In this document: positions 1-64,000 of the stretch, piece after piece | How positions within the stretch are numbered: the first letter of the stretch is position 1 | Layout of the letters: every line of letters starts with the position of its first letter | DNA from: Labilithrix sp. | Lineage (GTDB): Bacteria > Myxococcota_A > Polyangia > Polyangiales > Polyangiaceae | Reading direction: 5' to 3' | Assembly (NCBI GenBank): GCA_019637155.1 | Contig: JAHBWE010000013.1 | Span: 248,001 to 312,000, forward strand | DNA length: 64,000 bases | Made by a program: the position numbers and the translations under genes | Notes under the pieces: model-generated | What the model was told of the DNA's origin: nothing | The model's database searches: none | Seen by the model: the letters and a program-made list of their open reading frames with translations, nothing else

Positions 1-405
1 GTGCCGCGCCGCGGCCGCGGCTGGCTCCTCGCGAGCACCTTCGCGGTCACGACGATCGCCGGCCTCGGCGCCGGCGCGTTCTTCCTCCGAGCCTCGTGGG
101 GCCGCACCCCGCCGAGCGCGACACCGAGCGCGTCGGTCGCGTCGGTCGCGTCCGCGGCGCACGTCCCGAACGACGCGCTCGGCGTGGCGCCTCCGCCCTC
201 CGAGGTGCCGGCGCCGCCGGCGGTCGCCGTCGCGTCCGTGTCCGCGTCCGCGCCGCCGATGACGCCGACCCCGCAGCACCCGCACCCGCACTCCGTCACG
301 AGCGCCGGCCGCACCGCCGCTCGTTCGTCCGCGCCGTCGAGCCCCGCCCCCACCCCCGCGCCGGCGCCCCCACCGTCGTCCCGGCTCAAGACGAACTTCG
401 AGTAG
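1..405 (+). CDS. C-terminal part of a membrane-anchored protein, probably a Ser/Thr kinase (5' end outside window)
   Basis: The reading frame is open from base 1 and ends at TAG 403-405. The GTG at base 1 is probably just an internal Val codon. It begins with a basic stretch and one membrane segment (about residues 8-29), followed by about 100 low-complexity Ala/Pro/Ser/Val residues. In this window the intact kinase at 12018-14276 ends in the same way, with a membrane segment and an Ala/Pro tail. The best inference is therefore the tail of a Hanks-type kinase, but no catalytic sequence is visible and any single-pass envelope protein would fit. Confidence 0.6.
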   Translation: MPRRGRGWLLASTFAVTTIAGLGAGAFFLRASWGRTPPSATPSASVASVASAAHVPNDALGVAPPPSEVPAPPAVAVASVSASAPPMTPTPQHPHPHSVTSAGRTAARSSAPSSPAPTPAPAPPPSSRLKTNFE

Positions 406-418
406 CGCCGCAGGCGTG

Positions 419-424
419 TAGCAT
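419..424 (+). promoter_or_regulatory. Putative -10 element (TAGCAT) for the TPR-PEGA gene
   Basis: TAGCAT ends 6 bases before the GTG start at 431, and there is no purine-rich ribosome site in between. Transcription would start at or next to the start codon, giving a leaderless mRNA. This is one of many such sites in the window. No clear -35 is seen. Confidence 0.45.
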
Positions 425-430
425 CATCGC

Positions 431-2137
431 GTGGGGTCTCCTCTGCGCCGGCTCGCCATCGCGGTGCTCGCCATCGCGGTCGTGTCGCCGGCGAGCGCCC
501 GCGCGAGCGACGACGCGCGCAAGCAGGAGGCGCAGGAGCATTTCCAGCGCGGCGTGAAGAGCTTCGGCGCGCAGCAGTGGGACGCCGCGCTCGCGGAGTT
601 CCTGCGATCGCGCGAGCTCTATCCGACGCGCTCGGCGACGTACGACGCGGCGCTCTGCTTGAAGCAGCTCGGCCGCTACGACGAGGCGCTCGAGATGTTC
701 GAGACGCTTTTGAGGTCTTTCCCGAATCTCCCGGAAGAGGACAAACGCGAGGCGCAGCGTGACCTCGTCGAGCTTCGCGCGCACGTCGGCGCGGTCGACG
801 TGCAGCAGGCCGAGCCCGGCGCGGCGATCCTCGTCGACGGGCGCGATCGCGGCGTCTGGCCTCCCGCCGCGCCGCTCCGCGTCCTCGTCGGCTCGCACGT
901 CGTGCGCGTCTTCAGGGAGGGGTTCCTCCCGTTCGAGAAGCGCGTCGAGGTCGCGAGCGGGCAGACGGTGGAGGTCGTCGCGTCGCTTCGCCGGCTCGAC
1001 GCGTTCGGGAAGCTGCGCGTCGCCGAGCAGAGCGGGCGCACGCTCGACGTCATCGTCGACGGCGTCGTCGTCGGCAAGACGCCGTGGGAAGGGCCGCTCT
1101 CGCTCGGGCCGCACACGGTGTTCTTGCGCGGGGAAGGGGACCTCGGGACGCAGCCCGTCAGCGTGCCGGTGGAGCGCGACAAGACCGTGCCGGTGACGCT
1201 CAACGCCGAGCCGCTCGACTCGGTGCTGCGCGTCGAGCCCGAGCCGCGCGGCGCGAGCGTCGCGATCGACGGCGTCGTCGTCGGACGCGGCGTCTGGGAA
1301 GGGCGACTGCGGGCGAGCCCTCACCGCCTCGAGGTCGCGTCGGAGGGCTTCATGGTCCAGGCCCGCGACGTGGCGACGACGAGCGGGCAGCGCGCGGTCG
1401 TCGCCGTGCCGCTCGAGCGCGACACGACCTCGCCGATGTGGCGCGCGGTGGTGCCGCCGCGCGTGGTGTTCGACGCGGACGCGGGGCTCGCGCTCGGTCC
1501 GTCGCTCGGCGGAGACCTCGTCGGCTCGTGCGACGGCGCGTGCAGCCGCGCGCTCGCGACCGGCGCGGCGGTGCGCGCGCACGGCGGCTACGAATTCAGC
1601 TCCGGGATCGGGATCGGCCTCGGCGCGGGCTACGTGAACGTGCGCCAGAGCGTCGAGCAGCAGCCGGCGCGCCTCCAGCCGGTGGGGCTGCCGAGCGCGG
1701 AGGGCGCGGCGGAGAACCGCGTCGTCCTCTCGGGCGCCACGCTCGGCGGCGCGGCGTGGCTCCATCGCGGCGCGCGCTTTCCGCTCCTCGTGCGCCTCGA
1801 CTCGGGCATCCTCCTCGGCTCGGTGCGGGCCGCGCGGTCCGGCACCTTCGCCGCGAGCGGCGGCGCGGCCTCGGCCTCGCCGGCGGAGGAGTCGGCGACC
1901 GCGAGTTACGTGTACATTGCACCCGAGGCGCGGGTCGGCTGGCGGTTCTTGCCGCGCTTCGAGGCGAGCTTCGGCGTGCAGGCGATGGTGCTCCTCGCGC
2001 TCTCCGTCCCGGAGTGGAAGGACGAGCGACGGACGCACGCGCCGCCGCTGGGGCTCGCGACGTACGGCGCGCAGAAGCTGACTGGCTCGGTGATCGCGCT
2101 CGCCGCGCCGAGCCTCGGGCTGCGATGGGACTTTTGA
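431..2137 (+). CDS. TPR and PEGA-domain protein with C-terminal beta-barrel-like region
   Basis: A 568-residue exported protein starting at GTG, chosen because a signal peptide (about residues 1-25) follows directly. A TPR-like helical region spans about 33-110. PEGA-type beta domains follow at about 118-195, 198-255 and 265-325, recognisable by repeated 'VDG..VG..PWEG.L..G.H' patterns that usually bind peptidoglycan or surface partners. Residues about 335-568 are rich in alternating Gly/aromatic strands and end in Trp-Asp-Phe; a C-terminal Phe is typical of outer-membrane barrels. I infer periplasmic TPR/PEGA modules anchored by an outer-membrane barrel. Related TPR-PEGA proteins are common in myxobacteria, and the exact role is unknown. 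Confidence 0.85.
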   Translation: MGSPLRRLAIAVLAIAVVSPASARASDDARKQEAQEHFQRGVKSFGAQQWDAALAEFLRSRELYPTRSATYDAALCLKQLGRYDEALEMFETLLRSFPNLPEEDKREAQRDLVELRAHVGAVDVQQAEPGAAILVDGRDRGVWPPAAPLRVLVGSHVVRVFREGFLPFEKRVEVASGQTVEVVASLRRLDAFGKLRVAEQSGRTLDVIVDGVVVGKTPWEGPLSLGPHTVFLRGEGDLGTQPVSVPVERDKTVPVTLNAEPLDSVLRVEPEPRGASVAIDGVVVGRGVWEGRLRASPHRLEVASEGFMVQARDVATTSGQRAVVAVPLERDTTSPMWRAVVPPRVVFDADAGLALGPSLGGDLVGSCDGACSRALATGAAVRAHGGYEFSSGIGIGLGAGYVNVRQSVEQQPARLQPVGLPSAEGAAENRVVLSGATLGGAAWLHRGARFPLLVRLDSGILLGSVRAARSGTFAASGGAASASPAEESATASYVYIAPEARVGWRFLPRFEASFGVQAMVLLALSVPEWKDERRTHAPPLGLATYGAQKLTGSVIALAAPSLGLRWDF

Positions 2138-2140
2138 GGC

Positions 2141-2192
2141 CGGCGGGACGATTCGGCGGGACGATGCGGCGGGACGATTCGGCGGGACGATG
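2141..2192 (+). repeat. Four 13-bp tandem repeats covering a start codon
   Basis: Four copies of CGGCGGGACGAT(T/G) run head to tail at 2141, 2154, 2167 and 2180. The last copy ends in the ATG of the next gene, and the second also ends in ATG, though in a different frame. GGGA within each unit could serve as a ribosome site. Copy-number change would alter the 5' leader of the downstream gene. Confidence 0.85.
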
Positions 2193-5100
2193 AAGACAGC
2201 ACGAACCAACACGGCGAAGGTCTGGGCGGCGATCGTGTGCGCCGTCGCGGCCGCGTGCACGACGCGGCCGGGCGACACCGAGCGCGCCCCCGCGCCCCCG
2301 CCCGCTTCGGAAGGTGTGGCTCCGGAAGGTGTGGCTCCGGAAGGTGTGGCTCCGGAAGGTGTGGCTCCGGAAGGTGTGGCGCCGAAAGGTGTGGCGCCGG
2401 AAGGTGTGGCGCCGGAAGGTGCGGTCTCGAAAGGTGTCGCGACGGCGCTCGATCTCCCGTCGGTGATGCGGCGCGCGCATTTCCGGTTCCGGCCCGACGG
2501 CGCCGGCTTCGTCGCGCGCCAGTCCGCGTACGAGGCGCGCGTCGACGCGGCGGGCGCGCTCTCCGTCGCGGCGCGCGGAACGCCGCTCGTGCTGTCGACG
2601 ACGATCGCGTCAGCGCCGGCATCGGCGTCGGCGTCGGCATCAGCATCGGCGCCGGCATCAGCGTCGGCGCCGGCATCGGCGTCGGCGCCGGTTTCGCGCG
2701 AGGGCGAGGGCGAGGGCGAGGGTGCGGCCCGCGTCGCCGTCGATGGCGGCGTCGCGATCGCGCGCGGCGTGTGTGTGACCGAACACGCGGTCGGGACCGA
2801 CGGCGGCGTCGAGCAGAGCTGGGTCTTCGACTGCGCTCCCGCCGCGGAGGGCGACGTCGTCGTGCGCGTCGCGGCGAGCGGAGCCGTGTTCGCCTCGAGC
2901 GACGAGCGCGGCCTCCTCTTCCGCGACGGCGGCGCGGGGATCCGGTACGGCGCCGCGACGTGGATCGACGCGCGCGGCGTCCGCACGCCCGTGCGACCGG
3001 AGTGGGCCGACGGCACGATCACGCTGCGCGTGCCCGCGGACGTCGTCCGTCGCTCCACCTTCCCGGCGACGCTCGACCCGCTCGTCGGTCCCGAGCTCGA
3101 TCTCGACGAGCCCTTCGTCGTCCGCGTGCCTTCCACGCAAGAACACGCTTCCATCGCCTTCGACGGTAGAAACTATTTCGTCGTATGGGACGATCTCCGC
3201 AACGGCGACTGGGACGTCTACGGCGCGCGCATCGATCCGGCGTCGGGTCAGGTGCTGGCCGCCGACGCGAGCGGCGTCCCGGTCGCGGTGACGGGCGGGA
3301 GCCAGCAGCTCCCCGCCGTCGCGTCGAACGGCACGGACTTCTTCGTCGTCTGGCAGGACTCGCGCGACGGGAGCGCGAAGACCTACGGCGCGCGCGTGAC
3401 GGGGGCGACGGGGCAGGTCGTCGCCGCGGACGCGGGCGGCTTCGCGCTCGGCGGAGGTGGGTTCACGCAGCGCTCGCCGCACGTGGCGTGGGACGGCGCG
3501 CGCTACTTCGTCGTCTGGGAGGACGGGCGCAACCCGAGCGCCGACGTGTTCGGCGTCCGCGTGGGCACGGACGGAGCTCCGCTCGCCGCCGACGCGAACG
3601 GGATCGCGATCGCGACCGCGGCGCCGTCGGCCCAGACGCGCCCTCGCGTCGCGTGCGACGGGACGAGGTGCCTCGTCGTGTGGACCGACAACCGCGCGGG
3701 CGCGGGCAACCTCGACGTCCTCGGCGCGCGCGTCGTCGCGGCGACGGGCGAGGTCGTGGACGCCGAGGCGTCGCCGCTCCCCGTCGCGACGGGAGCGGGC
3801 TCGCAGACGACGCCGTCGATCGCTTACGACTCCGTGCGCGGCGCCTACCTCGTCGCGTGGGACGACTTCACCGCGGGACCGGAGCCCGACATCCGCGGCC
3901 GGCGGATCGATCGCGCGACCGGCGCGTCCCTCGACCCGACGCCGATCGCGATCGCCACCGGCGCGCAGGCGCAGCGCGGCTCGGCGGTGGCGTTCGACGG
4001 CACGCGCTTCCTCGTGACGTGGACGAACGCGGTGCCGCCGGCGACGATCTTCGGCGCGCTCATAGGCGGCGACGGCGCGCGCATCACGCCGGCGGCGCAA
4101 GGCGTCCCGATCGGCGCCGCGACGGTGCTCGAAACGGGCAGCGCGGTCGCGGGCGGGAGCGCGGGCTTCTACGTCGCGTGGAGCGAGCAGAGCTCGACCG
4201 CGCCGTCGGACATCCACGGCACGCGCGTCGATCCGACGACGGCGGCGCCGCGCGACGAGCCGCGCAACGTCATCACCGGCCACGCGAACGCGGAGCTCGC
4301 GCCCGCGGTCGCGAGCGACGGCACCGACTACTTCGTCGTCTGGGAGGACTGGCGGAACGCGTCGCCTGGCGACGTGTACGGCGTGCGCGTGCGCGCGAAC
4401 GGGACGGTGCCGGTCGAGGATCAAGCCGGCGTCCTCGTCGCCGCGGCCTCGCCGCCCGGGAGCGCGTCGCCGCTCCGGCGCGTCCAGCCGGCGATCGCGT
4501 TCGGCGGAGGCACGTACCTCGTCGCGTGGACCGATCGCCGTCCGCCTTCGCCGCCGGACGGTGGCCTCGTCACCGCGGTGTACGCGCTCCGCGTCGATCC
4601 GTCGACGGGGCGGCCGGTGGCGGCGGACGGGACCGGCGTGCGCGTGAGCGGCGTCGTGGGGAGCGGCGTCCAGCAGACCGCGCCTGCGCTCGCGTTCACG
4701 GGCGGCACCTTCCTCGCGGCCTGGCGTGACGGCCGGAACGGCCCCGACAACGTGTACGCGCGGACCGTTCGCGTGGGCGCGAGCGCGCTCCAGCTCGGCG
4801 CCGAGGCGCGGATCGGGCTCGGCCCGAACGCGAGCACCGCGCCGAGCGTCGCCGGCGACGGCGCGCAGACGTTCTTGATCGCGTGGGAAGACTTCCGCGA
4901 CGGCGTCCAGTTCCGGACGTACGCGGCGCGCGTGGACACCACCGGCAAGGTCCGCGACGGCGACGCGGGCGGCTTCGCGGTGTCGCAAGGGAACGCGAAC
5001 CAGCTCGGCCCGAGCGCGGCGTGGAGCGGCTCGGAGTTCTTCGTCGCTTGGGAAGATCACCGGTCGCACGGCGCGGCCGGCGAGATCTACGGGCGGCGCG

Positions 5101-6248
5101 TGCCTTCGAGCGGCCCGCCGGCCGGCGCCGACGTCCCGATCGCCGCCGGCGCGTCCCGCCGCGAGACGCCGGCGGTGGTGGACGCGCGCGACGGAGCGCC
5201 GGGCGGAAACCTCGAGGTCGTCTGGCGCGAGGAGCGGAGCGGACAATGGGACGTCTTCGGCGCGCTCGTCCGCGGCGACGGCCTCGTGCGCGAGCCGAGC
5301 GCGCTCGGGATCGCGCTCGAGCGGGGCGACAAGTCGGCGCCCTCGATCGCCGCCGGCGCCAACGGCGAGATGCTCGTCGCGTATTCGCGCCTCGATCCGC
5401 TCTCGCCGTTCGGCGTCGCGCGCGCGCGGTCACGTGTCCTCTCCACCGGCCTGCGCGCGGGCGCGTGCACGAGCGACGCCGACTGCGCGACGCGCTTCTG
5501 CACCGACGGCGCGTGCTGCGACGATCGCTGCGACGCGCCGTGCCGCGCCTGCGGGACGGGCACGTGCGCGCTGGTGACGAGCGGGCAGGACGATCGCTGC
5601 AGCGGCATCAGCTCGTGCAGCGCGACGGGCGAGTGCCATCGCGCGAACGGCCAGCCGTGCCAAGCCGCGAGCGAGTGCGCGAGCGGCGTGTGCGATCGCG
5701 ACGACGGCGTGTGCTGCGACCGCGCGTGCGACGGCGAGTGCAACACGTGCAAGTCGAAGGAGGCGCCCGGCACGTGCACGGCGCTCCTCGCCGGCACCGC
5801 GCCGGTGAACTGCGTCCCCTTCGCGTGCGACGGCAAGAGCGACCAATGCCCGACGTCGTGCGAGAGCGACATCGCGTGCGCGCGCCCGAACGTCTGCCTG
5901 CCGGGCGGGAGGTGCGAGCCGCTCACGGCGCCGACGTGCATCGACACGAAGACGATCAAGGCGCCGAGCGGCCTCGTGACCGACTGCACGCCCTACGCGT
6001 GCGCGGGCTCGAGCTGCGTGAACCCATGCAAGTCCGTCGCCGACTGCGTGACCGGCTTCGTCTGCGACGTCGACGGCAAGTGCGTCGAGCCCCCGCCGCA
6101 GGCCGACACAGGCGGCTGCACCTGCCGCGCCGCGCCGGCGGGCAGCGCCTCGCGCGCCGAGCTCGCGTGGCTCGCGGCGGCCCTCCTCACCGCGCTGCGC
6201 CGCAGTCGGCCGCGAGCGCGCGCTACCGGCGGGCGAGGCGGTGCATGA
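2190..6248 (+). CDS. Giant secreted lipoprotein with 13 propeller-like repeats, Cys-rich domains and MYXO-CTERM-like tail
   Basis: The 1,352-residue protein starts with a lipoprotein signal (Cys near residue 23), then a pentapeptide repeat tract (consensus EGVAP, about residues 41-85) and a Ser/Ala/Pro linker (about 140-168). From about 325 to 1065 there are 13 copies of a motif like 'YFVVWEDxRNxxxDVYGxRV', spaced about 50-60 residues, which suggest one or two beta-propellers. Residues about 1085-1310 are Cys-rich, in the dickkopf-like style of myxobacterial surface proteins. The end (Gly-Gly-Cys-Thr-Cys, a hydrophobic segment, then Arg-rich) resembles a MYXO-CTERM sorting tail. It is probably cell-surface displayed, and a binding or adhesion role is inference. 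Its 3' end overlaps the opposite-strand SDR gene by 26 bp. Confidence 0.88.
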   Translation: MKTARTNTAKVWAAIVCAVAAACTTRPGDTERAPAPPPASEGVAPEGVAPEGVAPEGVAPEGVAPKGVAPEGVAPEGAVSKGVATALDLPSVMRRAHFRFRPDGAGFVARQSAYEARVDAAGALSVAARGTPLVLSTTIASAPASASASASASAPASASAPASASAPVSREGEGEGEGAARVAVDGGVAIARGVCVTEHAVGTDGGVEQSWVFDCAPAAEGDVVVRVAASGAVFASSDERGLLFRDGGAGIRYGAATWIDARGVRTPVRPEWADGTITLRVPADVVRRSTFPATLDPLVGPELDLDEPFVVRVPSTQEHASIAFDGRNYFVVWDDLRNGDWDVYGARIDPASGQVLAADASGVPVAVTGGSQQLPAVASNGTDFFVVWQDSRDGSAKTYGARVTGATGQVVAADAGGFALGGGGFTQRSPHVAWDGARYFVVWEDGRNPSADVFGVRVGTDGAPLAADANGIAIATAAPSAQTRPRVACDGTRCLVVWTDNRAGAGNLDVLGARVVAATGEVVDAEASPLPVATGAGSQTTPSIAYDSVRGAYLVAWDDFTAGPEPDIRGRRIDRATGASLDPTPIAIATGAQAQRGSAVAFDGTRFLVTWTNAVPPATIFGALIGGDGARITPAAQGVPIGAATVLETGSAVAGGSAGFYVAWSEQSSTAPSDIHGTRVDPTTAAPRDEPRNVITGHANAELAPAVASDGTDYFVVWEDWRNASPGDVYGVRVRANGTVPVEDQAGVLVAAASPPGSASPLRRVQPAIAFGGGTYLVAWTDRRPPSPPDGGLVTAVYALRVDPSTGRPVAADGTGVRVSGVVGSGVQQTAPALAFTGGTFLAAWRDGRNGPDNVYARTVRVGASALQLGAEARIGLGPNASTAPSVAGDGAQTFLIAWEDFRDGVQFRTYAARVDTTGKVRDGDAGGFAVSQGNANQLGPSAAWSGSEFFVAWEDHRSHGAAGEIYGRRVPSSGPPAGADVPIAAGASRRETPAVVDARDGAPGGNLEVVWREERSGQWDVFGALVRGDGLVREPSALGIALERGDKSAPSIAAGANGEMLVAYSRLDPLSPFGVARARSRVLSTGLRAGACTSDADCATRFCTDGACCDDRCDAPCRACGTGTCALVTSGQDDRCSGISSCSATGECHRANGQPCQAASECASGVCDRDDGVCCDRACDGECNTCKSKEAPGTCTALLAGTAPVNCVPFACDGKSDQCPTSCESDIACARPNVCLPGGRCEPLTAPTCIDTKTIKAPSGLVTDCTPYACAGSSCVNPCKSVADCVTGFVCDVDGKCVEPPPQADTGGCTCRAAPAGSASRAELAWLAAALLTALRRSRPRARATGGRGGA
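2310..2444 (+). repeat. Nine 15-bp in-frame repeats encoding EGVAP-type pentapeptides
   Basis: Nine 15-bp units encode EGVAP (five exact), KGVAP, EGVAP, EGAVS and KGVAT. Several units are identical at DNA level (GAAGGTGTGGCTCCG), so the array is young and prone to length change without a frameshift. It forms a flexible spacer just after the lipidated N-terminus. Confidence 0.9.
2610..2691 (+). repeat. Ser/Ala/Pro-coding low-complexity repeat
   Basis: Irregular tandem units of GCATCGGCGTCGGC type encode an (Ala-Ser)n / Ala-Pro linker inside the giant lipoprotein. The unit length keeps the frame. Confidence 0.75.
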
Positions 6249-6990
6249 TGGCGCGGCTCACGCTCGGGAGGAGGCCGCCGAGGCGGCCGAGGAGGGCGAC
6301 GTCGGGTTGGGGGACGTGGTGGAGGCCGCGACCGTGGGCCGCCTTCCATACGACCTCGGCGACGTCGTCGGCGGTGAGCTTGACGCCGAAGCGGTCGAGC
6401 GTCTTCGAGCGGTGCGTCTGCGACGAGACCATCGGCGTGTCGACGTAGCTCGGCATCACGTCGCAGACGCGCACGCCGCGGGGGCGGAGCTCGATGTCGA
6501 GCGCCTCCGTGAGCGCGCGGACGGCGAACTTCGTCGCGGAGTACGCGGCGAGCTCGGGTTGCCCGTAGACGGCCGACGCGCTCGACATGTTCACGATCGC
6601 GCTCGAGCCGTGGGCCCGCGCCGTGCGCTCGAGGAGCGGCAGGCTCCGCTGGATCCCGAGGATGACGCCCATCACGTTCACCTCGAGCTGCTTCCGGCAC
6701 TCCGCCGGCGCGACGTCCTCGAAGCGGCCCATCCGCAGGATGCCCGCGCAGTTGAAGAGGACGTCCATCCGGCCGTACGCGGACTCGAAGTCGGCGACGG
6801 CCGCGGTCCACGACTCCTCGTTCGCGACGTCGATGCGGCCGTGCGATGCGTTCGGGAGCGACTCCGCCGTCTTGCGCGCGCCCTCGACGTCGATGTCCCA
6901 GCACCCGACCGCGAAGCCGCGGCGGCCGAAGAGGAGCGCGCTCGCGCGGCCGATGCCCGAGGCCGCGCCTGTGACGAAGATCGACTTCAT
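6223..6990 (-). CDS. Short-chain dehydrogenase/reductase (SDR)
   Basis: The 255-residue protein is a classical SDR. It has the nucleotide motif TGAASGIG at residues 7-14, an NCAG variant of NNAG at 80-83, structural Asn105, and the catalytic Ser near 137 with Tyr150 and Lys154 (YSATK). The WDID stretch ending the second strand (Asp32/Asp34) suggests NAD(H) rather than NADP(H). It would interconvert an alcohol and a carbonyl, but the substrate cannot be read. A TACGCT box 7 bases before the ATG suggests a leaderless transcript. The 3' end overlaps the neighbouring gene tail-to-tail. Confidence 0.92.
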   Translation of the reverse strand: MKSIFVTGAASGIGRASALLFGRRGFAVGCWDIDVEGARKTAESLPNASHGRIDVANEESWTAAVADFESAYGRMDVLFNCAGILRMGRFEDVAPAECRKQLEVNVMGVILGIQRSLPLLERTARAHGSSAIVNMSSASAVYGQPELAAYSATKFAVRALTEALDIELRPRGVRVCDVMPSYVDTPMVSSQTHRSKTLDRFGVKLTADDVAEVVWKAAHGRGLHHVPQPDVALLGRLGGLLPSVSRAIMHRLARR

Positions 6991-6997
6991 GCGCGCG

Positions 6998-7023
6998 AGC
7001 GTAGACGAGAGCCGTGCTAGCGT
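6998..7023. promoter_or_regulatory. Divergent promoter region: two -10 boxes for SDR and TPR genes
   Basis: On the minus strand TACGCT (6998-7003) lies 7 bases before the SDR ATG. On the plus strand the extended -10 TGCTAGCGT (7015-7023) lies 8 bases before the ATG at 7032. Neither gene has a Shine-Dalgarno, so both are predicted to be leaderless. The gap between the start codons is only 41 bp. Confidence 0.5.
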
Positions 7024-7031
7024 CCCCCGCC

Positions 7032-7466
7032 ATGGCCGGCCGCTACGGAATGTCGTTCGCGAAGAAGCACATCGAAGACGGGGAGTACGAGGAGGCGGTC
7101 ACGGCCGCGTCCGAGGCGATCGCGGGCGGCGACGCCGGCCCCGAGCCGCTCGTCGATCGCGCGACCGCGTACGACCTCCTCGAGCGACACGCCGAAGCGG
7201 TCGCCGACTTCGAGCAGGCGATCGCGAAGAACGTCGCGGAGAAGGAGCTCGACCCGTTCTTGCTCGACGACGCCTACTTCAGCGCCGCCCTCGCGTGCGC
7301 CCGCGCGGAGGCGAAGACCGACCTGAAGAAGGCGCTCGCGCGGCTCGATCGCTACCGCGAGGTCCTCCCCGAAGGCGCCCACGTCGCGGAGAGCCGCGAC
7401 TGGCAGCGGCGCCTCAAGGGCGAGCTCCCGAGCCTCCTCGACAAGACGAAGGCGCTCGACTCCTGA
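7032..7466 (+). CDS. Small TPR-like protein
   Basis: A 144-residue soluble protein with no signal peptide. Helical repeat pairs cover about residues 5-45 ('HIEDGEYEEAVTAASEAIAGG') and the matching stretch to about 70, as in tetratricopeptide repeats that mediate protein contacts. The ATG at 7032 is preferred over the in-frame GTG at 7014 because the latter lies inside a TGCTAGCGT -10 box. The partner is unknown. Confidence 0.8.
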   Translation: MAGRYGMSFAKKHIEDGEYEEAVTAASEAIAGGDAGPEPLVDRATAYDLLERHAEAVADFEQAIAKNVAEKELDPFLLDDAYFSAALACARAEAKTDLKKALARLDRYREVLPEGAHVAESRDWQRRLKGELPSLLDKTKALDS

Positions 7467-7478
7467 GTCCGTGAAGGC

Positions 7479-10960
<3,482 letters not shown>

Positions 10961-10964
<4 letters not shown>

Positions 10965-12016
10965 GCGGCCTGACGAAGAACGCGCGCGTCAACGCGATCG
11001 TGCAGCTCGCGCTCGCGCGGTTCCGCCTCTTTTACCGCGAGCCCGGCTCGATGTTCTGGACGTTCGGGTTCCCGCTCGTCCTCTCGATCGTCCTCGGCAT
11101 CGCGTTCCGGAACCGCGATCCGGAGCCGGTCGTCGTCGCGGTCGAGGCCTCCGCGCGCGCGGAGCATGCACGCGCGCTCCTCGCCGCCGCCGACGACGTG
11201 AAGGTGAAGGTCCTGCCGCGCGACGATGCGAACGCCGCGCTGCGGACGGGGAAGGTCAGCCTCGTCGTCGCCGCGGACGAGGACGGCTACGCCTACCGCT
11301 ACGATCCGACGCGCCCGGAGAGCCGGCTCGCGCGCTCCGTCACCGACGACGTGCTCCAGCGCGGCGAGGGCCGCAAGGACACCTTCACGCCCGAGACGAA
11401 GGTCGTCACCGAGCCGGGCTCGCGTTACATCGACTTCTTGATCCCGGGCCTCATCGGGCTCGGGCTCATGTCGACCGGCCTCTGGGGGATCGGCTTCTCC
11501 CTCGCCGAGATGCGGACGAAGAAGCTCATCAAGCGGCTCACCGCGACGCCGATGCGGCGGAGCGACTTCCTCCTCTCGTTCCTCCTCGTCCGCGCGGTGC
11601 TCCTCCCGGTCGAGCTCGTGCCGCTCCTCCTCTTCGCGCGCTTCGTGTTCGGCGTGGGCGTGGAAGGCAGCCTCGCGACGCTGCTCGTGACCGCGCTCGT
11701 CGGCGGCCTCACGTTCGCGGTGATGGGGCTCTTCCTCGCGTGCCGCGCGGAGAACCCGCAGATCGTGAGCGGCCTCATCAACGTCGTGTCGTTCCCGATG
11801 TACCTCTGCTCGGGCGTCTTCTTCTCGTCGTCGCGTTTCCCCGACGCGGTCCAGCCGGTGATCCGCTGGATGCCGCTCACCGCGCTGAACGACGCGCTCC
11901 GCGCCACGATGATCGACGGCGCCGGCCTCGCCGACGTCGGCGGCAAGCTCGCCTCCGTCGGCGCGTGGGGCGTCGTCTGCTTCGTGCTCGCGGTCCGCTT
12001 CTTCAAGTGGCGCTGA
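10961..12016 (+). CDS. ABC-2 type transport permease
   Basis: The 351-residue membrane subunit has an N-terminal membrane segment (about 31-48), a long extracytoplasmic loop (about 55-145) and five or six further segments to the C-terminus, the usual ABC2_membrane layout. The start GTG at 10961 overlaps the ATPase stop, so the two are co-translated. Together they form a complete exporter with two half-subunits each. The long soluble loop is typical of YhhJ/NatB-like permeases. Confidence 0.92.
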
Positions 12017-12017
12017 G

Positions 12018-14276
12018 TCAGTCTTGCGTCGCCGGCAGGCCCGGATCGAGGCCCGGCTCCGGCGGCGGCTTGGGCTTCGGCTTGGGTTTGGGCTTGGGCT
12101 TCGGAGCCGCGGAAGCCGACGCCGACGGCGCGGCCGACACCGACGCCGAAGGAGGCGGCAGCACCGTGGGAACCGTCTCCGAGCCCGCGTCCTCCGGCAC
12201 CGCCGCGTCCGCGTCCGCCGAAGCCGACGCCGTGACCTCCGGCGCAGGCGCTGGCGTAGGCGCAGGAAAGGGCGGACGCCAGCCGCCGCGCTTCTGGACG
12301 ACGAAGTACGTCGCGGCGGCGAAGCCGATGCCGACGATGAACGGGATCAAGACGCGGAACGGGCTCCTCCGCGGCTTCGTCACCTGCGCGATGAGCGGAC
12401 CCTGCGGGCCGGTCGGCTTGCTCGGCCCGGGGTACGAGCCCTCCATCGTCCGGAACGCGGCGTGCCCCGCGATCGGATCGATGACCGGACCGGGCGGGCC
12501 GGGCGGGAACATCGGCGCGGGCGGGCCCGACGGCGCGAGCGGGGAGGGGACCGGCATGAGCGCGGCGGGCACCGGCTGCTGCGGGGTCGGCATCGCGAGG
12601 ATCGGCGAGCCACGCGGGAGCTCGTCGATCGTGCGCGGCGGCGGCGTGATCGGCAGCTCGTCGGAGCGCGTCTTCGGGAACGGCGGCTCGACGATGCGCG
12701 GCGAGATCCCCGTCGCCGGCGTCTGCTCTTCGGTGAACGGACCGCCGCCGGTCGAGGCCTGCGCCTGCGCGAGCGCCGCGCGGAACAGCGCCGCCGGATC
12801 GGGGAGGCGATCGACGTTGTCGCCGACGCGCTCGGGCCCACGCTCCGGGACACGCTCCAGGACGCGCTCCGGAATACGGTCGAGGGTGGGCTCCGGCTCC
12901 GGCGCCATCTTCGGCGTGATCGGCTCCGAGCCAAAGCGATGCGGGAGCCGCTCGGTGACGGGCGACGCGACGGTGCGTTTCCCCTCTTCTTCGTCGTCTT
13001 CGATGATGACGTTCGGCTGCGATCCGAGCTTGGGCTTCAGCTCGCGCAGCGAGAACACGGGATCGTTCCGGAGGGAGAAGGTCGGTCCCTCCGATGGCGG
13101 CATCGAGGGCGGCCGCTCGCGCAGCGTCACCGGTGGCGCGCTCGTGATGACGCCCTCCGACGGCGCGTGCGCTGCGCGCTTGATCTCGGGCGCCTTACCA
13201 AGGAGCCCCATCGCCTTCGGCGGGAGGTGCTGCGTGCGCTTCTCGGTCTCGTCCTCGAAGTCGGGGCGGCTCATCGGCCGCCCCGCCACGGTGGGCATCT
13301 CGTCGTCGGGCGCGCGCACGCGCTCGGGCTCGCGCGCCGGCCGCGCGGTCTCGGGGTCCGGCTCGCCGAGCTCGCCGCTGCCTTCGTTCGTGAGCGAGCG
13401 GCGCGCCCACGAGAGCGCCTCGCGCATCGACTTCGCGTCGGCGTAGCGCTCGGCGCGATCGAACGAGAGCGCGCGATCGATGACGGAGGCGACGACGCGC
13501 GGGACCTCCGGCATGACCTCGCGCAGCGTGCGCGCCTTCGTCCGCGCGACCGCGATCGACTTCGTCTTGACGTCGCCGCCGACGTGGACCGCCTCCCCGG
13601 TGAGGCAGGTGAAGACCATCGCGCCGACCGCCCAGAGATCGCTCCGCGCGTCGACCTCCTCGCGCTTGCCGTGCGCCTGCTCCGGCGCCATGAACGCGGG
13701 CGTCCCGAGCACGATGCCGACGCCGGTCATCTCGCTCGTCCGCTTGCCGTCGTTGAAGCGCGCGGTCCCGAAGTCGAGGAGCTTCGTCTCGCCTTTGCGT
13801 GTAAGATACACGTTATCGGGCTTCAGGTCGCGGTGGAGGATCTGGTGGTCGTGCGCGGCGGAGAGGATGTCGAGGACCTGGTCGGCGGTCTCGAGCACGT
13901 CCCGCAGCGGGAGCGTCCCGCCGCAGCGCTCGCGCTTCTGCTCGAGCGTCTCGCCCTCGAGCAGCTCGAAGACGAGGAAGGCGCACCCGTCGTCGGTCAT
14001 GTCGTCGTCGATCGCGCGGACGATGCCGGGATGGAGCACCGCGTTGCCGAAGTACCCCTCGCGCCGGAAGCGCTCGGCGAGGGTCGTGTCGCGGGCGAGG
14101 TCCTTGTGGAGGACCTTCAGCGCGACGCGGCTCCCGTTGCGGTGCGTCGCCGCGTACACGTTGGCCATCGAGCCGGACGCGATGAAGCTGTCGATCCGGT
14201 ACTTGCCCCGGACCATCGAGCCGACGCGTCTCTGCGCGCGCTGTTCCTCCGCAGCCAAGCGCTCCGAGCGTACCAT
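12018..14276 (-). CDS. Membrane-anchored Hanks-type Ser/Thr protein kinase
   Basis: The 752-residue protein has a kinase domain at about 25-290. It shows a Gly-loop at 32-40 (Ala/Ser-Gly-Ser variant), Lys54, HRDLKPDN at 148-155, DFG at 168-170 and APE at 197-199, so all catalytic residues are present. A long Pro/Glu-rich region (about 300-635) follows, then one membrane segment near 639-660, a Lys-Pro repeat and an Ala/Ser/Pro tail. The kinase faces the cytoplasm. GAGGAG lies 5 bases before the ATG, a true Shine-Dalgarno, unlike many neighbours. The substrate is unknown. Confidence 0.95.
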   Translation of the reverse strand: MVRSERLAAEEQRAQRRVGSMVRGKYRIDSFIASGSMANVYAATHRNGSRVALKVLHKDLARDTTLAERFRREGYFGNAVLHPGIVRAIDDDMTDDGCAFLVFELLEGETLEQKRERCGGTLPLRDVLETADQVLDILSAAHDHQILHRDLKPDNVYLTRKGETKLLDFGTARFNDGKRTSEMTGVGIVLGTPAFMAPEQAHGKREEVDARSDLWAVGAMVFTCLTGEAVHVGGDVKTKSIAVARTKARTLREVMPEVPRVVASVIDRALSFDRAERYADAKSMREALSWARRSLTNEGSGELGEPDPETARPAREPERVRAPDDEMPTVAGRPMSRPDFEDETEKRTQHLPPKAMGLLGKAPEIKRAAHAPSEGVITSAPPVTLRERPPSMPPSEGPTFSLRNDPVFSLRELKPKLGSQPNVIIEDDEEEGKRTVASPVTERLPHRFGSEPITPKMAPEPEPTLDRIPERVLERVPERGPERVGDNVDRLPDPAALFRAALAQAQASTGGGPFTEEQTPATGISPRIVEPPFPKTRSDELPITPPPRTIDELPRGSPILAMPTPQQPVPAALMPVPSPLAPSGPPAPMFPPGPPGPVIDPIAGHAAFRTMEGSYPGPSKPTGPQGPLIAQVTKPRRSPFRVLIPFIVGIGFAAATYFVVQKRGGWRPPFPAPTPAPAPEVTASASADADAAVPEDAGSETVPTVLPPPSASVSAAPSASASAAPKPKPKPKPKPKPPPEPGLDPGLPATQD

Positions 14277-14290
14277 CCGCTCCTCGAACG

Positions 14291-15154
14291 ATGCGAGTTC
14301 ACCTCATCGACGGGACCTTCGAGCTTTTCCGCGCGCACTACGCCCCGCGACCGCCCAAGACCGTGGGCGGCGTCGACGTGAAGGCCACCGCCGGCGTCGT
14401 CGCCTCGATCCGCGCGCTGCTGGAGGACCGGAGCGAAGAGGTGACCCACCTCGCGATCGCCTTCGACAACCCGATCGAGAGCTTCCGCAACGAGCTCTTC
14501 CCCTACTACAAGACCGGCGACGGCATCGCGCCCCCGCTCCGGGCGCAGTTCGACCTCGTCGAGGAGGCGTGCCGCGCGATCGGCGTCGTGGTGTGGTCGA
14601 TGAAGGAGTGGGAGGCCGACGACGCCCTCGCCACCGGCGCGGCGCGCTTCGCGAGCGACACGGTGCAGGTGCGCATCCTCACGCCGGACAAGGACCTCGG
14701 GCAGTGCCTCGACCGCGACCGCGTCGTGCAGGTCGATCGGATTCGGCGCAAGGTCATCGACGAGGAGGCGATGACGGCGCGCCGCGGGATCCCGCCCGCG
14801 TGCATCCCGGACTGGCTCGGCCTCGTCGGCGACACCGCGGACGGGATCCCTGGTTTGCCTGGATTCGGGGAGAAGTCCTCGGCCGTCCTCCTCGCGCGCT
14901 GGGGATCGATCGAGGCGATCCCCGACCGCGCCGAAGACTGGGACGTGAAGGTCGCCGGCGCGCCCCGCCTCGCCGCCGTGCTCGCGGAGCGCCGCGCCGA
15001 CGCGCTCCTCTACAAGAAGCTCGCCACGCTCGTGAAGGACGTGCCGCTCGCGGAGTCGCTCGCCGATCTCGAGTACGAGGGCGCGCCGAAGGCCTCCTTC
15101 GAGGCCCTCTGCAAGAAGCTCGAGATGACGCCGCGATGGCCGAAGCTGGTCTGA
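14291..15154 (+). CDS. 5'-3' exonuclease / flap endonuclease domain protein
   Basis: The 287-residue protein corresponds to the PolA N-terminal 5'-3' exonuclease domain as a stand-alone gene. Metal-binding acidic residues are visible at Asp7, EADD 108-111, Asp133/Asp135 and Asp181/Asp184. The helix-hairpin-helix 'GLPGFGEKSS' at 188-197 grips DNA. Such proteins remove flaps and RNA primers. It starts 14 bp from the divergent kinase start. A TACCAT box lies 14 bases upstream. Confidence 0.9.
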   Translation: MRVHLIDGTFELFRAHYAPRPPKTVGGVDVKATAGVVASIRALLEDRSEEVTHLAIAFDNPIESFRNELFPYYKTGDGIAPPLRAQFDLVEEACRAIGVVVWSMKEWEADDALATGAARFASDTVQVRILTPDKDLGQCLDRDRVVQVDRIRRKVIDEEAMTARRGIPPACIPDWLGLVGDTADGIPGLPGFGEKSSAVLLARWGSIEAIPDRAEDWDVKVAGAPRLAAVLAERRADALLYKKLATLVKDVPLAESLADLEYEGAPKASFEALCKKLEMTPRWPKLV

Positions 15155-15158
15155 AATC

Positions 15159-15173
15159 CGAGCCTCGGGCTCG
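15159..15173 (+). terminator. Possible stem-loop after the exonuclease gene
   Basis: CGAGCC-TCG-GGCTCG, a 6-bp stem with a 3-base loop, begins 5 bases after the TGA. No T-run follows, so it is a candidate only. Confidence 0.3.
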
Positions 15174-15203
15174 CCCGTGCGCAGGGGCTTGCTAAGGACC
15201 AAC

Positions 15204-17246
15204 ATGCTTATCTTTCGTCGGCGCCTCCTCGGCGCGAGCGTCTTTCTTTGTTCGGTCGCTGGATGCAGCGCGGATCGCCAGGACGTCGCGAGCGATCACG
15301 CCGCGGTGACGGAGGCCGCCGAGCCCACCATCGCGAACGTGTGCTCGATGGCCTCCGCCACGTTCACGGCGCCCGACCTCGCGGTCGCCGCCGACGGCAA
15401 GCACGTCGCCTTCACGACGTGCGCGCCCGGCGGGCTCCAGCAGCGCGGCATGCTCCTCGACGTCGCGACCGGCATCGCGCGGCCGATCGACGACGGCGCC
15501 GCGATCCACGAGGTCGGCTTCTCCGATGACGGCCGCTTCGTCCACTACTCCGCCTACGATCGCGCCGCGGGGCCGGCCACGTTCCAGCCGCACGTCGAGT
15601 CGACCGACGGCGCGGTGAAGAAGCGGATCGTGTTCTTCGAGGAGAGCGCTCCGGAGGAGCTCTACTTCGCTCGACGGATCGGGAAGGCCGCCGTGAGCGT
15701 CTCTCCCGACGGCAAGACCGCGGTCGCGTCGGGCGTCGAGCGCGACCGGTGGAACGAAGCCAACATCGGCCGCGTCGTCGTCGCGCCGCTCGATCGCGAG
15801 GGGCAGACCTCGCTCCTGGCGGCGCCGTCGATGCGCGCGAGCGCGACGTGGATGGAGTCGGGCGAGCAGGTCGTTTTGACGCGTATCGTCTCCGAGAACC
15901 AGGTCAGGATGCAGGTGGTCTCGCTGGGGCCGACGCCGGCGCTGGTCGACACGTCCTGGATGGCGAAGGAAGGGCCCGATCGCTACACGATCATCCCCGG
16001 CAGCTACGACGGCACCCGCGTCCTCCGCTGGGAGCGCGACGAGTCGGACGCCTCGCGCGACCGCGGCTGGTACGTCATCGCCAACGCGGACGGGACGACG
16101 GTGGAGCTCTCGCGCGACTCCGCCACCGTCGCGCGGATGCCGCGCCTCACGAACACGATCCTGCTCCGCGAGACCGCGGTCCGCGGCGCGACGTGGACGC
16201 AGGTCGACGGCAAACCGGCGGTGATGTTCCCGGGCGAGGCGACGGACGGGGGCCCGATCGACCTCCTCGTTCGCGCGCTCGACGCCGAGGAAGGCGCCCC
16301 CGAAATGAGGAGTGTCGTGGTCGCGACCGACGTGCGAGCGTACGACCCCGGCGCGGGCGCGATCACGCCGGTCGGGACCGACGGGGCGTTCCTCTATCCG
16401 TCGACGGGCGGCATCCGCTTCGCCGACGGAAAGGGCGCGACGAAGCTCGTCTTCGCCACCGAGCGCGAGCACTCGACCGTCGCCGCCATGTCCGAGGACA
16501 GCGCGCGCTTCCTCGTTCGCAGCTTCGAGCGCGGCGTCCTCGGTGAGGAGTACGAGCCGGAGTACACCCTCGTCGACGTCGCGACCGCGAACGCGACGCC
16601 GCTCGCCCTCACGACGTCGTCGGCGCTCCGGCCGTTCGGTCCGCTCTCCGGAGACTGGGCCCACGCGGAGTGCCGCCACGACGCCGCGAACGCGCACCTC
16701 TTCGGCCGCGACGGCGCGCTGTTCGTCTTTGCGTACTACGGCTCGATGTCCCCGTTCTGCAAGCGTGAGCAGCTGGCGCCCGAGCTGTTGCGCTTCGGCG
16801 CGGACGGCCGGCTCGACGGCGTCGTCTCCGCGGCCGGCCTCGCGCGGGGCGACCTGACCAAGCGTATACGAGCGATCGCTCCGCAGCTCCATCCGCTCGA
16901 CGAGCAGCGCGTCGTCGTCGCCTCGTGCGGCCTGCCGGGCGAGGCCTGCGCCGCGCGCATCCTGTCGCTGCCCGCCGCCGGCTCCACCGCCACGCCGGAT
17001 CCGACCGACACGGGCAGCGAGAAGCCGAGCGGCAGCGGGACGCCGAGCGGCGACGGGACGTCCGAGCCGGCGACGGAGCGTCCGGGCGCGGAGACGTCAT
17101 CGACGGAGCAGGGATCGAGGCCGACGTCGCCGTCGCCGGAGTCTTCGAGCTGCGCGACGGCGCGCGGCGCGCGTTCGGGCGGGCTCGGCTTCGGCCTCGC
17201 GTTCCTCGTCGGGCTCGCCGCGCTGCGCCGGCGGCGCGCGCGTTAG
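15204..17246 (+). CDS. Large secreted lipoprotein with beta-propeller-like repeats and MYXO-CTERM-like tail
   Basis: The 680-residue protein starts at ATG 15204, preceded by AAGGA. The upstream in-frame ATG (15177) would spoil the signal peptide. The lipobox SVAGC places the lipidated Cys near residue 20. The body has repeated 'VSPDGKTAVAS / FSDDGRFVHYS' motifs like TolB/WD40-type propeller blades. A Thr/Ser/Gly/Pro linker (about 595-650) leads to 'SSCATARGARSGGLGFGLAF' and a hydrophobic stretch with Arg residues, resembling a MYXO-CTERM tail. Function is unknown; it is probably surface-exposed. Confidence 0.85.
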   Translation: MLIFRRRLLGASVFLCSVAGCSADRQDVASDHAAVTEAAEPTIANVCSMASATFTAPDLAVAADGKHVAFTTCAPGGLQQRGMLLDVATGIARPIDDGAAIHEVGFSDDGRFVHYSAYDRAAGPATFQPHVESTDGAVKKRIVFFEESAPEELYFARRIGKAAVSVSPDGKTAVASGVERDRWNEANIGRVVVAPLDREGQTSLLAAPSMRASATWMESGEQVVLTRIVSENQVRMQVVSLGPTPALVDTSWMAKEGPDRYTIIPGSYDGTRVLRWERDESDASRDRGWYVIANADGTTVELSRDSATVARMPRLTNTILLRETAVRGATWTQVDGKPAVMFPGEATDGGPIDLLVRALDAEEGAPEMRSVVVATDVRAYDPGAGAITPVGTDGAFLYPSTGGIRFADGKGATKLVFATEREHSTVAAMSEDSARFLVRSFERGVLGEEYEPEYTLVDVATANATPLALTTSSALRPFGPLSGDWAHAECRHDAANAHLFGRDGALFVFAYYGSMSPFCKREQLAPELLRFGADGRLDGVVSAAGLARGDLTKRIRAIAPQLHPLDEQRVVVASCGLPGEACAARILSLPAAGSTATPDPTDTGSEKPSGSGTPSGDGTSEPATERPGAETSSTEQGSRPTSPSPESSSCATARGARSGGLGFGLAFLVGLAALRRRRAR

Positions 17247-17668
17247 AAGGTGACGCCGAAGACGTCGCGGAAGCGGTTGGAGGGCTCGCGGTTCGGATCG
17301 ACGTCTGCGAGCCCGACGCGCAGCGACACGGTCTCGCCGTCGCCCCACGGCCACCAGAGGCCGTAGACGAGGAGGCCGTTGATCGGTCCGGTCGAGAGCG
17401 CGAGCTGACCCTGGCGGATGCCGCCCGCGCGCTCGACGACGTCACGGAGCGACTGCGGCGCGCGGACGATGGTGGCGGCGGTCCACTCGTTCTGAAGCGC
17501 GATCTGGCTCGCCTTGCGCGCGGTCGGCTCCTGCTCGGTGGTGAACGAAGAGGTCACGCACATGAGGCGCGGGTCCCAGCTCCATCCGCGCGTGGGCCAC
17601 GACGCCTTCATACGGGCAAGGCTGTCGAACAGCGGTTGCCATGCGTCGTTCCAGCCACGAATCGTCAT
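17243..17668 (-). CDS. Conserved-looking small soluble protein, unknown
   Basis: A 141-residue protein with no signal peptide or membrane segment, Trp-rich (for example 'GWNDAWQPLFDSL' and 'VYGLWWPWGDGE'). I do not recognise a family. Its stop overlaps the stop of the lipoprotein by 3 bp. It has its own likely -10 box (TAGGCT) 8 bases before the ATG. Confidence 0.75.
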   Translation of the reverse strand: MTIRGWNDAWQPLFDSLARMKASWPTRGWSWDPRLMCVTSSFTTEQEPTARKASQIALQNEWTAATIVRAPQSLRDVVERAGGIRQGQLALSTGPINGLLVYGLWWPWGDGETVSLRVGLADVDPNREPSNRFRDVFGVTF

Positions 17669-17676
17669 GCGCTGGG

Positions 17677-17682
17677 AGCCTA
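17677..17682 (-). promoter_or_regulatory. Putative -10 (TAGGCT) reusing the upstream gene's stop codon
   Basis: On the minus strand TAGGCT ends 8 bases before the ATG at 17668. Its TAG is the stop codon of the preceding gene. No Shine-Dalgarno is visible. Confidence 0.4.
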
Positions 17683-18267
17683 GTACGTGATCACGGGCCC
17701 TGCAACGAGGCCGCCGTTGGGCGCGCGCGCGTAGAGCCGCAGGAACGCGCCGGGCGCGAGGTTCCCGGGGTTGGGCACGTAGAGCTTCAGCGCGTGCGCG
17801 CCGGGGGCGAGGTAGCCCAACGCGCCTCCCTCGACGTTGATGAATTTCCCGTTTTCGACGACCGCGATCCACACCGTGAGGCGGCCGACGTCGACGACGC
17901 TCCCGAGCTCGCTCGGCAGCTCCTCGTGTCCGCTGATCGTGTCGGCGCGGAAGCCGTACTGCGGATCGCCCTTCTGCGAGGTCGTGACGAGGTAGAGCGC
18001 GTCGGCGGGACCTTCCACCGTGGCGCGGAAGACGAGGTCGCGGTTGCCGTCGGGCCGGATGCCGCCGTCGCGCATCGCGATGCGGTCGACGAGGAGGTTC
18101 TCGGGATCGACCGAGAACGCGCTCACCTTCGTCGACTCCGGCGCGGCGACGGCGGTCCGGTTCCTCCCCGTGGTCCGCACGCCCGACTCGTCCGGCGCGT
18201 TCGCGTCGCTGGGAGGTCCGCAGGCGAGGGCCGCGAGCGCGGCGAGGACGGGTACCGAGAACCGCAT
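17680..18267 (-). CDS. Lipoprotein, unknown function
   Basis: A 195-residue protein with a short signal and lipobox LAALAC (Cys near residue 16), then a charged linker and a beta-rich domain (about 50-195) ending 'GPVITY'. AGGAG lies 3 bases before the ATG, a good Shine-Dalgarno. It may form a unit with the following small gene, 11 bp downstream. No family recognised. Confidence 0.8.
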   Translation of the reverse strand: MRFSVPVLAALAALACGPPSDANAPDESGVRTTGRNRTAVAAPESTKVSAFSVDPENLLVDRIAMRDGGIRPDGNRDLVFRATVEGPADALYLVTTSQKGDPQYGFRADTISGHEELPSELGSVVDVGRLTVWIAVVENGKFINVEGGALGYLAPGAHALKLYVPNPGNLAPGAFLRLYARAPNGGLVAGPVITY

Positions 18268-18300
18268 CGACTCCTGTCTAACACGTGCGACGATGACCCG

Positions 18301-19233
18301 GTGAGGACGCTCGGACCGGCGCAGAAAGATATCGCATTCGGCTCGTTCGTCGGGCCGCTGCCGCGCATCGACTGGGGGGCCGCGGCGACCACGCGCGCGC
18401 TCCGCGGCAAGCGCTGGATCTGGCTCGGCCTCGCGTGCAAGGAGGCGTGGCTCTCGCTCGCGATCGTGCGCACGGGCTACGCCGCGAACGTCCTCGCGTT
18501 CGTCTACGACCACGGTGCGCGCGCGATGGTGGTCGACAAGACGATCGTGGCGCCCGCCTTCACCGCGCACGTCACCGACGACGCGCACGCCCCCGGCCTC
18601 CTCGCGCGCTTCGACTTCGCCGGCTCGCACGTCGCGTTCGAGCGGAGCGGCCCCGACCTCGAGGTGCGCGCGCGGCTCGGTGGCATCGACCTCGAGGTCC
18701 TCTGCGACGAGTCGGTCGCGCCGCTCGGCGTCGCCGCGATCGCCGACCTCGGCGGCGGCCTCCGCAACGCGACCGAGAAGCGCGCGCTCATGAGCGTCCG
18801 CGGACGCTTCGCCGCGTCGGGGCGCTCTTACGCGCTCGAAGGCGCGACCGCGGGCTGGGACTACACGAACGGTCTCCTCCCGCGTCACACGAAGTGGCGC
18901 TGGGCCTTCGGCCTCGGCCGCGACCTCGCGTTCAACCTCGTCGAGGGCTTCGTCGGCGAAGCCGAGTGCGCCCTCTTCGCCGACGGCGCGGTCCACCCGC
19001 TCGCGGAGCCCCGCTTCACCTTCGACCGCACCCGCCCATCGGACCCATGGCGCATCGAGGCCGACGGCATCGACCTTCGCTTCGAGGTCGGCGAAGTGCA
19101 TGCACAATACACAAACCTCCTCCTCGTCCGCTCCCACTTCCTCCAGCCCGTCGGCCACTTCCACGGCACCATCGCCGGCCGCACCGTCGCCGACCTCCCC
19201 GGCGTCGTCGAGGACCAAGACGTCCTCTGGTAG
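18301..19233 (+). CDS. DUF2804 family protein
   Basis: A 310-residue protein starting at GTG 18301. Motifs such as 'KRWIWLGLACKEAWLSLAIVRTGYAANVLAFVYD', 'GWDYTNGLLPRHTKWRWAFG' and the C-terminal 'SHFLQPVGHFHGTI' fit the DUF2804 family, beta-sandwich proteins of unknown function. No signal peptide is seen. It stands alone between convergent and divergent neighbours. Confidence 0.85.
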   Translation: MRTLGPAQKDIAFGSFVGPLPRIDWGAAATTRALRGKRWIWLGLACKEAWLSLAIVRTGYAANVLAFVYDHGARAMVVDKTIVAPAFTAHVTDDAHAPGLLARFDFAGSHVAFERSGPDLEVRARLGGIDLEVLCDESVAPLGVAAIADLGGGLRNATEKRALMSVRGRFAASGRSYALEGATAGWDYTNGLLPRHTKWRWAFGLGRDLAFNLVEGFVGEAECALFADGAVHPLAEPRFTFDRTRPSDPWRIEADGIDLRFEVGEVHAQYTNLLLVRSHFLQPVGHFHGTIAGRTVADLPGVVEDQDVLW

Positions 19234-19239
19234 CGCGGC

Positions 19240-20303
19240 TCAGACGAGGGCGTCGATGTAGCGCCCGGGGCGTGCGATGAAGTCCTCGAAGGACGCGAGC
19301 GGCGTCAGCTCGCGATGTTCTTGATCGAAAGCGGCGACCTTCCTGGTTCTCGGATCCCACACGAAGACGATGTCGGTGTAGTCGCCTGTCACGCGCGAGA
19401 GGCGCAATAGTTTCTTGCGCTCGAACACCATCGGCACTGCGTCCGCGAGGGAGTAGAGCTCGATGAAAGGAACGGGCTGTCCGGGAGCTCGATGCGACGC
19501 GCACCCGGCTTCATGAGCGCCACGGCGCTCGATGGAAGCGCATAGGCGGAGAGCGCGCGCAGACGCGCCGGCTCGTCGTGCAACCTCGCAGGCTCGACGG
19601 AACGGATGTAGGCGCGAAGCTCGTCGTCATTGCGTTCGACGGCGATGTCGTAAGGACGCTGGCCGCCCCGATCGGTGAGCGCGAGATCCGCGCCCGCCTC
19701 GACGAGGCGTCTCACCATCGGCAGGTCTCCGTTCCGCGCCGCGACGCACAGCGGGGTCTCGCGGTTGGGAAAGACCTGGTCTGGCTTCCGGTGGTCGAGG
19801 TCCACACCGTGTTTCAGGAAGAACGTCACGGCCACGTCGTCACCGGACAGCACGGCGGAGCGGAAGGCTGGCCCACCGTACTTCTTCGCCGTGTGACCGA
19901 GCGCTTCGAGCACGGGGAGGTTCCGGTGGCGCTTGCCTTGGAGCGCCGCCTCGAACGCATCGGTGCGCACGCAGCTCACCGCATGCACGTTCGCGCCGGC
20001 TGCCACCAGCTTTCGAAGGAGCTTTTCATCGCCATAGCGCGCGGCCGCGACGATGGAAGGACTCTCTTTCGAGCTGAGGTTGGCGCCGTGCGCGATGAGG
20101 CAGTCGATGACACGCCGCCGCTTCAGCCGGATGGCGAGCTCGAGCGGCTCGATCGATACGTATCGATCGAGCTTGATGGGCGCGTTCACATCGAGGCCGC
20201 GCGAGCGCAGTCGTTCGAGCGCGAGGACGTCTCCGTCGACGATGGCCCGCGCCGCCGCGAGGAGCCTCGTAAACTCGCCGAGGTCTTTGATCTTCACCCT
20301 CAC
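19240..20303 (-). pseudogene. Ankyrin-repeat protein with frameshifted C-terminal domain
   Basis: The first frame (GTG 20303) has about six ankyrin repeats over residues 15-220, such as 'PLCVAARNGDLPMVRRLVEAGADLALTDRGGQ'. Near 19466-19468 (an AAA/TTT run) the frame is lost. Adding one T restores 'PFLFIELYSLADAVPMVFERKK' and leads into the second frame to its stop at 19240. That C-terminus (about 85 residues, 'VFVWDPRTRKVAAFDQE..SFEDFI') resembles SMI1/KNR4-like domains. It is either a real disruption or a one-base sequencing error. Codon use looks less GC-biased than its neighbours. Confidence 0.7.
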
Positions 20304-20319
20304 GCGAGGAGCGACCGTA

Positions 20320-20388
20320 CTACGACAGGAAGACGGGAGCGACGAGGACGGCGCCGATCACGAGCGCGCTGAGGAGCTTCTGCATCAT
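20320..20388 (-). CDS. 22-residue hydrophobic small protein or leader peptide
   Basis: ATG 20386-20388 to TAG encodes MMQKLLSALVIGAVLVAPVFLS, one membrane-like or signal-like helix. AAGGA lies 7 bases upstream, a strong Shine-Dalgarno, which is rare among first genes here. It ends 16 bp before the ankyrin gene start on the same strand. It could be a tiny membrane protein or a leader for the ankyrin gene. A chance ORF cannot be excluded. Confidence 0.5.
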   Translation of the reverse strand: MMQKLLSALVIGAVLVAPVFLS

Positions 20389-20465
20389 GGTTTGGTTCCT
20401 TACGAACGTTCGAGCTTGACGATCTCTGACAGGCGAAGTTCCCGAGCGGGTATGGTGGCCGGGGC

Positions 20466-21812
20466 ATGACGACGGAAAAACGCGAGCTTCCGCGCGTCTT
20501 GTCGCTTCGGGACGCGACGATGCTCGTCGTCTCGTCCGTCATCGGAGTGGGGATCTTCCTCACACCGGGCGGCGTCGCGAAGGCGTTTCCGAGCGCGGGG
20601 TGGTTCTTCTTCGCGTGGCTGCTCGGCGGCGCGCTCGCCCTCGCCGGCGCGCTCGCGAACGCCGAGCTCGGCGCGATGTTCCCGCGCGCCGGCGGCAACT
20701 ACGTCTACCTGCGCGCGGCTTACCATCCGATGGCCGGCTTCCTCGTGGGCTGGCTCTCCTTCTTCGCGATCTTCGCCGGCACGGTGGCGACCCTCGCGGT
20801 CGGCTTCACGATCTCGCTCTCGACGTTCTTCGTCCTCACGCCCGCGGCCAAGGTCGCGGTCGCGATCACGGTCATCTGGGTCGCCTCCGGCGTGAACGCG
20901 TACGCGACGCGCGCGGGCGCCGCCCTCAACACGTCGACCGCGTACCTGAAGCTCGGCGCCATGTTCGCGCTCGTCGCGCTCGGGCCGATCCTCGGGCACG
21001 CGCGCACGCCCGCGGAGCCGTTCGTGACGGAGGCGGAGACGACGCTCTCCGGCTTCGGCGTCGGCCTCCAGCCCGTCCTCTTCTCGTACCTCGGCTGGAA
21101 CGCGAGCGTGTTCGTCGCGGGCGAGATCGACAAGCCGGAGCGGAACCTCCCGCGCTCGCTCTTCTGGGGGCTCGGCATCTGCACGTCGATCTACGTCCTC
21201 GTCACCGGCACGTACGTCTACGCCCTGGGGATGCAGGCGCTTCCGGGGATGCCCGTCGTCGGCATCCAGGCCGGCGGCGTCCTCTTCGGCGCGAAGGGCG
21301 GCGCGATCCTCGCCGTCATCATGATGGTGTCCATCTTCGGGACCGTGAACGCGAACGTCCTCGTCGGTCCGCGCATCGCGTACGCGATGGCCTCCGACGG
21401 CTTGTTCTTCCGCGCGGCCGCGCGGCTCAACGCCGCGAAGACGCCGCACGTCGCGGTCCTCGTGCAGGCGAGCGTCGCGTCGGCCCTCGTCATCGCGTTC
21501 AAGGCGAACAGCGACAGCCTCGACGAGGTCCTCCGCTACACGACGTTCGCGATCACGCTCGCGACGATCTCCGACACGATCGCGCTCTACGTGCTGCGCG
21601 TGCGCGATCCCGACCGACCGCGGCCGTACCGTGCGGCGGGGTACCCCATCGTGCCCCTCCTCTACATCGTCGCGAACCTCGCGATCGCGATCTCCACCGT
21701 GAAGGACAAGCCGCGCGAATGCCTGGCGAGCCTGGGCGTCCTGCTCGCGGGCGCGCCCGTTTATGCGATCTTCCGCTGGCGTGGAAAAGCGCGCGGATCG
21801 GGTCCAGAATAA
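20466..21812 (+). CDS. APC-family amino acid permease
   Basis: A 448-residue inner-membrane protein with about 12 membrane segments. The start 'LSLRDATMLVVSSVIGVGIFLTPGGVAK' carries the GxG(I/V)F unwound helix-1 motif of APC/LAT permeases, and 'VFVAGEIDKPERNLPRSL' is the typical loop. It should import or exchange an amino acid, and the specificity is open. A TATGGT box lies 9 bases before the ATG. The next gene starts 4 bases after the stop. Confidence 0.93.
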   Translation: MTTEKRELPRVLSLRDATMLVVSSVIGVGIFLTPGGVAKAFPSAGWFFFAWLLGGALALAGALANAELGAMFPRAGGNYVYLRAAYHPMAGFLVGWLSFFAIFAGTVATLAVGFTISLSTFFVLTPAAKVAVAITVIWVASGVNAYATRAGAALNTSTAYLKLGAMFALVALGPILGHARTPAEPFVTEAETTLSGFGVGLQPVLFSYLGWNASVFVAGEIDKPERNLPRSLFWGLGICTSIYVLVTGTYVYALGMQALPGMPVVGIQAGGVLFGAKGGAILAVIMMVSIFGTVNANVLVGPRIAYAMASDGLFFRAAARLNAAKTPHVAVLVQASVASALVIAFKANSDSLDEVLRYTTFAITLATISDTIALYVLRVRDPDRPRPYRAAGYPIVPLLYIVANLAIAISTVKDKPRECLASLGVLLAGAPVYAIFRWRGKARGSGPE

Positions 21813-21816
21813 AGAG

Positions 21817-22320
21817 GTGCGCCGCCATCTCCTCCTCCTGATCCCCGTTTTCGTCGCCGGGTGCGCGGAGGACGAGGTCATGCGTCCCGCGGCCGCGCCG
21901 TCCTCGCCCGCGGTGTGGAGCAACACCGAAGCCGCGCCTGCGTTGCCCGAGCCGCCGCCGCCACCGCCGCGCCCGCGCCTCTCGCAGACGATCACGCTCG
22001 GGCAGGACGACTACTCGCCGCGTCCGCCGCCCGCGCCCGCGGCGCAGGGACAAGGAACGAGCAACAACGTGACGGTGAACAACAACATCGTCGTCCAGTC
22101 CCCGCCCGTGTTCTACGGCGGCGGCTTTGGTTACGGCTACGGCGGTTACGGCGCCGCGCGGAGCGGCGACGGACGCACGGGGGTCGGCGTCGCGCCGCGC
22201 ACGCCGTGGGCGCCGAGCGGCTGGGAGGGCGCGCAGCGAACGGCGGCCCCCGGGCAGACCCCGGGCGTGGGCGGCAACTGGGCGCCGCCGCCGAGCCATG
22301 GCCCCGCGCCCATGCGCTGA
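21817..22320 (+). CDS. Small lipoprotein with Pro-rich and Gly/Tyr-rich regions
   Basis: A 167-residue protein from GTG 21817, chosen because 'VRRHLLLLIPVFVAGC' forms a lipoprotein signal directly. A Pro-rich stretch follows, then an Asn-rich 'NNVTVNNNIVVQ' strand and a 'YGGGFGYGYGGYG' stretch. No enzyme motif is present; it is probably an envelope structural protein. It sits 4 bp after the permease in the same operon. Confidence 0.8.
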   Translation: MRRHLLLLIPVFVAGCAEDEVMRPAAAPSSPAVWSNTEAAPALPEPPPPPPRPRLSQTITLGQDDYSPRPPPAPAAQGQGTSNNVTVNNNIVVQSPPVFYGGGFGYGYGGYGAARSGDGRTGVGVAPRTPWAPSGWEGAQRTAAPGQTPGVGGNWAPPPSHGPAPMR

Positions 22321-22329
22321 GTCGTGACG

Positions 22330-22800
22330 ATGGCCACGGTCGGCGTCGACTTCTTCCGCGTGGATCGCTCCGGCACGACACGTCGCCTCCTCATCGTCGC
22401 GGGCGGGCTCGTCACCGCCGGCGCGACCACGATCGGCGCGCACCTCGTCAGCAACTTCGGCGAGGGCGTCGCGCGCGCTCTGTCGCTCCTCGGTGGGGGC
22501 GTCACGATCGCGGGGCTCGTCCTCGGCTTCGGCGCGATGGCGATGCTCCTCTTCGAGAACGTCTACCTCCTCATCAAGGAGGAGGGGCTCCTCTTCCACG
22601 ACAACGGGAAGGAGACGACCGTGCCGTGGCCCGACCTCGAGGAGGCCGCGCTCGAGGCCGACAGCGGCTTCGTCGTGTTCAAGCGCAAGGAGGGCTCGCC
22701 GCTCCGGTGGTTCGCCGGCGCGGCGGCGAAGAACCTCCAGACCCGCGTCGAGGACGCGAAGCGGAAGGCGTTGCATGGCCTCCTCAAGATGGAGCATTGA
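22330..22800 (+). CDS. Two-pass membrane protein with PH-like cytosolic domain
   Basis: The 156-residue protein has membrane segments at about 20-42 and 52-78. A domain of about 75 residues follows ('LLIKEEGLLFHDNGKETTVPWPDLEEAAL'), which resembles bacterial PH-like (DUF304-type) domains. A GTG two codons upstream (22324) is an alternative start. Function is unknown. It is part of the operon from 20466 to 23580. Confidence 0.75.
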   Translation: MATVGVDFFRVDRSGTTRRLLIVAGGLVTAGATTIGAHLVSNFGEGVARALSLLGGGVTIAGLVLGFGAMAMLLFENVYLLIKEEGLLFHDNGKETTVPWPDLEEAALEADSGFVVFKRKEGSPLRWFAGAAAKNLQTRVEDAKRKALHGLLKMEH

Positions 22801-22803
22801 AGG

Positions 22804-23580
22804 ATGGTGAATCGTCCGGAGAAGCCGTTCGCCGGCGTCGGACTGAAGGCCGCGGCGAAGATGCTCGCGGGCCACGCCGCGCCCGAGCTCGACGTCGACT
22901 GGCTCGGTATCGACGAAAACGGCGCGATCGCAGTTTTTCTCGGAGGTGACGAAACGCCGGTGCCGAGCGGCGCCGATCCCGACGCGACGTCGGCCGCGCT
23001 CGAGCGCATCGCGGAGTCGATGCGGCGCCGGCTCGCGACCGAGGCGCGCTCCGAGCTCGCGTACCGCGCCGCCGCGTCGCGCGCGGGCGAGCCGGTCTTC
23101 GACGTGCCCACCGCGTCGTTCGGGGACCCGTCCTACGCGAACGGCCGCGGCCCGCTCCACGAGCCGCCGGCGCGCGGCTATCCGCACCTCGTCTTCGCGT
23201 GGCCCGGCGCCGAGACCACGCTCCGCGCGTTCTTCGACGGAGCCTCGGAGGTGCTCACGCGCGGGGACCACTTCGCGGTGCGGGTCGATTCGATGCGGCG
23301 CGAGGACGCCGAGGAGCTCCACCGCGACGGGACGTGCGCGGGCTGTCGCGTGGTCGACGATCCGAACGATCCGCGCTCGCGCTCGGCGCACGCGCTCGCG
23401 TCGGCCGGGCTCTACGTCTACGGCTGGACGCCGGAGGCGTGGGTCCGCGTCGCGAGCCCGAGCGTCCCCGCCGATCGCGGCGACCTCCAGGACGTGGGCG
23501 GCGGAAAGCTCCTCGCGCTGCCGCACCGCTTCGAGTCGAGCGCGTGGCTGCCGCACGATCCTCAGAAGTCGATCCGATAG
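22804..23580 (+). CDS. Hypothetical protein
   Basis: A 258-residue soluble protein preceded by AAGG and starting 4 bp after the previous stop. It contains a Cys-x-x-Cys 'DGTCAGCRVVDDPNDP' and an aromatic C-terminal half. I do not recognise the family. Its 3' end overlaps the opposite-strand phosphoesterase by 19 bp. Confidence 0.75.
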   Translation: MVNRPEKPFAGVGLKAAAKMLAGHAAPELDVDWLGIDENGAIAVFLGGDETPVPSGADPDATSAALERIAESMRRRLATEARSELAYRAAASRAGEPVFDVPTASFGDPSYANGRGPLHEPPARGYPHLVFAWPGAETTLRAFFDGASEVLTRGDHFAVRVDSMRREDAEELHRDGTCAGCRVVDDPNDPRSRSAHALASAGLYVYGWTPEAWVRVASPSVPADRGDLQDVGGGKLLALPHRFESSAWLPHDPQKSIR

Positions 23581-24362
23581 CGCGCGGGATCGTTGCCGCC
23601 GACGCGGATGACGGCGCGCCGGTCGTCGATGTCCATCACGCCGTAGGCGGCGGCGGGGCGGCCGGGCGCGTCGGCGTCGAGGTTCTCGATCAGGCTCTGG
23701 ATCGTCACGTACGGGATGCCGTGGATCACGTCGAGGTGGTTGCGGTGCACGTGCCCGTTCACGACGACGCGGACCTTGCCGCTCTCCTCCAGGATCGCGC
23801 GGAGCTCGGCGCGCTCCTTCACCAGCGCGAGGTGGGGCAGGTCGTGGAACCAGAACGAGTCGTCGAGGTCCTGCTCGCTCGCGGAGTGGTGCATCAGCAC
23901 GATGACGGGCAGGTCCGTCGCGGCGAGGTCGCGCGCGAGCCACTCGAGCTGCGCGCGCGGGATGCGCACGTCGACCTCCTTCCGTTCGATCGTGTGGAGG
24001 ACGGCGAGGTGAAAGCCGCCGCGATCGATCGCGTAGTGGAGGTTCCCGTCATGGTCCCACGCCGCGGTGACGTCCTCGCGCGTGAGGTGGACCGTGTCGT
24101 GGTTGCCGGCGACGTTCACGACCTCGGCCTTCGCTTCGCGGAGGATCGACTGGCACTCGAGGTAGCGCACGAGGTCGGCGGCGGGCGACTCGTCCTCGAC
24201 GTCGTCGCCGAGGTTCACGAGCAGATCGGGGCGGATCTCGTCGTTCATCCGCCGGACGACGTCGCGGAGGAGCGTCGTCGCGTGCTCGGTGAGCTTCCGG
24301 AGCTTGCCTTCGTGATACGCCGCCGGCCCGATGTGGATGTCGGTCACGAAGCCAATCTTCAC
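23562..24362 (-). CDS. Calcineurin-like metallophosphoesterase
   Basis: The 266-residue enzyme has the full two-metal set: Asp8-x-His10 (TDIH), GDD 52-54, GNHD 86-89, 'VLMHHS' and 'GHVH'. It would hydrolyse a phosphomono- or phosphodiester, and the layout is like the cAMP/glycerophosphodiester phosphodiesterase group. The GTG 24362 start is chosen because upstream frame sequence is non-homologous and a TACCAT box lies 6 bases before it. It is divergent, by 22 bp, from a cytidylyltransferase and transporter operon, which suggests a shared pathway. Confidence 0.92.
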   Translation of the reverse strand: MKIGFVTDIHIGPAAYHEGKLRKLTEHATTLLRDVVRRMNDEIRPDLLVNLGDDVEDESPAADLVRYLECQSILREAKAEVVNVAGNHDTVHLTREDVTAAWDHDGNLHYAIDRGGFHLAVLHTIERKEVDVRIPRAQLEWLARDLAATDLPVIVLMHHSASEQDLDDSFWFHDLPHLALVKERAELRAILEESGKVRVVVNGHVHRNHLDVIHGIPYVTIQSLIENLDADAPGRPAAAYGVMDIDDRRAVIRVGGNDPARYRIDF

Positions 24363-24368
24363 GGCCGC

Positions 24369-24378
24369 ATGGTAGCGT
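24369..24378. promoter_or_regulatory. Overlapping divergent -10 boxes
   Basis: ATGGTAGCGT holds TACCAT for the minus strand (24374 to 24369), 6 bases before GTG 24362. It also holds the extended TGGTAGCGT for the plus strand, 6 bases before ATG 24385. The two hexamers share 2 bp. Both genes would be leaderless, and RNA polymerase could not occupy both at once. Confidence 0.5.
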
Positions 24379-24384
24379 GCCCCC

Positions 24385-25140
24385 ATGCGTCCCGTCCTCA
24401 TCGGAGCCGGTAGGGGCAGCCGGCTCGAGCACCGCACCGAGGAGATCCCGAAGACCCTCGTGCCCGTCATGGGCCGCCCGATGCTGGAGTGGATCCTCGA
24501 GGCGCTCGCGGAGGCGGGCTTCACGAAGAAGGACGTCGTCTACGTCTGCGGCTACAAGAAGGAGGTCCTCCAGGCGCGCTACCCCGAGTTCACCTACGTC
24601 GTGAACGAGGACTGGGCCCACAACAACATCCTCGAGTCGCTCGTCTGCGCGCGTGACCACCTCGGGAGCGGCTTCGTCTCGTCGTACACGGACATCGTCT
24701 ACCGCGGCTCGTGCGTGAAGGACGTCGTCGCCGCGCCGCACGAGAAGGTGCTCGTCTCCGACACCGACTGGCGCCGCCGCTACGTGAACCGCAAGAACCA
24801 CCCCGAGAGCGACGCGGAGAAGCTGCGCGCGGAGGGCGATCGCGTCGTCGAGCTGTCGCGCACGATCGCGAGCGAGCGCGCGTCCGGCGAGTTCATCGGC
24901 GTCGCGAAGCTCGGCCCACACGGCGCGAAGGAGTTCCTCGAGGCCTACGAAGAGGCGAAGAAGACCGAGACGACGCTCGGCGATCGCCCCTTCAAGAAGG
25001 CGTACCTCATCCACATGTGGCAGTGGATGATCGAGCGCGGCTCGGTGTTCCACAAAGTCGACACCCCGGGCGGCTACATGGAGCTCGACACGCTCGAGGA
25101 CCTCTCGATGGCCGAGACCTGGTGGAACGGCGGCCAATGA
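24385..25140 (+). CDS. LicC-like sugar/phosphocholine nucleotidyltransferase
   Basis: The 251-residue protein has an N-terminal nucleotide-binding loop (GAGRGSRL, residues 7-14) and Lys23 in 'IPKTLVPVMG'. A metal Asp occurs in 'SSYTDIVYRG', and 'DTDWRRRYVNRKNHPESDAE' is characteristic of the LicC/aminoethylphosphonate cytidylyltransferase branch rather than of sugar pyrophosphorylases. It likely makes a CDP- or NDP-activated head group. Its stop overlaps the next gene (ATGA), so it is the first gene of an operon with an ABC importer. Confidence 0.85.
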   Translation: MRPVLIGAGRGSRLEHRTEEIPKTLVPVMGRPMLEWILEALAEAGFTKKDVVYVCGYKKEVLQARYPEFTYVVNEDWAHNNILESLVCARDHLGSGFVSSYTDIVYRGSCVKDVVAAPHEKVLVSDTDWRRRYVNRKNHPESDAEKLRAEGDRVVELSRTIASERASGEFIGVAKLGPHGAKEFLEAYEEAKKTETTLGDRPFKKAYLIHMWQWMIERGSVFHKVDTPGGYMELDTLEDLSMAETWWNGGQ

Positions 25141-26210
25141 ACGCGGCGACGAGCGAGATCGAGGTCGAGCTCGCCGGGGTCACGAAGAGGTTCGAGGAGG
25201 GCGGGGGCCTCACGCTGCGCGGCATCGACCTCGCGGTGAAGAAGGGCGAGCTCCTCGTCGTCGTCGGGCCGTCGGGCTGCGGCAAGTCGACGATGCTCCG
25301 GATCATCGCCGGCCTCGAGGAGGCGAGCGGCGGCGACGTTCGCATCGGCGGCAAGTCGATGACGCGGGTCGCGCCGCAGGACCGCGACGTCGCGATGGTG
25401 TTCCAGGGCTACGCGCTCTACCCGCAGATGACGGTGCGCGAGAACATCGAGTTCCCGCTCAAGATGCGGAGGGTCGATCCCGCGGAGCGGAAGAAGCGGA
25501 GCGACGAGGCCGCCGCGCTCCTCGAGCTCGGTCGCTTGATGGACCGCCTGCCCGCGGAGCTCTCCGGCGGCGAGCGTCAGCGCGTCGCGATGGGCCGCGC
25601 GATCGTGCGGCGGCCGCGCGTCTTCCTCTTCGACGAGCCGCTCTCGAACCTCGACGCCGCGCTGCGCCAGGAGCTGCGCGTGCAGATCGGCGTCCTCGTG
25701 CGCGAGCTCGGCGTCACCGCGATCTACGTCACCCACGACCAGGTCGAAGCGATGACGCTCGCCGATCGGATCTGCCTCATGAAGAAGGGCGAGATCCAGC
25801 AGGTCGCGGCGCCGCGCGCGATCTACGAGGAGCCCGCCAACAGCTTCGTCGGCACGTTCATCGGCGCGCCGAAGATGAACCTGCTCCCGGGCGTCGCGGC
25901 GGACGGCGCGATCACGTGCGGTCCCTTCACGCTGTCCGCGCCCGCGGGCGTGGAGCTCCCGGCGAAGGTCGTCGTCGGCGTGCGCCCCGAGGACGTGAAG
26001 GTCGTCGACGCCGGCGCCGCGCTCGAGGTCGTGATCGCGGAGCCGCTCGGCGCGGAGACGAACCTCGTCTTGAAGGCGGGCGACCTCACGCTCCGCGCGC
26101 GCACGCACGGCTTCGACCCGCGCCCGCCGGGCTCGGCGATCCACGTCTCGCTCGACGCCGCGCGCTTCCACGTGTTCGACGCCGGCGATCGTGGGGAGCG
26201 CCTCGCGTGA
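25137..26210 (+). CDS. ABC importer ATPase, UgpC/MalK type
   Basis: The 357-residue ATPase has Walker A GPSGCGKST at 44-52, LSGGE at 142-146, Walker B VFLFDE at 162-167 and 'THDQVEAMTLADRI'. The C-terminal TOBE region (about 240-350) is that of carbohydrate (CUT1) importers. It overlaps both neighbours by 4 bp. It should energise the permeases at 35453-37119, which lack an ATPase of their own nearby. Confidence 0.95.
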   Translation: MNAATSEIEVELAGVTKRFEEGGGLTLRGIDLAVKKGELLVVVGPSGCGKSTMLRIIAGLEEASGGDVRIGGKSMTRVAPQDRDVAMVFQGYALYPQMTVRENIEFPLKMRRVDPAERKKRSDEAAALLELGRLMDRLPAELSGGERQRVAMGRAIVRRPRVFLFDEPLSNLDAALRQELRVQIGVLVRELGVTAIYVTHDQVEAMTLADRICLMKKGEIQQVAAPRAIYEEPANSFVGTFIGAPKMNLLPGVAADGAITCGPFTLSAPAGVELPAKVVVGVRPEDVKVVDAGAALEVVIAEPLGAETNLVLKAGDLTLRARTHGFDPRPPGSAIHVSLDAARFHVFDAGDRGERLA

Positions 26211-27496
26211 GCGCGCTCGCCAGGACGCGCACGGAGCACCGAGCGCTCTCGCGCCGCGCGTTCGTCGGCGGAGCGGCCGCGTCGCTGGTGGGGTGCCGGC
26301 GATCGACGAAGGACGCGCAGGGGCGGACGCGGCTCCGGTTCTGGTACGCGCTCGGCGGGAAGAGCCGCGAGACGCTGCTCGAGATCGTGCGGCGCTTCCA
26401 CGCGGTGCAGGACGACGTGCGGGTCGAGGCCGTGCATCAGGGCGACTACTTCGAGTCGCTCGCGAAGCTCCGCACGGCGGTCGCGGCGAGGGCGGCGCCC
26501 GCGCTCGCGCACGTCGTCGCGGAGGTCGTGCCGTACCTCGTCCGCGCGAACGCGCTCGAGGCGCTCGACGGGTATCCCGGGATGAAGGAGATCGACTTCG
26601 TCCCCGCGCTCGGGCAGGCGGGGGCGTTCCGCGGCGGAGGCGAGCAGCCGCTCTACGGCGTGCCGCTCAACCGCTCGACGCCGCTCATGTACTGCAACGG
26701 CCGGCTCTTCGAGGCGGCCGGCTTCTCGCCGCCCGCGACGTGGGCGGAGCTCCGCGAGTGCGCGCGGGCGCTCACGAAGCCGAACGGGGAGCGCTGGGGT
26801 CACGAGGTCCCGATCTCGTGGTGGTTCTGGGTCGCGCTCGTGGGGCAGGCGGGCGGCGCGGTGTTCGACGCGGAGGGACGGCCCACGCTCGGCGGCGACG
26901 AGGGCGTGAAGGCGCTCCGCTTCTGGCAGGACCTCATCCACCGCGATCGCGTGATGCGGCCGCCGCCCGGGCGCGACTACGACGCGTGGAACGTCGTGAA
27001 CCAGGACTTTCTCGGCGAGCGCGCGGCCTGCATCTGGACGTCGACGGCGTACATCCGTTACCTCGAGACCAACGCGCGCTTCCCCGTCGTCGCGGCGCCG
27101 CTGCCGCGCGACGTGCGCGCGTCGGTCCCGACCGGCGGCACCTTCTTCGTCGTCGTGAAGGACGCGCCCGAAGAAGAGAAGGCCGCGGCCGCGCGCTTCC
27201 TGAAATTCGTGTGCGAGCCCGAGCAGGCCGCGTTCCTCTCCGCGCGCACGGGGTATCTCCCGATCACGGAGGGCGCGACGGCGAAGATGCGGGCGGACGG
27301 GTTCTTCACGCAGCACCCGAACGACGAGGTCGCGCAGCGGCAGCTCCCGAGCGTCGACCCGTGGCCGTGGGAGCCGATGCTGTTCCGCATCGAGCGCGAC
27401 ATCGTCGACCCGCGCCTCGAGGAGTCGGTCCTCCTCGATCGCGACCCCGCGGCGGTGCTCGCGCAGGCCCGCGCGCTCGCGCTCCGGCCAGGCTGA
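26207..27496 (+). CDS. Extracellular solute-binding lipoprotein (CUT1/UgpB-like), Tat-type signal
   Basis: The 429-residue binding protein has SRRAF, a twin-arginine motif, and lipobox SLVGC (Cys near residue 30). Folded export through Tat and lipid anchoring are therefore likely. The body shows family-1 binding-protein features ('LRFWYALGGKSRETLLEIVRRF', 'GVPLNRSTPLMYCNGRLFEAAG'). The nearest relatives by eye are UgpB-like proteins, and the ligand is unproven. It overlaps the ATPase by GTGA. Confidence 0.93.
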   Translation: MSALARTRTEHRALSRRAFVGGAAASLVGCRRSTKDAQGRTRLRFWYALGGKSRETLLEIVRRFHAVQDDVRVEAVHQGDYFESLAKLRTAVAARAAPALAHVVAEVVPYLVRANALEALDGYPGMKEIDFVPALGQAGAFRGGGEQPLYGVPLNRSTPLMYCNGRLFEAAGFSPPATWAELRECARALTKPNGERWGHEVPISWWFWVALVGQAGGAVFDAEGRPTLGGDEGVKALRFWQDLIHRDRVMRPPPGRDYDAWNVVNQDFLGERAACIWTSTAYIRYLETNARFPVVAAPLPRDVRASVPTGGTFFVVVKDAPEEEKAAAARFLKFVCEPEQAAFLSARTGYLPITEGATAKMRADGFFTQHPNDEVAQRQLPSVDPWPWEPMLFRIERDIVDPRLEESVLLDRDPAAVLAQARALALRPG

Positions 27497-27543
27497 CGCT
27501 GGCAAGTTGGCCCGGGCGCGGCCGATCCGATACCGGTCGAAGC

Positions 27544-27870
27544 ATGAGCATGCTGATCAAGGCGGGCGCCTTCGGCGGGATGATCTCGGGCATCGCGCTC
27601 GGCGCGATGGTGAGCCCTGCGCCGGGGATGATCGTGGGCGCGATCTGCGGCACGGCGATCGGCGTATGCGCCGGCTTCGTGATGGACCGAGAAGACCGGC
27701 GCAAGAGCGCGCGCTCGAGGGAGCTCGACGACATCATCGGCACGACGAGCGGGAGCCTCGGCCGATCGTCGATGATCCCGCCGCTCCCGTCGGAGGAGGT
27801 GCTCCGCGAGGCGGCCCAGCGTCGCTGGGTGACGGAGTGGATGACGCCCGCTCCTCCTGCAGCGCGTTAG
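27544..27870 (+). CDS. Small membrane protein with Gly-rich helices
   Basis: A 108-residue protein. Residues 8-47 form a Gly-zipper hairpin ('GGMISGIALGAMVSPAPGMIVGAICGTAIGV') and the rest is charged and cytosolic. TACCGGT lies 6 bases before the ATG and may be part of the promoter. Function unknown. Confidence 0.75.
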   Translation: MSMLIKAGAFGGMISGIALGAMVSPAPGMIVGAICGTAIGVCAGFVMDREDRRKSARSRELDDIIGTTSGSLGRSSMIPPLPSEEVLREAAQRRWVTEWMTPAPPAAR

Positions 27871-27916
27871 ACGCGCTTCCTGACGAGCTCGTGACAGAAC
27901 GACGCACGGGCCCCGC

Positions 27917-27922
27917 TACGAT
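27917..27922 (+). promoter_or_regulatory. Putative -10 (TACGAT) of the acyltransferase gene
   Basis: TACGAT ends 6 bases before GTG 27929 and there is no Shine-Dalgarno. A leaderless mRNA is predicted. Confidence 0.4.
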
Positions 27923-27928
27923 GGCGGC

Positions 27929-28741
27929 GTGTCGTCGAACGGAAAACAGGCGAAGCACGTCTTCACCGGCATCTGGACGTACGCCGAGTTCACGGCGTGT
28001 CTGCTCGCGTTCATGCCGCCGATGGCGGTCTCGTACCTCCGGCACAAGGGCGATCCGACGATGCGCGCGCCCGGCCAGTGGATGCGCCGCCTCGGGCGCA
28101 CCGCGAGCCGCTTCACGCCGCTCTGGAAGTTCACGATCGAGGGCGAGCGTCCGGCCGACATCGACACGCGCGGCTACGTCGTCATCGCGAACCACGAGTC
28201 GCAGGCCGATCCGTTCCTCCTCTCGTGGCTCCCGTTCGACATGCGGTGGGTCGCGAAGGAGGAGCTCTTCAAGCCGCCGGTCGTGGGCTGGGCGATGACG
28301 TGGGGCGGCGACATCCCGCTCCGCCGCGGCGAAGGCGACAGCGTCCGCAAGATGCTCGACGAGTGCGCGCGCGCGATCGAGGCGGGCATCTCGGTGATGC
28401 TGTTCCCCGAGGGCACCCGCACGCGCGACGGCAGCCTGCTCCCGTTCAAGGACGGCGCCTTCTCGCTCGCGATCCGCACCGGCGCGCCGATCCTCCCCGT
28501 CGCGCTGACGGGCACGCGCGAGATGCGCCCGGCGAAGACGTACTGGTTCGGCAAGGCGCGCGCGCGCGCGCGGATCCTCGATCCGATCCCGACGACGGGC
28601 CTCACGCTCGCCGACGTCCCGAAGCTCCGCGAGCAAGCGCGCGAGGCGATCCGCGCAGCCCTCGGCGACATGCGCGGCGAGCCCGTCAAGCTGGCGGAGC
28701 CGCGCCCGAGCCCGCCCGCCGACGCCCATCCCGCTTCTTGA
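27929..28741 (+). CDS. 1-acyl-sn-glycerol-3-phosphate acyltransferase (PlsC family)
   Basis: The 270-residue enzyme has the acyltransferase motif NHESQAD at 88-94 (catalytic His89 and Asp94), 'FPEGTRTRDG' at 159-168 and 'PILPVALTGT'. The N-terminal helix (about 17-36) likely sits in the inner membrane. It would transfer an acyl chain to lysophosphatidate or a related glycerolipid in phospholipid synthesis. Nearby cytidylyltransferase and phosphoesterase genes support a lipid theme. Confidence 0.93.
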   Translation: MSSNGKQAKHVFTGIWTYAEFTACLLAFMPPMAVSYLRHKGDPTMRAPGQWMRRLGRTASRFTPLWKFTIEGERPADIDTRGYVVIANHESQADPFLLSWLPFDMRWVAKEELFKPPVVGWAMTWGGDIPLRRGEGDSVRKMLDECARAIEAGISVMLFPEGTRTRDGSLLPFKDGAFSLAIRTGAPILPVALTGTREMRPAKTYWFGKARARARILDPIPTTGLTLADVPKLREQAREAIRAALGDMRGEPVKLAEPRPSPPADAHPAS

Positions 28742-28776
28742 GCATCGGGGCAGCCGGCACTATACCGGTCCTCTAC

Positions 28777-29892
28777 ATGCCCGTTCCGTTCATCGATCTG
28801 AAGCGCCTCGTCTCTCGTGTCCGCGAGGACGTCCTCCCGGCCTTCGCCGAGTGCATCGACAAGTGCGAGCTCGTCGGCGGACCGCGCATCCCGCTCCTCG
28901 AGAAGAAGCTCGCGTCGGCGCTCGGCGTGCCGCGCGCGGCGACGTGCGCGAACGGGACCGACGCGCTCGTCATCGGCCTCCAGGCGCTCGGCGTGAAGCG
29001 CGGGATGAAGATCGCGCTCCCGAACCTCACGTTCTGGGCGACCTTCGAGGCGATCGTCCAGCTCGGCGCGGTGCCCGTCCTCGTCGACGTCGACGCGGAG
29101 GACCTCCAGCTCGACCTCGAGCAGCTGAAGTCGGCGCACGAGAAGCACCGGATCGACGGCGTCATCCTCGTCCACCTGTTCGGCTGGACGTCGGCGCGGC
29201 TCGCCGAGATTCGTGCATTCTGCAAGGAGCGCGAGCTCATCCTCCTCGAGGACGGCGCGCAGTGCTTCGGCGTCGAGGTCGGCGGCGAGCCGGTGCTCGC
29301 GAAGGCGAACCTCGCGACGCTGTCGTTCTATCCCGCGAAGGTCGTCGGCGGCGCGATGGACGGCGGCGCGATGACGATGCAGACCGAGAAGCTCGAGCAG
29401 CACGTGAAGTCGCTCTGCAACCACGGCCGCTCGGACCACTACGCGTACGCGCACGTCGGCTGGAACTCGCGCATGGGCGGGATGCAGGCGGCGTTCATCC
29501 TCCGCATGCTCGACGAGGTACCGGGGATCCTCGAGACGCGCCGCGCCGCGGCGGCCTACTACCGCGAGCAGCTCGGCGGCGATCGTCGGATCAAGGTCTA
29601 CGGCCCGCCGGCGGGCGTGACCGAGAACGGTTACCTCAACGTCGTCACGGTCGAAGGGAAGAGCGGCGCCGAGCTTTCGGACGCGCTGAAGCAGAAGGGC
29701 ATCGGCACCGCGCGCACGTACCCGGAGCCGATGCACGTGCAGCCGCCGATCAAGGCGAGCGGCGCGATCCTCCACGGCGACCTCGCGGTCTCGACCCGCT
29801 TCTGCGAGTCGGTCATCAACCTCCCGCTCTTCGCCTTCATCCGCGACGACGAGCGCGAGGAGTCGGCCGCCGCGCTGCTCTCGGTGATCTGA
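28777..29892 (+). CDS. DegT/DnrJ/EryC1/StrS family aminotransferase
   Basis: A 371-residue PLP enzyme. Gly60-Thr61 bind the cofactor phosphate, Asp159 (LLEDGAQ) the pyridine nitrogen, and Lys188 in 'SFYPAKVVGG' is the Schiff-base Lys. These enzymes aminate keto-sugars for surface polysaccharides or act as dehydratases. A TATACC box lies 10 bases before the ATG. It lies 35 bp after PlsC. A sugar-nucleotide role fits the GT2 gene nearby. Confidence 0.94.
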   Translation: MPVPFIDLKRLVSRVREDVLPAFAECIDKCELVGGPRIPLLEKKLASALGVPRAATCANGTDALVIGLQALGVKRGMKIALPNLTFWATFEAIVQLGAVPVLVDVDAEDLQLDLEQLKSAHEKHRIDGVILVHLFGWTSARLAEIRAFCKERELILLEDGAQCFGVEVGGEPVLAKANLATLSFYPAKVVGGAMDGGAMTMQTEKLEQHVKSLCNHGRSDHYAYAHVGWNSRMGGMQAAFILRMLDEVPGILETRRAAAAYYREQLGGDRRIKVYGPPAGVTENGYLNVVTVEGKSGAELSDALKQKGIGTARTYPEPMHVQPPIKASGAILHGDLAVSTRFCESVINLPLFAFIRDDEREESAAALLSVI

Positions 29893-29896
29893 AAGT

Positions 29897-30319
29897 TCAG
29901 CCGCAGCTCGGCTTCCGCTGCTCCCACCCGCCGCCGCGCTGGCGGCGGCGGTGTTCGGGGCGGAGCTCGCTTCGTGCGTCCGAGGCGAGGAGAGCGCACG
30001 GGTCGAAGTAGTGCGTCGTCGTCGCGCGGGCGAGGAGCGGCGGCAGGTCGCCGGCGAAGTCGGCGACGTCGGGGCAGCGCCAGTGCCAGAGGGCCCAGCG
30101 ATCGGGGACCTCGGGGAAGGCGAGGACCTCCTTCACGCCGCCGTTGCAGTTGGTCGCGACGACGAAGACGGTCCCCGCCGCCGCGAGGACGACGTCGTGG
30201 TGGAACTCGCCTTGCGTCCAGTGGGCGACGACGTCGAAGGTGCCATGGCGCTGGCGCAGGTCGTCGAGGAGCGCGCCGAGCACGAGACTGCGCGCGAGCC
30301 GTTCGACGTCTGCTTGCAT
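29897..30319 (-). CDS. Hypothetical protein, nuclease-like fold possible
   Basis: A 140-residue soluble protein. 'DVVAHWTQGEFHHDVVLAAAGTVFVVATNCNGGVKEVLAFPEVPDRWALWHWRC' shows alternating strands, and I cannot assign a family. It has its own TGCTAGGCT extended -10, 6 bases before the ATG. It is convergent with the aminotransferase, with 4 bp between stops. Confidence 0.7.
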   Translation of the reverse strand: MQADVERLARSLVLGALLDDLRQRHGTFDVVAHWTQGEFHHDVVLAAAGTVFVVATNCNGGVKEVLAFPEVPDRWALWHWRCPDVADFAGDLPPLLARATTTHYFDPCALLASDARSELRPEHRRRQRGGGWEQRKPSCG

Positions 30320-30325
30320 CCTTTC

Positions 30326-30334
30326 AGCCTAGCA
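30326..30334 (-). promoter_or_regulatory. Extended -10 TGCTAGGCT, leaderless start
   Basis: Read on the minus strand, TGCTAGGCT ends 6 bases before ATG 30319. It is nearly identical to the boxes at 7015 and 50554. Confidence 0.5.
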
Positions 30335-30387
30335 AGCGGTCTCCGGCGCGCATGTCACCCGCGCAGGCGACGTCTTCACTCTTCACG

Positions 30388-30393
30388 TATGCT
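30388..30393 (+). promoter_or_regulatory. Putative -10 (TATGCT) of the glycosyltransferase gene
   Basis: TATGCT is 14 bases upstream of ATG 30408, leaving room for a leader of only about 7 bases. Confidence 0.4.
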
Positions 30394-30407
30394 GGCGGCC
30401 GCTCGTC

Positions 30408-31139
30408 ATGGCCTACTCCCTCGTCCTCCCGTTCCACTCCGATCTGACGTCGATCGGAAAGACGGTCACGCGCGCGCGCGCGGAGGGCGGCGCGCACGGC
30501 GTCGAGGAGGTGCTCCTCGCGCACAACGGGCGCCCGCTCGACGCGGCGGCGCGGGCGGAGATCGAGACGCTCGTCGCGCCCGCCGCCGACGGCAGGCCCG
30601 AGGTCCGCCTCCTCGACACGACCGCGACCGGGATCGGCGCCGGCTACAAGGTCGGCATCCGCCACGCGCGGGCGGAGTTCGTGGTCCTCTCCGCCGACGA
30701 TCTGCCGTTCGGGTGGTCCGACCTCGCGGCGTTCGAGCGCGCCGGCTCCCCCGACTTCGCGATCGGCTCGAAGGCGCACCCCGACTCGGAGCGCCCCGGC
30801 GAGTCGCGCACGATCTCGCGCCGCGTCTCGTCGTTCGGCTTCCTCTTCCTCCGCCGCCTGCTCCTCGGCTGGAGCACGCCGGGCGACTCGCAAGGCTCGC
30901 TCATCGTCCGCACCGAGGTGGCGCGGAGCCTGCTCCCCGATCTCCGCTACGACCACTACCTCTCGTCGCTCGAGATCGTGACGCTGCACCTCGAGCGCGG
31001 CGGGAGCATCGTCGAGGTGCCGATCGCGTTCGAGTACCACCCGCACGCGAGCTCCGTCTCCGTCGTTCGCGACGGCCTCAAGATGGCGCGCGAGCTCGTC
31101 GACCTCCGCGGCCGCGTCCGGGCGGAGCGCCGCGGCTGA
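30408..31139 (+). CDS. Family 2 (GT-A) glycosyltransferase
   Basis: A 243-residue enzyme. The N-terminal strand 'SLVLPFHSDL', 'TGIGAGYKVGIRHARAEFVVLSADDLPFG' (DxD-like acidic pair) and the later acidic motif fit GT2/dolichol-phosphate-mannose-synthase-like transferases. There is no C-terminal membrane domain. It probably transfers a sugar to a lipid carrier or a growing glycan; donor and acceptor are unknown. Confidence 0.85.
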   Translation: MAYSLVLPFHSDLTSIGKTVTRARAEGGAHGVEEVLLAHNGRPLDAAARAEIETLVAPAADGRPEVRLLDTTATGIGAGYKVGIRHARAEFVVLSADDLPFGWSDLAAFERAGSPDFAIGSKAHPDSERPGESRTISRRVSSFGFLFLRRLLLGWSTPGDSQGSLIVRTEVARSLLPDLRYDHYLSSLEIVTLHLERGGSIVEVPIAFEYHPHASSVSVVRDGLKMARELVDLRGRVRAERRG

Positions 31140-31145
31140 CGGAGG

Positions 31146-33542
31146 TCACCAGGAGTTCTTGCGGAGGTCGAGCGGCGGGCTCGTCGCCGGCAGCGGCTTG
31201 CCGTCGGGCGCGGGCCAGTGGTTCCGGATCCCCTCGTCGAGCACGAGGTACACCTGCGTGATCGACACCTTGTGCTTCGCCGCGGCGGCGCGGACCGCGA
31301 CGCGCTCGTAGTGGCCGCGATCGTCTTCGCGCGACCACTGGTGCCCGTTCCACGTGTTCGCCGCGATCGCGCGCTGGCGCTCGGCGATCTCCGCCGTCGC
31401 GAGCTCCGTGAAGATCTCGCGCCGCGTGCGCTCCGGCATCCGGAAGCGATAGTCGTCGACCTCCTCGCTCGGGATCGGCGTCGGCGGACGCGCGCTCACC
31501 ATCGGCTTTACCTCGCGCACGACGCGGCGCCACAAGAAGAGCACCACGAGCACGGTGACGAGCCCGCGGATGACCCAGCCCGCCTTCGTGCTCGGCAGCC
31601 GCCGGAAGTCGAGGAGCGCGAGCCACCCGACCGCCTTCTTCGTGGTCGGGCTCATGTCGGGAGGCGGCTCTTCGGGAGGCCCCTCCTCGTCGCGCTCGAC
31701 CGGCCAGAGCGGAAGCGTCTCGAACCGGACCCGCTCGCGCTTCGCCGCTCGGACCACGTGCCGGCCGCCGTACCAGAGGAGGGCGAGGAGCGTGACGAGG
31801 GAGAGGAGCGCCGAGAGGTAGACGACCCAGCTCGTGTAGTTCAGGCGCAGCGTGTGCTTGCCGGCGGGGACGTCGACGGCGAGGAGGAGCTCTTCGCTCC
31901 GCACCGTGCCGACGTTCGAGCGCCACTCCGGCGCCCAGTTCTGGTTGACGAGGATCGTGGTCGCGGCCTTCGCGTCGACGTCGAGGACGATCGCGTTCGG
32001 CGACCACGAGATCCGCTTCACGGTCGCGACGTTCGGATCGGCGGGGTACTCCTCTTGCGGGAGATCGCCGCGGAGGCGCGTCGACTCGGGCACCGGGATG
32101 CCGGCGACGCAGTTGATGCTCCCCATGTTGACGTGCGGGAAGATGTGCGAGTCGCGGCGGTTGCCGCGCGACTGCTTGAACTCCTGCTCGAAGTTGCGCG
32201 GCGCCTCTTCGACGTACAGCTGCATCGACGGCGCGCGCTGCGGCGCGGCGAGCTCCTCGATCAGCGGGGAGGTGATGCGCCACGAGAAGATCGCGCCGAC
32301 GAGGACGGCGGCCCAGAGCATCTCCACCGGCACCTTCGGCGGGATCCACGTGTCGAGCTTCTCGATGTCGCGCTTCGTCACGCGCGCGACGAGGGCGCGC
32401 AGCGGGAGCCGCCGGAGCCAGCGATGGCCGGCCGCGATCGCGCGCGCGAACGCGTCCTCCAGCGTCGAGAGGCCTCGGCTCGCTCCGAGCGAGATGAAGA
32501 AGAGGACCATCACGTGGAAGCGGTCCGGGTAGCGCAGCGCCGAGAGCATCGGCAGCTTCTTCATCAGGTTGAACGGCGCCCACGGTCCGGTGTTGCCGAG
32601 CGACAAAAGGAGGAAGAGGAGCGCGCCGCCGAGCGCGATGCCGCCCCCGAGGTCGGCCGCGACGACGGCGACGATCCCGAGGAAGAACAGCATGCCGTAC
32701 CGGATCAAGAACGGCGTGATCATCTCGACGATGGTGTGCGTCTCCGTCGGCGTGAACACGCGCGGGAACTGACGCATGTACAGCGTCGTCGGGATCAGCT
32801 TGCACGCCGCGAGCAAGAAGGCGACGCCTCCGATCGTGAGCGCGGAGAGGAGCGGCCCTTTGAACGGCGCCGGTGCTCCAGTGAAGAACCGATGCGCGCA
32901 TAGGCAGACGAACAGGTACCCGAAGGCGACGGCGGTGTACGGCGCGGGGTAGGTGCCGGGCGCGAGGACGAGCCACGCGAGGAAGAAGCCGCCCCAGAGT
33001 CGCCACCCGACCGAGGTGACGCCGTTGAGGAGCGCGAGGAGCACCCACGACGCGAGCCCGAAGCTCATGAAGTGGACCCAGCCGTCGTGGATGAAGGACA
33101 CGAAGCGGTCGCACGTCATGAACGCGACTGCGCCGAGCGCGGAGGCGATCGGGGTCGAGTCGAAGCGGCGGCAGAGGCGGTACATCCCCTCGAAGCCGGC
33201 GACCATGAAGAGGATGATCGCGAGCCGCCGCCCGTGCTCCGATCCGAAGATCAAACGGAGCAGGAAGTCGGGGCTGTAGAACGAGTCCTCCGGCTCGGCG
33301 ATGCCGGTGCATCCACCGCACCAGTACGGGTTCCACGCCGGGAGCTGCCCGTACTTCAGGAGCGTGATCCGGTCCGCCTCGTCGAACGCGTAGAGCGTGT
33401 GATCGTCGAACCAGTTGGCGAGCTTGTGCGGGTTCTGGAGGACGCCCGGATAGGTCGTGACGACGAGGTAGAACCACGCGACGAGGCGCAGCACCAGGAG
33501 CTCGACGAGCCCGTCGATCCATCGCCGCGTCTTGGCGATCAC
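31146..33542 (-). CDS. Large polytopic membrane protein, YfhO/GT-C-like
   Basis: A 798-residue protein with about 11 membrane segments in residues 15-370, one or two more near 400-420 and 590-610, and an extracytoplasmic beta domain (about 435-585). 'LSALRYPDRFHVMVLFF' carries the Arg-x-Pro-x-Arg-Phe motif shared with the next gene upstream and with YfhO-type GT-C glycosyltransferases. Acidic residues early in the chain ('NWFDDHTLYAFDEADRIT') could be catalytic. It is probably lipid-linked sugar transfer at the outer face of the inner membrane, by inference. Starts at GTG with TACTAG 9 bases upstream. Confidence 0.8.
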   Translation of the reverse strand: MIAKTRRWIDGLVELLVLRLVAWFYLVVTTYPGVLQNPHKLANWFDDHTLYAFDEADRITLLKYGQLPAWNPYWCGGCTGIAEPEDSFYSPDFLLRLIFGSEHGRRLAIILFMVAGFEGMYRLCRRFDSTPIASALGAVAFMTCDRFVSFIHDGWVHFMSFGLASWVLLALLNGVTSVGWRLWGGFFLAWLVLAPGTYPAPYTAVAFGYLFVCLCAHRFFTGAPAPFKGPLLSALTIGGVAFLLAACKLIPTTLYMRQFPRVFTPTETHTIVEMITPFLIRYGMLFFLGIVAVVAADLGGGIALGGALLFLLLSLGNTGPWAPFNLMKKLPMLSALRYPDRFHVMVLFFISLGASRGLSTLEDAFARAIAAGHRWLRRLPLRALVARVTKRDIEKLDTWIPPKVPVEMLWAAVLVGAIFSWRITSPLIEELAAPQRAPSMQLYVEEAPRNFEQEFKQSRGNRRDSHIFPHVNMGSINCVAGIPVPESTRLRGDLPQEEYPADPNVATVKRISWSPNAIVLDVDAKAATTILVNQNWAPEWRSNVGTVRSEELLLAVDVPAGKHTLRLNYTSWVVYLSALLSLVTLLALLWYGGRHVVRAAKRERVRFETLPLWPVERDEEGPPEEPPPDMSPTTKKAVGWLALLDFRRLPSTKAGWVIRGLVTVLVVLFLWRRVVREVKPMVSARPPTPIPSEEVDDYRFRMPERTRREIFTELATAEIAERQRAIAANTWNGHQWSREDDRGHYERVAVRAAAAKHKVSITQVYLVLDEGIRNHWPAPDGKPLPATSPPLDLRKNSW

Positions 33543-33559
33543 ACACGCGTTCTAGTACA

Positions 33560-33576
33560 GCTCGCGACGAGCGAGC
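33560..33576 (-). terminator. Stem-loop between the two large membrane-protein genes
   Basis: GCTCGC-loop-GCGAGC, 3 bases after the stop of the upstream gene on the minus strand. No T-run follows, so it may be an attenuating hairpin instead. Confidence 0.3.
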
Positions 33577-33579
33577 AAC

Positions 33580-35349
33580 TCAGACCTTGGCGGGCGGTTT
33601 TCGGACGAGGTCGGCGAGGTCGCGCCGCAAGAGGAAGGCGAGCGAGAGCGCGATCCCGACGACGGAGAGCCAGATGCCGGCGGTGAACCTCCGGGGCCAG
33701 TACTTCATCTTCACGTGGTGATGTCCGGGCGGCAGGTCGAGCGCGAGGAGGTTGTCGTTCGTCGAGACGACCTGTCCGACGTCGGTGCGCCAGCCGAGGT
33801 CGAAGCCGCTGTTGAGGAGCACGCGGCTCGGCCGGCTCACCTCGACGTCGAGCGTGAACGTGTTGTGCGTTCGGTGCACGGCCTCGACGACGGCGCCGCC
33901 GTCCTTCGCGCGCGCCTGCGGGACGTCGCCGGACCACACCGGGGCCGACGCGTTGTAGGCCCACGTCAGGCGGCAGCCGAGCCACGCGTGGTTCTGGCGC
34001 GGCTGGTTCGCGTAGTCCGGGCTCAAGTCGGGGCCGCCGTAGTGGAAGCGGGGCGACGGCACGACCGCGACCGGCGCGGCGTCGAGGAAACGAAACTCGA
34101 GGATCTGCGTGAAGAGCCCCGCGCTGTCGCCCGCCGCGAAGACGCCCATGCCGAAGAGCGCGACGCGCGCCGCGCGGGCGTACGACGGCTTGCCGAGGCG
34201 AGAGATCGCGCGCGGAAAGCGGTCGACCGCGTAGGCCATGAACGCGGCGATCGGCAGCGCGAGGAGGAGGCGGAAGCGCGCCGGTACGCGCATCGACTTG
34301 AACGGCGGCACGTGCGCGTGGAGGACCGTCCACGGCGCCCACGTCGCGAAGTGCCCGAGCATCAGGACCACGAGCGCGACCATGACCACGGTGAGCGACC
34401 ACGCCTCGCCCGCCGCGCACGCGAAGCCGATCGCGAAGACGGCGAGGCCGATCCAGCCGATGTACGCCTGGTACTCGCCGAACACGTACTGCTGCCCCTC
34501 GACGCGCGCGCGCCAGCTCGGGGTGCGGAGCAGGTACATGTCGCCCCACGTCTTCGCGCGCGCGAGGTGATCCCAGTCGTCCTCCATCACGCGGTCGTGC
34601 GCCGCGAACTGCTGCTGGAGCGGGAGGAGCCGGCTCGCGGCCACGGTGAACGCGACGAGCCCCACCGCGCCCGCCGCGCCGGCGATGCGGAGCGCGCGCG
34701 GCACGCTCGTGAGGCGCGTCAGCGTCTCGACGCCGAGGAACACGACCGTGAGCGGCAACGGGTAGGTCGCGCCGTCGTAGACCATGAGCGCGAGCAGGAG
34801 CCCGGTGCCCACCGCCCAGTCCCACGACGTCTCCGCCTTGCGCCACGCGAAGAGGATGAGCGGCGCGTGGTAGAAGGAGAAGAACGCCATGTGCTCGCCG
34901 GCGTACTGGTTGTGCACGGCGCCGAACGACCACGCCGTCGCGGCGACGAACGTGGCCGCGCGCGAGAGCTTGAAGTCGTCGCGGCAGAGCAGCCACATGC
35001 CGACGAAGCCGGTGACGACGTGGGCGACGGACCACACGATGACGGTGACGCCCGCGCTGAACGGCAGCGTGAGCAGGAAGATCGGCGACCCCGTGATGTT
35101 CTCGGGGTGGTCCCAGAGCGGCTGCCCGTGGCAGTCGAAGGGGTTCCACAGCGGCGCCTCGCGGTAGAGGCGCACCGACGACTTGGCGGCCTCGATCATG
35201 AAGAGGAACGCGTGCCCGTCCTCGATCGGCGTCTTCGGGTAGTTCTTGAACATCGGCCACCACACCACGAGCGTGATGAAGAGGCCGAGGAGCGTGACGG
35301 CCACGAGCCGGAGCCACGTGGGCTGGAGGCGCTGTTCGGAGGGACGCAT
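33580..35349 (-). CDS. Large polytopic membrane protein, YfhO/GT-C-like (paralogue of the next gene)
   Basis: A 589-residue protein with about 11 membrane segments and a C-terminal beta domain (about 470-560), then a final membrane helix. 'PPFKSMRVPARFRLLLALP' matches the motif in the 798-residue neighbour. Early acidic and aromatic residues ('YREAPLWNPFDCHGQPLW') parallel those in the neighbour ('LPAWNPYWCGG'). The two look like ancient duplicates and may act together. The ATG at 35349 is preferred; a GTG at 35388 is possible. Confidence 0.8.
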   Translation of the reverse strand: MRPSEQRLQPTWLRLVAVTLLGLFITLVVWWPMFKNYPKTPIEDGHAFLFMIEAAKSSVRLYREAPLWNPFDCHGQPLWDHPENITGSPIFLLTLPFSAGVTVIVWSVAHVVTGFVGMWLLCRDDFKLSRAATFVAATAWSFGAVHNQYAGEHMAFFSFYHAPLILFAWRKAETSWDWAVGTGLLLALMVYDGATYPLPLTVVFLGVETLTRLTSVPRALRIAGAAGAVGLVAFTVAASRLLPLQQQFAAHDRVMEDDWDHLARAKTWGDMYLLRTPSWRARVEGQQYVFGEYQAYIGWIGLAVFAIGFACAAGEAWSLTVVMVALVVLMLGHFATWAPWTVLHAHVPPFKSMRVPARFRLLLALPIAAFMAYAVDRFPRAISRLGKPSYARAARVALFGMGVFAAGDSAGLFTQILEFRFLDAAPVAVVPSPRFHYGGPDLSPDYANQPRQNHAWLGCRLTWAYNASAPVWSGDVPQARAKDGGAVVEAVHRTHNTFTLDVEVSRPSRVLLNSGFDLGWRTDVGQVVSTNDNLLALDLPPGHHHVKMKYWPRRFTAGIWLSVVGIALSLAFLLRRDLADLVRKPPAKV

Positions 35350-35415
35350 CGTTCCGCTCGAGGGGCGCGCGCCCGGGGACGAGCGCACTGTGAATCGCTG
35401 CCGTGTTTACCCGCT

Positions 35416-35443
35416 TTGTTCCACGCCGGCCAGCACCTAGAGT
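35416..35443 (+). promoter_or_regulatory. Putative promoter of the permease operon
   Basis: TTGTTC (35416-35421), a 16-bp spacer and TAGAGT (35438-35443), 9 bases before ATG 35453. This is one of the few sites with a plausible -35. It means the permeases need not depend on the distant ATPase operon for transcription. Confidence 0.45.
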
Positions 35444-35452
35444 CGCGCGTCG

Positions 35453-36313
35453 ATGACGCCGCGCGCGCGATCGCATCCGTGGCTGATGCTCGGGCCGTCG
35501 CTCGCGGTGTGGCTCGTGTTCGTGTTCGTGCCGCTCGGGCTCGCGGGCTACCAGAGCCTGTTCGCGTGGGACATGCTCACGCCGCCGGTCTGGGTCGGCG
35601 GCGACAACTACGCGGCGCTGCTCGAGGGCGGCGAGCTGTGGCGCATCCTCGGGCGGTCGCTGTTCTTCAGCGTGCTCGTCGTCACGGGCTCGATGTCGCT
35701 CGGCCTCGCGCTCGCGCTCCTCCTCGATCGCCCCGGCGGCTTCTATGCCTTCGTGCGCGGGTCGATCTTCAGCGCCTACGTCGTGTCGTGGGTCGCGGTC
35801 GCGCTGCTCTGGGTGCTCTTGCTCGATCCCGATCGCGGCGTCCTTGGGGCGCTCGTGCGGCTCTTCCACCTCCGCATCAAGTTCCTCGCCGATCCCGACG
35901 CCGCGCTGCCGACCCTCGCGGGGGTGACGATCTGGAAGATCACCGGCTACGCGATGATCGTGTTCCTCGCGGGGCTGCGCGCGGTGCCGCGGTCGCTCCA
36001 CGAAGCGGCGGCGCTCGACGGCGCGAACGCGCTCCAGCGCTTCCGCTGGGTGACGTGGCCGCTCCTCCGTCCCACCGCCGCGTTCGTCGCGACGACGAGC
36101 CTGATCGTGAGCTTCCAGGCGTTCGACGTCGTCCGGATCATGACCGGCGGCGGCCCCGCGCGCGCGACGACGCTCTTCGTGTACGCGGTCTACGAGCAGA
36201 TCTTCATGAACCTGAGCGTGGGGAAGGCGAGCGCGCTCGCGATCGTGTACTTCGGCGTGCTCTGTTTGCTCGCGACGCTGCAGCTCCGCGCGTGGAGGTC
36301 GCGGTCGGCATGA
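35453..36313 (+). CDS. ABC importer permease, MalF/UgpA type
   Basis: The 286-residue inner-membrane subunit has six membrane segments. The cytoplasmic coupling loop 'LHEAAALDGANALQRFRWVTWPLL' is the EAA motif that contacts the ATPase. It forms a heterodimer with the next gene (4-bp ATGA overlap). No ATPase or binding protein is adjacent; the matching pair is at 25137-27496. Confidence 0.94.
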   Translation: MTPRARSHPWLMLGPSLAVWLVFVFVPLGLAGYQSLFAWDMLTPPVWVGGDNYAALLEGGELWRILGRSLFFSVLVVTGSMSLGLALALLLDRPGGFYAFVRGSIFSAYVVSWVAVALLWVLLLDPDRGVLGALVRLFHLRIKFLADPDAALPTLAGVTIWKITGYAMIVFLAGLRAVPRSLHEAAALDGANALQRFRWVTWPLLRPTAAFVATTSLIVSFQAFDVVRIMTGGGPARATTLFVYAVYEQIFMNLSVGKASALAIVYFGVLCLLATLQLRAWRSRSA

Positions 36314-37119
36314 AGCGCTCCGTGAGCTGGGCCGGCGTGCTCGCGCTCGTCGCGGCGGCGGCGTGGGTGCTGCCGTACGCGTGGATGGTCGTGACGTCGC
36401 TGAAGCCGCTCGAGGAGATCGCGGAGGACCCGACCGCGCCTTTCCCGAAGCGTCCGCAGCTCGACGCCTACCGCGAGGTGTTCGCGCAGGTGTCGGTCGG
36501 CCGCCACCTCGCGGTCTCGCTCGCGGTCGCGATCGCGATCGGGCTCCTCCAGATCGCGCTCGCGCTCCCGGCCGGCTACGCGCTCGCGAAGCTGCGGTTC
36601 GTCGGGAAGAAGGCGGCCTTCGGCGTCGTGGTGGCGTGCCTGCTCGTGCCGCCGCAGGTCACGTTCGTGTCGGTGTTCTTGATGTTCGCGCAGGTGTCGC
36701 TCACGAACACGTTCACCGCGCTCGTGGTGCCGTTCGCGGCGAGCGCGCTCGGCACCTTCCTCGTGCGGCAGGCGCTGCTCTCGGTGCCGGACGAGATCAT
36801 CGAGGCGGCGCGGCTCGACGGCGCGTCGGAGCTCACGATCATCTACCGGATCCTGGCCCCGCTCCTCCGCCCCACGCTCGTCTCGATCTTCCTCGTGAGC
36901 TTCGTCTACCACTACTCGGACTACTTCTGGCCGCTCGTGATGACGACGGACGACACGGTCCGGACCCTCCCGCTCGGCGTCGCGCTCTTGAAGGAGCCCG
37001 GCAGCGGCGTGCGCTGGCACGTCGTGATGGCGGGCAACGTGCTCCTGTCCCTCCCAGTGCTGGCCCTCTTCGCGCTGGCACAAAAGCACCTCATCCGCGG
37101 CGTCGCCGCACGCGCGTGA
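36310..37119 (+). CDS. ABC importer permease, MalG/UgpE type
   Basis: The 269-residue inner-membrane subunit has six segments and the EAA loop 'IIEAARLDGASELTIIYRILAPLLRP'. 'YAWMVVTSLKPLEEI' near the N-terminus is typical of MalG-type subunits. It is co-translated with the MalF-type partner. The decayed GNAT gene ends only 4 bases downstream on the other strand. Confidence 0.94.
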   Translation: MKRSVSWAGVLALVAAAAWVLPYAWMVVTSLKPLEEIAEDPTAPFPKRPQLDAYREVFAQVSVGRHLAVSLAVAIAIGLLQIALALPAGYALAKLRFVGKKAAFGVVVACLLVPPQVTFVSVFLMFAQVSLTNTFTALVVPFAASALGTFLVRQALLSVPDEIIEAARLDGASELTIIYRILAPLLRPTLVSIFLVSFVYHYSDYFWPLVMTTDDTVRTLPLGVALLKEPGSGVRWHVVMAGNVLLSLPVLALFALAQKHLIRGVAARA

Positions 37120-37122
37120 TAG

Positions 37123-37528
37123 CTACCGCGTCCACGAAGGGGCTTCGGGCGGGAAGATGTCGAGGCGCATGCTCGGGTGCTCGCGTCCTTGGTACGGCTT
37201 GGCGCGGTTTCGGACGAAGCCGAGCCTCTTCAGAGCCGCGACGGCAGGGTGGTCATGGGCGCTCAGCGCGAGGCGCTTCCGCTCCTTCGTCTCGAGGACG
37301 ATGGCATCGGCTAAGCAATGTCATGTAGCCAACGAGCGTCTCATCGTGGAAGGCGAGGTACGTTCGCGCCACCCGGTGAGCCTGTAGGCGGAGCGCGTCG
37401 GAGCGGAGGAAGTCGTCGAGGTCGGCCTCCGCGCACGTGAAGGTCGCGACCAGCGGTGCGTCCGCGGTGGTGAGGCCGCGAACCTTCAGGTCCTCGGAAG
37501 TGACGTTACTCCGCGGCGACGTTGTCAT
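37123..37528 (-). pseudogene. Decayed GNAT acetyltransferase (toxin-type) gene
   Basis: The N-terminus ('FTCAEADLDDFLRSDALRLQAHRVARTYLAFHDETLVGYMTLL', seen as two adjoining stretches) is that of GNAT proteins often found as toxins. An extra base near 37311 shifts the frame. Removing it continues with 'SDAIVLETKERKRLALS' and ends with 'LGFVRNRAKPYQGREHPSMR'. The acetyl-CoA pyrophosphate loop between them is missing, about 50 residues. Two lesions argue for true decay rather than sequencing error. Confidence 0.75.
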
Positions 37529-37682
37529 CCGCGGCCGGGATCATCACCTTGGCGAGGAGCTCGCGGGCCTTCTGGACACGCCGCTTCGCTTCCTCGGGCG
37601 TGCATGTGCGCTCGAGGTCGCGGAGGAGCCGCTCCGCATCCTCCCCTTCGAGCACGGGCGTGGGCTCGATCGGGCGCGCCAT
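37506..37682 (-). CDS. Small antitoxin-like protein upstream of the GNAT remnant
   Basis: ATG 37682 to TAA encodes 58 residues beginning MARPIEPTPVLEGEDAERLL, followed by a charged helix. The 'PIEPTPVLEGEDAE' opening recurs in small proteins paired with toxins. It overlaps the GNAT start by 23 bp, as antitoxin-toxin pairs often do. It is still intact, with TAGGTT 6 bases before the ATG. The antitoxin role is inferred from context. Confidence 0.65.
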   Translation of the reverse strand: MARPIEPTPVLEGEDAERLLRDLERTCTPEEAKRRVQKARELLAKVMIPAADDNVAAE

Positions 37683-37688
37683 GACGAC

Positions 37689-37694
37689 AACCTA
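37689..37694 (-). promoter_or_regulatory. Putative -10 (TAGGTT) of the antitoxin-like gene
   Basis: On the minus strand TAGGTT ends 6 bases before ATG 37682; a leaderless start is predicted. Confidence 0.4.
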
Positions 37695-37730
37695 GCGCGC
37701 CTTCGGCCGCACGCCAACGCGCGAAGAGCC

Positions 37731-37768
37731 GAAGCGGCGGTGAGGCACTCTCTGCCTGCCGCCGCTTC
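37731..37768. terminator. Strong stem-loop between convergent/tandem units
   Basis: GAAGCGGCGGTGAGGCA pairs with TGCCTGCCGCCGCTTC across a 5-base loop, with one bulge. It follows the copper monooxygenase stop on the minus strand by about 40 bases. No T-run is seen on either side, so its termination strength is uncertain. Confidence 0.45.
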
Positions 37769-37808
37769 GTGGGTGTTGTTGGGGGTCGGGGTTACTGCGG
37801 GAGGGGAG

Positions 37809-39209
37809 TCATTCCGTGGAGCACTTCGCCATCGCGGAGGGGGTGACCCACGTGAAGAGCGGGAGGCCGAGGGGTGTGCGGTCGGGGATGGCGGGGTAGT
37901 AGCCGATGAAGTTGAAGCACATCTCGTCGTTGGTGCCTTCGCCGAAGCCGATCTTCGTGTCGCCCGGGTTCTTGTACTTGCAGCGCGTCCGCATCACGTC
38001 GCCCTTCTGGACCGAGACGTCGATCGGGTAGTTCGACTGCGCCTCGAACGAGAAGTTCTTCTGCTCGAAGACCGGCTGCGGCGCGCCGTTGCCGCCGGCG
38101 AGGCGCTCGGTCGACATCGCGAGGCCGCGCGTGTGCATGTGGGGGGAGGCGTTGAACATCTTCACGCCGTTGAACTTGTCGTTGAGCGTGTAGTCGCACT
38201 TGATCGTCGTCTCCGAGCGCGGCGGGAGATCGATCTTCGTCGAGCCGAAGGCGAGGACGCCGGCGTCGTTCGGGCGGAGCTCGTCCGTCGTGCAGAGCGA
38301 GTAGCCGCTGTTGTCCTGCTGGCCGCTCGCGTTCGTCGCGTTGTTGTAGTGGATCTGGAGGACCCAGTGCGTCGTGCCCGCGTTCTGCGGGAAGCCCGCC
38401 TCCGGGGGGAGCTCGAGGTTGTTGCCGCCCGGCGCCCAGCCCGCGACGAGCTTCCACGCCGCCGAGCCGAACGCGTCGCACTCGAACGGCTTCGACGCCT
38501 CCGCCTTCTCCGTCTGGAAGAGGAGGATGTGATGCACGATCCGCTTGTTGTCGACGTTCGGCGCGAGGCCGATGACGTGCCGCTTCTTCGGGACGTTCAC
38601 GTCGACGCCGAAGCACATGTACGAGTCGAGGGCCGCGTTCGGCGGCATCGTGAACTTCTCCGACGCCTTGAGGACCGTGTCGACCTTGCAGCCGAGCGGC
38701 TTCACCGCGTCGGCCGGCGCCTCCGCCGTGCAGGTCGCCTCCGACGACGTCGCGCCGTCCGCGAACCACTTCTCCATCACCTCGAGGTCCTTGCCCTGGA
38801 TGCGCTCCGCGGGCGCGGCCGGCATCGGGCGCGCGTCGTCGTGGATGCGCGCCTTCACGAGCTCCCACACCTTCTTGTCCGACTGCGCGCCCGGGCCCGC
38901 CTTCATCATGTCGTCCCAGGTCACGAGCGACGTGTTCGCGCCCGAGACCGGCTCCTCGCCGTGGCAGGTCTGGCAGTTCTTCTTGAGGATCGCGTCGACG
39001 TCGCAAGGAATACCGGTCTTGGTCGTGACCACCTTCGTGCCGTCGTCGCCCGTCTTCGTGCCGCTCGAGTCGTCGTCGTCGTCGCCGCCGGCCTTGGTCG
39101 ACCGCTTCTCGGAGCCGCCGTCCAGCTCGACGGGCGCCGTGCACGCGATCGACGCGATCGCCGCCGCCACCGTCATCGAGAGAGCCAGACCGAGCGTCGA
39201 GAGCTTCAT
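37809..39209 (-). CDS. Copper type II ascorbate-dependent monooxygenase-like protein with N-terminal haem motif
   Basis: A 466-residue exported lipoprotein-like protein (Cys23 after the signal). An Asp/Lys linker leads to a haem-c motif CQTCH (79-83). The PHM/dopamine-hydroxylase fold follows with all six expected copper ligands visible: HH 226-227, H287, H357 and H359 (HMH) and M430. Such enzymes hydroxylate C-H bonds with O2 and an electron donor. The haem domain could supply the electrons. ATG 39209 is preferred over GTG 39215, with TAGGGG 5 bases upstream. The substrate is unknown. Confidence 0.88.
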   Translation of the reverse strand: MKLSTLGLALSMTVAAAIASIACTAPVELDGGSEKRSTKAGGDDDDDSSGTKTGDDGTKVVTTKTGIPCDVDAILKKNCQTCHGEEPVSGANTSLVTWDDMMKAGPGAQSDKKVWELVKARIHDDARPMPAAPAERIQGKDLEVMEKWFADGATSSEATCTAEAPADAVKPLGCKVDTVLKASEKFTMPPNAALDSYMCFGVDVNVPKKRHVIGLAPNVDNKRIVHHILLFQTEKAEASKPFECDAFGSAAWKLVAGWAPGGNNLELPPEAGFPQNAGTTHWVLQIHYNNATNASGQQDNSGYSLCTTDELRPNDAGVLAFGSTKIDLPPRSETTIKCDYTLNDKFNGVKMFNASPHMHTRGLAMSTERLAGGNGAPQPVFEQKNFSFEAQSNYPIDVSVQKGDVMRTRCKYKNPGDTKIGFGEGTNDEMCFNFIGYYPAIPDRTPLGLPLFTWVTPSAMAKCSTE

Positions 39210-39462
39210 GCCCACCCCTACTGCACGGCCGGGGCCAGCCTCCGAGGCGCCGCTCGTTTCTGAAAACCCCTGCTTTAAGGAGAAGCGGCGCGCCGCCCCG
39301 GATCGCCGGGGTGTTCCACTGTCTCGGATCCTTTACAGCTCCCGGATTTCAGGACGCGATCAGTCGGAGCGGATTTTTGCGAAAGGTGCCTAACTATTCA
39401 CGAAATGTAGGTGTGCATCCCTGGACAAACCACCTCATCGCCTTCACACCATAAGGGTCATC
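39210..39462. other. Intergenic region between divergent genes
   Basis: This 253-bp gap contains a perfect GC palindrome CCCCGG-ATCG-CCGGGG (39296-39311) and AT-richer stretches near 39260-39285 and 39370-39400 that could hold promoters. TAAGGG lies 5 bases before GTG 39463. No small ORF with a ribosome site was found. Confidence 0.5.
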
Positions 39463-40452
39463 GTGATTCCGACGTCGCCGCTCAAGAGACTGCCCCTCGC
39501 CGATCCGGGCGATCCCGTGCTGGAGATCGACGAGAGCATCGAGCTCTTCGCCGAGGACCTCCTCGACATCGACGGGTCCGACGATCAGACGATCGCCGCG
39601 CCGCGTGGCCTCGCGCGCAAGCTGATGCCGCCGAAGCGGAAGACGCGCTCCGCCGCCGCGTACGTCCCGCCGCCGCCGCCGAGCGAGCCCGAAGACAACC
39701 GCGTCACCCAGCCCTTCGGCCTCGAGAAGCACGTGCCGAGGCCGATCCCGGCCGCGGTCAGGACCTCGCGCATGCCGTCGATGCCGAGCTACACGCCGTC
39801 GTCGGCCGCGCCTGCGCACTTCGCGTTCGCGGCGGCGCCGCCGCGCAACCCGCGCGTGGAGCCGCGCGACGCGGGCTCCACGTTCGAGCCGGTCGCTTCG
39901 TTCGTCGGCCCCGCGCACTTCGCGAACGTCCGCGAGCGCAAGGCGAGCTCCTCGTTCCCCCCGATCGCGCTCGCGGGTCGCGCCGCCCGCGACAGCATCG
40001 CCTTCATCCAGGACCGCCCCTCGCGCGCCGGCTGGATCGCCGCCGCGGTCGCCGCGGTGCTCCTCCTCGTCGCCGGCTCGATGCGCGTTCAGTCCGTCGT
40101 CGCGCCCGCGCCCGTCGCCGCCGCGGAGCCGTTCCCGCCGCCGCCCGTCGTCGTGGTGGCCGCGCCCGCCGCGCCCGCGCCCGCCGCTCCCGCGGCCGAC
40201 GCGAAGGTCGTCACGTTCGGCGACGATCAGGGCGTCGCGATCAAGCCCGCCGCCGCCGCGAAGCCCGCCGCCGCGCCGGTGAAGCACGCCGCGCCGCGCC
40301 CCACGCCGAAGCCGGCGAGCACGCTGAGCCTCTCCGACTCGAAGCCCAAGAGCGACAAGGGCGAGAAGAGCGGCGACAAGCTCTCCGCCGCGGAGAAGAA
40401 GAAGATCTCCGACGAGCTCGCCGAGGCTCAGCTCCGCGCCGCCTCGCGCTGA
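39463..40452 (+). CDS. Single-pass membrane protein with Pro/Ala-rich regions
   Basis: The 329-residue protein has a cytosolic N-terminal half with acidic start and Pro-rich segments, one membrane helix near 187-205, then an Ala/Pro/Val and Lys-rich outer part ending in a charged helix. No catalytic motif is seen. The layout resembles the tail regions of myxobacterial signalling or TonB-like scaffold proteins. Its 3' end overlaps the NCS1 gene by 25 bp. Confidence 0.75.
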   Translation: MIPTSPLKRLPLADPGDPVLEIDESIELFAEDLLDIDGSDDQTIAAPRGLARKLMPPKRKTRSAAAYVPPPPPSEPEDNRVTQPFGLEKHVPRPIPAAVRTSRMPSMPSYTPSSAAPAHFAFAAAPPRNPRVEPRDAGSTFEPVASFVGPAHFANVRERKASSSFPPIALAGRAARDSIAFIQDRPSRAGWIAAAVAAVLLLVAGSMRVQSVVAPAPVAAAEPFPPPPVVVVAAPAAPAPAAPAADAKVVTFGDDQGVAIKPAAAAKPAAAPVKHAAPRPTPKPASTLSLSDSKPKSDKGEKSGDKLSAAEKKKISDELAEAQLRAASR

Positions 40453-41912
40453 GGGGCGCGCCGCATCATCGCCCAGTACGCGAGCGCCGCCGCGCCCGCG
40501 CCGACGAACCACGCGTAGTCGTAGAGGATCGCGAGCGGCTTCACGACGAGCCCGATCCACGCGAGCGCGCAGCCGATCGCGGTCGCGACGATGCCGGCCC
40601 GGTTCGTCCCGGCGTAGATGCCGCGCGCGCGGTACAGGTCGGCGAGCTTCAGCTCCTTCTTGCGGACGACGTAGTAGTCGGCGATGAGCACGCCCGCGAT
40701 CGCGCCGAGGCCGCCCGAGTAGCCGAGGAGCCACTTGAAGATGTAGCCGTGCGGATCGTCGATGAGCTTCCACGGCAACATGACGATGCCGATGATGCCG
40801 GTGATGAGGCCGCCGGTCTTGAAGCTGATCGCGCCCGGCTTGAGGTTCGCGAAGTCGTTCGCGGGTGAGACCACGTTCGCGGCGATGTTCACGCCGAGCG
40901 TCGCGATGACGACGGTGAACATCGAGATCGCGACGACGAGCCGGTTCTCGAACTTGCCGACGAGGATGATCGGATCCCAGATCGCCTCCCCGTAGATCAC
41001 GGCCGACGCGCTCGTGATCACGATCCCCATCATCGCGAAGACGGTCATCGTCGTGGGGAGCGCGACGACCTGGCCGATCGCCTGCTCCTTCTGCGAGCGG
41101 CCGAAGCGCGTGAAGTCGGGCATGTTGAGCGAGAGCGTCGACCAGAAGCCGACCATCGCGGTGACGCTCGGGACGAAGACGGGCCAGAACTCGCCGAACG
41201 ACTTGAACTTGCCCTCGTCCTTCATGATCGCGCCGAGGCCGTTGCCCTTGTCGACCGCCCACCAGACGAGCGCGGCGGTCATGACGAGCACGTACGGCGC
41301 GGCGAGGTTCTCGACCTTCCGCACGAGGTCCATCCCGCGGTACACGATGAGGATGTTGAGGCCCCAGAAGAGGAGGAAGCTGATCCACTCCGTCCCGGTG
41401 TGACCCTTCATCAGCCAGTTGTCGGCCGCGCCGCCGAGCATCGTGTGCCAGCCGGGCCAGAGCGAGCGGAAGAACGTCTGCAGCGCCTGCCCGCCGATCC
41501 ACGCGTTGATGCCGAACCACCCGCAGCCGACGATCGCGCGCATGACCGCGGGCACGTTCGCGCCGAAGACGCCGTAGGCCGAGCGCGCGAAGACGGGGAA
41601 GGGGATGCCGTACTTCGTGCCGGGGTGCGAGTTCGCGAGGATCGGCGCGAGGACGATCGTGTTGCCGATGAGGATCGTCACGATCGCCTGCTTCCAGGAC
41701 ATGCCGTTCTGGATGAGGCTCGCGGCGAGCATGTACGTCGGGATGCAGTGCGCCATCGAGATCCAGAGCGCCGCGTACGTGTACGTCGACCACGTGCGCT
41801 TCGACATCGGCGTCGGCGCGAGGTCCTCGTTGTAGAGCGCGCGGTCGTCGAGGACGACGTCGGGCGAGAGCTCGATGCGACCGTCCGGGAGCTCGACTTG
41901 CTCGGCATCCAT
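40428..41912 (-). CDS. NCS1-family permease (purine/pyrimidine/hydantoin/allantoin type)
   Basis: The 494-residue inner-membrane protein has 12 membrane segments. Family features include 'NEDLAPTPMSKRTWSTYTYAALWISMAH', 'HPGTKYGIPFPVFARSAYG' and 'GIVATAIGCALAWIG'. NCS1 carriers couple Na+ or H+ to uptake of nucleobases, allantoin or hydantoins. The dihydropyrimidinase at 55022 could use such a substrate, though it is 13 kb away. TATCCG lies 8 bases before the ATG. Confidence 0.94.
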   Translation of the reverse strand: MDAEQVELPDGRIELSPDVVLDDRALYNEDLAPTPMSKRTWSTYTYAALWISMAHCIPTYMLAASLIQNGMSWKQAIVTILIGNTIVLAPILANSHPGTKYGIPFPVFARSAYGVFGANVPAVMRAIVGCGWFGINAWIGGQALQTFFRSLWPGWHTMLGGAADNWLMKGHTGTEWISFLLFWGLNILIVYRGMDLVRKVENLAAPYVLVMTAALVWWAVDKGNGLGAIMKDEGKFKSFGEFWPVFVPSVTAMVGFWSTLSLNMPDFTRFGRSQKEQAIGQVVALPTTMTVFAMMGIVITSASAVIYGEAIWDPIILVGKFENRLVVAISMFTVVIATLGVNIAANVVSPANDFANLKPGAISFKTGGLITGIIGIVMLPWKLIDDPHGYIFKWLLGYSGGLGAIAGVLIADYYVVRKKELKLADLYRARGIYAGTNRAGIVATAIGCALAWIGLVVKPLAILYDYAWFVGAGAAALAYWAMMRRAPQREAARS

Positions 41913-41962
41913 CGTGTCGACGGATACACCACTCCGCGCCGTCAGCGGTAGAGCGTACGTAT

Positions 41963-42919
41963 CTAGGCGTGGACGAGGACGGCGAGGCCGGCGAGCGCGG
42001 CGGTGGCGGCGAGGAGCGCGGCGCCGGCCGCGCGGCGGCGGAGGAGGGGACGGAGCGTCTCCTGCTCGGTGTCCGCGACGAGCGCGACGGGCTCGAGCGC
42101 GCTCGCGCGGTAGTCGCCGCGGTGGACGCGGACGAGCACGGAGCTCGAGCCGGCCGCCGCGACCATCGGCGCGAGGTTCGGATCGGCGGCGAAGCGGTCG
42201 GCGGGCACGATGTCGAAGCCCTCTCCGTTCTTCGCGTAGACGCGGCGGAGGAACGCGATGCGCGACCCGTCGATGACGACGGCGACGAGCACGGTGACGG
42301 CCGAGGCGACCGTGACGAGGAAGAGCGGGCCTTGCGCGAGCCCCCGCACGAGGAGGAGACCGAACGCGGAGATGAGCCCGGAGACGCCGACGAAGCCGAC
42401 GCCGAAGCTCTCCGACGCGTCGTGGCCGGCGACGCGCGTCAGCGCGCGCGCGGCGAGGAAGAGGAACACCGAGACGACGACGGCGGGGAGGCCGCCGAGC
42501 ACGACGCCGGCCGCGATCCACCCGACCGGCTCGGTCGTGTCGACGAGGCCGCCGAGGTCCTTCACCGCCCGGTTCCAGTCGCTGCCGACCTCGGCGAGGA
42601 CGATCGCCTGCACCAGCATGCCGATGAGCGCGCCGCACGCGCCGGGGAGGAGCAGCGCCGTCGCCGCGCGCCAGGTCGCGTCCTTCACCACGTCGACCGC
42701 GCGCCCCACCCCGAAGGCGAGGGCGGCCGCGAGCGCGATGCCGACCATGAACGCGGCGGTGCTGTAACGCTCGACGTCGTCGAGCGCCATCGAGAGGGAG
42801 GCCTCCGCGATCGACACGAGGACGAGGGCGAACGTCGTTCGCGGCGTGCTCCTGCGCTTCGTGAACGCCTCGAGCGCGTTCGCGTCGCGGCGGGCCTCGG
42901 AGTCGGACATCGAGATCAT
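41963..42919 (-). CDS. Polytopic membrane protein, unknown
   Basis: A 318-residue protein with about seven membrane segments over residues 28-230 and one at the C-terminus (about 297-315). A soluble stretch near 225-295 lies between them. No transporter motif recognised. The alternative start ATG 42910 is possible. It follows the kinase pair on the same strand after a hairpin. Confidence 0.75.
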   Translation of the reverse strand: MISMSDSEARRDANALEAFTKRRSTPRTTFALVLVSIAEASLSMALDDVERYSTAAFMVGIALAAALAFGVGRAVDVVKDATWRAATALLLPGACGALIGMLVQAIVLAEVGSDWNRAVKDLGGLVDTTEPVGWIAAGVVLGGLPAVVVSVFLFLAARALTRVAGHDASESFGVGFVGVSGLISAFGLLLVRGLAQGPLFLVTVASAVTVLVAVVIDGSRIAFLRRVYAKNGEGFDIVPADRFAADPNLAPMVAAAGSSSVLVRVHRGDYRASALEPVALVADTEQETLRPLLRRRAAGAALLAATAALAGLAVLVHA

Positions 42920-42963
42920 TGGAGCAGTCGGAGTCACGACCGTCTTCAACGGACGAGTGACCC

Positions 42964-42984
42964 CGAGGTTTTGTTCCAACCTCG
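42964..42984 (-). terminator. Stem-loop directly after the kinase stop codon
   Basis: On the minus strand CGAGGTT-GGAACAA-AACCTCG starts right after the TAG, and the stem can extend with CCCC/GGGG that includes coding bases. There is no clear T-run. Confidence 0.4.
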
Positions 42985-45150
42985 CTACGGGGTCTTCTTC
43001 TTGCCCGTGAAGATCCGCATGATCGACGCCCAGAGCTTCCCGAAGGCGCCGCCCATCTTCAGGTTCGCCTTCCGCGCGGTGGTGCGGTGGACGAGGTGGG
43101 TGGGGCGCGCACCGGGGGAGAAGCCGTAGAGCGAGTACAGGTTGATCAGGTCCGTCACGAGGTCCGAGACGCCGCGCGTGTCGAGGTCGTGGGCCTGGCA
43201 ATACGAGTCCGGCTTGTTGCGGATCATGCATTTGGCGATGATCAGCATGACGTTCGGATCGATGAGCTCGCCGTTGCCGTCGAGGTAGTGCTTGTACGAG
43301 AAGAAGCGATCCGCCGGCGCGACCTCGGGCTGTCCGTCCTGCGTCTTCGGCGCGCGGAGCGAGTTGATGACGCCGTACTCGTGACGGAGGTACGACTCGA
43401 TCGTGTTGTTCTCGTCGGCGCGCTCGTACTCGATGAACTTGTGGAACGCGTCGTAGAGCGTCTTCGGGTTCGCGTACGCGCCGCTGATCAAATAGTAGAA
43501 GGTGGCGCCGAGCGAGTAGATGTCGGCGGGCCGGCCGACCGACTTCTGGATGCGCGCGCGCACGTTGGTCTCGCCCGTCTCGCGGTAGGGACGCGCGAGG
43601 ACGAGGCGCTTGCGCGCGCGATCGGCGTAGAGGATCGGGTAGCTCTCGCCGCGGTTGAAGAGCGAGAAGGTGTCGTTCTTCGAGATCTGGATATAGAAGT
43701 CCTCGAAGTACTCGACCTCGGGCACGCCCTGCGTGACGTTGACGAGGAGCTCGAGGACGTTCGTCTCCTGCTCCGGCGACTGGAAGAAGAGCGTGCCGGG
43801 GACCGACGCCTTCATCTGCGTCATGCCGAACGAGATCTCCTCGTCCGAGAGCTTCGCGACGTTGAAGTCGGCGAGGCGCACTTGCAGCGTCGAGCCGCGG
43901 AGGTTCGGATCGGGGATCCCGACGAGGACGTTCGCGGGCTTGATGTCGCGGTGGCAGATGTTGCGGACGAGGTGGGCGTACTCGACCGCGCTCGCGATCG
44001 GGATCATGTAGTCGAGCACGCGGAAGAGGCGCTCGCGCATGTCGGACGCGAGGAGGTCCTCCTTCGCGCCGCGGTTGCGGGAGCCCTTCAGGCGCTCCTC
44101 GAGGCTCATGTCGAGCTTCTCGAGGATCATGAACTCGGTCTCGCACTTGTCGCGGATCGACGGCGGGAGGATGTTGATGTCCTCGCCCTCGCCCGACGCG
44201 AAGAGCTCGACGATGTTCGGGTTGCCCTGCACGCGCTCGAGGAGCTCCATCTCCATCTGGAAGCGCATGTGGTCTTCTTCGCTGACGCCCTTCTGGAGCA
44301 TCTTGATGACGACCGCGCGGCGGAAGTCCGTCTTCGACTCGAGCCAGCGCTCTTCGCCGAGGTAGACCTTCGCGAAGCGTCCCGAGCCGAGCTCCACCGG
44401 CATGCCGCGCGCGTCGACGACGAACGAGTACGCGCGCGAGCGCTGCACCGTGAACGGCGACGCGCGCATCTCGCCCGGCGCCTGATCGGGGCGGAAGCCG
44501 ATCTGGCCTCCGGGGGCGGGCTGCGCGGCGCCGAGCGCGGGGTTGCTCTGCGGCGCGCCGGGGAACTGTCCGCTCTGCGGGACCTGCTGCTGCTGCATCT
44601 GCGGCGCGGCCTGGAGATCGCGCTGCGACGGGTGCACCGCCTGCATCTGCTGCGACGGGTGCTGCTGCTGCGCCGCCGGCATGTCACGCTGCGACGGGTG
44701 CTGCTGCTGCGGCGGATGCTGCTGGTACATCGGCGCCGGCTGATGATGCGGCTGCTGCTGCGCGTAGGGGTGATGGCCGCTCGGGGCGGCGGGCGCCGTG
44801 AGCGGCTGCGGGCCCGACGAGCCGCGCTCGACCGACGGCGCGTTCGGCGTGTGACCGAGGTTCGGCGGACGCGGGACCTGCTGCGACTTCGGCGGCTCGA
44901 CGACGTGACGCTGCGAGGAGCGATCGGGCTGCTGCGCGACCTGCACCGTCGGCGGCTGCGCGCCTTGAGGATTGAACGCGGTCGGCGTGTTGTTCTTGCC
45001 GAAGTGGACGCGCTGCGGCGGGGTCAGCTTCGACGGGACGGGCATGGGAGCCGACGCGTGCTGCTCCGAAGGAGCGGCGCCGACCGTCGTCTTCTCCTCG
45101 TCCTCGTCTTCGAGCCCCGGAGGAAGGGGCGGCGCATCCCGTTGGGTCAC
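42985..45150 (-). CDS. Ser/Thr protein kinase with Gln/Pro-rich N-terminus and long insert
   Basis: A 721-residue protein from GTG 45150, 11 bases after the upstream kinase stop. Residues 1-230 are low complexity with HPSQRD-type repeats (150-180). The kinase domain starts near 245, with a Gly-loop at 253-263, Lys283 and HRDIKPAN at 400-407. The metal motif is DFN (428-430) instead of DFG, and SPE (458-460) replaces APE. About 85 residues separate SPE from 'RPADIYSLG', where about 15 is normal, so a beta-rich insert sits after the activation loop. No membrane segment. Activity is likely but altered regulation is expected. Confidence 0.92.
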   Translation of the reverse strand: MTQRDAPPLPPGLEDEDEEKTTVGAAPSEQHASAPMPVPSKLTPPQRVHFGKNNTPTAFNPQGAQPPTVQVAQQPDRSSQRHVVEPPKSQQVPRPPNLGHTPNAPSVERGSSGPQPLTAPAAPSGHHPYAQQQPHHQPAPMYQQHPPQQQHPSQRDMPAAQQQHPSQQMQAVHPSQRDLQAAPQMQQQQVPQSGQFPGAPQSNPALGAAQPAPGGQIGFRPDQAPGEMRASPFTVQRSRAYSFVVDARGMPVELGSGRFAKVYLGEERWLESKTDFRRAVVIKMLQKGVSEEDHMRFQMEMELLERVQGNPNIVELFASGEGEDINILPPSIRDKCETEFMILEKLDMSLEERLKGSRNRGAKEDLLASDMRERLFRVLDYMIPIASAVEYAHLVRNICHRDIKPANVLVGIPDPNLRGSTLQVRLADFNVAKLSDEEISFGMTQMKASVPGTLFFQSPEQETNVLELLVNVTQGVPEVEYFEDFYIQISKNDTFSLFNRGESYPILYADRARKRLVLARPYRETGETNVRARIQKSVGRPADIYSLGATFYYLISGAYANPKTLYDAFHKFIEYERADENNTIESYLRHEYGVINSLRAPKTQDGQPEVAPADRFFSYKHYLDGNGELIDPNVMLIIAKCMIRNKPDSYCQAHDLDTRGVSDLVTDLINLYSLYGFSPGARPTHLVHRTTARKANLKMGGAFGKLWASIMRIFTGKKKTP

Positions 45151-45161
45151 GTGTTTTCCGC

Positions 45162-46727
45162 TCAGCTCCGGCACATCACGAGGATGTCGTCGCCACGGTT
45201 TGGAGCGACGACGACCACCTGTTGCGCCTCGGCGTAGGTTACCAGAAGCTGCTTCCCGTCCACGACAAAGAGGCGGCCCTGGGGCGTGCTCTGACCGAAG
45301 TAGAGGCTTACTTCGCCGAGCACTTGGCGACCGGTCGACACCATGTCGACGGTCATGTCTTGCGCCGCCGTGAGGGCGGGCGTCGGGTGCTTCCCGTGCT
45401 TCGCGACGAAACACGAGAGGCCCTTCACGTTGAGCGAGACGTTCGCTCCCGGGAGCATCGTGACGCGGAACCGCACCTGCTCGCCTGCCGCATCGGCGAA
45501 CGAGACGTCGAGCTTCTCGTGCACCTGCACGTAGCGAAGCCGTCGTTCGGTGTGCGGGACCGGCACCGCGGGGCGGCCGTTCGTCGTGCTCCCGGTGCTC
45601 GCCGGATCGGTCTCCGGCTTCGACGGCGGCGGTGGCGGCGCGGCCTTCTGCGGCTGCGGCGGCGGTGACGGCTGCGGCGCAGGGGCAGACTTCGGCGCGA
45701 GCGGCGTCGAGGCGATCGCCGGGAACTCGGCGGTGCGCTTCACGATGTCGATCGCGATCGGCGCGACGCTGTTCGAGGACTTCACCTTCAGCGCGTCCTT
45801 CATGCGCTGCGCGAACTCGGGCGCGGCGGCGATGCGGTCCTCGGGCCGCGCGAGGAGCGCCTTGCCGAGCACGCGCGCGACCTCGCCGGAGAGGCCGAGC
45901 TGCGCGAGGCGCGCGTTGACGAGGGTGTCGCCGCGGACGCGATCGTTGAAGGTCAGACGAACGTCCTCGTCGCCGAAGAGCACGGTGCCGCTCAGCATGA
46001 AGATGGCGAGGAGGCCGAGCGCGTACACGTCCGTGCGCGGGCCCTCCGGCGAGCCGCAGAGCTGCTCGGGCGCGGCCCAGCGCGGCGAGAAGAGCGCGAC
46101 GGTGCTCACCGACTCGCCGAAGCCGTCGTCGCGCGCTTTCTGGTTCGTCTTCACGTCGCTGTGGGCGATGCCGAAGTCGGCGAGCTTCGGGACGAGGTCG
46201 CCGCGGACGCGCGCGAAGAGGATGTTCGACGGCTTGATGTCGCGATGGATGATGCCGTGCTCGTGCGCCTCGGCGCAGGCGCCGCAGATGCCGTCGAGGA
46301 TGCTCATCGACTCCTGCGAAGGGAGCGCGCCGCGGAGCCGCACGTGCGACTCGAGGTTGCCGCCGTCGAGGTACTCGCTGACGTGGAACGGCGCGCCCTG
46401 ATCGCCGTCCGCTTCCTTCAGGTAACCGAAGTCGTAGATGCGGAGCGTGTTCGAGTGTTGCAGCTTCGAGAGCGCGAGCGCCTCCTGGAGGAAGTGCGTG
46501 TACGTCGCTTTGTAGACGGCGCGGCTGCCGCTCGTGGAGCCGGAGCCCTCGACGAGGGTGGTGCGAAGGAGCTTCACGCAGACGACGCGATCGAGCCGCT
46601 CGTCGGTCGCGCGGTAGATCGTCGCCATGCCTCCCGACCCGACGCGGTCGAGGATCGAATAGCGATCGAGCAGGCGCATGCCCTCGAAGAGCTCGGGCTC
46701 CCCTTGCCGGCGTTGATGCCGCCCCAT
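45162..46727 (-). CDS. Cytosolic Ser/Thr protein kinase with C-terminal beta domain
   Basis: The 521-residue kinase has a Gly-loop at 29-37, Lys52, HRDIKPSN at 161-168, DFG at 184-186 and APE at 219-221, so it is fully equipped. A Pro-rich linker (about 380-430) joins a beta-rich C-terminal domain (about 435-521) with no membrane segment. ATG 46727 is chosen because TAGGCT lies 7 bases upstream and the longer frame reads into the repeat region. It forms a two-kinase operon with the next gene. Confidence 0.93.
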   Translation of the reverse strand: MGRHQRRQGEPELFEGMRLLDRYSILDRVGSGGMATIYRATDERLDRVVCVKLLRTTLVEGSGSTSGSRAVYKATYTHFLQEALALSKLQHSNTLRIYDFGYLKEADGDQGAPFHVSEYLDGGNLESHVRLRGALPSQESMSILDGICGACAEAHEHGIIHRDIKPSNILFARVRGDLVPKLADFGIAHSDVKTNQKARDDGFGESVSTVALFSPRWAAPEQLCGSPEGPRTDVYALGLLAIFMLSGTVLFGDEDVRLTFNDRVRGDTLVNARLAQLGLSGEVARVLGKALLARPEDRIAAAPEFAQRMKDALKVKSSNSVAPIAIDIVKRTAEFPAIASTPLAPKSAPAPQPSPPPQPQKAAPPPPPSKPETDPASTGSTTNGRPAVPVPHTERRLRYVQVHEKLDVSFADAAGEQVRFRVTMLPGANVSLNVKGLSCFVAKHGKHPTPALTAAQDMTVDMVSTGRQVLGEVSLYFGQSTPQGRLFVVDGKQLLVTYAEAQQVVVVAPNRGDDILVMCRS

Positions 46728-46734
46728 GCGCGCA

Positions 46735-46740
46735 AGCCTA
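46735..46740 (-). promoter_or_regulatory. Putative -10 (TAGGCT) of the kinase operon
   Basis: On the minus strand TAGGCT ends 7 bases before ATG 46727 with no Shine-Dalgarno; a leaderless start is predicted. Confidence 0.45.
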
Positions 46741-46790
46741 TCGCGAAACCCCGAAATCCGGCCCAACAATGCGTAAGATTTCCTGCTTTC

Positions 46791-46886
46791 AACGTCGGGG
46801 CTTCGCCCCGACACCCCGTCCCAGACACGGCCCTCGCGCTGCGCGCTCGGGTTGCTTCGCAACCGCTTGCGCGGCCGCTTCTGGGG
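46791..46886 (+). repeat. Intergenic repeat family, copy A
   Basis: It begins with AACGTC plus the palindrome GTCGGGGCTTCGCCCCGAC, then CACGGCCCTCGCG, GGTTGCTTCGCAACC (another hairpin) and CGCGGCCGCTTCTGGGG. It is nearly the inverse of copy B 150 bp away. The 46741-47140 gap is otherwise without a gene I can support. Confidence 0.8.
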
Positions 46887-47036
46887 CCCCGGCGTGCTAC
46901 CCAGGGCTCGCGGCCGCTCGCGCTTTCACGCGTTGCGGGCCTGCTTGCCGGCCGCCACCGCCGCCCGCTTGCGCGCCCGCTTGCGCAGCCGCTTCTGATC
47001 CTGAGGGGACCCCTCATGGCGTGCGGTCGGCCCCAT

Positions 47037-47134
47037 GGGGCGGCCGCCCCAGCGGTTGCGAAGCAACCCTCGCGCGAAGCGCGAGGGCCGTGGTCGCGGG
47101 GTGGGGGTGTCGGGGGCGAAGCCCCCGACGTTGA
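47037..47134 (-). repeat. Intergenic repeat family, copy B
   Basis: Read on the minus strand it matches copy A almost throughout: AACGTCGGGGGCTTCGCCCCCGAC, CACGGCCCTCGCG and GGTTGCTTCGCAACC. It abuts the stop of the Ogt-AlkA gene (47141). Its palindrome could act as a terminator. Confidence 0.8.
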
Positions 47135-47140
47135 GAAACC

Positions 47141-48301
47141 TCAGGCGCGCCAGAGGTACCAGCTGGCGACGGAGCGGTAGGGCTTCCAGCGCTCGGCGCG
47201 GCGCACCATCGCGGCGACGTCGGGGAGCTCGTCGCGCCGCTTTTTCGGGTGGAACAAGCGCGCGTAGCCCTTCTTGATCCCGTAGTCGCCGATCGGGAAC
47301 ACGTCGGGCCGGCCGAGGCGGAACAACAGCAGCATCTCGACCGTCCAGCGCCCGATACCGCGGACTAGGGTCAGCACCTCGACGATCGCGTCGTCCTCCA
47401 TCTTCGCGAGCTCGGCGAGGGTGGGGATCTCGCCGCGCTCGGCGCGCGTGGCGAGGTCCCGGAGCGCGGCGAGCTTGCTCGCGGAGAGCCCGGCCCTTCG
47501 GAGCTCGGCCTCGTCGAGCGCGAGCACGCGCCGCGGGTCGAGCTTGTTCTTCGGGAAGAGCGCGCGGACGCGTCCGAAGATCGTCGCGGCGGCGCGACCG
47601 TTGAGCTGCTGGTACACGATCGCCTTCGCGAGGGCGTCGAAGGTGCCCTCGCTCGGCTCGAGCGTGAGCGCGAAGTCGATCGACGCGATGTGCGCGCCGA
47701 GGACGGGATCGGCGGAGGTGAGGTGAGCGAGCGCGGCCTTCGCGTCGAACGGCAGCGCCGGCGCGTCGAACAGGAGCCGCGCGCTCTTCGGGTCGGACCA
47801 GCCCTCGAGCGCGAGGATCTTCTCCTTCGTCACGAGGCCGCCGTACGCCGAGAAGCCGCCCGGCTTGCCGCCGGACGCGAAGACGCGATGGCAGGCGACG
47901 AGGATCGGGAACGGGTTCGTCGCCATCGCGCGGCCGACCGCGCGCGCCGCGCTCGGGGCGCCGACGAGGCCGGCGAGCTCGCCGTAGGTCACGGTCTTGC
48001 CCGGCGGCACCGTCTGGAGCGCGCGGTACACCGTCGCGTTGAAGGGCGGGAGCGCGCCGAGGTCGAGCGGGACGTCCTCGAACGTCTGCGGCTCGCCGGC
48101 GAGGTGCCGCTGCACGGCCGCGATCGCCTTCGCTACCGATTTGGGCGGCTTCGTCTTTTCTCCTGATTCTTGCGCTTTCTTCCGCAGCCGCTCCACCGTG
48201 AGCTCCGCCGTCGCCTCGGGCAGCTGCAGCCACGTGACGCCGGCGTCGCTCCACGCGAGCGCGCACGTGCCGATCGCGGTGTCGAACGTCGTCCAGGGCA
48301 T
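47141..48301 (-). CDS. Fusion of O6-alkylguanine-DNA alkyltransferase and AlkA-type DNA glycosylase
   Basis: A 386-residue DNA repair protein. Residues 1-170 are an Ogt/MGMT domain with the acceptor Cys137 in ACHRV (usually PCHRV) and 'PPGKTVTYGELA'. Residues about 185-386 are a HhH-GPD glycosylase with hairpin 'TLVRGIGRWT' (311-320) and catalytic Asp339 in 'PIGDYGIKK'. The first half reverses O6-alkylguanine and the second excises 3-methyladenine, so both main alkylation lesions are covered by one chain. It is last in an operon with an SprT-like gene, 3 bp upstream. Confidence 0.93.
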   Translation of the reverse strand: MPWTTFDTAIGTCALAWSDAGVTWLQLPEATAELTVERLRKKAQESGEKTKPPKSVAKAIAAVQRHLAGEPQTFEDVPLDLGALPPFNATVYRALQTVPPGKTVTYGELAGLVGAPSAARAVGRAMATNPFPILVACHRVFASGGKPGGFSAYGGLVTKEKILALEGWSDPKSARLLFDAPALPFDAKAALAHLTSADPVLGAHIASIDFALTLEPSEGTFDALAKAIVYQQLNGRAAATIFGRVRALFPKNKLDPRRVLALDEAELRRAGLSASKLAALRDLATRAERGEIPTLAELAKMEDDAIVEVLTLVRGIGRWTVEMLLLFRLGRPDVFPIGDYGIKKGYARLFHPKKRRDELPDVAAMVRRAERWKPYRSVASWYLWRA

Positions 48302-48304
48302 GCT

Positions 48305-49390
48305 TCACCTCCGTGGCGGCAGCGCGAGGCCGCGCTCGGTCGGGCCCTCCTTCACGCCGCGGTGGATCACGATCTTGGAGCCGGCGTCCTTGCCGTGCGT
48401 GTACGCGTCGCTCCGGCGCTGCCCCGCGTAGCGGACGTGGCGCACGTGCGGGTGGCGCTGGCGGAACCAGCGCTGGAGGTCGCCGTCCGCGATCCACACG
48501 AGCCCCGCGTCGGCGCTCTTCTTCGCCTCGCGCGCGAGCTTGTCGCTCATGCCGCTCATCACGCCGGCGAGGAAGGTGCGCCGGTCGCGATCGCCGCGGA
48601 CGCCGTGGGCGACCTTGTGCTCGCGCCACAGCCGCTCCGCGGTCGCGATCAGGTAGCCGTGGACGTATTCGGCGATTTCTACGTTGTCTTCGGAACCGCA
48701 TATTTCGAGGATGCTCCCGCGTTTCCCGACGTCTTGGCGGTAGACCGACACCCAGATCGCCTCGACGAAGAAGTGTTTGCCGAGGAGGAGGGAGAGCACG
48801 CGCTCGGCCTCGGTCGTGCGGCCGGTGGGGGCGCCGAGGTGCTTCCACACGTAGCCCTGCGCCGCGCGGAGGCTCCTCAGCTCGAGGTTGTGCTTGAGGA
48901 GGAGCCTCTGCGCCGCCGCCATCGCGGCCTCCGCCTCGTTGACGTTCGGGCTCTCCGCGAGCGCGAGGAGCCGCGCGATGCGCTCGGCGACCTTCGCGTG
49001 CTCCGCCTTCGACGCCGAGCTCGCCGCGTCGCTCGGCATCCCCGCCGCGGCGCCGTCGATGCCGAGGCGCTCGCACACCGCGCGGAAGCGGGGGCCGTGC
49101 GGGGTCTCCTCGCGCTCGCCGAGCACCTCGTACACGTACTGGTGCGCCATCTCGTGCTTGAGCACCTCGACGACGACGCCCCACGGCTCGGTCATCACGA
49201 GGTGGCGCGAGAGCTCGATCGTCCGCGTGCCGGGCACCCAGCGTCCGAGGCGATGTCTGGTCGGGACGAGCTCCAGCTGCGGGATCGCGAGGCCGCCCTT
49301 GAAGTAGGTGAGGGCGAGGAGCTTGTATTGCTCACGTATCTCGCGGAGGAGGGCGTTCTCGAGCGCGGCCGCGGTCGCGTGGTCGGTCAT
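48305..49390 (-). CDS. SprT-like zinc peptidase fused to DUF2786
   Basis: The 361-residue protein has HEMAH at 79-83, an HExxH zinc site within an SprT/Spartan-like domain (about 15-115). It is followed by 'RIARLLALAESPNVNEAEAAMAAAQRLL', the DUF2786 signature (about 135-180), and a DUF7168-like tail. Spartan-type proteases remove DNA-protein crosslinks, which would fit the repair gene downstream. Function here is inference. Its ATG overlaps the cytochrome stop as ATGA. Confidence 0.88.
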   Translation of the reverse strand: MTDHATAAALENALLREIREQYKLLALTYFKGGLAIPQLELVPTRHRLGRWVPGTRTIELSRHLVMTEPWGVVVEVLKHEMAHQYVYEVLGEREETPHGPRFRAVCERLGIDGAAAGMPSDAASSASKAEHAKVAERIARLLALAESPNVNEAEAAMAAAQRLLLKHNLELRSLRAAQGYVWKHLGAPTGRTTEAERVLSLLLGKHFFVEAIWVSVYRQDVGKRGSILEICGSEDNVEIAEYVHGYLIATAERLWREHKVAHGVRGDRDRRTFLAGVMSGMSDKLAREAKKSADAGLVWIADGDLQRWFRQRHPHVRHVRYAGQRRSDAYTHGKDAGSKIVIHRGVKEGPTERGLALPPRR

Positions 49391-49848
49391 TTGGGAAACT
49401 CGATCGAGTAGACCCAGTCCGAGTACCGCGCGCGGTTGTCGTGGCACTCGACGCAGACCTTGGGCTTGCCGGAGAAGAGCACCTTGCCGGACGCGTCCCA
49501 CTCCGCCCAGAACCACGAGCCGTCGGGCTTCTTCTCCATCGCGGCGATGAGCGTGGTCGTGTCGCTCGAGAAGCTCTCCTTCACGACGATGGAGCCGGCG
49601 GGCCACGAGCGCACGATGTCGGGTCCGTCGAGCGCGGCGCTCATGTTCGGGTCGACGAAGACGTCGACCGCGTCCGAGTGCGAGGTGAAGCTCGGCCGCC
49701 GCTCGGGGAACGCCGGCGCCCGCCGCCACGACCGGAACCCGGCGCCGCTCGTCACCCGCGCGTAGAGGTCGTCCGCGCCGGCGGGATCGTCGTTCTGCCC
49801 GCACCCGCCCAGCGCAAGAGCGGCGATCGCGACGAACCGGCGAGACAT
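49387..49848 (-). CDS. Cytochrome P460-like haem lipoprotein
   Basis: A 153-residue exported protein with lipobox ALGGC (Cys16). The body follows the P460 family pattern: 'RSWPAGSIVVKESF', 'AAMEKKPDGSWFWAEW', then CVECH (132-136) for covalent haem and 'DWVYSI'. P460 proteins oxidise small nitrogen compounds or act in redox sensing. It overlaps the SprT-like gene by 4 bp, an unexpected partner for DNA repair. Confidence 0.87.
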   Translation of the reverse strand: MSRRFVAIAALALGGCGQNDDPAGADDLYARVTSGAGFRSWRRAPAFPERRPSFTSHSDAVDVFVDPNMSAALDGPDIVRSWPAGSIVVKESFSSDTTTLIAAMEKKPDGSWFWAEWDASGKVLFSGKPKVCVECHDNRARYSDWVYSIEFPK

Positions 49849-49934
49849 CGGCGGACAGTCTCGCCGTGCGGCTGCCTCAGTTCAATACGGTTCGGCGCCC
49901 ACCGCGCCGACGGCGGCGCTATCCTCCGGCGACC

Positions 49935-50528
49935 GTGCGACGCTGGATCCTCGGGCCCCTCCTCGTCCTGAACGTCGCCGCATGCTCGTCGTTCGACGCC
50001 GCCGAACCGACCCCGGCCGACGCCGGCGCGTCGTGCGTGAGCGCGAGCGTGAAGAGCAGCACCGGCGCGAGCTTCCAGCTCGCCGAGGGCGGTGAATGGT
50101 CCAACCCGGATGGAGCGATCGAGGCCGATGGAGTCTTCGCCTCCACGAACACGCTCGGCAAAGACGTCCGCAGCCGCTACCTCGGTCTCGTCGCTCTCGG
50201 CCTCTCGATCCCCGAAGGGGCGTCGGTGCAGGGAATCGCCGTCACCGTGGTGCGGGGCTCGGCCGGTGGAGGTGTCGTCGACGAGTCGGTGCGCCTCGTT
50301 CGAGCGAACGATCCCGCCGGCGACGACCGCAAGAACATCCTCCCCTGGCCGCCGTCCCCGGCCCCGATCGACTACGGCTCCCCGACCGATCTCTGGGGCG
50401 TCGACTGGACGCGCGAGGACGTGGTCTCGCCCGGCTTCGGCGTCGCCGTCGCGGCGAGGAACGACGCCAACTCCGGCGAGTCCGCGCGGATCGACGGCAT
50501 TCGGCTGACGGTCTACTACTGTCCGTGA
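49935..50528 (+). CDS. Lipoprotein, unknown
   Basis: A 197-residue protein from GTG 49935 with signal 'WILGPLLVLNVAAC' (lipidated Cys near 16). The mature part is beta-rich with Gly/Val strands and ends in 'TVYYCP'. TATCCT lies 9 bases before the start. The upstream GTG-less extension has no signal sequence, so this start is favoured. Confidence 0.75.
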   Translation: MRRWILGPLLVLNVAACSSFDAAEPTPADAGASCVSASVKSSTGASFQLAEGGEWSNPDGAIEADGVFASTNTLGKDVRSRYLGLVALGLSIPEGASVQGIAVTVVRGSAGGGVVDESVRLVRANDPAGDDRKNILPWPPSPAPIDYGSPTDLWGVDWTREDVVSPGFGVAVAARNDANSGESARIDGIRLTVYYCP

Positions 50529-50553
50529 CCCCGCGTCGGCGCTCGTGGCCGTA

Positions 50554-50562
50554 TGCTAGCCT
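50554..50562 (+). promoter_or_regulatory. Extended -10 TGCTAGCCT, leaderless start
   Basis: TGCTAGCCT ends 6 bases before ATG 50569, the clearest leaderless-type site in the window. Confidence 0.5.
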
Positions 50563-50568
50563 CGACCG

Positions 50569-50922
50569 ATGATCGAGATCCGTTGGCGAGCCGCTAGGTC
50601 GACTCCGTCGTCGTGCTTCTGGCGATGGGGGATCGCTCTCGTCGTGATGGCCCTCGTCGTGACGGCGCCGATCGCCACGAGCCGCGCCCAGGACGTCGGC
50701 CCGCGCAGAGCCTCCGCCCAGGAGCTCGAGACCTTGCGTGCTCTGAAGGTCGTCGCGATCGACGGCGGCGAGGCCATCTCGATCACGTCCGGCGCCGCGA
50801 GCATCACCTTGAAGAAGGACGGCACCGTCGTCATCAAAGGGACGGAGATCGTGATCGACGACGGGCGCCAGCCGGCGAGGTCGGCCGCGCCATCGAACGT
50901 CCGGGCGTCCGAGATCTTCTGA
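50569..50922 (+). CDS. Small exported protein with VgrG-like strand motif
   Basis: A 117-residue protein with a signal peptide (membrane segment about 20-40, cleavage near 'SRAQD'). Mature part: a short helix, then 'ISITSGAASITLKKDGTVVIKGTEIVID', which resembles the beta-helix rungs at the end of type VI VgrG spikes. No other secretion gene is nearby. It may be a stand-alone periplasmic protein. Confidence 0.7.
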   Translation: MIEIRWRAARSTPSSCFWRWGIALVVMALVVTAPIATSRAQDVGPRRASAQELETLRALKVVAIDGGEAISITSGAASITLKKDGTVVIKGTEIVIDDGRQPARSAAPSNVRASEIF

Positions 50923-50928
50923 CGACGC

Positions 50929-52260
50929 TCAGTTCAGGGTCTTGTCGCGCTCGCGGTCCTGCTTCTTCTCGAGCTCTTTGCCTTCTTCTTCCGCCGCGGA
51001 CTTGGCGTCGGCGAAGGCCTTGCGCGCGTCCTCGACGGTGCCGCCGCGGAGGAAGAACTGGCGCGCCGCGGCGCCGATCGCCATCGTGCCGGCGAAGGCG
51101 ATCGCGCCCGAGATGATCGAGCCGTAGCCCGGCGTCACCACTTTCATCAGCGCGCGGAAGCCCTCGCGTAGCACCATGCCGGCGCCGACGTTCGCGCCCA
51201 TCGCGGCGAGGAACTCCGTCGCGCCGCGGCGGTCGAGCGGGCGCCCGGAGAGCCACGCGATCGCGCCGACGAGCGCGGCCTGCATCGCGGTGATCGGGAA
51301 GAGGTCCGCGACCGGGATCGGGATCGCGGCGATGCCGGTGCAGATGACGGCGGTCGCGCGCGTGAGGTCCGTGGCGAGCTGCTCCTGCAGGCCGCGCACG
51401 CGCGCGATGCGCACGAGCGTGCCGCGCGTCGCGTCGGGGACGTGCTTGAAGAGCGCGCCGACGAGCTCGTCGATGCGCCAGCGCTCGTCGCTCCGCAGCG
51501 CGCCGTCGGCCTTGAAGGACATGTACGAGCTGATGCCGCGCGTCCACTGCAGGTGCGGGGCGAGCTTGCCGCGCGCCTTGATCTTCTCCTCGAGGTGATG
51601 CTCGACCTCGCCGACGCGGTTCAGCTTCTCGTCGATGTCCTCGCGCGGGTCGTCGTCGAGGTGGAGGCGCGTCGCCTTCGGCTCGAGCACGTCGCAGTGG
51701 GTGGCGACGGCGACGAGCGGCGGCCGGAACTTGTGGTGCCGCTCCACCTCGGCGTAGATGCGCTCGAGCGCGTCGAGGTCGGCGTCGATCGCGCTGTCGG
51801 TCTCCGTCGCCTTCACGAGGAAGACGATGACGTCGGGCACCTTGCGCTTCAGCTCCACGAGGATCGACTTCACCGCGTCGAGCGACGTGTCGCTCTCGTC
51901 GGGCTTCGAGCCCTCCTGGATGCCGCGCGTGTCGAGGACCGAGATCGTGCCGCGCTCCGACGTGTGATCGAACCACTTGCCGCGTCCGGTCTGCGCCTTG
52001 ACGTGCCCGACCTCGGCGACCTTCGCCCCGAAGAGCGCGTTGACGAGGGAGCTCTTGCCCGCGCCGCGACGACCGACGAGCGCGAACGCGGGCGCGCGCT
52101 GCTCGAGGAGGATCGTGCGAAGGAGGGCGACCTTGCCGCGTAGCTCTCGGATGGTGTCTCCATGGAGCGGGAGGAACTGCATCATCTCCTCCACGCGCTT
52201 GATGTTCTCGGCGATCGCCTTCCGTACCTTGTGCTCGTCCTCGTCGCGATCGTTCGCCAT
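50929..52260 (-). CDS. Era/dynamin-like GTPase with membrane-associated C-terminal domain
   Basis: The 443-residue GTPase has a G1 loop GRRGAGKS at 63-70, G3 DTRG at 110-113 and G4 as THCD at 187-190 (a variant of NKxD). The C-terminal half (about 290-420) has 'TAVICTGIAAIPIPVADLFPITAMQAALVGAIA' and further hydrophobic helices, like DUF697-type membrane-binding domains. It ends in a charged helix. A membrane-linked role is inferred. ATG 52260 has TATTCT 9 bases upstream. Confidence 0.88.
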   Translation of the reverse strand: MANDRDEDEHKVRKAIAENIKRVEEMMQFLPLHGDTIRELRGKVALLRTILLEQRAPAFALVGRRGAGKSSLVNALFGAKVAEVGHVKAQTGRGKWFDHTSERGTISVLDTRGIQEGSKPDESDTSLDAVKSILVELKRKVPDVIVFLVKATETDSAIDADLDALERIYAEVERHHKFRPPLVAVATHCDVLEPKATRLHLDDDPREDIDEKLNRVGEVEHHLEEKIKARGKLAPHLQWTRGISSYMSFKADGALRSDERWRIDELVGALFKHVPDATRGTLVRIARVRGLQEQLATDLTRATAVICTGIAAIPIPVADLFPITAMQAALVGAIAWLSGRPLDRRGATEFLAAMGANVGAGMVLREGFRALMKVVTPGYGSIISGAIAFAGTMAIGAAARQFFLRGGTVEDARKAFADAKSAAEEEGKELEKKQDRERDKTLN

Positions 52261-52269
52261 GCCCACTCA

Positions 52270-52275
52270 AGAATA
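52270..52275 (-). promoter_or_regulatory. Putative -10 (TATTCT) of the GTPase gene
   Basis: On the minus strand TATTCT ends 9 bases before ATG 52260. Confidence 0.4.
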
Positions 52276-52316
52276 GGTCGCCGCGGCCTCCGCGCCAGTT
52301 TGCGTTACGGCCGTGC

Positions 52317-53555
52317 TCAAGGCGCGAGCGGGACGACGGAGACGTCGAGGACGTCGGCCGAGCAGGAGCGGAGGTCCGCGAGCGCGGCGCCCTCGGGCGC
52401 GCGATCGACCGCGATCCGCGCGACGGCGGCCTTTCCGCCGGCGAACACGATGTTCTCCTCCTCCTCGACGTTGATGCCCGCCTTGCGCAGGCAGTCGAAG
52501 ATCGACGCGAGGACGCCGACGCGGTCGTAGTGCCGGACGGCGACGATGTGTGTGGCCCCCGTCTTCCGCGCGAGGTTCACGACGTTCGCGGGGCGCCCGT
52601 TCTGCTTGAAGAGCTGGACGACGCGCACGGTCTCGGCCGCGATCGCCTCCTGCGCCTGATCGGTGGACGCGCCGATGTGGTGCGAGCCGATGACGCCGGG
52701 CAGCTTGAAGAGCGGCGAGTCGACCGCGCCGGCGCCGCCGCTCGGCTCCTCCGCGAAGACGTCGACGCCGGCCTTGATCTGCCGCTCCTCGATCGCGCGG
52801 ATGAGCGCGGCTTGATCGACGACCTCCGCGCGCGCGGTGTTGAGGAAGATCGAGCCGGGCTTCATCGACGCGAAGACGCCGTCGCCGATGACGCCGCGCG
52901 TCTCGGCGTTGAGGGGAAGATGGATCGTGAGGATGTCCGCCTTCGCCGCGACCTCCGTGATCGTCGCCTTCGCCGGGATCCCGTTCTCGTCGAGCCAGCT
53001 CGGCTTGAGCGCCTCGAGCTTCGTGCGCGACGCGGCGAGGTGGCGATCCCACGCGACGACCTTCATCCCGAAGGCCTGCGCGCGCTTGATGACCTCGCGC
53101 CCGATCATGCCGGTGCCGACGACGCCGAGGGTGCGGCCGTAGAGGCCCTTCGCCTTGCTGTACTCCTTCTTGTTCCACTTGCCGGCGCGGAGATCGCTCG
53201 CGCCGTCGACGACGTGGCGATCGAGCGCGAGGAGGAGCGCGAACGTGAGCTCGGCGACCGCGACCGCGTTCTTGCCGGGGCAGTTCGCGACCCAGATCCC
53301 GCGCTCGCTCGCGGCCTCGACGTCGATCGTGTTGGTGCCGGCGCCGGCGCGGACGACGAGCGCGAGCTTGCCGCCCTCGAGCATGGCGCGGCTCACCTTC
53401 GTCGACCGGACGATGAGGACCTCGGCCTCGCTCCGCTTGATCGCCTCGAGCAGCTTGTCGTCGGTCGCGTCGGGCTCGTACACGACGTCGCACCCGATCT
53501 CCGCCAGCCCACGACGCCCCGAATCTTCGAACTTGTCAGCGACGAGTACCTTCAT
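52317..53555 (-). CDS. serA: D-3-phosphoglycerate dehydrogenase
   Basis: The enzyme oxidises 3-phosphoglycerate, the first step of serine synthesis. Its 412 residues match the E. coli-length type. It has NAD motif GTGMIG at 147-152, catalytic Arg242 ('NTARAEVVD'), Glu near 270 and His293 ('SHHIGAST'). A C-terminal ACT domain (about 336-412) would sense serine for feedback inhibition. It overlaps the upstream membrane-protein gene by 20 bp. A TATGCT box 10 bases before the ATG suggests it also has its own promoter. Confidence 0.95.
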   Translation of the reverse strand: MKVLVADKFEDSGRRGLAEIGCDVVYEPDATDDKLLEAIKRSEAEVLIVRSTKVSRAMLEGGKLALVVRAGAGTNTIDVEAASERGIWVANCPGKNAVAVAELTFALLLALDRHVVDGASDLRAGKWNKKEYSKAKGLYGRTLGVVGTGMIGREVIKRAQAFGMKVVAWDRHLAASRTKLEALKPSWLDENGIPAKATITEVAAKADILTIHLPLNAETRGVIGDGVFASMKPGSIFLNTARAEVVDQAALIRAIEERQIKAGVDVFAEEPSGGAGAVDSPLFKLPGVIGSHHIGASTDQAQEAIAAETVRVVQLFKQNGRPANVVNLARKTGATHIVAVRHYDRVGVLASIFDCLRKAGINVEEEENIVFAGGKAAVARIAVDRAPEGAALADLRSCSADVLDVSVVPLAP

Positions 53556-54201
53556 GAGTGCGACGAGCATACTCGGGTTCCGCTCCGTCCGCTTCGCGCT
53601 CCTCTTCGCGCTCGTCCGCCGGTACGCCGAAGTCGACGCCGAGGCGAACGCGCGGCGGCTCCACGCGTCGCCGCAGCACCGCGTCGGCCTCGCGCGCGTG
53701 GCGCCTTCGCATCGCCCGCATCGCGACGAAGAACAAGGACAGCAGCACGCCGAGGAACGCGACGACCCCGGGCACGATCCAGAGCCCGTAGACGAAGCCG
53801 GGCACGAGCGCCGCCCCCGCGCCGATTGCGCCGACGATCCCGAGCCGCCGCTGCGCGCTCGACCGTCGCCGCTGGACGTACTGCTCGTGCTCCTCCGCCT
53901 CTCTGGCGCCGTCGTCCGCCGCGTCCTCGCGCGCCGCGGCCGCGCGGTACCCGTCGCCGCGCGCGCCGACCTTGGCGACGCGCTCGACGAACGCGCTCTC
54001 CTCCATGCGCGCCCACTCCAGCGTCGCGAGCTGCGCCCCGACGAAGCGCGCGACCTGCGTCGCGGCGAACGCCCCGGCGACGAGCGCCGCCAACCCGCTC
54101 TTCCCGAGCGGCTCCGCGGCCCAGAACCCGATCGCCATCGCGACGCCGCACGCGACGAGGAAGTCGACCGTCGCGGTCGAGGGCTTGAACCATCCCTCCA
54201 T
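53536..54201 (-). CDS. Four-helix membrane protein, unknown
   Basis: The 221-residue protein has membrane pairs at about 13-55 and 120-162, separated by a charged Glu/Arg-rich coiled region (about 75-115). The C-terminal 55 residues are Arg/Glu-rich. No family recognised. The 3' end overlaps the serA start and holds its likely -10 box. Confidence 0.7.
   Translation of the reverse strand: MEGWFKPSTATVDFLVACGVAMAIGFWAAEPLGKSGLAALVAGAFAATQVARFVGAQLATLEWARMEESAFVERVAKVGARGDGYRAAAAREDAADDGAREAEEHEQYVQRRRSSAQRRLGIVGAIGAGAALVPGFVYGLWIVPGVVAFLGVLLSLFFVAMRAMRRRHAREADAVLRRRVEPPRVRLGVDFGVPADEREEEREADGAEPEYARRTHEGTRR
53566..53571 (-). promoter_or_regulatory. Internal -10 (TATGCT) for serA
   Basis: TATGCT on the minus strand, 10 bases before serA ATG 53555, inside the upstream coding sequence. 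Confidence 0.35.
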
Positions 54202-54214
54202 GAGCCGTCGTGAC

Positions 54215-54931
54215 CTACAGCGGGCAGTTTGCGGGCGTGAGCTCTTCCCTCGTGACCGTGGGCGCAGGGTCGCCCTCGGCGATCCTGGAGAAGATGCAGA
54301 AGTTCTGCTCCGGGTCCAGGTTGCGCCGCGCGGCGGCGGGCTGGTTGATGCGGCCGGTGAGGCGCGCGCAGAACTTCTCCTCGACGTAGCGTCCGGAGAG
54401 GCCGACCTGGACGCCGTTTCCCGTGATCAGCTCGACGTCGCTGCCCGAGATCGGGTTCGCCGCGCCGGGGAAGGTCGCCTTCTGTCCGTCCGCGAGCGTC
54501 GCGACGAAGCTGCCCTCCGCGTTGGTGGTCCCCGTGAACTTGGGGGTCGGAGCGCCGACGATGCCGCTGCGTGCCGAGCTCGTCGGCGGCTTCCCGTCGA
54601 CGAGCGCCAGCGCCTCGAGCGTGATCTCGATGTCTCCGCCGGCGGTGTTCCGGGTGAAGGACGTCGTCGCGAGGAAGCTGAACGCCTTGTCCACGTCGGA
54701 GCGATCGAGCTCGGTCAGGCACGTGGCGTAGTAGGTGCCGGTGCGGCGCAACGGCCCCTGCGTGCTCGCTTCAGGGCCGGCGTCGGCCGGGTTGTTCGTC
54801 TCGGGCGTCTCCGGCGTCCCGGCGTCCGGTACCGTCGCGGGAGCTGGGAGGTTGTTGTTCTCGATGGTGAGACAGCCTCCGATCGCGATGGCGCAGCCGG
54901 TGCAAATGGCGAAAGTCCCGACTCGGATCAT
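54215..54931 (-). CDS. Lipoprotein, unknown
   Basis: A 238-residue protein with lipobox AIGGC (Cys20) and an Asp/Pro/Thr linker typical of myxobacterial lipoproteins. A beta-rich mature domain follows with four Cys that could pair. TAGGTAT lies 6-10 bases before the ATG. It is divergent from the dihydropyrimidinase. Confidence 0.8.
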   Translation of the reverse strand: MIRVGTFAICTGCAIAIGGCLTIENNNLPAPATVPDAGTPETPETNNPADAGPEASTQGPLRRTGTYYATCLTELDRSDVDKAFSFLATTSFTRNTAGGDIEITLEALALVDGKPPTSSARSGIVGAPTPKFTGTTNAEGSFVATLADGQKATFPGAANPISGSDVELITGNGVQVGLSGRYVEEKFCARLTGRINQPAAARRNLDPEQNFCIFSRIAEGDPAPTVTREELTPANCPL

Positions 54932-55009
54932 TCGTGGATACCTACTTGGCGGATTGGTCCCGCGACAAGCGTCGAGTGAACGATGGGTGCAAGTGAAACG
55001 CATGCGCCG

Positions 55010-55015
55010 TATCCT
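55010..55015 (+). promoter_or_regulatory. Putative -10 (TATCCT) of the dihydropyrimidinase gene
   Basis: TATCCT ends 6 bases before ATG 55022. It supports that start over the ATG at 54983. Confidence 0.45.
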
Positions 55016-55021
55016 CGGGCC

Positions 55022-56410
<1,389 letters not shown>

Positions 56411-56508
56411 CGGTCAGGGGCTTCGCCCCCGACACCCCCCGCCCCAGACACGGCCCTCGCGGTGCGCGAGGGTCGCTTCGCGACCGCTTTCGCGGCCGCT
56501 TCTGGGGC
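56411..56508 (+). repeat. Intergenic repeat family, copy C
   Basis: It starts at the hydA stop: GTCAGGGGCTTCGCCCCCGACACC, then CCCCAGACACGGCCCTCGCG, GGTCGCTTCGCGACC and GCGGCCGCTTCTGGGGCG. It matches copies A, B and D in order of blocks. Confidence 0.8.
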
Positions 56509-56523
56509 GTTTTGATATCCCAA

Positions 56524-56582
56524 CGCCTCGCGCGGTGCGCGACGCTTCGCGACCGCTTTCGCGGCCGCTTTTTGGGGCGTTG
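56524..56582 (+). repeat. Partial tandem copy of the second half of repeat C
   Basis: CGCGACGCTTCGCGACCGC followed by TTTCGCGGCCGCTTTTTGGGGCG repeats 56455-56513 with few changes. An 8-T run follows at 56616-56623 and might end hydA transcription. From there to 56813 I see no gene. Confidence 0.75.
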
Positions 56583-56813
56583 GCGGTTGGGCTTGTTTGG
56601 CGGAGGCGTTGGGCGTTTTTTTTAGGCGTGCACGGGTCTCCAGTTGGCTGCTGCGTTGTTGGTATGCGGCGCTGGGAGGGTGTGCCTTTGGCTACGCTTC
56701 GCGGCTGCGGTCTTGCCGGAGGTGCCGTCGTTGAGCCCACAACCCCACACCTCGGTAGGGGAGAATCGGCTGCGGTAGGGCTTGTGCGCGGCGGTTTGGG
56801 GAAACAAAGTAGA

Positions 56814-56855
56814 GGGTGACTACGTCTTTTCCGGCGGTCACCCGTCTAGAGGAAG
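56814..56855 (+). promoter_or_regulatory. Inverted repeat plus Shine-Dalgarno upstream of a membrane-protein gene
   Basis: GGGTGAC (56814-56820) and GTCACCC (56837-56843) are perfect inverted repeats 16 bp apart. AGAGGAAG follows (56848-56855), 3 bases before ATG 56859. It could be an operator or an mRNA hairpin next to the ribosome site. Confidence 0.4.
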
Positions 56856-56858
56856 CAC

Positions 56859-57290
56859 ATGGCTAACGAGCGCTACGTCAGGCCGACCATCGCAGGCTGG
56901 ATTTTCCCGACCCTCATCGCGCCGTGGATCGCGTCGTACGCGTCCGTGGCGGGAGCGCTCGCGCTCGGGGTCGACTTCGGGAAGTGGCAGTACGCCGCCT
57001 GGGTCGTGGGGCTCGTGTTCGCGGGCGTGTTCGCGTTCACGTACTCGCTCACGCTGATCCTCATCGACCTCCTGCTCCTCGCCGTCCGCCTCCGCACGTT
57101 CTCGACCGGCGGCCGCGCGTGGCTCTCGACGATGCTCTCGGTCCCCGCCATCTTCGGCGTGTACACCGCGTTCCCGCCGCACAAGTTCTGGCACACCGGC
57201 GCCTGGGGCGTCGCGGCCGCCGTCTTCGTCCCGATGCTCGTCGGCGCGCTCGTCCTCCGCGTCTTCGCCGGCAAGAAGCCGCTCAAGTGA
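56859..57290 (+). CDS. Four-pass membrane protein, unknown
   Basis: The 143-residue protein has membrane segments at about 12-35, 45-75, 88-106 and 113-135. The N-terminal 'ANERYVRPTIAGWIFPTLIAPW' recurs in a truncated copy downstream. Good Shine-Dalgarno AGGAAG. No transporter or enzyme motif recognised. Confidence 0.8.
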   Translation: MANERYVRPTIAGWIFPTLIAPWIASYASVAGALALGVDFGKWQYAAWVVGLVFAGVFAFTYSLTLILIDLLLLAVRLRTFSTGGRAWLSTMLSVPAIFGVYTAFPPHKFWHTGAWGVAAAVFVPMLVGALVLRVFAGKKPLK

Positions 57291-57315
57291 GCCGCCGCTC
57301 GAGTGAGCCGCTGAC

Positions 57316-57459
57316 GTGAGCGAACGATACGTGCGCCCGTCGCTCGGCGCATGGCTCCTTCCGACGATCGTTGCGCCGTTCCTCTCGAGCGTCGCCGCGA
57401 TCGTCGTGGTGCATTTGGGGGACAAGTCCGGTCGCCCTCCGCTCGTCGCGATCGAGTAA
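57316..57459 (+). pseudogene. Truncated tandem copy of the preceding membrane-protein gene
   Basis: GTG 57316 to TAA encodes 47 residues beginning 'VSERYVRPSLGAWLLPTIVAPF', clearly homologous to the first 40 residues of the previous protein but ending after one membrane helix. It may be a remnant of a tandem duplication or a short working protein. Its TAA forms part of the next gene's -10 box. Confidence 0.65.
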
Positions 57460-57462
57460 GCT
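57457..57462 (+). promoter_or_regulatory. Putative -10 (TAAGCT) of the outer-membrane protein gene
   Basis: TAAGCT includes the TAA stop of the small upstream ORF and ends 7 bases before GTG 57470. Confidence 0.45.
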
Positions 57463-57469
57463 GCGCCGC

Positions 57470-58876
57470 GTGACGCGGTGGAGAGCGGTTGGGGCGGTCC
57501 TGGTGGGCGCCGGCTCGTTCGCGTGGTCCGGGGGCGCTCACGCGGGCGGTCCCCTCGGCGAACAAGGCTCCCGCATCGGGACGAGCAACTACTCGGTCGA
57601 CCTCTTCCAGGGGCCCGTCCTCGCGACGACGCGCATCACCGGCATGGGCGGCGCGTTCACCGCGGTGGCGGAGGACACCGACGCGATCCCGTTCAACCCC
57701 GCCGCCGCCTCCTTACGTGCGCCCTACTCGACGACGAAGGTCGACTACGATCTCACCGCGGGGCTCACGCTCCCGTCGTCCGTCTCCGGCACCGACTTCG
57801 ACAACAACGGGAAGGTCGGCTTCACGTACGACAACTTCTTCTGGGCGACCTTCGGCGGCATGCTCCAGTACGGCCACCTCGGCTTCGGGCTCATCGGATC
57901 GTTCCAGAACTACTCGCTCGGCGTGCCCGGCACACCGATCGCGCTGCCCGCGGGCGAGGGCACGTCGCCGGAGGCGATCGACAACCTGATCGTCCGCGTC
58001 CTCCGCCTCGACCCGGTCATGTCGTACGGGTTCTTCGACGATCAGCTCCACGTCGGCGCCGGCCTCCGCGTCGTCGGGCTCTACGGCGTCGGACAGGTCG
58101 CGGGCAACAGCTCGACCGAGCGCTCGCTCCTCGAGTCGTACAGCGTCGGCGCGCAGGTCGGATCGCTCTGGGCGCCGGCGCAGCTCCCGCTTCGCGTCGG
58201 CGCGACGCTCCGCTCTCCCTCCGCCTACCTGGAGCAAGAGGAGGGTGGACGCATTCAGCGGAACGAGAACGGCGACCGCATCGCCGGCAACGTGTACCTG
58301 CCCGACAAGGTGCAGCTGCCGTGGGAGGTCGAGGTCGGCGTCGCGGTGCAGCTGTGGAAGCGGCCGCTCAACGTCCACTGGGAGGACGAAGACAAGGTGC
58401 CGGTCCCGGAGACGGAGCGCTGGCGCCAGAAGCAGCCGAACGGCGAGCCCGAGCCACCGTGGCGCGGCGCGCGGCGGCTGCTGAAGCAGAAGTACAACCG
58501 GATCGCGCGGCAGAAGGTGCTCCTCTCGGCGTCCGCGATCCTCACCGGTCCGGTCGCGAACGCGGTCGGCATCGAGTCGATGCTCTCGCAGACGGTCGAG
58601 CGCTCGGGCGAGAAGCCCGTCGTCGGCGTGCGCGCCGGCGCCGAGTCCGAGATCATCCCGCGCTGGTTCGTCCTCCGCGCCGGCACGTACGTCGAGCCGA
58701 CGCGCTACCGCACGGGCGAGACCCGCATCCACGGCACGGCGGGCCTCGACTTCCGCGTCCTCCGCTGGTCCGTCTTCGGTCTCCTCGACGACGACACGCT
58801 CTTCCGCATCAGCCTCTCCGGCGACATTGCCCGCGACTACTTCGGCTGGGGCATCGGCGCCGGCTTCATGCATTGA
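57470..58876 (+). CDS. Outer-membrane protein, FadL/OmpP1-like
   Basis: A 468-residue exported protein with signal to about residue 25 (AHAGG). 'SVDLFQGPVLATTRITGMGGAFTAVAEDTDAIPFNPAA' is the hallmark start of FadL/TodX-like barrels and PorV-like proteins, followed by many Gly/aromatic beta strands. An inserted charged loop (about 305-345) is unusual. It probably conducts hydrophobic compounds or anchors surface proteins. It stands alone, with a leaderless-type promoter. Confidence 0.8.
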   Translation: MTRWRAVGAVLVGAGSFAWSGGAHAGGPLGEQGSRIGTSNYSVDLFQGPVLATTRITGMGGAFTAVAEDTDAIPFNPAAASLRAPYSTTKVDYDLTAGLTLPSSVSGTDFDNNGKVGFTYDNFFWATFGGMLQYGHLGFGLIGSFQNYSLGVPGTPIALPAGEGTSPEAIDNLIVRVLRLDPVMSYGFFDDQLHVGAGLRVVGLYGVGQVAGNSSTERSLLESYSVGAQVGSLWAPAQLPLRVGATLRSPSAYLEQEEGGRIQRNENGDRIAGNVYLPDKVQLPWEVEVGVAVQLWKRPLNVHWEDEDKVPVPETERWRQKQPNGEPEPPWRGARRLLKQKYNRIARQKVLLSASAILTGPVANAVGIESMLSQTVERSGEKPVVGVRAGAESEIIPRWFVLRAGTYVEPTRYRTGETRIHGTAGLDFRVLRWSVFGLLDDDTLFRISLSGDIARDYFGWGIGAGFMH

Positions 58877-59075
58877 GCCGTGCGCGGTGGCGTCGCGCGC
58901 GCGAGACTGGATCGTCCTCGTACCCGGTACGATCTGGATCCGGGGAGCGGGCGCATCTGATCCCTTTCGCTCTAGTTTCCGCGGGTTGGTTGCGAGGCAA
59001 CGCGGAATTTCAGGTCGTCCGACATGATCGATCCGATCACGTCGCCGGCATCGACCTTGCGTCAGACCTTGCGCA

Positions 59076-59762
59076 ATGCACCGCACGGCCATCGTCACCC
59101 GGCCCGACGCCGACGAGACCCTCGAGATCGGCATCGTCGATCCCGCGTCGCTTCCGCGCACCTCCTTCGTCCTCCGCGTCATCGAGGGCCAGGATGCGGG
59201 GCAGGTCCTTACGCTCGATCCGGCGAGCCCGCCGCACGCGGTCCTCGGCCAGTCGAGCTCCTGCGCGATCAAGCTGACCGACCCGCACGTCTCACGGCGT
59301 CACATCGCGCTCACGGCCACCGCGACGCACGTGCTCCTGATGGACCTCGGCTCCCGCAACGGCACGCGCGTCAACGGCGTGCTCGTCCGCGAGGCCCGCC
59401 TCTACGGCGGCGAGACGATCGCGATCGGCCGCACGGTGATCGGTGTCGAGACCGACCTGCCGCGCGCCGCGAACGAGCCGAGCACGCTCCCGCCGCCTCC
59501 CGTCCGCGCGGTGAGCGAGATCCGCGTCCCGCAAGCCGCCCCGGTCCCCGCGCCGCCGTCGCCGTCGCCGGAAGACCTCATCACGCTGTCGATCGACGAA
59601 GGCCTCTCGTTCAGCGACGCGCGCGCGCGCATCGTCGCCGACTTCGAGCGCCGCTACATCGAAGAGCTCCTCACCCGCCACAACGGCAACGTCACCCACG
59701 CCGCCCGCGCAAGCGGCCTCGCCCACCGTTACTTCCAGCTCGTCCGCGCCCGCAGCAAATAG
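59076..59762 (+). CDS. FHA-domain protein with Fis-type DNA-binding helix, lacking AAA+ domain
   Basis: The 228-residue regulator has an FHA domain (about 30-125) with Gly58, Ser73 and His76 in 'SRRH', and Asn95-Gly-Thr, so it should bind phosphothreonine peptides. A Pro linker leads to a Fis-like helix-turn-helix (about 190-225: 'YIEELLTRHNGNVTHAARAS'). FHA-type sigma-54 activators normally carry an AAA+ ATPase in between; here it is absent. It may be a repressor or antagonist controlled by the local Ser/Thr kinases. No -10 seen; the 58877-59075 gap holds no other gene. Confidence 0.88.
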   Translation: MHRTAIVTRPDADETLEIGIVDPASLPRTSFVLRVIEGQDAGQVLTLDPASPPHAVLGQSSSCAIKLTDPHVSRRHIALTATATHVLLMDLGSRNGTRVNGVLVREARLYGGETIAIGRTVIGVETDLPRAANEPSTLPPPPVRAVSEIRVPQAAPVPAPPSPSPEDLITLSIDEGLSFSDARARIVADFERRYIEELLTRHNGNVTHAARASGLAHRYFQLVRARSK

Positions 59763-59828
59763 GAAGAACCCGAGCGGTTGCGTTCTGGGTTGGGGAAGTC
59801 GGCCCAGAAGTGCCCGCGCGGGAAGTCG

Positions 59829-59930
59829 GGGGCCCCAGATAGCGACCGCGCAAGCGGCGCGAAGCGCCCGCCGCTTCGGCGGGTCGTGTTCTGGGGTGGG
59901 GGTGTCGGGGGCGAAGCCCTGACGTTGACA
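59829..59930 (-). repeat. Intergenic repeat family, copy D
   Basis: Read on the minus strand: AACGTCAGGGCTTCGCCCCCGACACC, CCCCAGAACACGACCCGCCG and GCGCGGTCGCTATCTGGGG. Same block order as copies A-C with more divergence. The palindrome faces the VWA gene. Confidence 0.75.
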
Positions 59931-60018
59931 AGCCCTACTTCGGGGGCCGCGCCGGCCACGTGCGTGGGCCGCATCCGGAGGCGAAGCCCCTGACGTTGAC
60001 AAGCCCTACTTCGGGGGG
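59911..60018 (-). repeat. Direct repeat duplicating the 3' end of the VWA gene
   Basis: GCGAAGCCC(C)TGACGTTGACAAGCCCTACTTCGGGGG occurs at 59911-59946 and 59981-60018. The second copy contains the last codons and stop of the VWA gene plus flanking repeat sequence. The first is a displaced duplicate of that end. Confidence 0.8.
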
Positions 60019-61028
60019 TCGCCGGCGCAGTGGGTCTCGAGGACGACGCCGTTGATCGTGTCGCTCAGGGAGACGGCGCCGCTGCGGATGCCGTCGAGGT
60101 CGAAGTTCTTGCCGTCGGTTTGGGTCGGGATGGGGTCGGCGCCGGCGTAGGGCTTCGACCAGCCGTACGTGATCGAGTCCTCGTTGCCGGCGTGGCGGCG
60201 GCCGGTGCCGCACTTGCTGCCGCCGAGGAGGCCGCCGCTGCCTGCCTTGAGGCGCGTGACGGAGAAGACGCGCGCCTTCGCGTCCTTCACCGCCTTGATC
60301 GTGTCCGCGAGCGTGTGGACGGCGGGGTAGTCGCCTTCGCGCGGGTAGCTCGTGTCGGTGGTGTCGCCGTCGCCGTCCTTGTCGCCGTAGTTGTCGCCGC
60401 CCTCGAGGAACGTGTCGTCGGTGACGATCACGATCACGCGCGCCGCGCTCGGACGCCAGGGGAACTCCGTCGCCGCGAGGTGGAGCGAGTCGAGCGCGTT
60501 CTCTTCGCAGATCGGGTTCTGCGTCTCCGGGCCGGTCGGGCCGTCGCCGGGGTTGCGGTTCTTCGCCGTGTACGTGCTCTTCATCGTGCTGAAGGCCTTC
60601 TGCAGCGTGGAGGCCTTCGTGTGGACGCGGCCTCCCGCGTCGCTGCCGCCGAGGCCAAAAGCGCCGTTATCGGCGTAACCGATAAAACCGAAGTGGGCGC
60701 CCGCCTTCAGCGCGTTCGCGGCGTCGACGATGCCCGGGATCTCCTTGTTCAGCTTGTCGAGGACGAAGCCCATCGAGCTCGACACGTCGAGGACGAGGAC
60801 GACGTCGATGTCCTGCGTGCAGACGCTGTCGTCCGGCGTCCCGCCGCCCGTGCTCGGGTCGAACGCCGGCCCGCTGTCGTCGTCGTCCGCGTCGTCGGGC
60901 GACGTCTCTTGCGTCGACGACTTCTTGTCGTCCGCGAAGCCCGAGCGCGCCGTCGCGGCGGTGCAGTGCACGAGGCCGACGAGGCTGAGGACGCCGAGCG
61001 CGACGATGGAGACGAACGACCTGCGCAT
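60006..61028 (-). CDS. VWA-domain lipoprotein
   Basis: A 340-residue exported protein with lipobox GLVHC (Cys22) and an Asp/Ser-rich linker. A von Willebrand A domain starts near 73 with MIDAS motif DVSSS (81-85), and there is a later acidic 'VTDDTFLEGGDNYGDKDGDGD' calcium-type loop. It probably mediates metal-dependent binding at the cell surface. TACGGA lies 7 bases before the ATG. Confidence 0.87.
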   Translation of the reverse strand: MRRSFVSIVALGVLSLVGLVHCTAATARSGFADDKKSSTQETSPDDADDDDSGPAFDPSTGGGTPDDSVCTQDIDVVLVLDVSSSMGFVLDKLNKEIPGIVDAANALKAGAHFGFIGYADNGAFGLGGSDAGGRVHTKASTLQKAFSTMKSTYTAKNRNPGDGPTGPETQNPICEENALDSLHLAATEFPWRPSAARVIVIVTDDTFLEGGDNYGDKDGDGDTTDTSYPREGDYPAVHTLADTIKAVKDAKARVFSVTRLKAGSGGLLGGSKCGTGRRHAGNEDSITYGWSKPYAGADPIPTQTDGKNFDLDGIRSGAVSLSDTINGVVLETHCAGDPPK

Positions 61029-61091
61029 GGCCGGCTCCGTACCCTCGGAGCGCTCGGCAGGCTAGGCAGATCTGCGTCTCGTTCGACGTTG

Positions 61092-61340
61092 TCAGCTCGC
61101 GCCGACGTCGTCGAGATCGAGCACCGACTGCTCGTCGGGGAGGAGCGGCATGCTCGCGGCCGCGGCGACGACGACGACGCTCCCGCCGCAGAGCTGCTCG
61201 AGCGCGTCGGCCAGCACGGAGGGGGGCGGCGGATACGACCGCGGCCGCCGGTGACGGCGCGCGAGGTCTCGCGTGAAGCTCGCAAAGCGAGCATCGTCCT
61301 GCGCGTCGGCCATCGATTGGCGGCGGGTCGTTTCCATCAT
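61092..61340 (-). CDS. Small protein, unknown
   Basis: 82 residues: an Arg-rich N-terminal half, then 'VLADALEQLCGGSVVVVAAAASMPLLPDEQSVLDLDD'. ATG 61313 is an alternative start. It resembles no family I know. It is supported by a possible operator upstream and by filling an otherwise empty gap, but could be spurious. Confidence 0.45.
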   Translation of the reverse strand: MMETTRRQSMADAQDDARFASFTRDLARRHRRPRSYPPPPSVLADALEQLCGGSVVVVAAAASMPLLPDEQSVLDLDDVGAS

Positions 61341-61359
61341 TGCCGCGCGACGTAAGCAC

Positions 61360-61394
61360 GTGGAATGCCGTCGTGTTTATGTGGAATGATCCAC
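61360..61394. promoter_or_regulatory. Repeated GTGGAATG and palindrome upstream of the small gene
   Basis: GTGGAATG occurs at 61360 and 61381, 21 bp apart (two helical turns). The second belongs to the palindrome GTGGA-ATGA-TCCAC. This fits a dimer operator about 20-55 bases upstream of the 61340 start. Inference only. Confidence 0.3.
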
Positions 61395-61417
61395 CCGATC
61401 ACGGGGCTCGACCCTCC

Positions 61418-61439
61418 AAAAACCCTGAAAAATGGGTTT
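61418..61439 (-). terminator. Rho-independent terminator candidate
   Basis: On the minus strand AAACCC-loop-GGGTTT is followed by more T (five T in all), in a notably AT-rich patch. It lies about 100 bases after the stop of the lipoprotein at 61540 and could end the argG operon. Confidence 0.45.
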
Positions 61440-61539
61440 CGCCTCCCTATGCTCTCCGCGATCACCCCTCGCGACCCACCGCGGTCTCGCGCCCCGTCAC
61501 GAGGCACTCGCGAACGAGGGGCTCGCGAGTGTCCCTGCG

Positions 61540-62160
61540 TTACGGCGTCGGCGTGAAGCGGAGGGAGTAGCTGACGCCGCTCTTGCCGCGTTCGAGCTTC
61601 GGGAACTCGATCGCTTCGAACACGCCGATGAGGCAGGGGACGAAGCCGTCGTCCTCGCCCTTCTCGAGGCGGACGCGCGGGTTCGAGACCTTCGGGTGGC
61701 CGCCCGCGCCCTCGATGAGGAGGTCGACGCCGACGTCGAAGGGCTTCGTCCGCTTGACGTGCTTCGCCCAGCACTCCGCCATCGCAGGATGATGCGGGTA
61801 CACCGCCTTCTTGAACGGCTCCTTCGTCGGCTCGTCGAACGGCCCGCCGCCGACGTGCATGCCGATGTTCTCGACCTTCACCTTCGGCGGCGCGGGCGGC
61901 GTAGGAGGAGCGGCGGCGGGCTCGGGCGGAGGCGGACCGGCATCGACGGGAGCGGGCAGCTCCGGCAACGACGAAGCCGCCGGCGACGACGACGACGAAG
62001 CCGCCGGCGGGGGCGTCGCGGCGTCGGGGGTCGAGCCGTCGACGGGCTTCGGGCTCGAAGACCCGCCAGCGCATCCCGCGAGCATGAGCGCGACCGCGAC
62101 TGCGCGCACGCTCGTGCGCCCACCCGCGCCCGCGCGCTTCACGTCACGTGAGATCGACAT
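61540..62160 (-). CDS. Lipoprotein with Pro/Ala linker, unknown
   Basis: A 206-residue protein with lipobox LMLAGC (Cys near residue 30) after an unusually long N-region. A Pro/Ala/Ser linker of about 60 residues follows, then a domain of about 110 residues ('[31 protein letters not shown]'). This tail resembles the AgmX/TonB-C-like proteins of myxobacteria. It overlaps argG by 17 bp and is co-transcribed with it. Confidence 0.78.
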
Positions 62161-63463
62161 CGATCGAGAGCGCGTCCGCTTGGCGGGTCTTCTCGAGGTG
62201 GAGCATCAGTGAGCGGCCGTCGAGGACGCTCAGGGTCTGCATCTCGAGAGCGCCGATGCGGTCCTCGGGGGTGAACAGCGACTCGCTGCGCTCCATCGAG
62301 AGCTTGTGCATGTCGTAGGTCGCGGACTCCGCGGTGGTGTCGAGGATCGAGTAGTCGTCGCCGCGGCGGAGCTCGAGCTCGACCGAGCCGGTGACGTGCG
62401 CCGCGACACCCCGCGTGAGCGCGGTCTTGATCACGTACGCCTCCGGGTCGAACCAGCGGCCCTCGTAGAGGATGCGGCCGAGGCGGCGGCCCAGCGTCGC
62501 GTACTGCTCGATCGTGTTCTCGTTGTGGATCGCGGAGAGGATGCGCTCGTACGCGACGTGGAGGAGCGCCATGCCCGGCGCCTCGTAGATGCCGCGGCTC
62601 TTCGCCTCGATGACGCGGTTCTCGATCTGATCGCTGACCCCGAGGCCGTGCCGGCCGCCGACCGCGTTCGCCTCGAGCATCATCTCCGCGAGGCTCGAGA
62701 GCTTCTTGCTCCCGATCTGGACCGGCACGCCGCGCTCGAAGTGGATGCGGACCTTCTCGGACTCGATCTTCACGTCCGGCTTCCACGACGCGACGCCCAT
62801 GATCGGCTCGACGATGTGGACGCTCGCGTCGAGGCGCTCGAGGTCCTTCGCCTCGTGCGTCGCGCCGAGCATGTTGCTGTCGGTCGAGTAGGCCTTCTCC
62901 GCCTTCATCGAGTACGGCAGCTTCGCCTTCTCGAGGTACGCGCTCATCTCCGCGCGCCCGCCGAGCTCGCTCACGAACTCCGCGTCGAGCCACGGCTTGT
63001 AGACCTTGAGCTGCGGGTGGACGAGGATGCCGTAGCGGTAGAACCGCTGGATGTCGTTGCCCTTGTGCGTGGAGCCGTCGCCGAAGATCTCGACCTTGTC
63101 CTCCCGCATCGCGCGCACGATCGCGGTCGCGGTGACGGCGCGGCCGAGCGGCGTCGTGTTGTAGTACTTGCGGCCCGCGGTCGTGAGGTGGAACGCGCCA
63201 CACTGGAGCGCGATGACGCCCTGCTTCGCCATCTCCTCCTTGCAGTCGAGGAGGCGCGCCTTCACCGCGCCGTGCTCGAGCGCCACCTTCGGGATCTCGC
63301 GGCAGTCCTTCTCGTCGGGCTGCGCGAGATCCGCGGTGTACGCGTAGATCTTGAGGCCGCGCGCGTTGAGCCATGCCACCGCGCAGCGGGTATCGAGACC
63401 ACCTGAGAACGCGAGCGCGACGGACTCGCCGGCGCTCGGGAGCTTCCTGAAGATGCGGGCCAT
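62144..63463 (-). CDS. argG: Argininosuccinate synthase
   Basis: The enzyme joins citrulline and aspartate with ATP in arginine synthesis. The 439 residues match the longer E. coli-type family. It has the ATP loop SGGLDT (20-25), '[16 protein letters not shown]' and '[18 protein letters not shown]'. TATGGG lies 13 bases before the ATG. No other arg gene is in the window. The lipoprotein downstream overlaps it. Confidence 0.96.
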
Positions 63464-63514
63464 TTCGGTGCGCTCCCATAACGCACCCGGCCGGCCTCGA
63501 CAATGCGGGCGGAG

Positions 63515-64000
63515 CTACTTGCAGGCGAGCTCGCGCGTCGTCACCTCGCGCCGCGGCTCGTACGGCACGCACCGCTTCGTCTCCTTGTCGCAAGCTCCGC
63601 TGTTGCACACGAGGAAGGACGTGTCGTCCTCGTAGTCGCCGCAGGCCTCGCCGTGCTTCAAGAGCGTCACCGGCTTCGGCGCCGTGCACACGCCGTCTCG
63701 ACAGCGGTTCCGGCCCCAGCAGTTGCCGTAGTCGACCCCGTCGGGCCGATTCGTCCGGCACGTCTCTCCCTCTCTCCGCAAGGGCTGGCACGTGCCGCTC
63801 TCGCAATAGGAGCGGCGGTCGCAAGGCGCGTTCGCGCACGAGGCGCCGATCGGGACGGGCGCCTTGCAGGTCTCGTCGTCGTCGCACACGAGGCCGCTGT
63901 CGCACCACGTCCCGTTCCCGCACGTCGCGCCGAGCGGCGCGCGCGGCTTGCAGACCCCGCAGTCGCCGGTCCCACCCATGGGCGAGATGCTGCTCGTGCA
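63515..64000 (-). CDS. Cys-rich dickkopf-like protein (5' end outside window)
   Basis: At least 161 residues, open to the window edge. Codons upstream of the internal ATG (63979) continue in frame with another Cys, so the true start lies outside. About 18 Cys occur in patterns such as 'GATCGNGTWCDSGLVCDDDETC', the dickkopf-N-like modules seen in myxobacterial surface proteins and in the giant lipoprotein at 2190. It is likely secreted with disulfide-stabilised modules. Confidence 0.8.
   Translation of the reverse strand, partial: CTSSISPMGGTGDCGVCKPRAPLGATCGNGTWCDSGLVCDDDETCKAPVPIGASCANAPCDRRSYCESGTCQPLRREGETCRTNRPDGVDYGNCWGRNRCRDGVCTAPKPVTLLKHGEACGDYEDDTSFLVCNSGACDKETKRCVPYEPRREVTTRELACK

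Follow-up and report, generated by a model that had tools for sequence, protein, structure and literature searches.

Genes flanking the 22-bp gap

The window analysed here is a stretch of 64,000 nucleotides from a Labilithrix sp. contig, in which two genes diverge from a very short gap. The first, on the minus strand, encodes a metallophosphoesterase of 266 aa (23562–24362) and starts with a GTG at 24362–24360 (protein N-terminus VKIGFVTDIH). The second, on the plus strand, encodes a LicC-like nucleotidyltransferase of 251 aa (24385–25140) and starts with an ATG at 24385 (N-terminus MRPVLIGAGRG). Only 22 bp (24363–24384) separate the two start codons and contain the entire visible promoter core for both genes. 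The initial annotation of this site (24360–24387) gave the correct interval and distance, and its naming of the two products agrees with the matches described below.

The metallophosphoesterase matches Pfam Metallophos (E 3e-13), an SpdA-type model (E 3e-15, well below that model's cut-off) and Rv0805 in the PDB (E 9e-6), which point to a calcineurin-like phosphoesterase that is nearest, though weakly, to the class III cyclic-nucleotide phosphodiesterases (SpdA, Rv0805). The LicC-like protein matches Pfam NTP_transf_3 (E 2e-12), and its closest solved structure is the CTP:phosphocholine cytidylyltransferase 1jyk (E 7e-10, residues 2–122), with weak similarity also to sugar-1-phosphate nucleotidylyltransferases. 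It appears nearest to LicC, a CTP:phosphocholine cytidylyltransferase, and its specificity for phosphocholine and CTP is putative. The stop codon of licC overlaps, as ATGA (25137–25140), the ATG of a gene for a UgpC/MalK-type ABC transporter ATPase on the same strand (25137–26210, plus strand; NCBIfam UgpC model, E 1e-121). Because of this overlap, the two genes probably form one operon. In each of the 12 genomes that keep the divergent pair, licC likewise has an ABC ATPase match downstream, and together with the ATGA overlap this hints that licC is connected with an uptake function.

Back-to-back −10 boxes and predicted leaderless starts

The centre of the gap carries ATGGTAGCGT (24369–24378), which has the form ANNNTANNNT, that is, two TANNNT hexamers placed back to back, one per strand. 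The metallophosphoesterase −10 box, TACCAT, reads from 24374 to 24369 on the minus strand, while the licC −10 box, TAGCGT, reads from 24373 to 24378 on the plus strand; both are identified from the sequence and from orthologues. As had been pointed out for these hexamers, they overlap by 2 bp, and the common bases are a palindromic TA (24373–24374) that forms positions −12 and −11 of each box, so that the −10 elements on opposite strands overlap reciprocally. The licC box is preceded by TGG, resembling the TGN of an extended −10, whereas the metallophosphoesterase box is without such an extension.

The key point missed earlier is the spacing. Both hexamers end exactly 6 nt before the start codon, so that their first T falls at −12, and no Shine-Dalgarno (SD) site precedes either gene. 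This is the signature of TANNNT-type leaderless genes, in which the hexamer begins some 12 bp ahead of the start codon and an SD is lacking. With a −10 box 6 nt before the start codon, transcription is predicted to start at the start codon itself, namely at the first base of the GTG (24362, minus strand) and at the first base of the ATG (24385, plus strand). A sigma-70 consensus scan of positions 22000–27000 found no full promoter, no −35 box is recognisable on either side, and no regulator site was found at the shared promoter.

We propose that, in this Labilithrix-like myxobacterium, the gap works as a bidirectional promoter of leaderless genes and belongs to the known 23-bp class. We hold this with good confidence, with the transcription starts and the leaderless translation as predictions from the sequence. 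RNA polymerase would load in either orientation on the common −10 region. The 5′ end of each transcript would coincide with, or lie beside, the initial base of the start codon, which places the two starts 23 bp apart. The products would be leaderless mRNAs, for the metallophosphoesterase one way and for the licC–ABC transporter operon the other way. The −35 region of each promoter would fall within the coding region of the gene on the other side. Because no −35 is recognisable there, polymerase would probably be held by the −10 box alone (plus the TGN for licC) or by an activator. The self-complementarity of TA most likely accounts for the layout: given one −10 box, the other would be completed by a single A four bases upstream. 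The layout is seen directly at this locus, is conserved in relatives and recurs elsewhere in the genome, as described in the following sections.

Conservation of the promoter core among relatives

Twelve genomes retain the divergent pair, namely the own genome, nine of the same genus (L002–L010), one of the family (L011) and a further named assembly (L037). Phosphoesterase orthologues carry a TANNNT 6–10 nt before the start in all 12 (TACCAT, TAGGAT, TACAAT, TACGGT, TACACT and TATCAT are found), including five genomes (L006–L010) in which the same two genes have separate promoters. For the licC partners, a TA box lies 6–11 nt before the start in 10 of the 12, the exceptions being L005, with the TA box 15 nt away, and L010, which has an SD site instead. 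Across the family, 28 of 35 licC orthologues have a TA box 6–12 nt upstream of the start, mostly without an SD; in relatives this box often lacks the final T (for example, TAGAAC and TAGGCG).

The distance between the two start codons is 23–36 bp in the genomes with the shared TA and 36–130 bp in those with separate promoters. Thus, conservation of the 22-bp gap, which the initial annotation had suggested as a check, is not found in these 12 genomes. However, the 13-mer around the shared TA, CATGGTAGCKTGC, shows a single substitution among L001–L005, although its flanks have gained or lost bases and, of the 93 fourfold-degenerate sites in licC, no more than 40 are identical in all five. This comparison suggests that the promoter core is probably under selection and that the 22-bp length of the gap is not. 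Wider spacings are seen in L002, L004 and L005, where the box is 8–10 nt from the phosphoesterase start and 9, 9 and 15 nt, respectively, from that of licC; in these three genomes the transcripts may carry short leaders. The best gene tree, in which many forks are weak, requires two or more changes of the shared TA.

SD-like sites among the relatives are seen for licC of L010, L014, L021 and L027 and for the phosphoesterase of L037. In L010 (1400–1501) the licC TA box has been lost and a GGAGGA Shine-Dalgarno precedes the ATG, an apparent change from a leaderless to an SD-led start. In L011 (1031–1054, licC on the plus strand) the core CTATGATACTCG offers both an 18-bp form (TATGATA) and a 23-bp form (ATGATACTCG), and the two lie around one TA.

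Leaderless-like starts across the genome

The genome-wide analysis covers 2.8 Mb of the 10.1 Mb of one genome, with 2241 genes called by codon usage and gene starts taken from a simple, home-made ORF caller. TANNNT precedes 73, 69, 64 and 69 of 2460 near-start ATGs at spacers 6, 7, 8 and 9, respectively, against 2–8 occurrences per spacer at spacers 0–5 (n = 2460) and 0–3 of 7281 internal ATGs at spacers 6–9. GTG starts show the same spacer behaviour. At a spacing of exactly 6 nt, the hexamer is found before 73/2460 near-start ATGs and 66/2611 near-start GTGs, and before internal codons it is so rare (ATG 2/7281, GTG 5/12351) that a chance origin of one box on each side of the gap is very unlikely.

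In total, 418 starts with the leaderless signature are present in the 2.8 Mb. In a smaller sample, 206 of 957 genes (about a fifth) have a TANNNT start at spacer 5–9, of which 16 also have an SD-like site. The spacer peak of TANNNT and the paucity of SD sites at these starts therefore indicate that leaderless or nearly leaderless promoters are common in this genome. TANNNT leaderless genes have been reported earlier in 8 of 33 delta-proteobacterial genomes, at an average of 15.8% (PMC3160421). The base immediately after the TANNNT of leaderless starts in the 2.8 Mb is A in only about 5%.

The lack of any promoter in the sigma-70 consensus scan might be taken to mean that the motif is fortuitous and that both genes are transcribed from promoters farther away, inside the opposite coding regions. 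However, the strong positional signal across the genome and the conservation of the core at the locus make this highly improbable.

Recurrence of the shared-TA layout

In the 2.8 Mb, 410 gene pairs are divergent, and in 51 of them each gene has a leaderless-like box. In 11 of these 51 the hexamers lie at an offset of +4, the arrangement with the shared TA, and every other offset is found at most 3 times. Symmetry explains much of this excess, as a box that already supplies the TA leaves just one A to be added for its counterpart. Where a plus-strand leaderless gene faces a start codon at a fitting distance, that A (at −4) is present in 10 of 15 cases against an expectation of 13–18% (binomial P 2e-6 to 6e-5), indicating that second boxes are in use more often than expected by chance.

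These numbers bear on whether both boxes at our locus are real. It could be argued that one of them functions alone, most likely the TGGTAGCGT of licC with its extended −10, and that the other gene has its promoter elsewhere, the mirrored box having come about by chance through the TA palindrome. Such a box would cost one extra A, expected by chance in 13–18%, and the phosphoesterase hexamer is indeed without a TGN extension. However, the phosphoesterase keeps its TANNNT close to the start in every one of the 12 orthologues, even in the five where the promoters are separate, and A at −4 is in genome-wide excess where the geometry fits. A single functional box is therefore unlikely, and use of both boxes remains our preferred reading.

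Raw overlaps in divergent gaps number 21 at offset −1 and 32 at offset +4, with at most 3 at any other. We did not count this excess in favour of selection, since two motifs that overlap have two fixed bases fewer to satisfy. Offset −1 corresponds to the 18-bp TANNNTA form, found 21 times in divergent gaps and yet not once among the doubly leaderless pairs, as compared with 11 of the 23-bp form. Since an A comes next to the −10 box in so few of the leaderless starts (about 5%), we infer that avoidance of A at this position would disfavour TANNNTA.

Most genes at the shared-TA promoters match Pfam families, with no common theme; the layout is also present at amidohydrolase/amidohydrolase, AraC/glyoxalase and PALP/thioesterase pairs. 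A search of the whole genome for the exact 11-mer ATGGTAGCGTG gives just two sites, both within a shared-TA divergent promoter. The second copy, at C1:253298 (C1:253287–253314), lies between genes for a glycosyltransferase and a UDP-GlcNAc 2-epimerase. The bare 28-bp pattern has 4 distinct sites in the own genome against 1 for a reversed-pattern control. Across 58 related genomes an AT-centred control is just as common as the bare pattern, which was consequently dropped as a powerless test.

It is tempting to speculate, and nearly as probable as the contrary, that the shared-TA 23-bp promoter is a standing architecture of close divergent leaderless genes in this lineage, in which about 22–27 bp would serve as the complete core for two leaderless mRNAs and the 18-bp form would be excluded by the avoidance of A after the −10 box.

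Does the shared promoter act as a switch?

The initial annotation proposed that occupancy by polymerase is mutually exclusive and forms a built-in switch between two genes that may act on the same type of compound. The first part stands: the geometry of the overlapping boxes suggests that two polymerases could not sit there together, and steric exclusion at bidirectional promoters is stated in PMC12825309. Such exclusion could in principle lead to anticorrelated expression of the two genes, and in E. coli strong activation one way does repress the other way (PMC12825309). However, the five E. coli bidirectional promoters tested were too weak at baseline to compete, and competition arose only when one direction was strongly activated (PMC12825309). 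The promoter described here is probably weak as well, because −35 boxes are lacking, and at ordinary strength we would expect the two genes not to be coupled. Moreover, 5 of the 12 genomes drive the same pair from separate promoters, and the layout also serves unrelated gene pairs.

The idea of a common compound fares no better. The nearest matches are cyclic-nucleotide phosphodiesterases on one side and LicC on the other, licC is without an adjoining phosphoesterase in most of the family, and the profile and structure matches revealed no functional or substrate link between the two genes. A regulatory switch conserved at the licC/phosphoesterase promoter is therefore unlikely, and the claim is not upheld.

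Relation to known promoter classes

Bidirectional and leaderless promoters are both already known, and the locus is a new example in which they appear to coincide. Like other bacterial bidirectional promoters, it has −10 elements that overlap on opposite strands in a pseudo-symmetrical manner. Its predicted start-to-start distance of 23 bp is among the common spacings (18 bp is the commonest, with 10 and 23 bp also common; PMC12825309) and falls within the 7–25 bp by which the class is defined in PMC10268837, citing Warman et al. 2021. Unlike the usual members of this class, both products are predicted to be leaderless and each −35 region would lie inside the opposite gene. The 18-bp TANNNTA arrangement that prevails in most bacteria is not seen among the doubly leaderless pairs here.

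The locus equally resembles the TANNNT leaderless genes of high-GC genomes (PMC3160421), with the first T 12 bp before the start on both sides and no SD. However, here two such genes share one box region. The '−10 region adjacent to ORF' expression of Deinococcus-Thermus (PMC12340547) is similar in that the −10 region abuts the coding sequence. It belongs to another phylum and, as far as the accessible part of that report goes, operates in a single direction.

In the literature on this phylum, we found no start-site study combining bidirectional −10 symmetry with leaderless mRNAs. The locus is a clean and compact coincidence of these two known phenomena. It also suggests an aid for annotation: divergent start codons 23–28 bp apart around ANNNTANNNT could be called with more confidence in such genomes.

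Follow-up and report, generated by a model that had tools for sequence, protein, structure and literature searches.

A Polyangia Ser/Thr kinase family with DFN in place of DFG and an inserted beta domain, encoded beside a canonical kinase

Two adjacent kinase genes and their surroundings

The window (64,000 nucleotides of a Labilithrix sp. contig) carries two kinase genes side by side on its minus strand, and their features are collected in Table 1. One of them, running from a GTG at 45150 to a stop at 42985, encodes a kinase in which the DFG motif reads DFN (the DFN kinase), and its start is backed by a V-T-Q-R beginning that is conserved among close relatives. Despite the motif change and an inserted domain, the protein is still a Hanks-type kinase: it scores 70.2 bits against Pfam PF00069, above the gathering cut-off of 31.7, and residues 234-721, when modelled with AlphaFold2 (mean pLDDT 75.6), match solved kinases over 249 residues with a Z of 21.6 and an rmsd of 2.8. 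The Gly of DFG, which is replaced here, is usual in the Hanks family but no requirement for belonging to it. The model is of low confidence in the activation loop and in parts of the C-lobe, with a pLDDT below 50 at residues 201-220, 420-423 and 451-471. Immediately upstream, in a frame that ends 11 bp ahead of the GTG, lies a canonical Ser/Thr kinase (the partner), which matches PF00069 at 112.8 bits.

The flanking genes on the same strand are of other kinds. Downstream lies a cytosine/purine permease (PF02133; 40428-42638), whose cluster lies close to the two kinase genes in several Polyangiaceae loci as well. The frame at 47141-48301 unites an O6-methylguanine-DNA methyltransferase DNA-binding domain with an HhH-GPD base-excision glycosylase domain, the methyltransferase N-terminal domain scoring below its cut-off, and the frame at 48305-49804 joins a SprT-like domain to DUF2786 and DUF7168. 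A role in anti-phage defence was considered and rejected, the scores being 36.7 bits for MAD6 and 27.8 bits for PglW against curated cut-offs of 460 and 990; the PADLOC matches cover the general kinase region only and carry no cut-off.

Table 1. Features of the two kinase genes in window coordinates; fractions are counts over 52 full-length DFN kinases
Feature	Coordinates	Strand	Remarks
DFN kinase gene	42985..45150	-	721 aa, GTG start; PF00069 E 2.4e-19
N-terminal Pro/Gln-rich linker	44461..45150	-	residues 1 to ~230; varies among relatives
Gly-rich loop GSGRFAK	44368..44388	-	GSGR in 52/52
beta3 Lys (VIK)	44302..44304	-	K in 52/52
Catalytic loop HRDIKPAN	43930..43953	-	HRD 52/52; KP[AG]N 52/52
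DFN replacing DFG	43861..43869	-	52/52
Activation-loop Thr, invariant	43819..43821	-	aligns with PknB loop Thr; 52/52
SPE, subdomain VIII	43771..43779	-	SPE 45/52, APE 7/52
82-residue insert, six-stranded beta domain, barrel-like	43525..43770	-	from models; length invariant
DIYSLG, subdomain IX / helix F	43507..43524	-	D[IV]YSLG in 52/52
Second family-specific conserved stretch APADRFFSYKHYLDGNGELID, enlarged C-lobe	43258..43320	-	from conservation
NKPDSY, subdomain XI region	43201..43218	-	xxxDSY in 52/52
C-terminal tail, hydrophobic-basic	42988..43047	-	from sequence
Partner, canonical Ser/Thr kinase	45162..46862	-	frame to 46862; true start perhaps near 46724
Partner C-terminal beta-rich domain	45165..45542	-	beta-rich judged from sequence

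Catalytic core, inserted domain and distribution of the DFN kinases

Relatives were collected with two short peptide patterns taken from APADRFFSYKHYLDGNGELID, the window's copy of a hyperconserved stretch that enlarges the C-lobe of these kinases. Scanned across the named collection, these patterns returned 56 loci, whose titles are without exception myxobacterial, deltaproteobacterial or proteobacterial and include Labilithrix, Polyangiaceae, Kofleriaceae, Nannocystaceae and the isolate Paraliomyxa miuraensis; we take the name of the class, Polyangia, from these titles. Conservation was counted over 52 distinct full-length sequences (the window's and those of 51 loci), which were preferred to an earlier set of 62 rows because the latter contained duplicate sequences fetched twice. 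The five partial loci among the 56 stand outside this count; L090, L104 and L105 also read DFN, these three and L106 show the insert, and L109 ends short of the insert region. An acidic-KTTV motif near the N-terminus was rejected as a family feature and is regarded as local because it is present in only 6 of the 62 rows.

The first-pass annotation, which was made from the window alone, had described DFN for DFG and SPE for APE in a protein that keeps the catalytic Asp and Lys, and the alignment bears this description out: DFN is invariant among the relatives, SPE is present, and the beta3 Lys, the HRD Asp and the DFN Asp are all in place. SPE is unremarkable, being common to ordinary bacterial kinases such as PknB. 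The Glu of helix C is kept in 51 of the 52 DFN kinases and VPGT in all of them. In ordinary kinases the Arg of subdomain XI pairs with, and anchors, the Glu of APE; the Ser of xxxDSY presumably occupies that position, as placed by a hand alignment to PknB. The C-termini tend toward a short hydrophobic-basic tail, which reads [FW]DK[LF]FKK or nearly so in many Kofleriaceae-like loci and could serve in docking or in contact with the membrane.

Between SPE and DIYSLG, where a segment of about 80 residues had been noticed, the window's protein has 82, a length kept to the residue in all 52 sequences. Of 70 other kinases read from the same genome, 41 match the regular expression used; the span from SPE to DxxSLG is 19-21 residues in 39 of these and 35 and 39 residues in the other two. 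Structure prediction agrees with the beta-rich character first ascribed to the segment: predicted on its own, it comes out with high confidence as a beta domain of six strands (pLDDT 90.1, pTM 0.79), and in the whole model it follows the short helix behind SPE and precedes helix F. Of the original idea of a built-in regulatory module, the models thus support an autonomous beta domain, and its regulatory role is what we infer. The same first reading had allowed that the insert might be an assembly error if homologues lacked it. This did not hold, as all full-length homologues carry it, including those of three single-contig genomes (G081-G083). That the gene is a product of misassembly or of a frameshift, or a copy in decay, has no evidence in its favour and can be dismissed almost entirely, since the insert keeps its length in every sequence and occurs both in those single-contig genomes and in the named isolate P. 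miuraensis.

The insert appears to be private to this family. Its profile, searched against 377 genomes of the phylum, returned the same 13 genomes that carry the DFN kinase and no other host. A Pfam scan of 38 insert members found no family above chance (best E 0.04, from 2 of the 38), the best PDB sequence matches, at E 0.18 and 0.20, were taken as chance, and a Foldseek search of the PDB gave nothing at E 0.001 or better. The closest folds are small barrels of phage tail proteins, Uba1 and F1-ATPase (Z 6.4-8.5, with 6.4-7.3 for Uba1, and 8.5 at an rmsd of 2.5 over 82 aligned residues for the gene transfer agent chain 6tba_7A), and it is for these matches that we call the insert a barrel. 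At 7-15% identity they may reflect a common arrangement only, and we draw no function from them because Z values of 6-8.5 lie about in the range given by common arrangement. Kinship with the C-terminal domain of the partner was also rejected, a profile comparison having found none.

With one genome per species, 22 of the 108 genomes searched in the family and 24 of the 183 in the order have the DFN kinase. Across the class, where the best five candidates per genome were scored, it occurs in 57 of 317 genomes and 21 of 151 genera, with no listed match between E 1e-47 and the limit of 1e-15; the 13 carriers among the 377 phylum genomes all belong to the same class. Such a distribution supports a sharply bounded family, and with DFN and the insert both invariant the earlier suggestion of a distinct kinase subtype is upheld. 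The family is real, old and well bounded, and combines an unusual motif with an unusual inserted domain. The window's genome holds one full copy of it; among 70 other kinases read there (out of 150 matches that were scored), DFG is present in 63, DYA in one and DFN in none, and six do not match the pattern. This genome (G000), of 10.1 Mb, has at least 150 matches to PF00069 (150 of 314 candidates scored).

Pairing with the neighbouring kinase

The first-pass annotation overlooked the near-obligate neighbour kinase, with which the subject is no longer a single odd kinase but a module of two. After 7 of the 51 named loci were dropped for too little upstream sequence, 44 were testable, and in 43 of them a kinase on the same strand lies directly upstream of the DFN kinase; L067, the single locus without an adjacent partner, was counted as a miss. 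These partners have a common C-terminal domain after the kinase domain, for which no Pfam family scored above chance. Among the 317 class genomes, the DFN-kinase profile is found in 57, the partner-domain profile in 54 and both in 53, where independence would predict about 10 in a set of genomes that are themselves related; the partner-domain profile was built from neighbours of DFN kinases and could miss divergent relatives. In the four genomes with the DFN kinase only (G012, G048, G524 and G486), the gene starts no more than 34 bases from the contig end on its upstream side, and the sole genome with the partner domain only (G535) has a weak match, at E 9.1e-6. The partner-domain match lies on a different contig from the DFN kinase in G045 and G038, and G441 and G545, which have two full-length DFN kinases, each have two partner domains as well.

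Over 44 sequences, mean pairwise identity is 0.68 for the insert and 0.70 for the whole core of the DFN kinase, against 0.50 for the partner kinase and 0.34 for its C-terminal domain. The distances of the pair correlate at 0.93, which may come from shared ancestry and linkage only. The partner too departs from DFG in some lineages, reading DFS in 6 of 44 (window included): L092, L096, L097, L100, L101 and L102.

Because the DFN kinase is nearly always encoded beside an ordinary kinase, the pair probably acts as a single signalling unit. It is also conceivable, and to our mind quite unlikely, that the DFN kinase is active and independent, with one dedicated conserved substrate docked by the barrel and a neighbour that is merely co-transcribed. 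The invariant catalytic residues are compatible with such a kinase, as is the place where the barrel joins the modelled chain, after the APE helix and before helix F, near the P+1 region, and a dedicated substrate would account for the strong conservation; the adjacency, the joint presence and the duplicated pairs nevertheless point to joint function, and no further neighbour is kept across orders when the locus neighbourhoods are compared. Since the other neighbours differ between orders, no pathway can be read from the wider neighbourhood.

A candidate two-kinase module and its known counterparts

We propose that these genes encode a dedicated two-kinase module of Polyangia, to which we assign a probability of about 0.55: partner and DFN kinase would be made from adjacent genes, and the DFN kinase, as the second half, would be active and carry a docking or gating barrel beside its substrate groove. 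Its activity is judged most likely, on sequence grounds, because the residues for ATP, metal and phosphotransfer are all retained; the Ser found by hand alignment in place of the subdomain XI Arg speaks against it. The change from Gly to Asn should lock the motif "in", by analogy with what has been reported for Leishmania MPK10, so that control would move elsewhere. A first control point would be the invariant activation-loop Thr, probably phosphorylated by the partner, which might alternatively act by binding the DFN kinase. The second would be the barrel, which is predicted to follow the APE helix and lead into helix F, close to the substrate groove and P+1 loop, and which would most likely gate access and dock either the partner or a single specific substrate.

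A reading that we consider unlikely would make the DFN kinase a pseudokinase or an allosteric subunit, which would bind the partner through the barrel and activate it in this way, without phosphotransfer of its own. Pseudokinases usually lose the beta3 Lys, the HRD Asp, the DFx Asp and the catalytic-loop Asn, and all four are retained here in 52 of 52 sequences, none of which has lost the Lys, the HRD Asp or the DFx Asp, together with the activation-loop Thr in all and the helix C Glu in all but one. What such a subunit would explain is the loss of the DFG Gly and of the subdomain XI Arg in every sequence, the strict pairing with a canonical kinase, and an unusually high conservation of the whole core, as expected of an interface. 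For the two-kinase module, a bolder and decidedly tentative possibility is that the DFG switch has been given up and replaced, at the junction of activation segment and helix F, by the barrel as an on-off switch, occupied or released by the partner; if true, kinases would be controlled here in a way absent from the literature searched.

The DFN family provides a natural case in which the DFG Gly has become Asn across a whole old family with the other catalytic residues kept, and it allows direct tests of what this Gly does and of what can stand in for the DFG switch. It also presents a domain of fixed length after APE and ahead of helix F, a span of only about 20 residues in the other kinases read from this genome. 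Two kinases are, moreover, strictly paired here in bacteria with at least 150 of them, in which, to our knowledge, few kinase-to-kinase links have been established. No bacterial DFN kinase was found in the literature searched, in which coverage of subscription journals is thin.

Among known systems, the DFN kinase has in common with Hanks Ser/Thr kinases of the PknB type the N-lobe, the HRD loop, the aligned loop Thr, SPEQ and DxYSLG. It differs from them in reading DFN rather than DFG, in its enlarged C-lobe, and in the 82 residues that precede DIYSLG where PknB runs straight on from SPE; against the PASTA kinase model PknB/Stk1 (NF033483) it scores 57 bits for a cut-off of 450. The insert itself resembles, in the arrangement of a small beta-barrel, parts of Uba1 (ubiquitin E1) and of phage tails. 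The closest counterpart of the motif is Leishmania MPK10, which likewise has DFN for DFG with the Asp kept and which, according to the accessible part of its description, has aligned spines and an active-like conformation without loop phosphorylation (PMC4169501). That kinase is a eukaryotic MAP kinase controlled by a C-terminal auto-inhibitory tail, and the accessible text mentions no insert of the 82-residue type; since its activity is described there as weak until the tail is removed, DFN is in itself no guarantee of activity (PMC4169501). For the pair as a whole, the Pkn8-Pkn14 cascade of Myxococcus xanthus, as far as the accessible part of the source describes it, offers a precedent in which one bacterial Ser/Thr kinase acts upon another in a series, the parallel drawn here being one of arrangement (PMC6213207).
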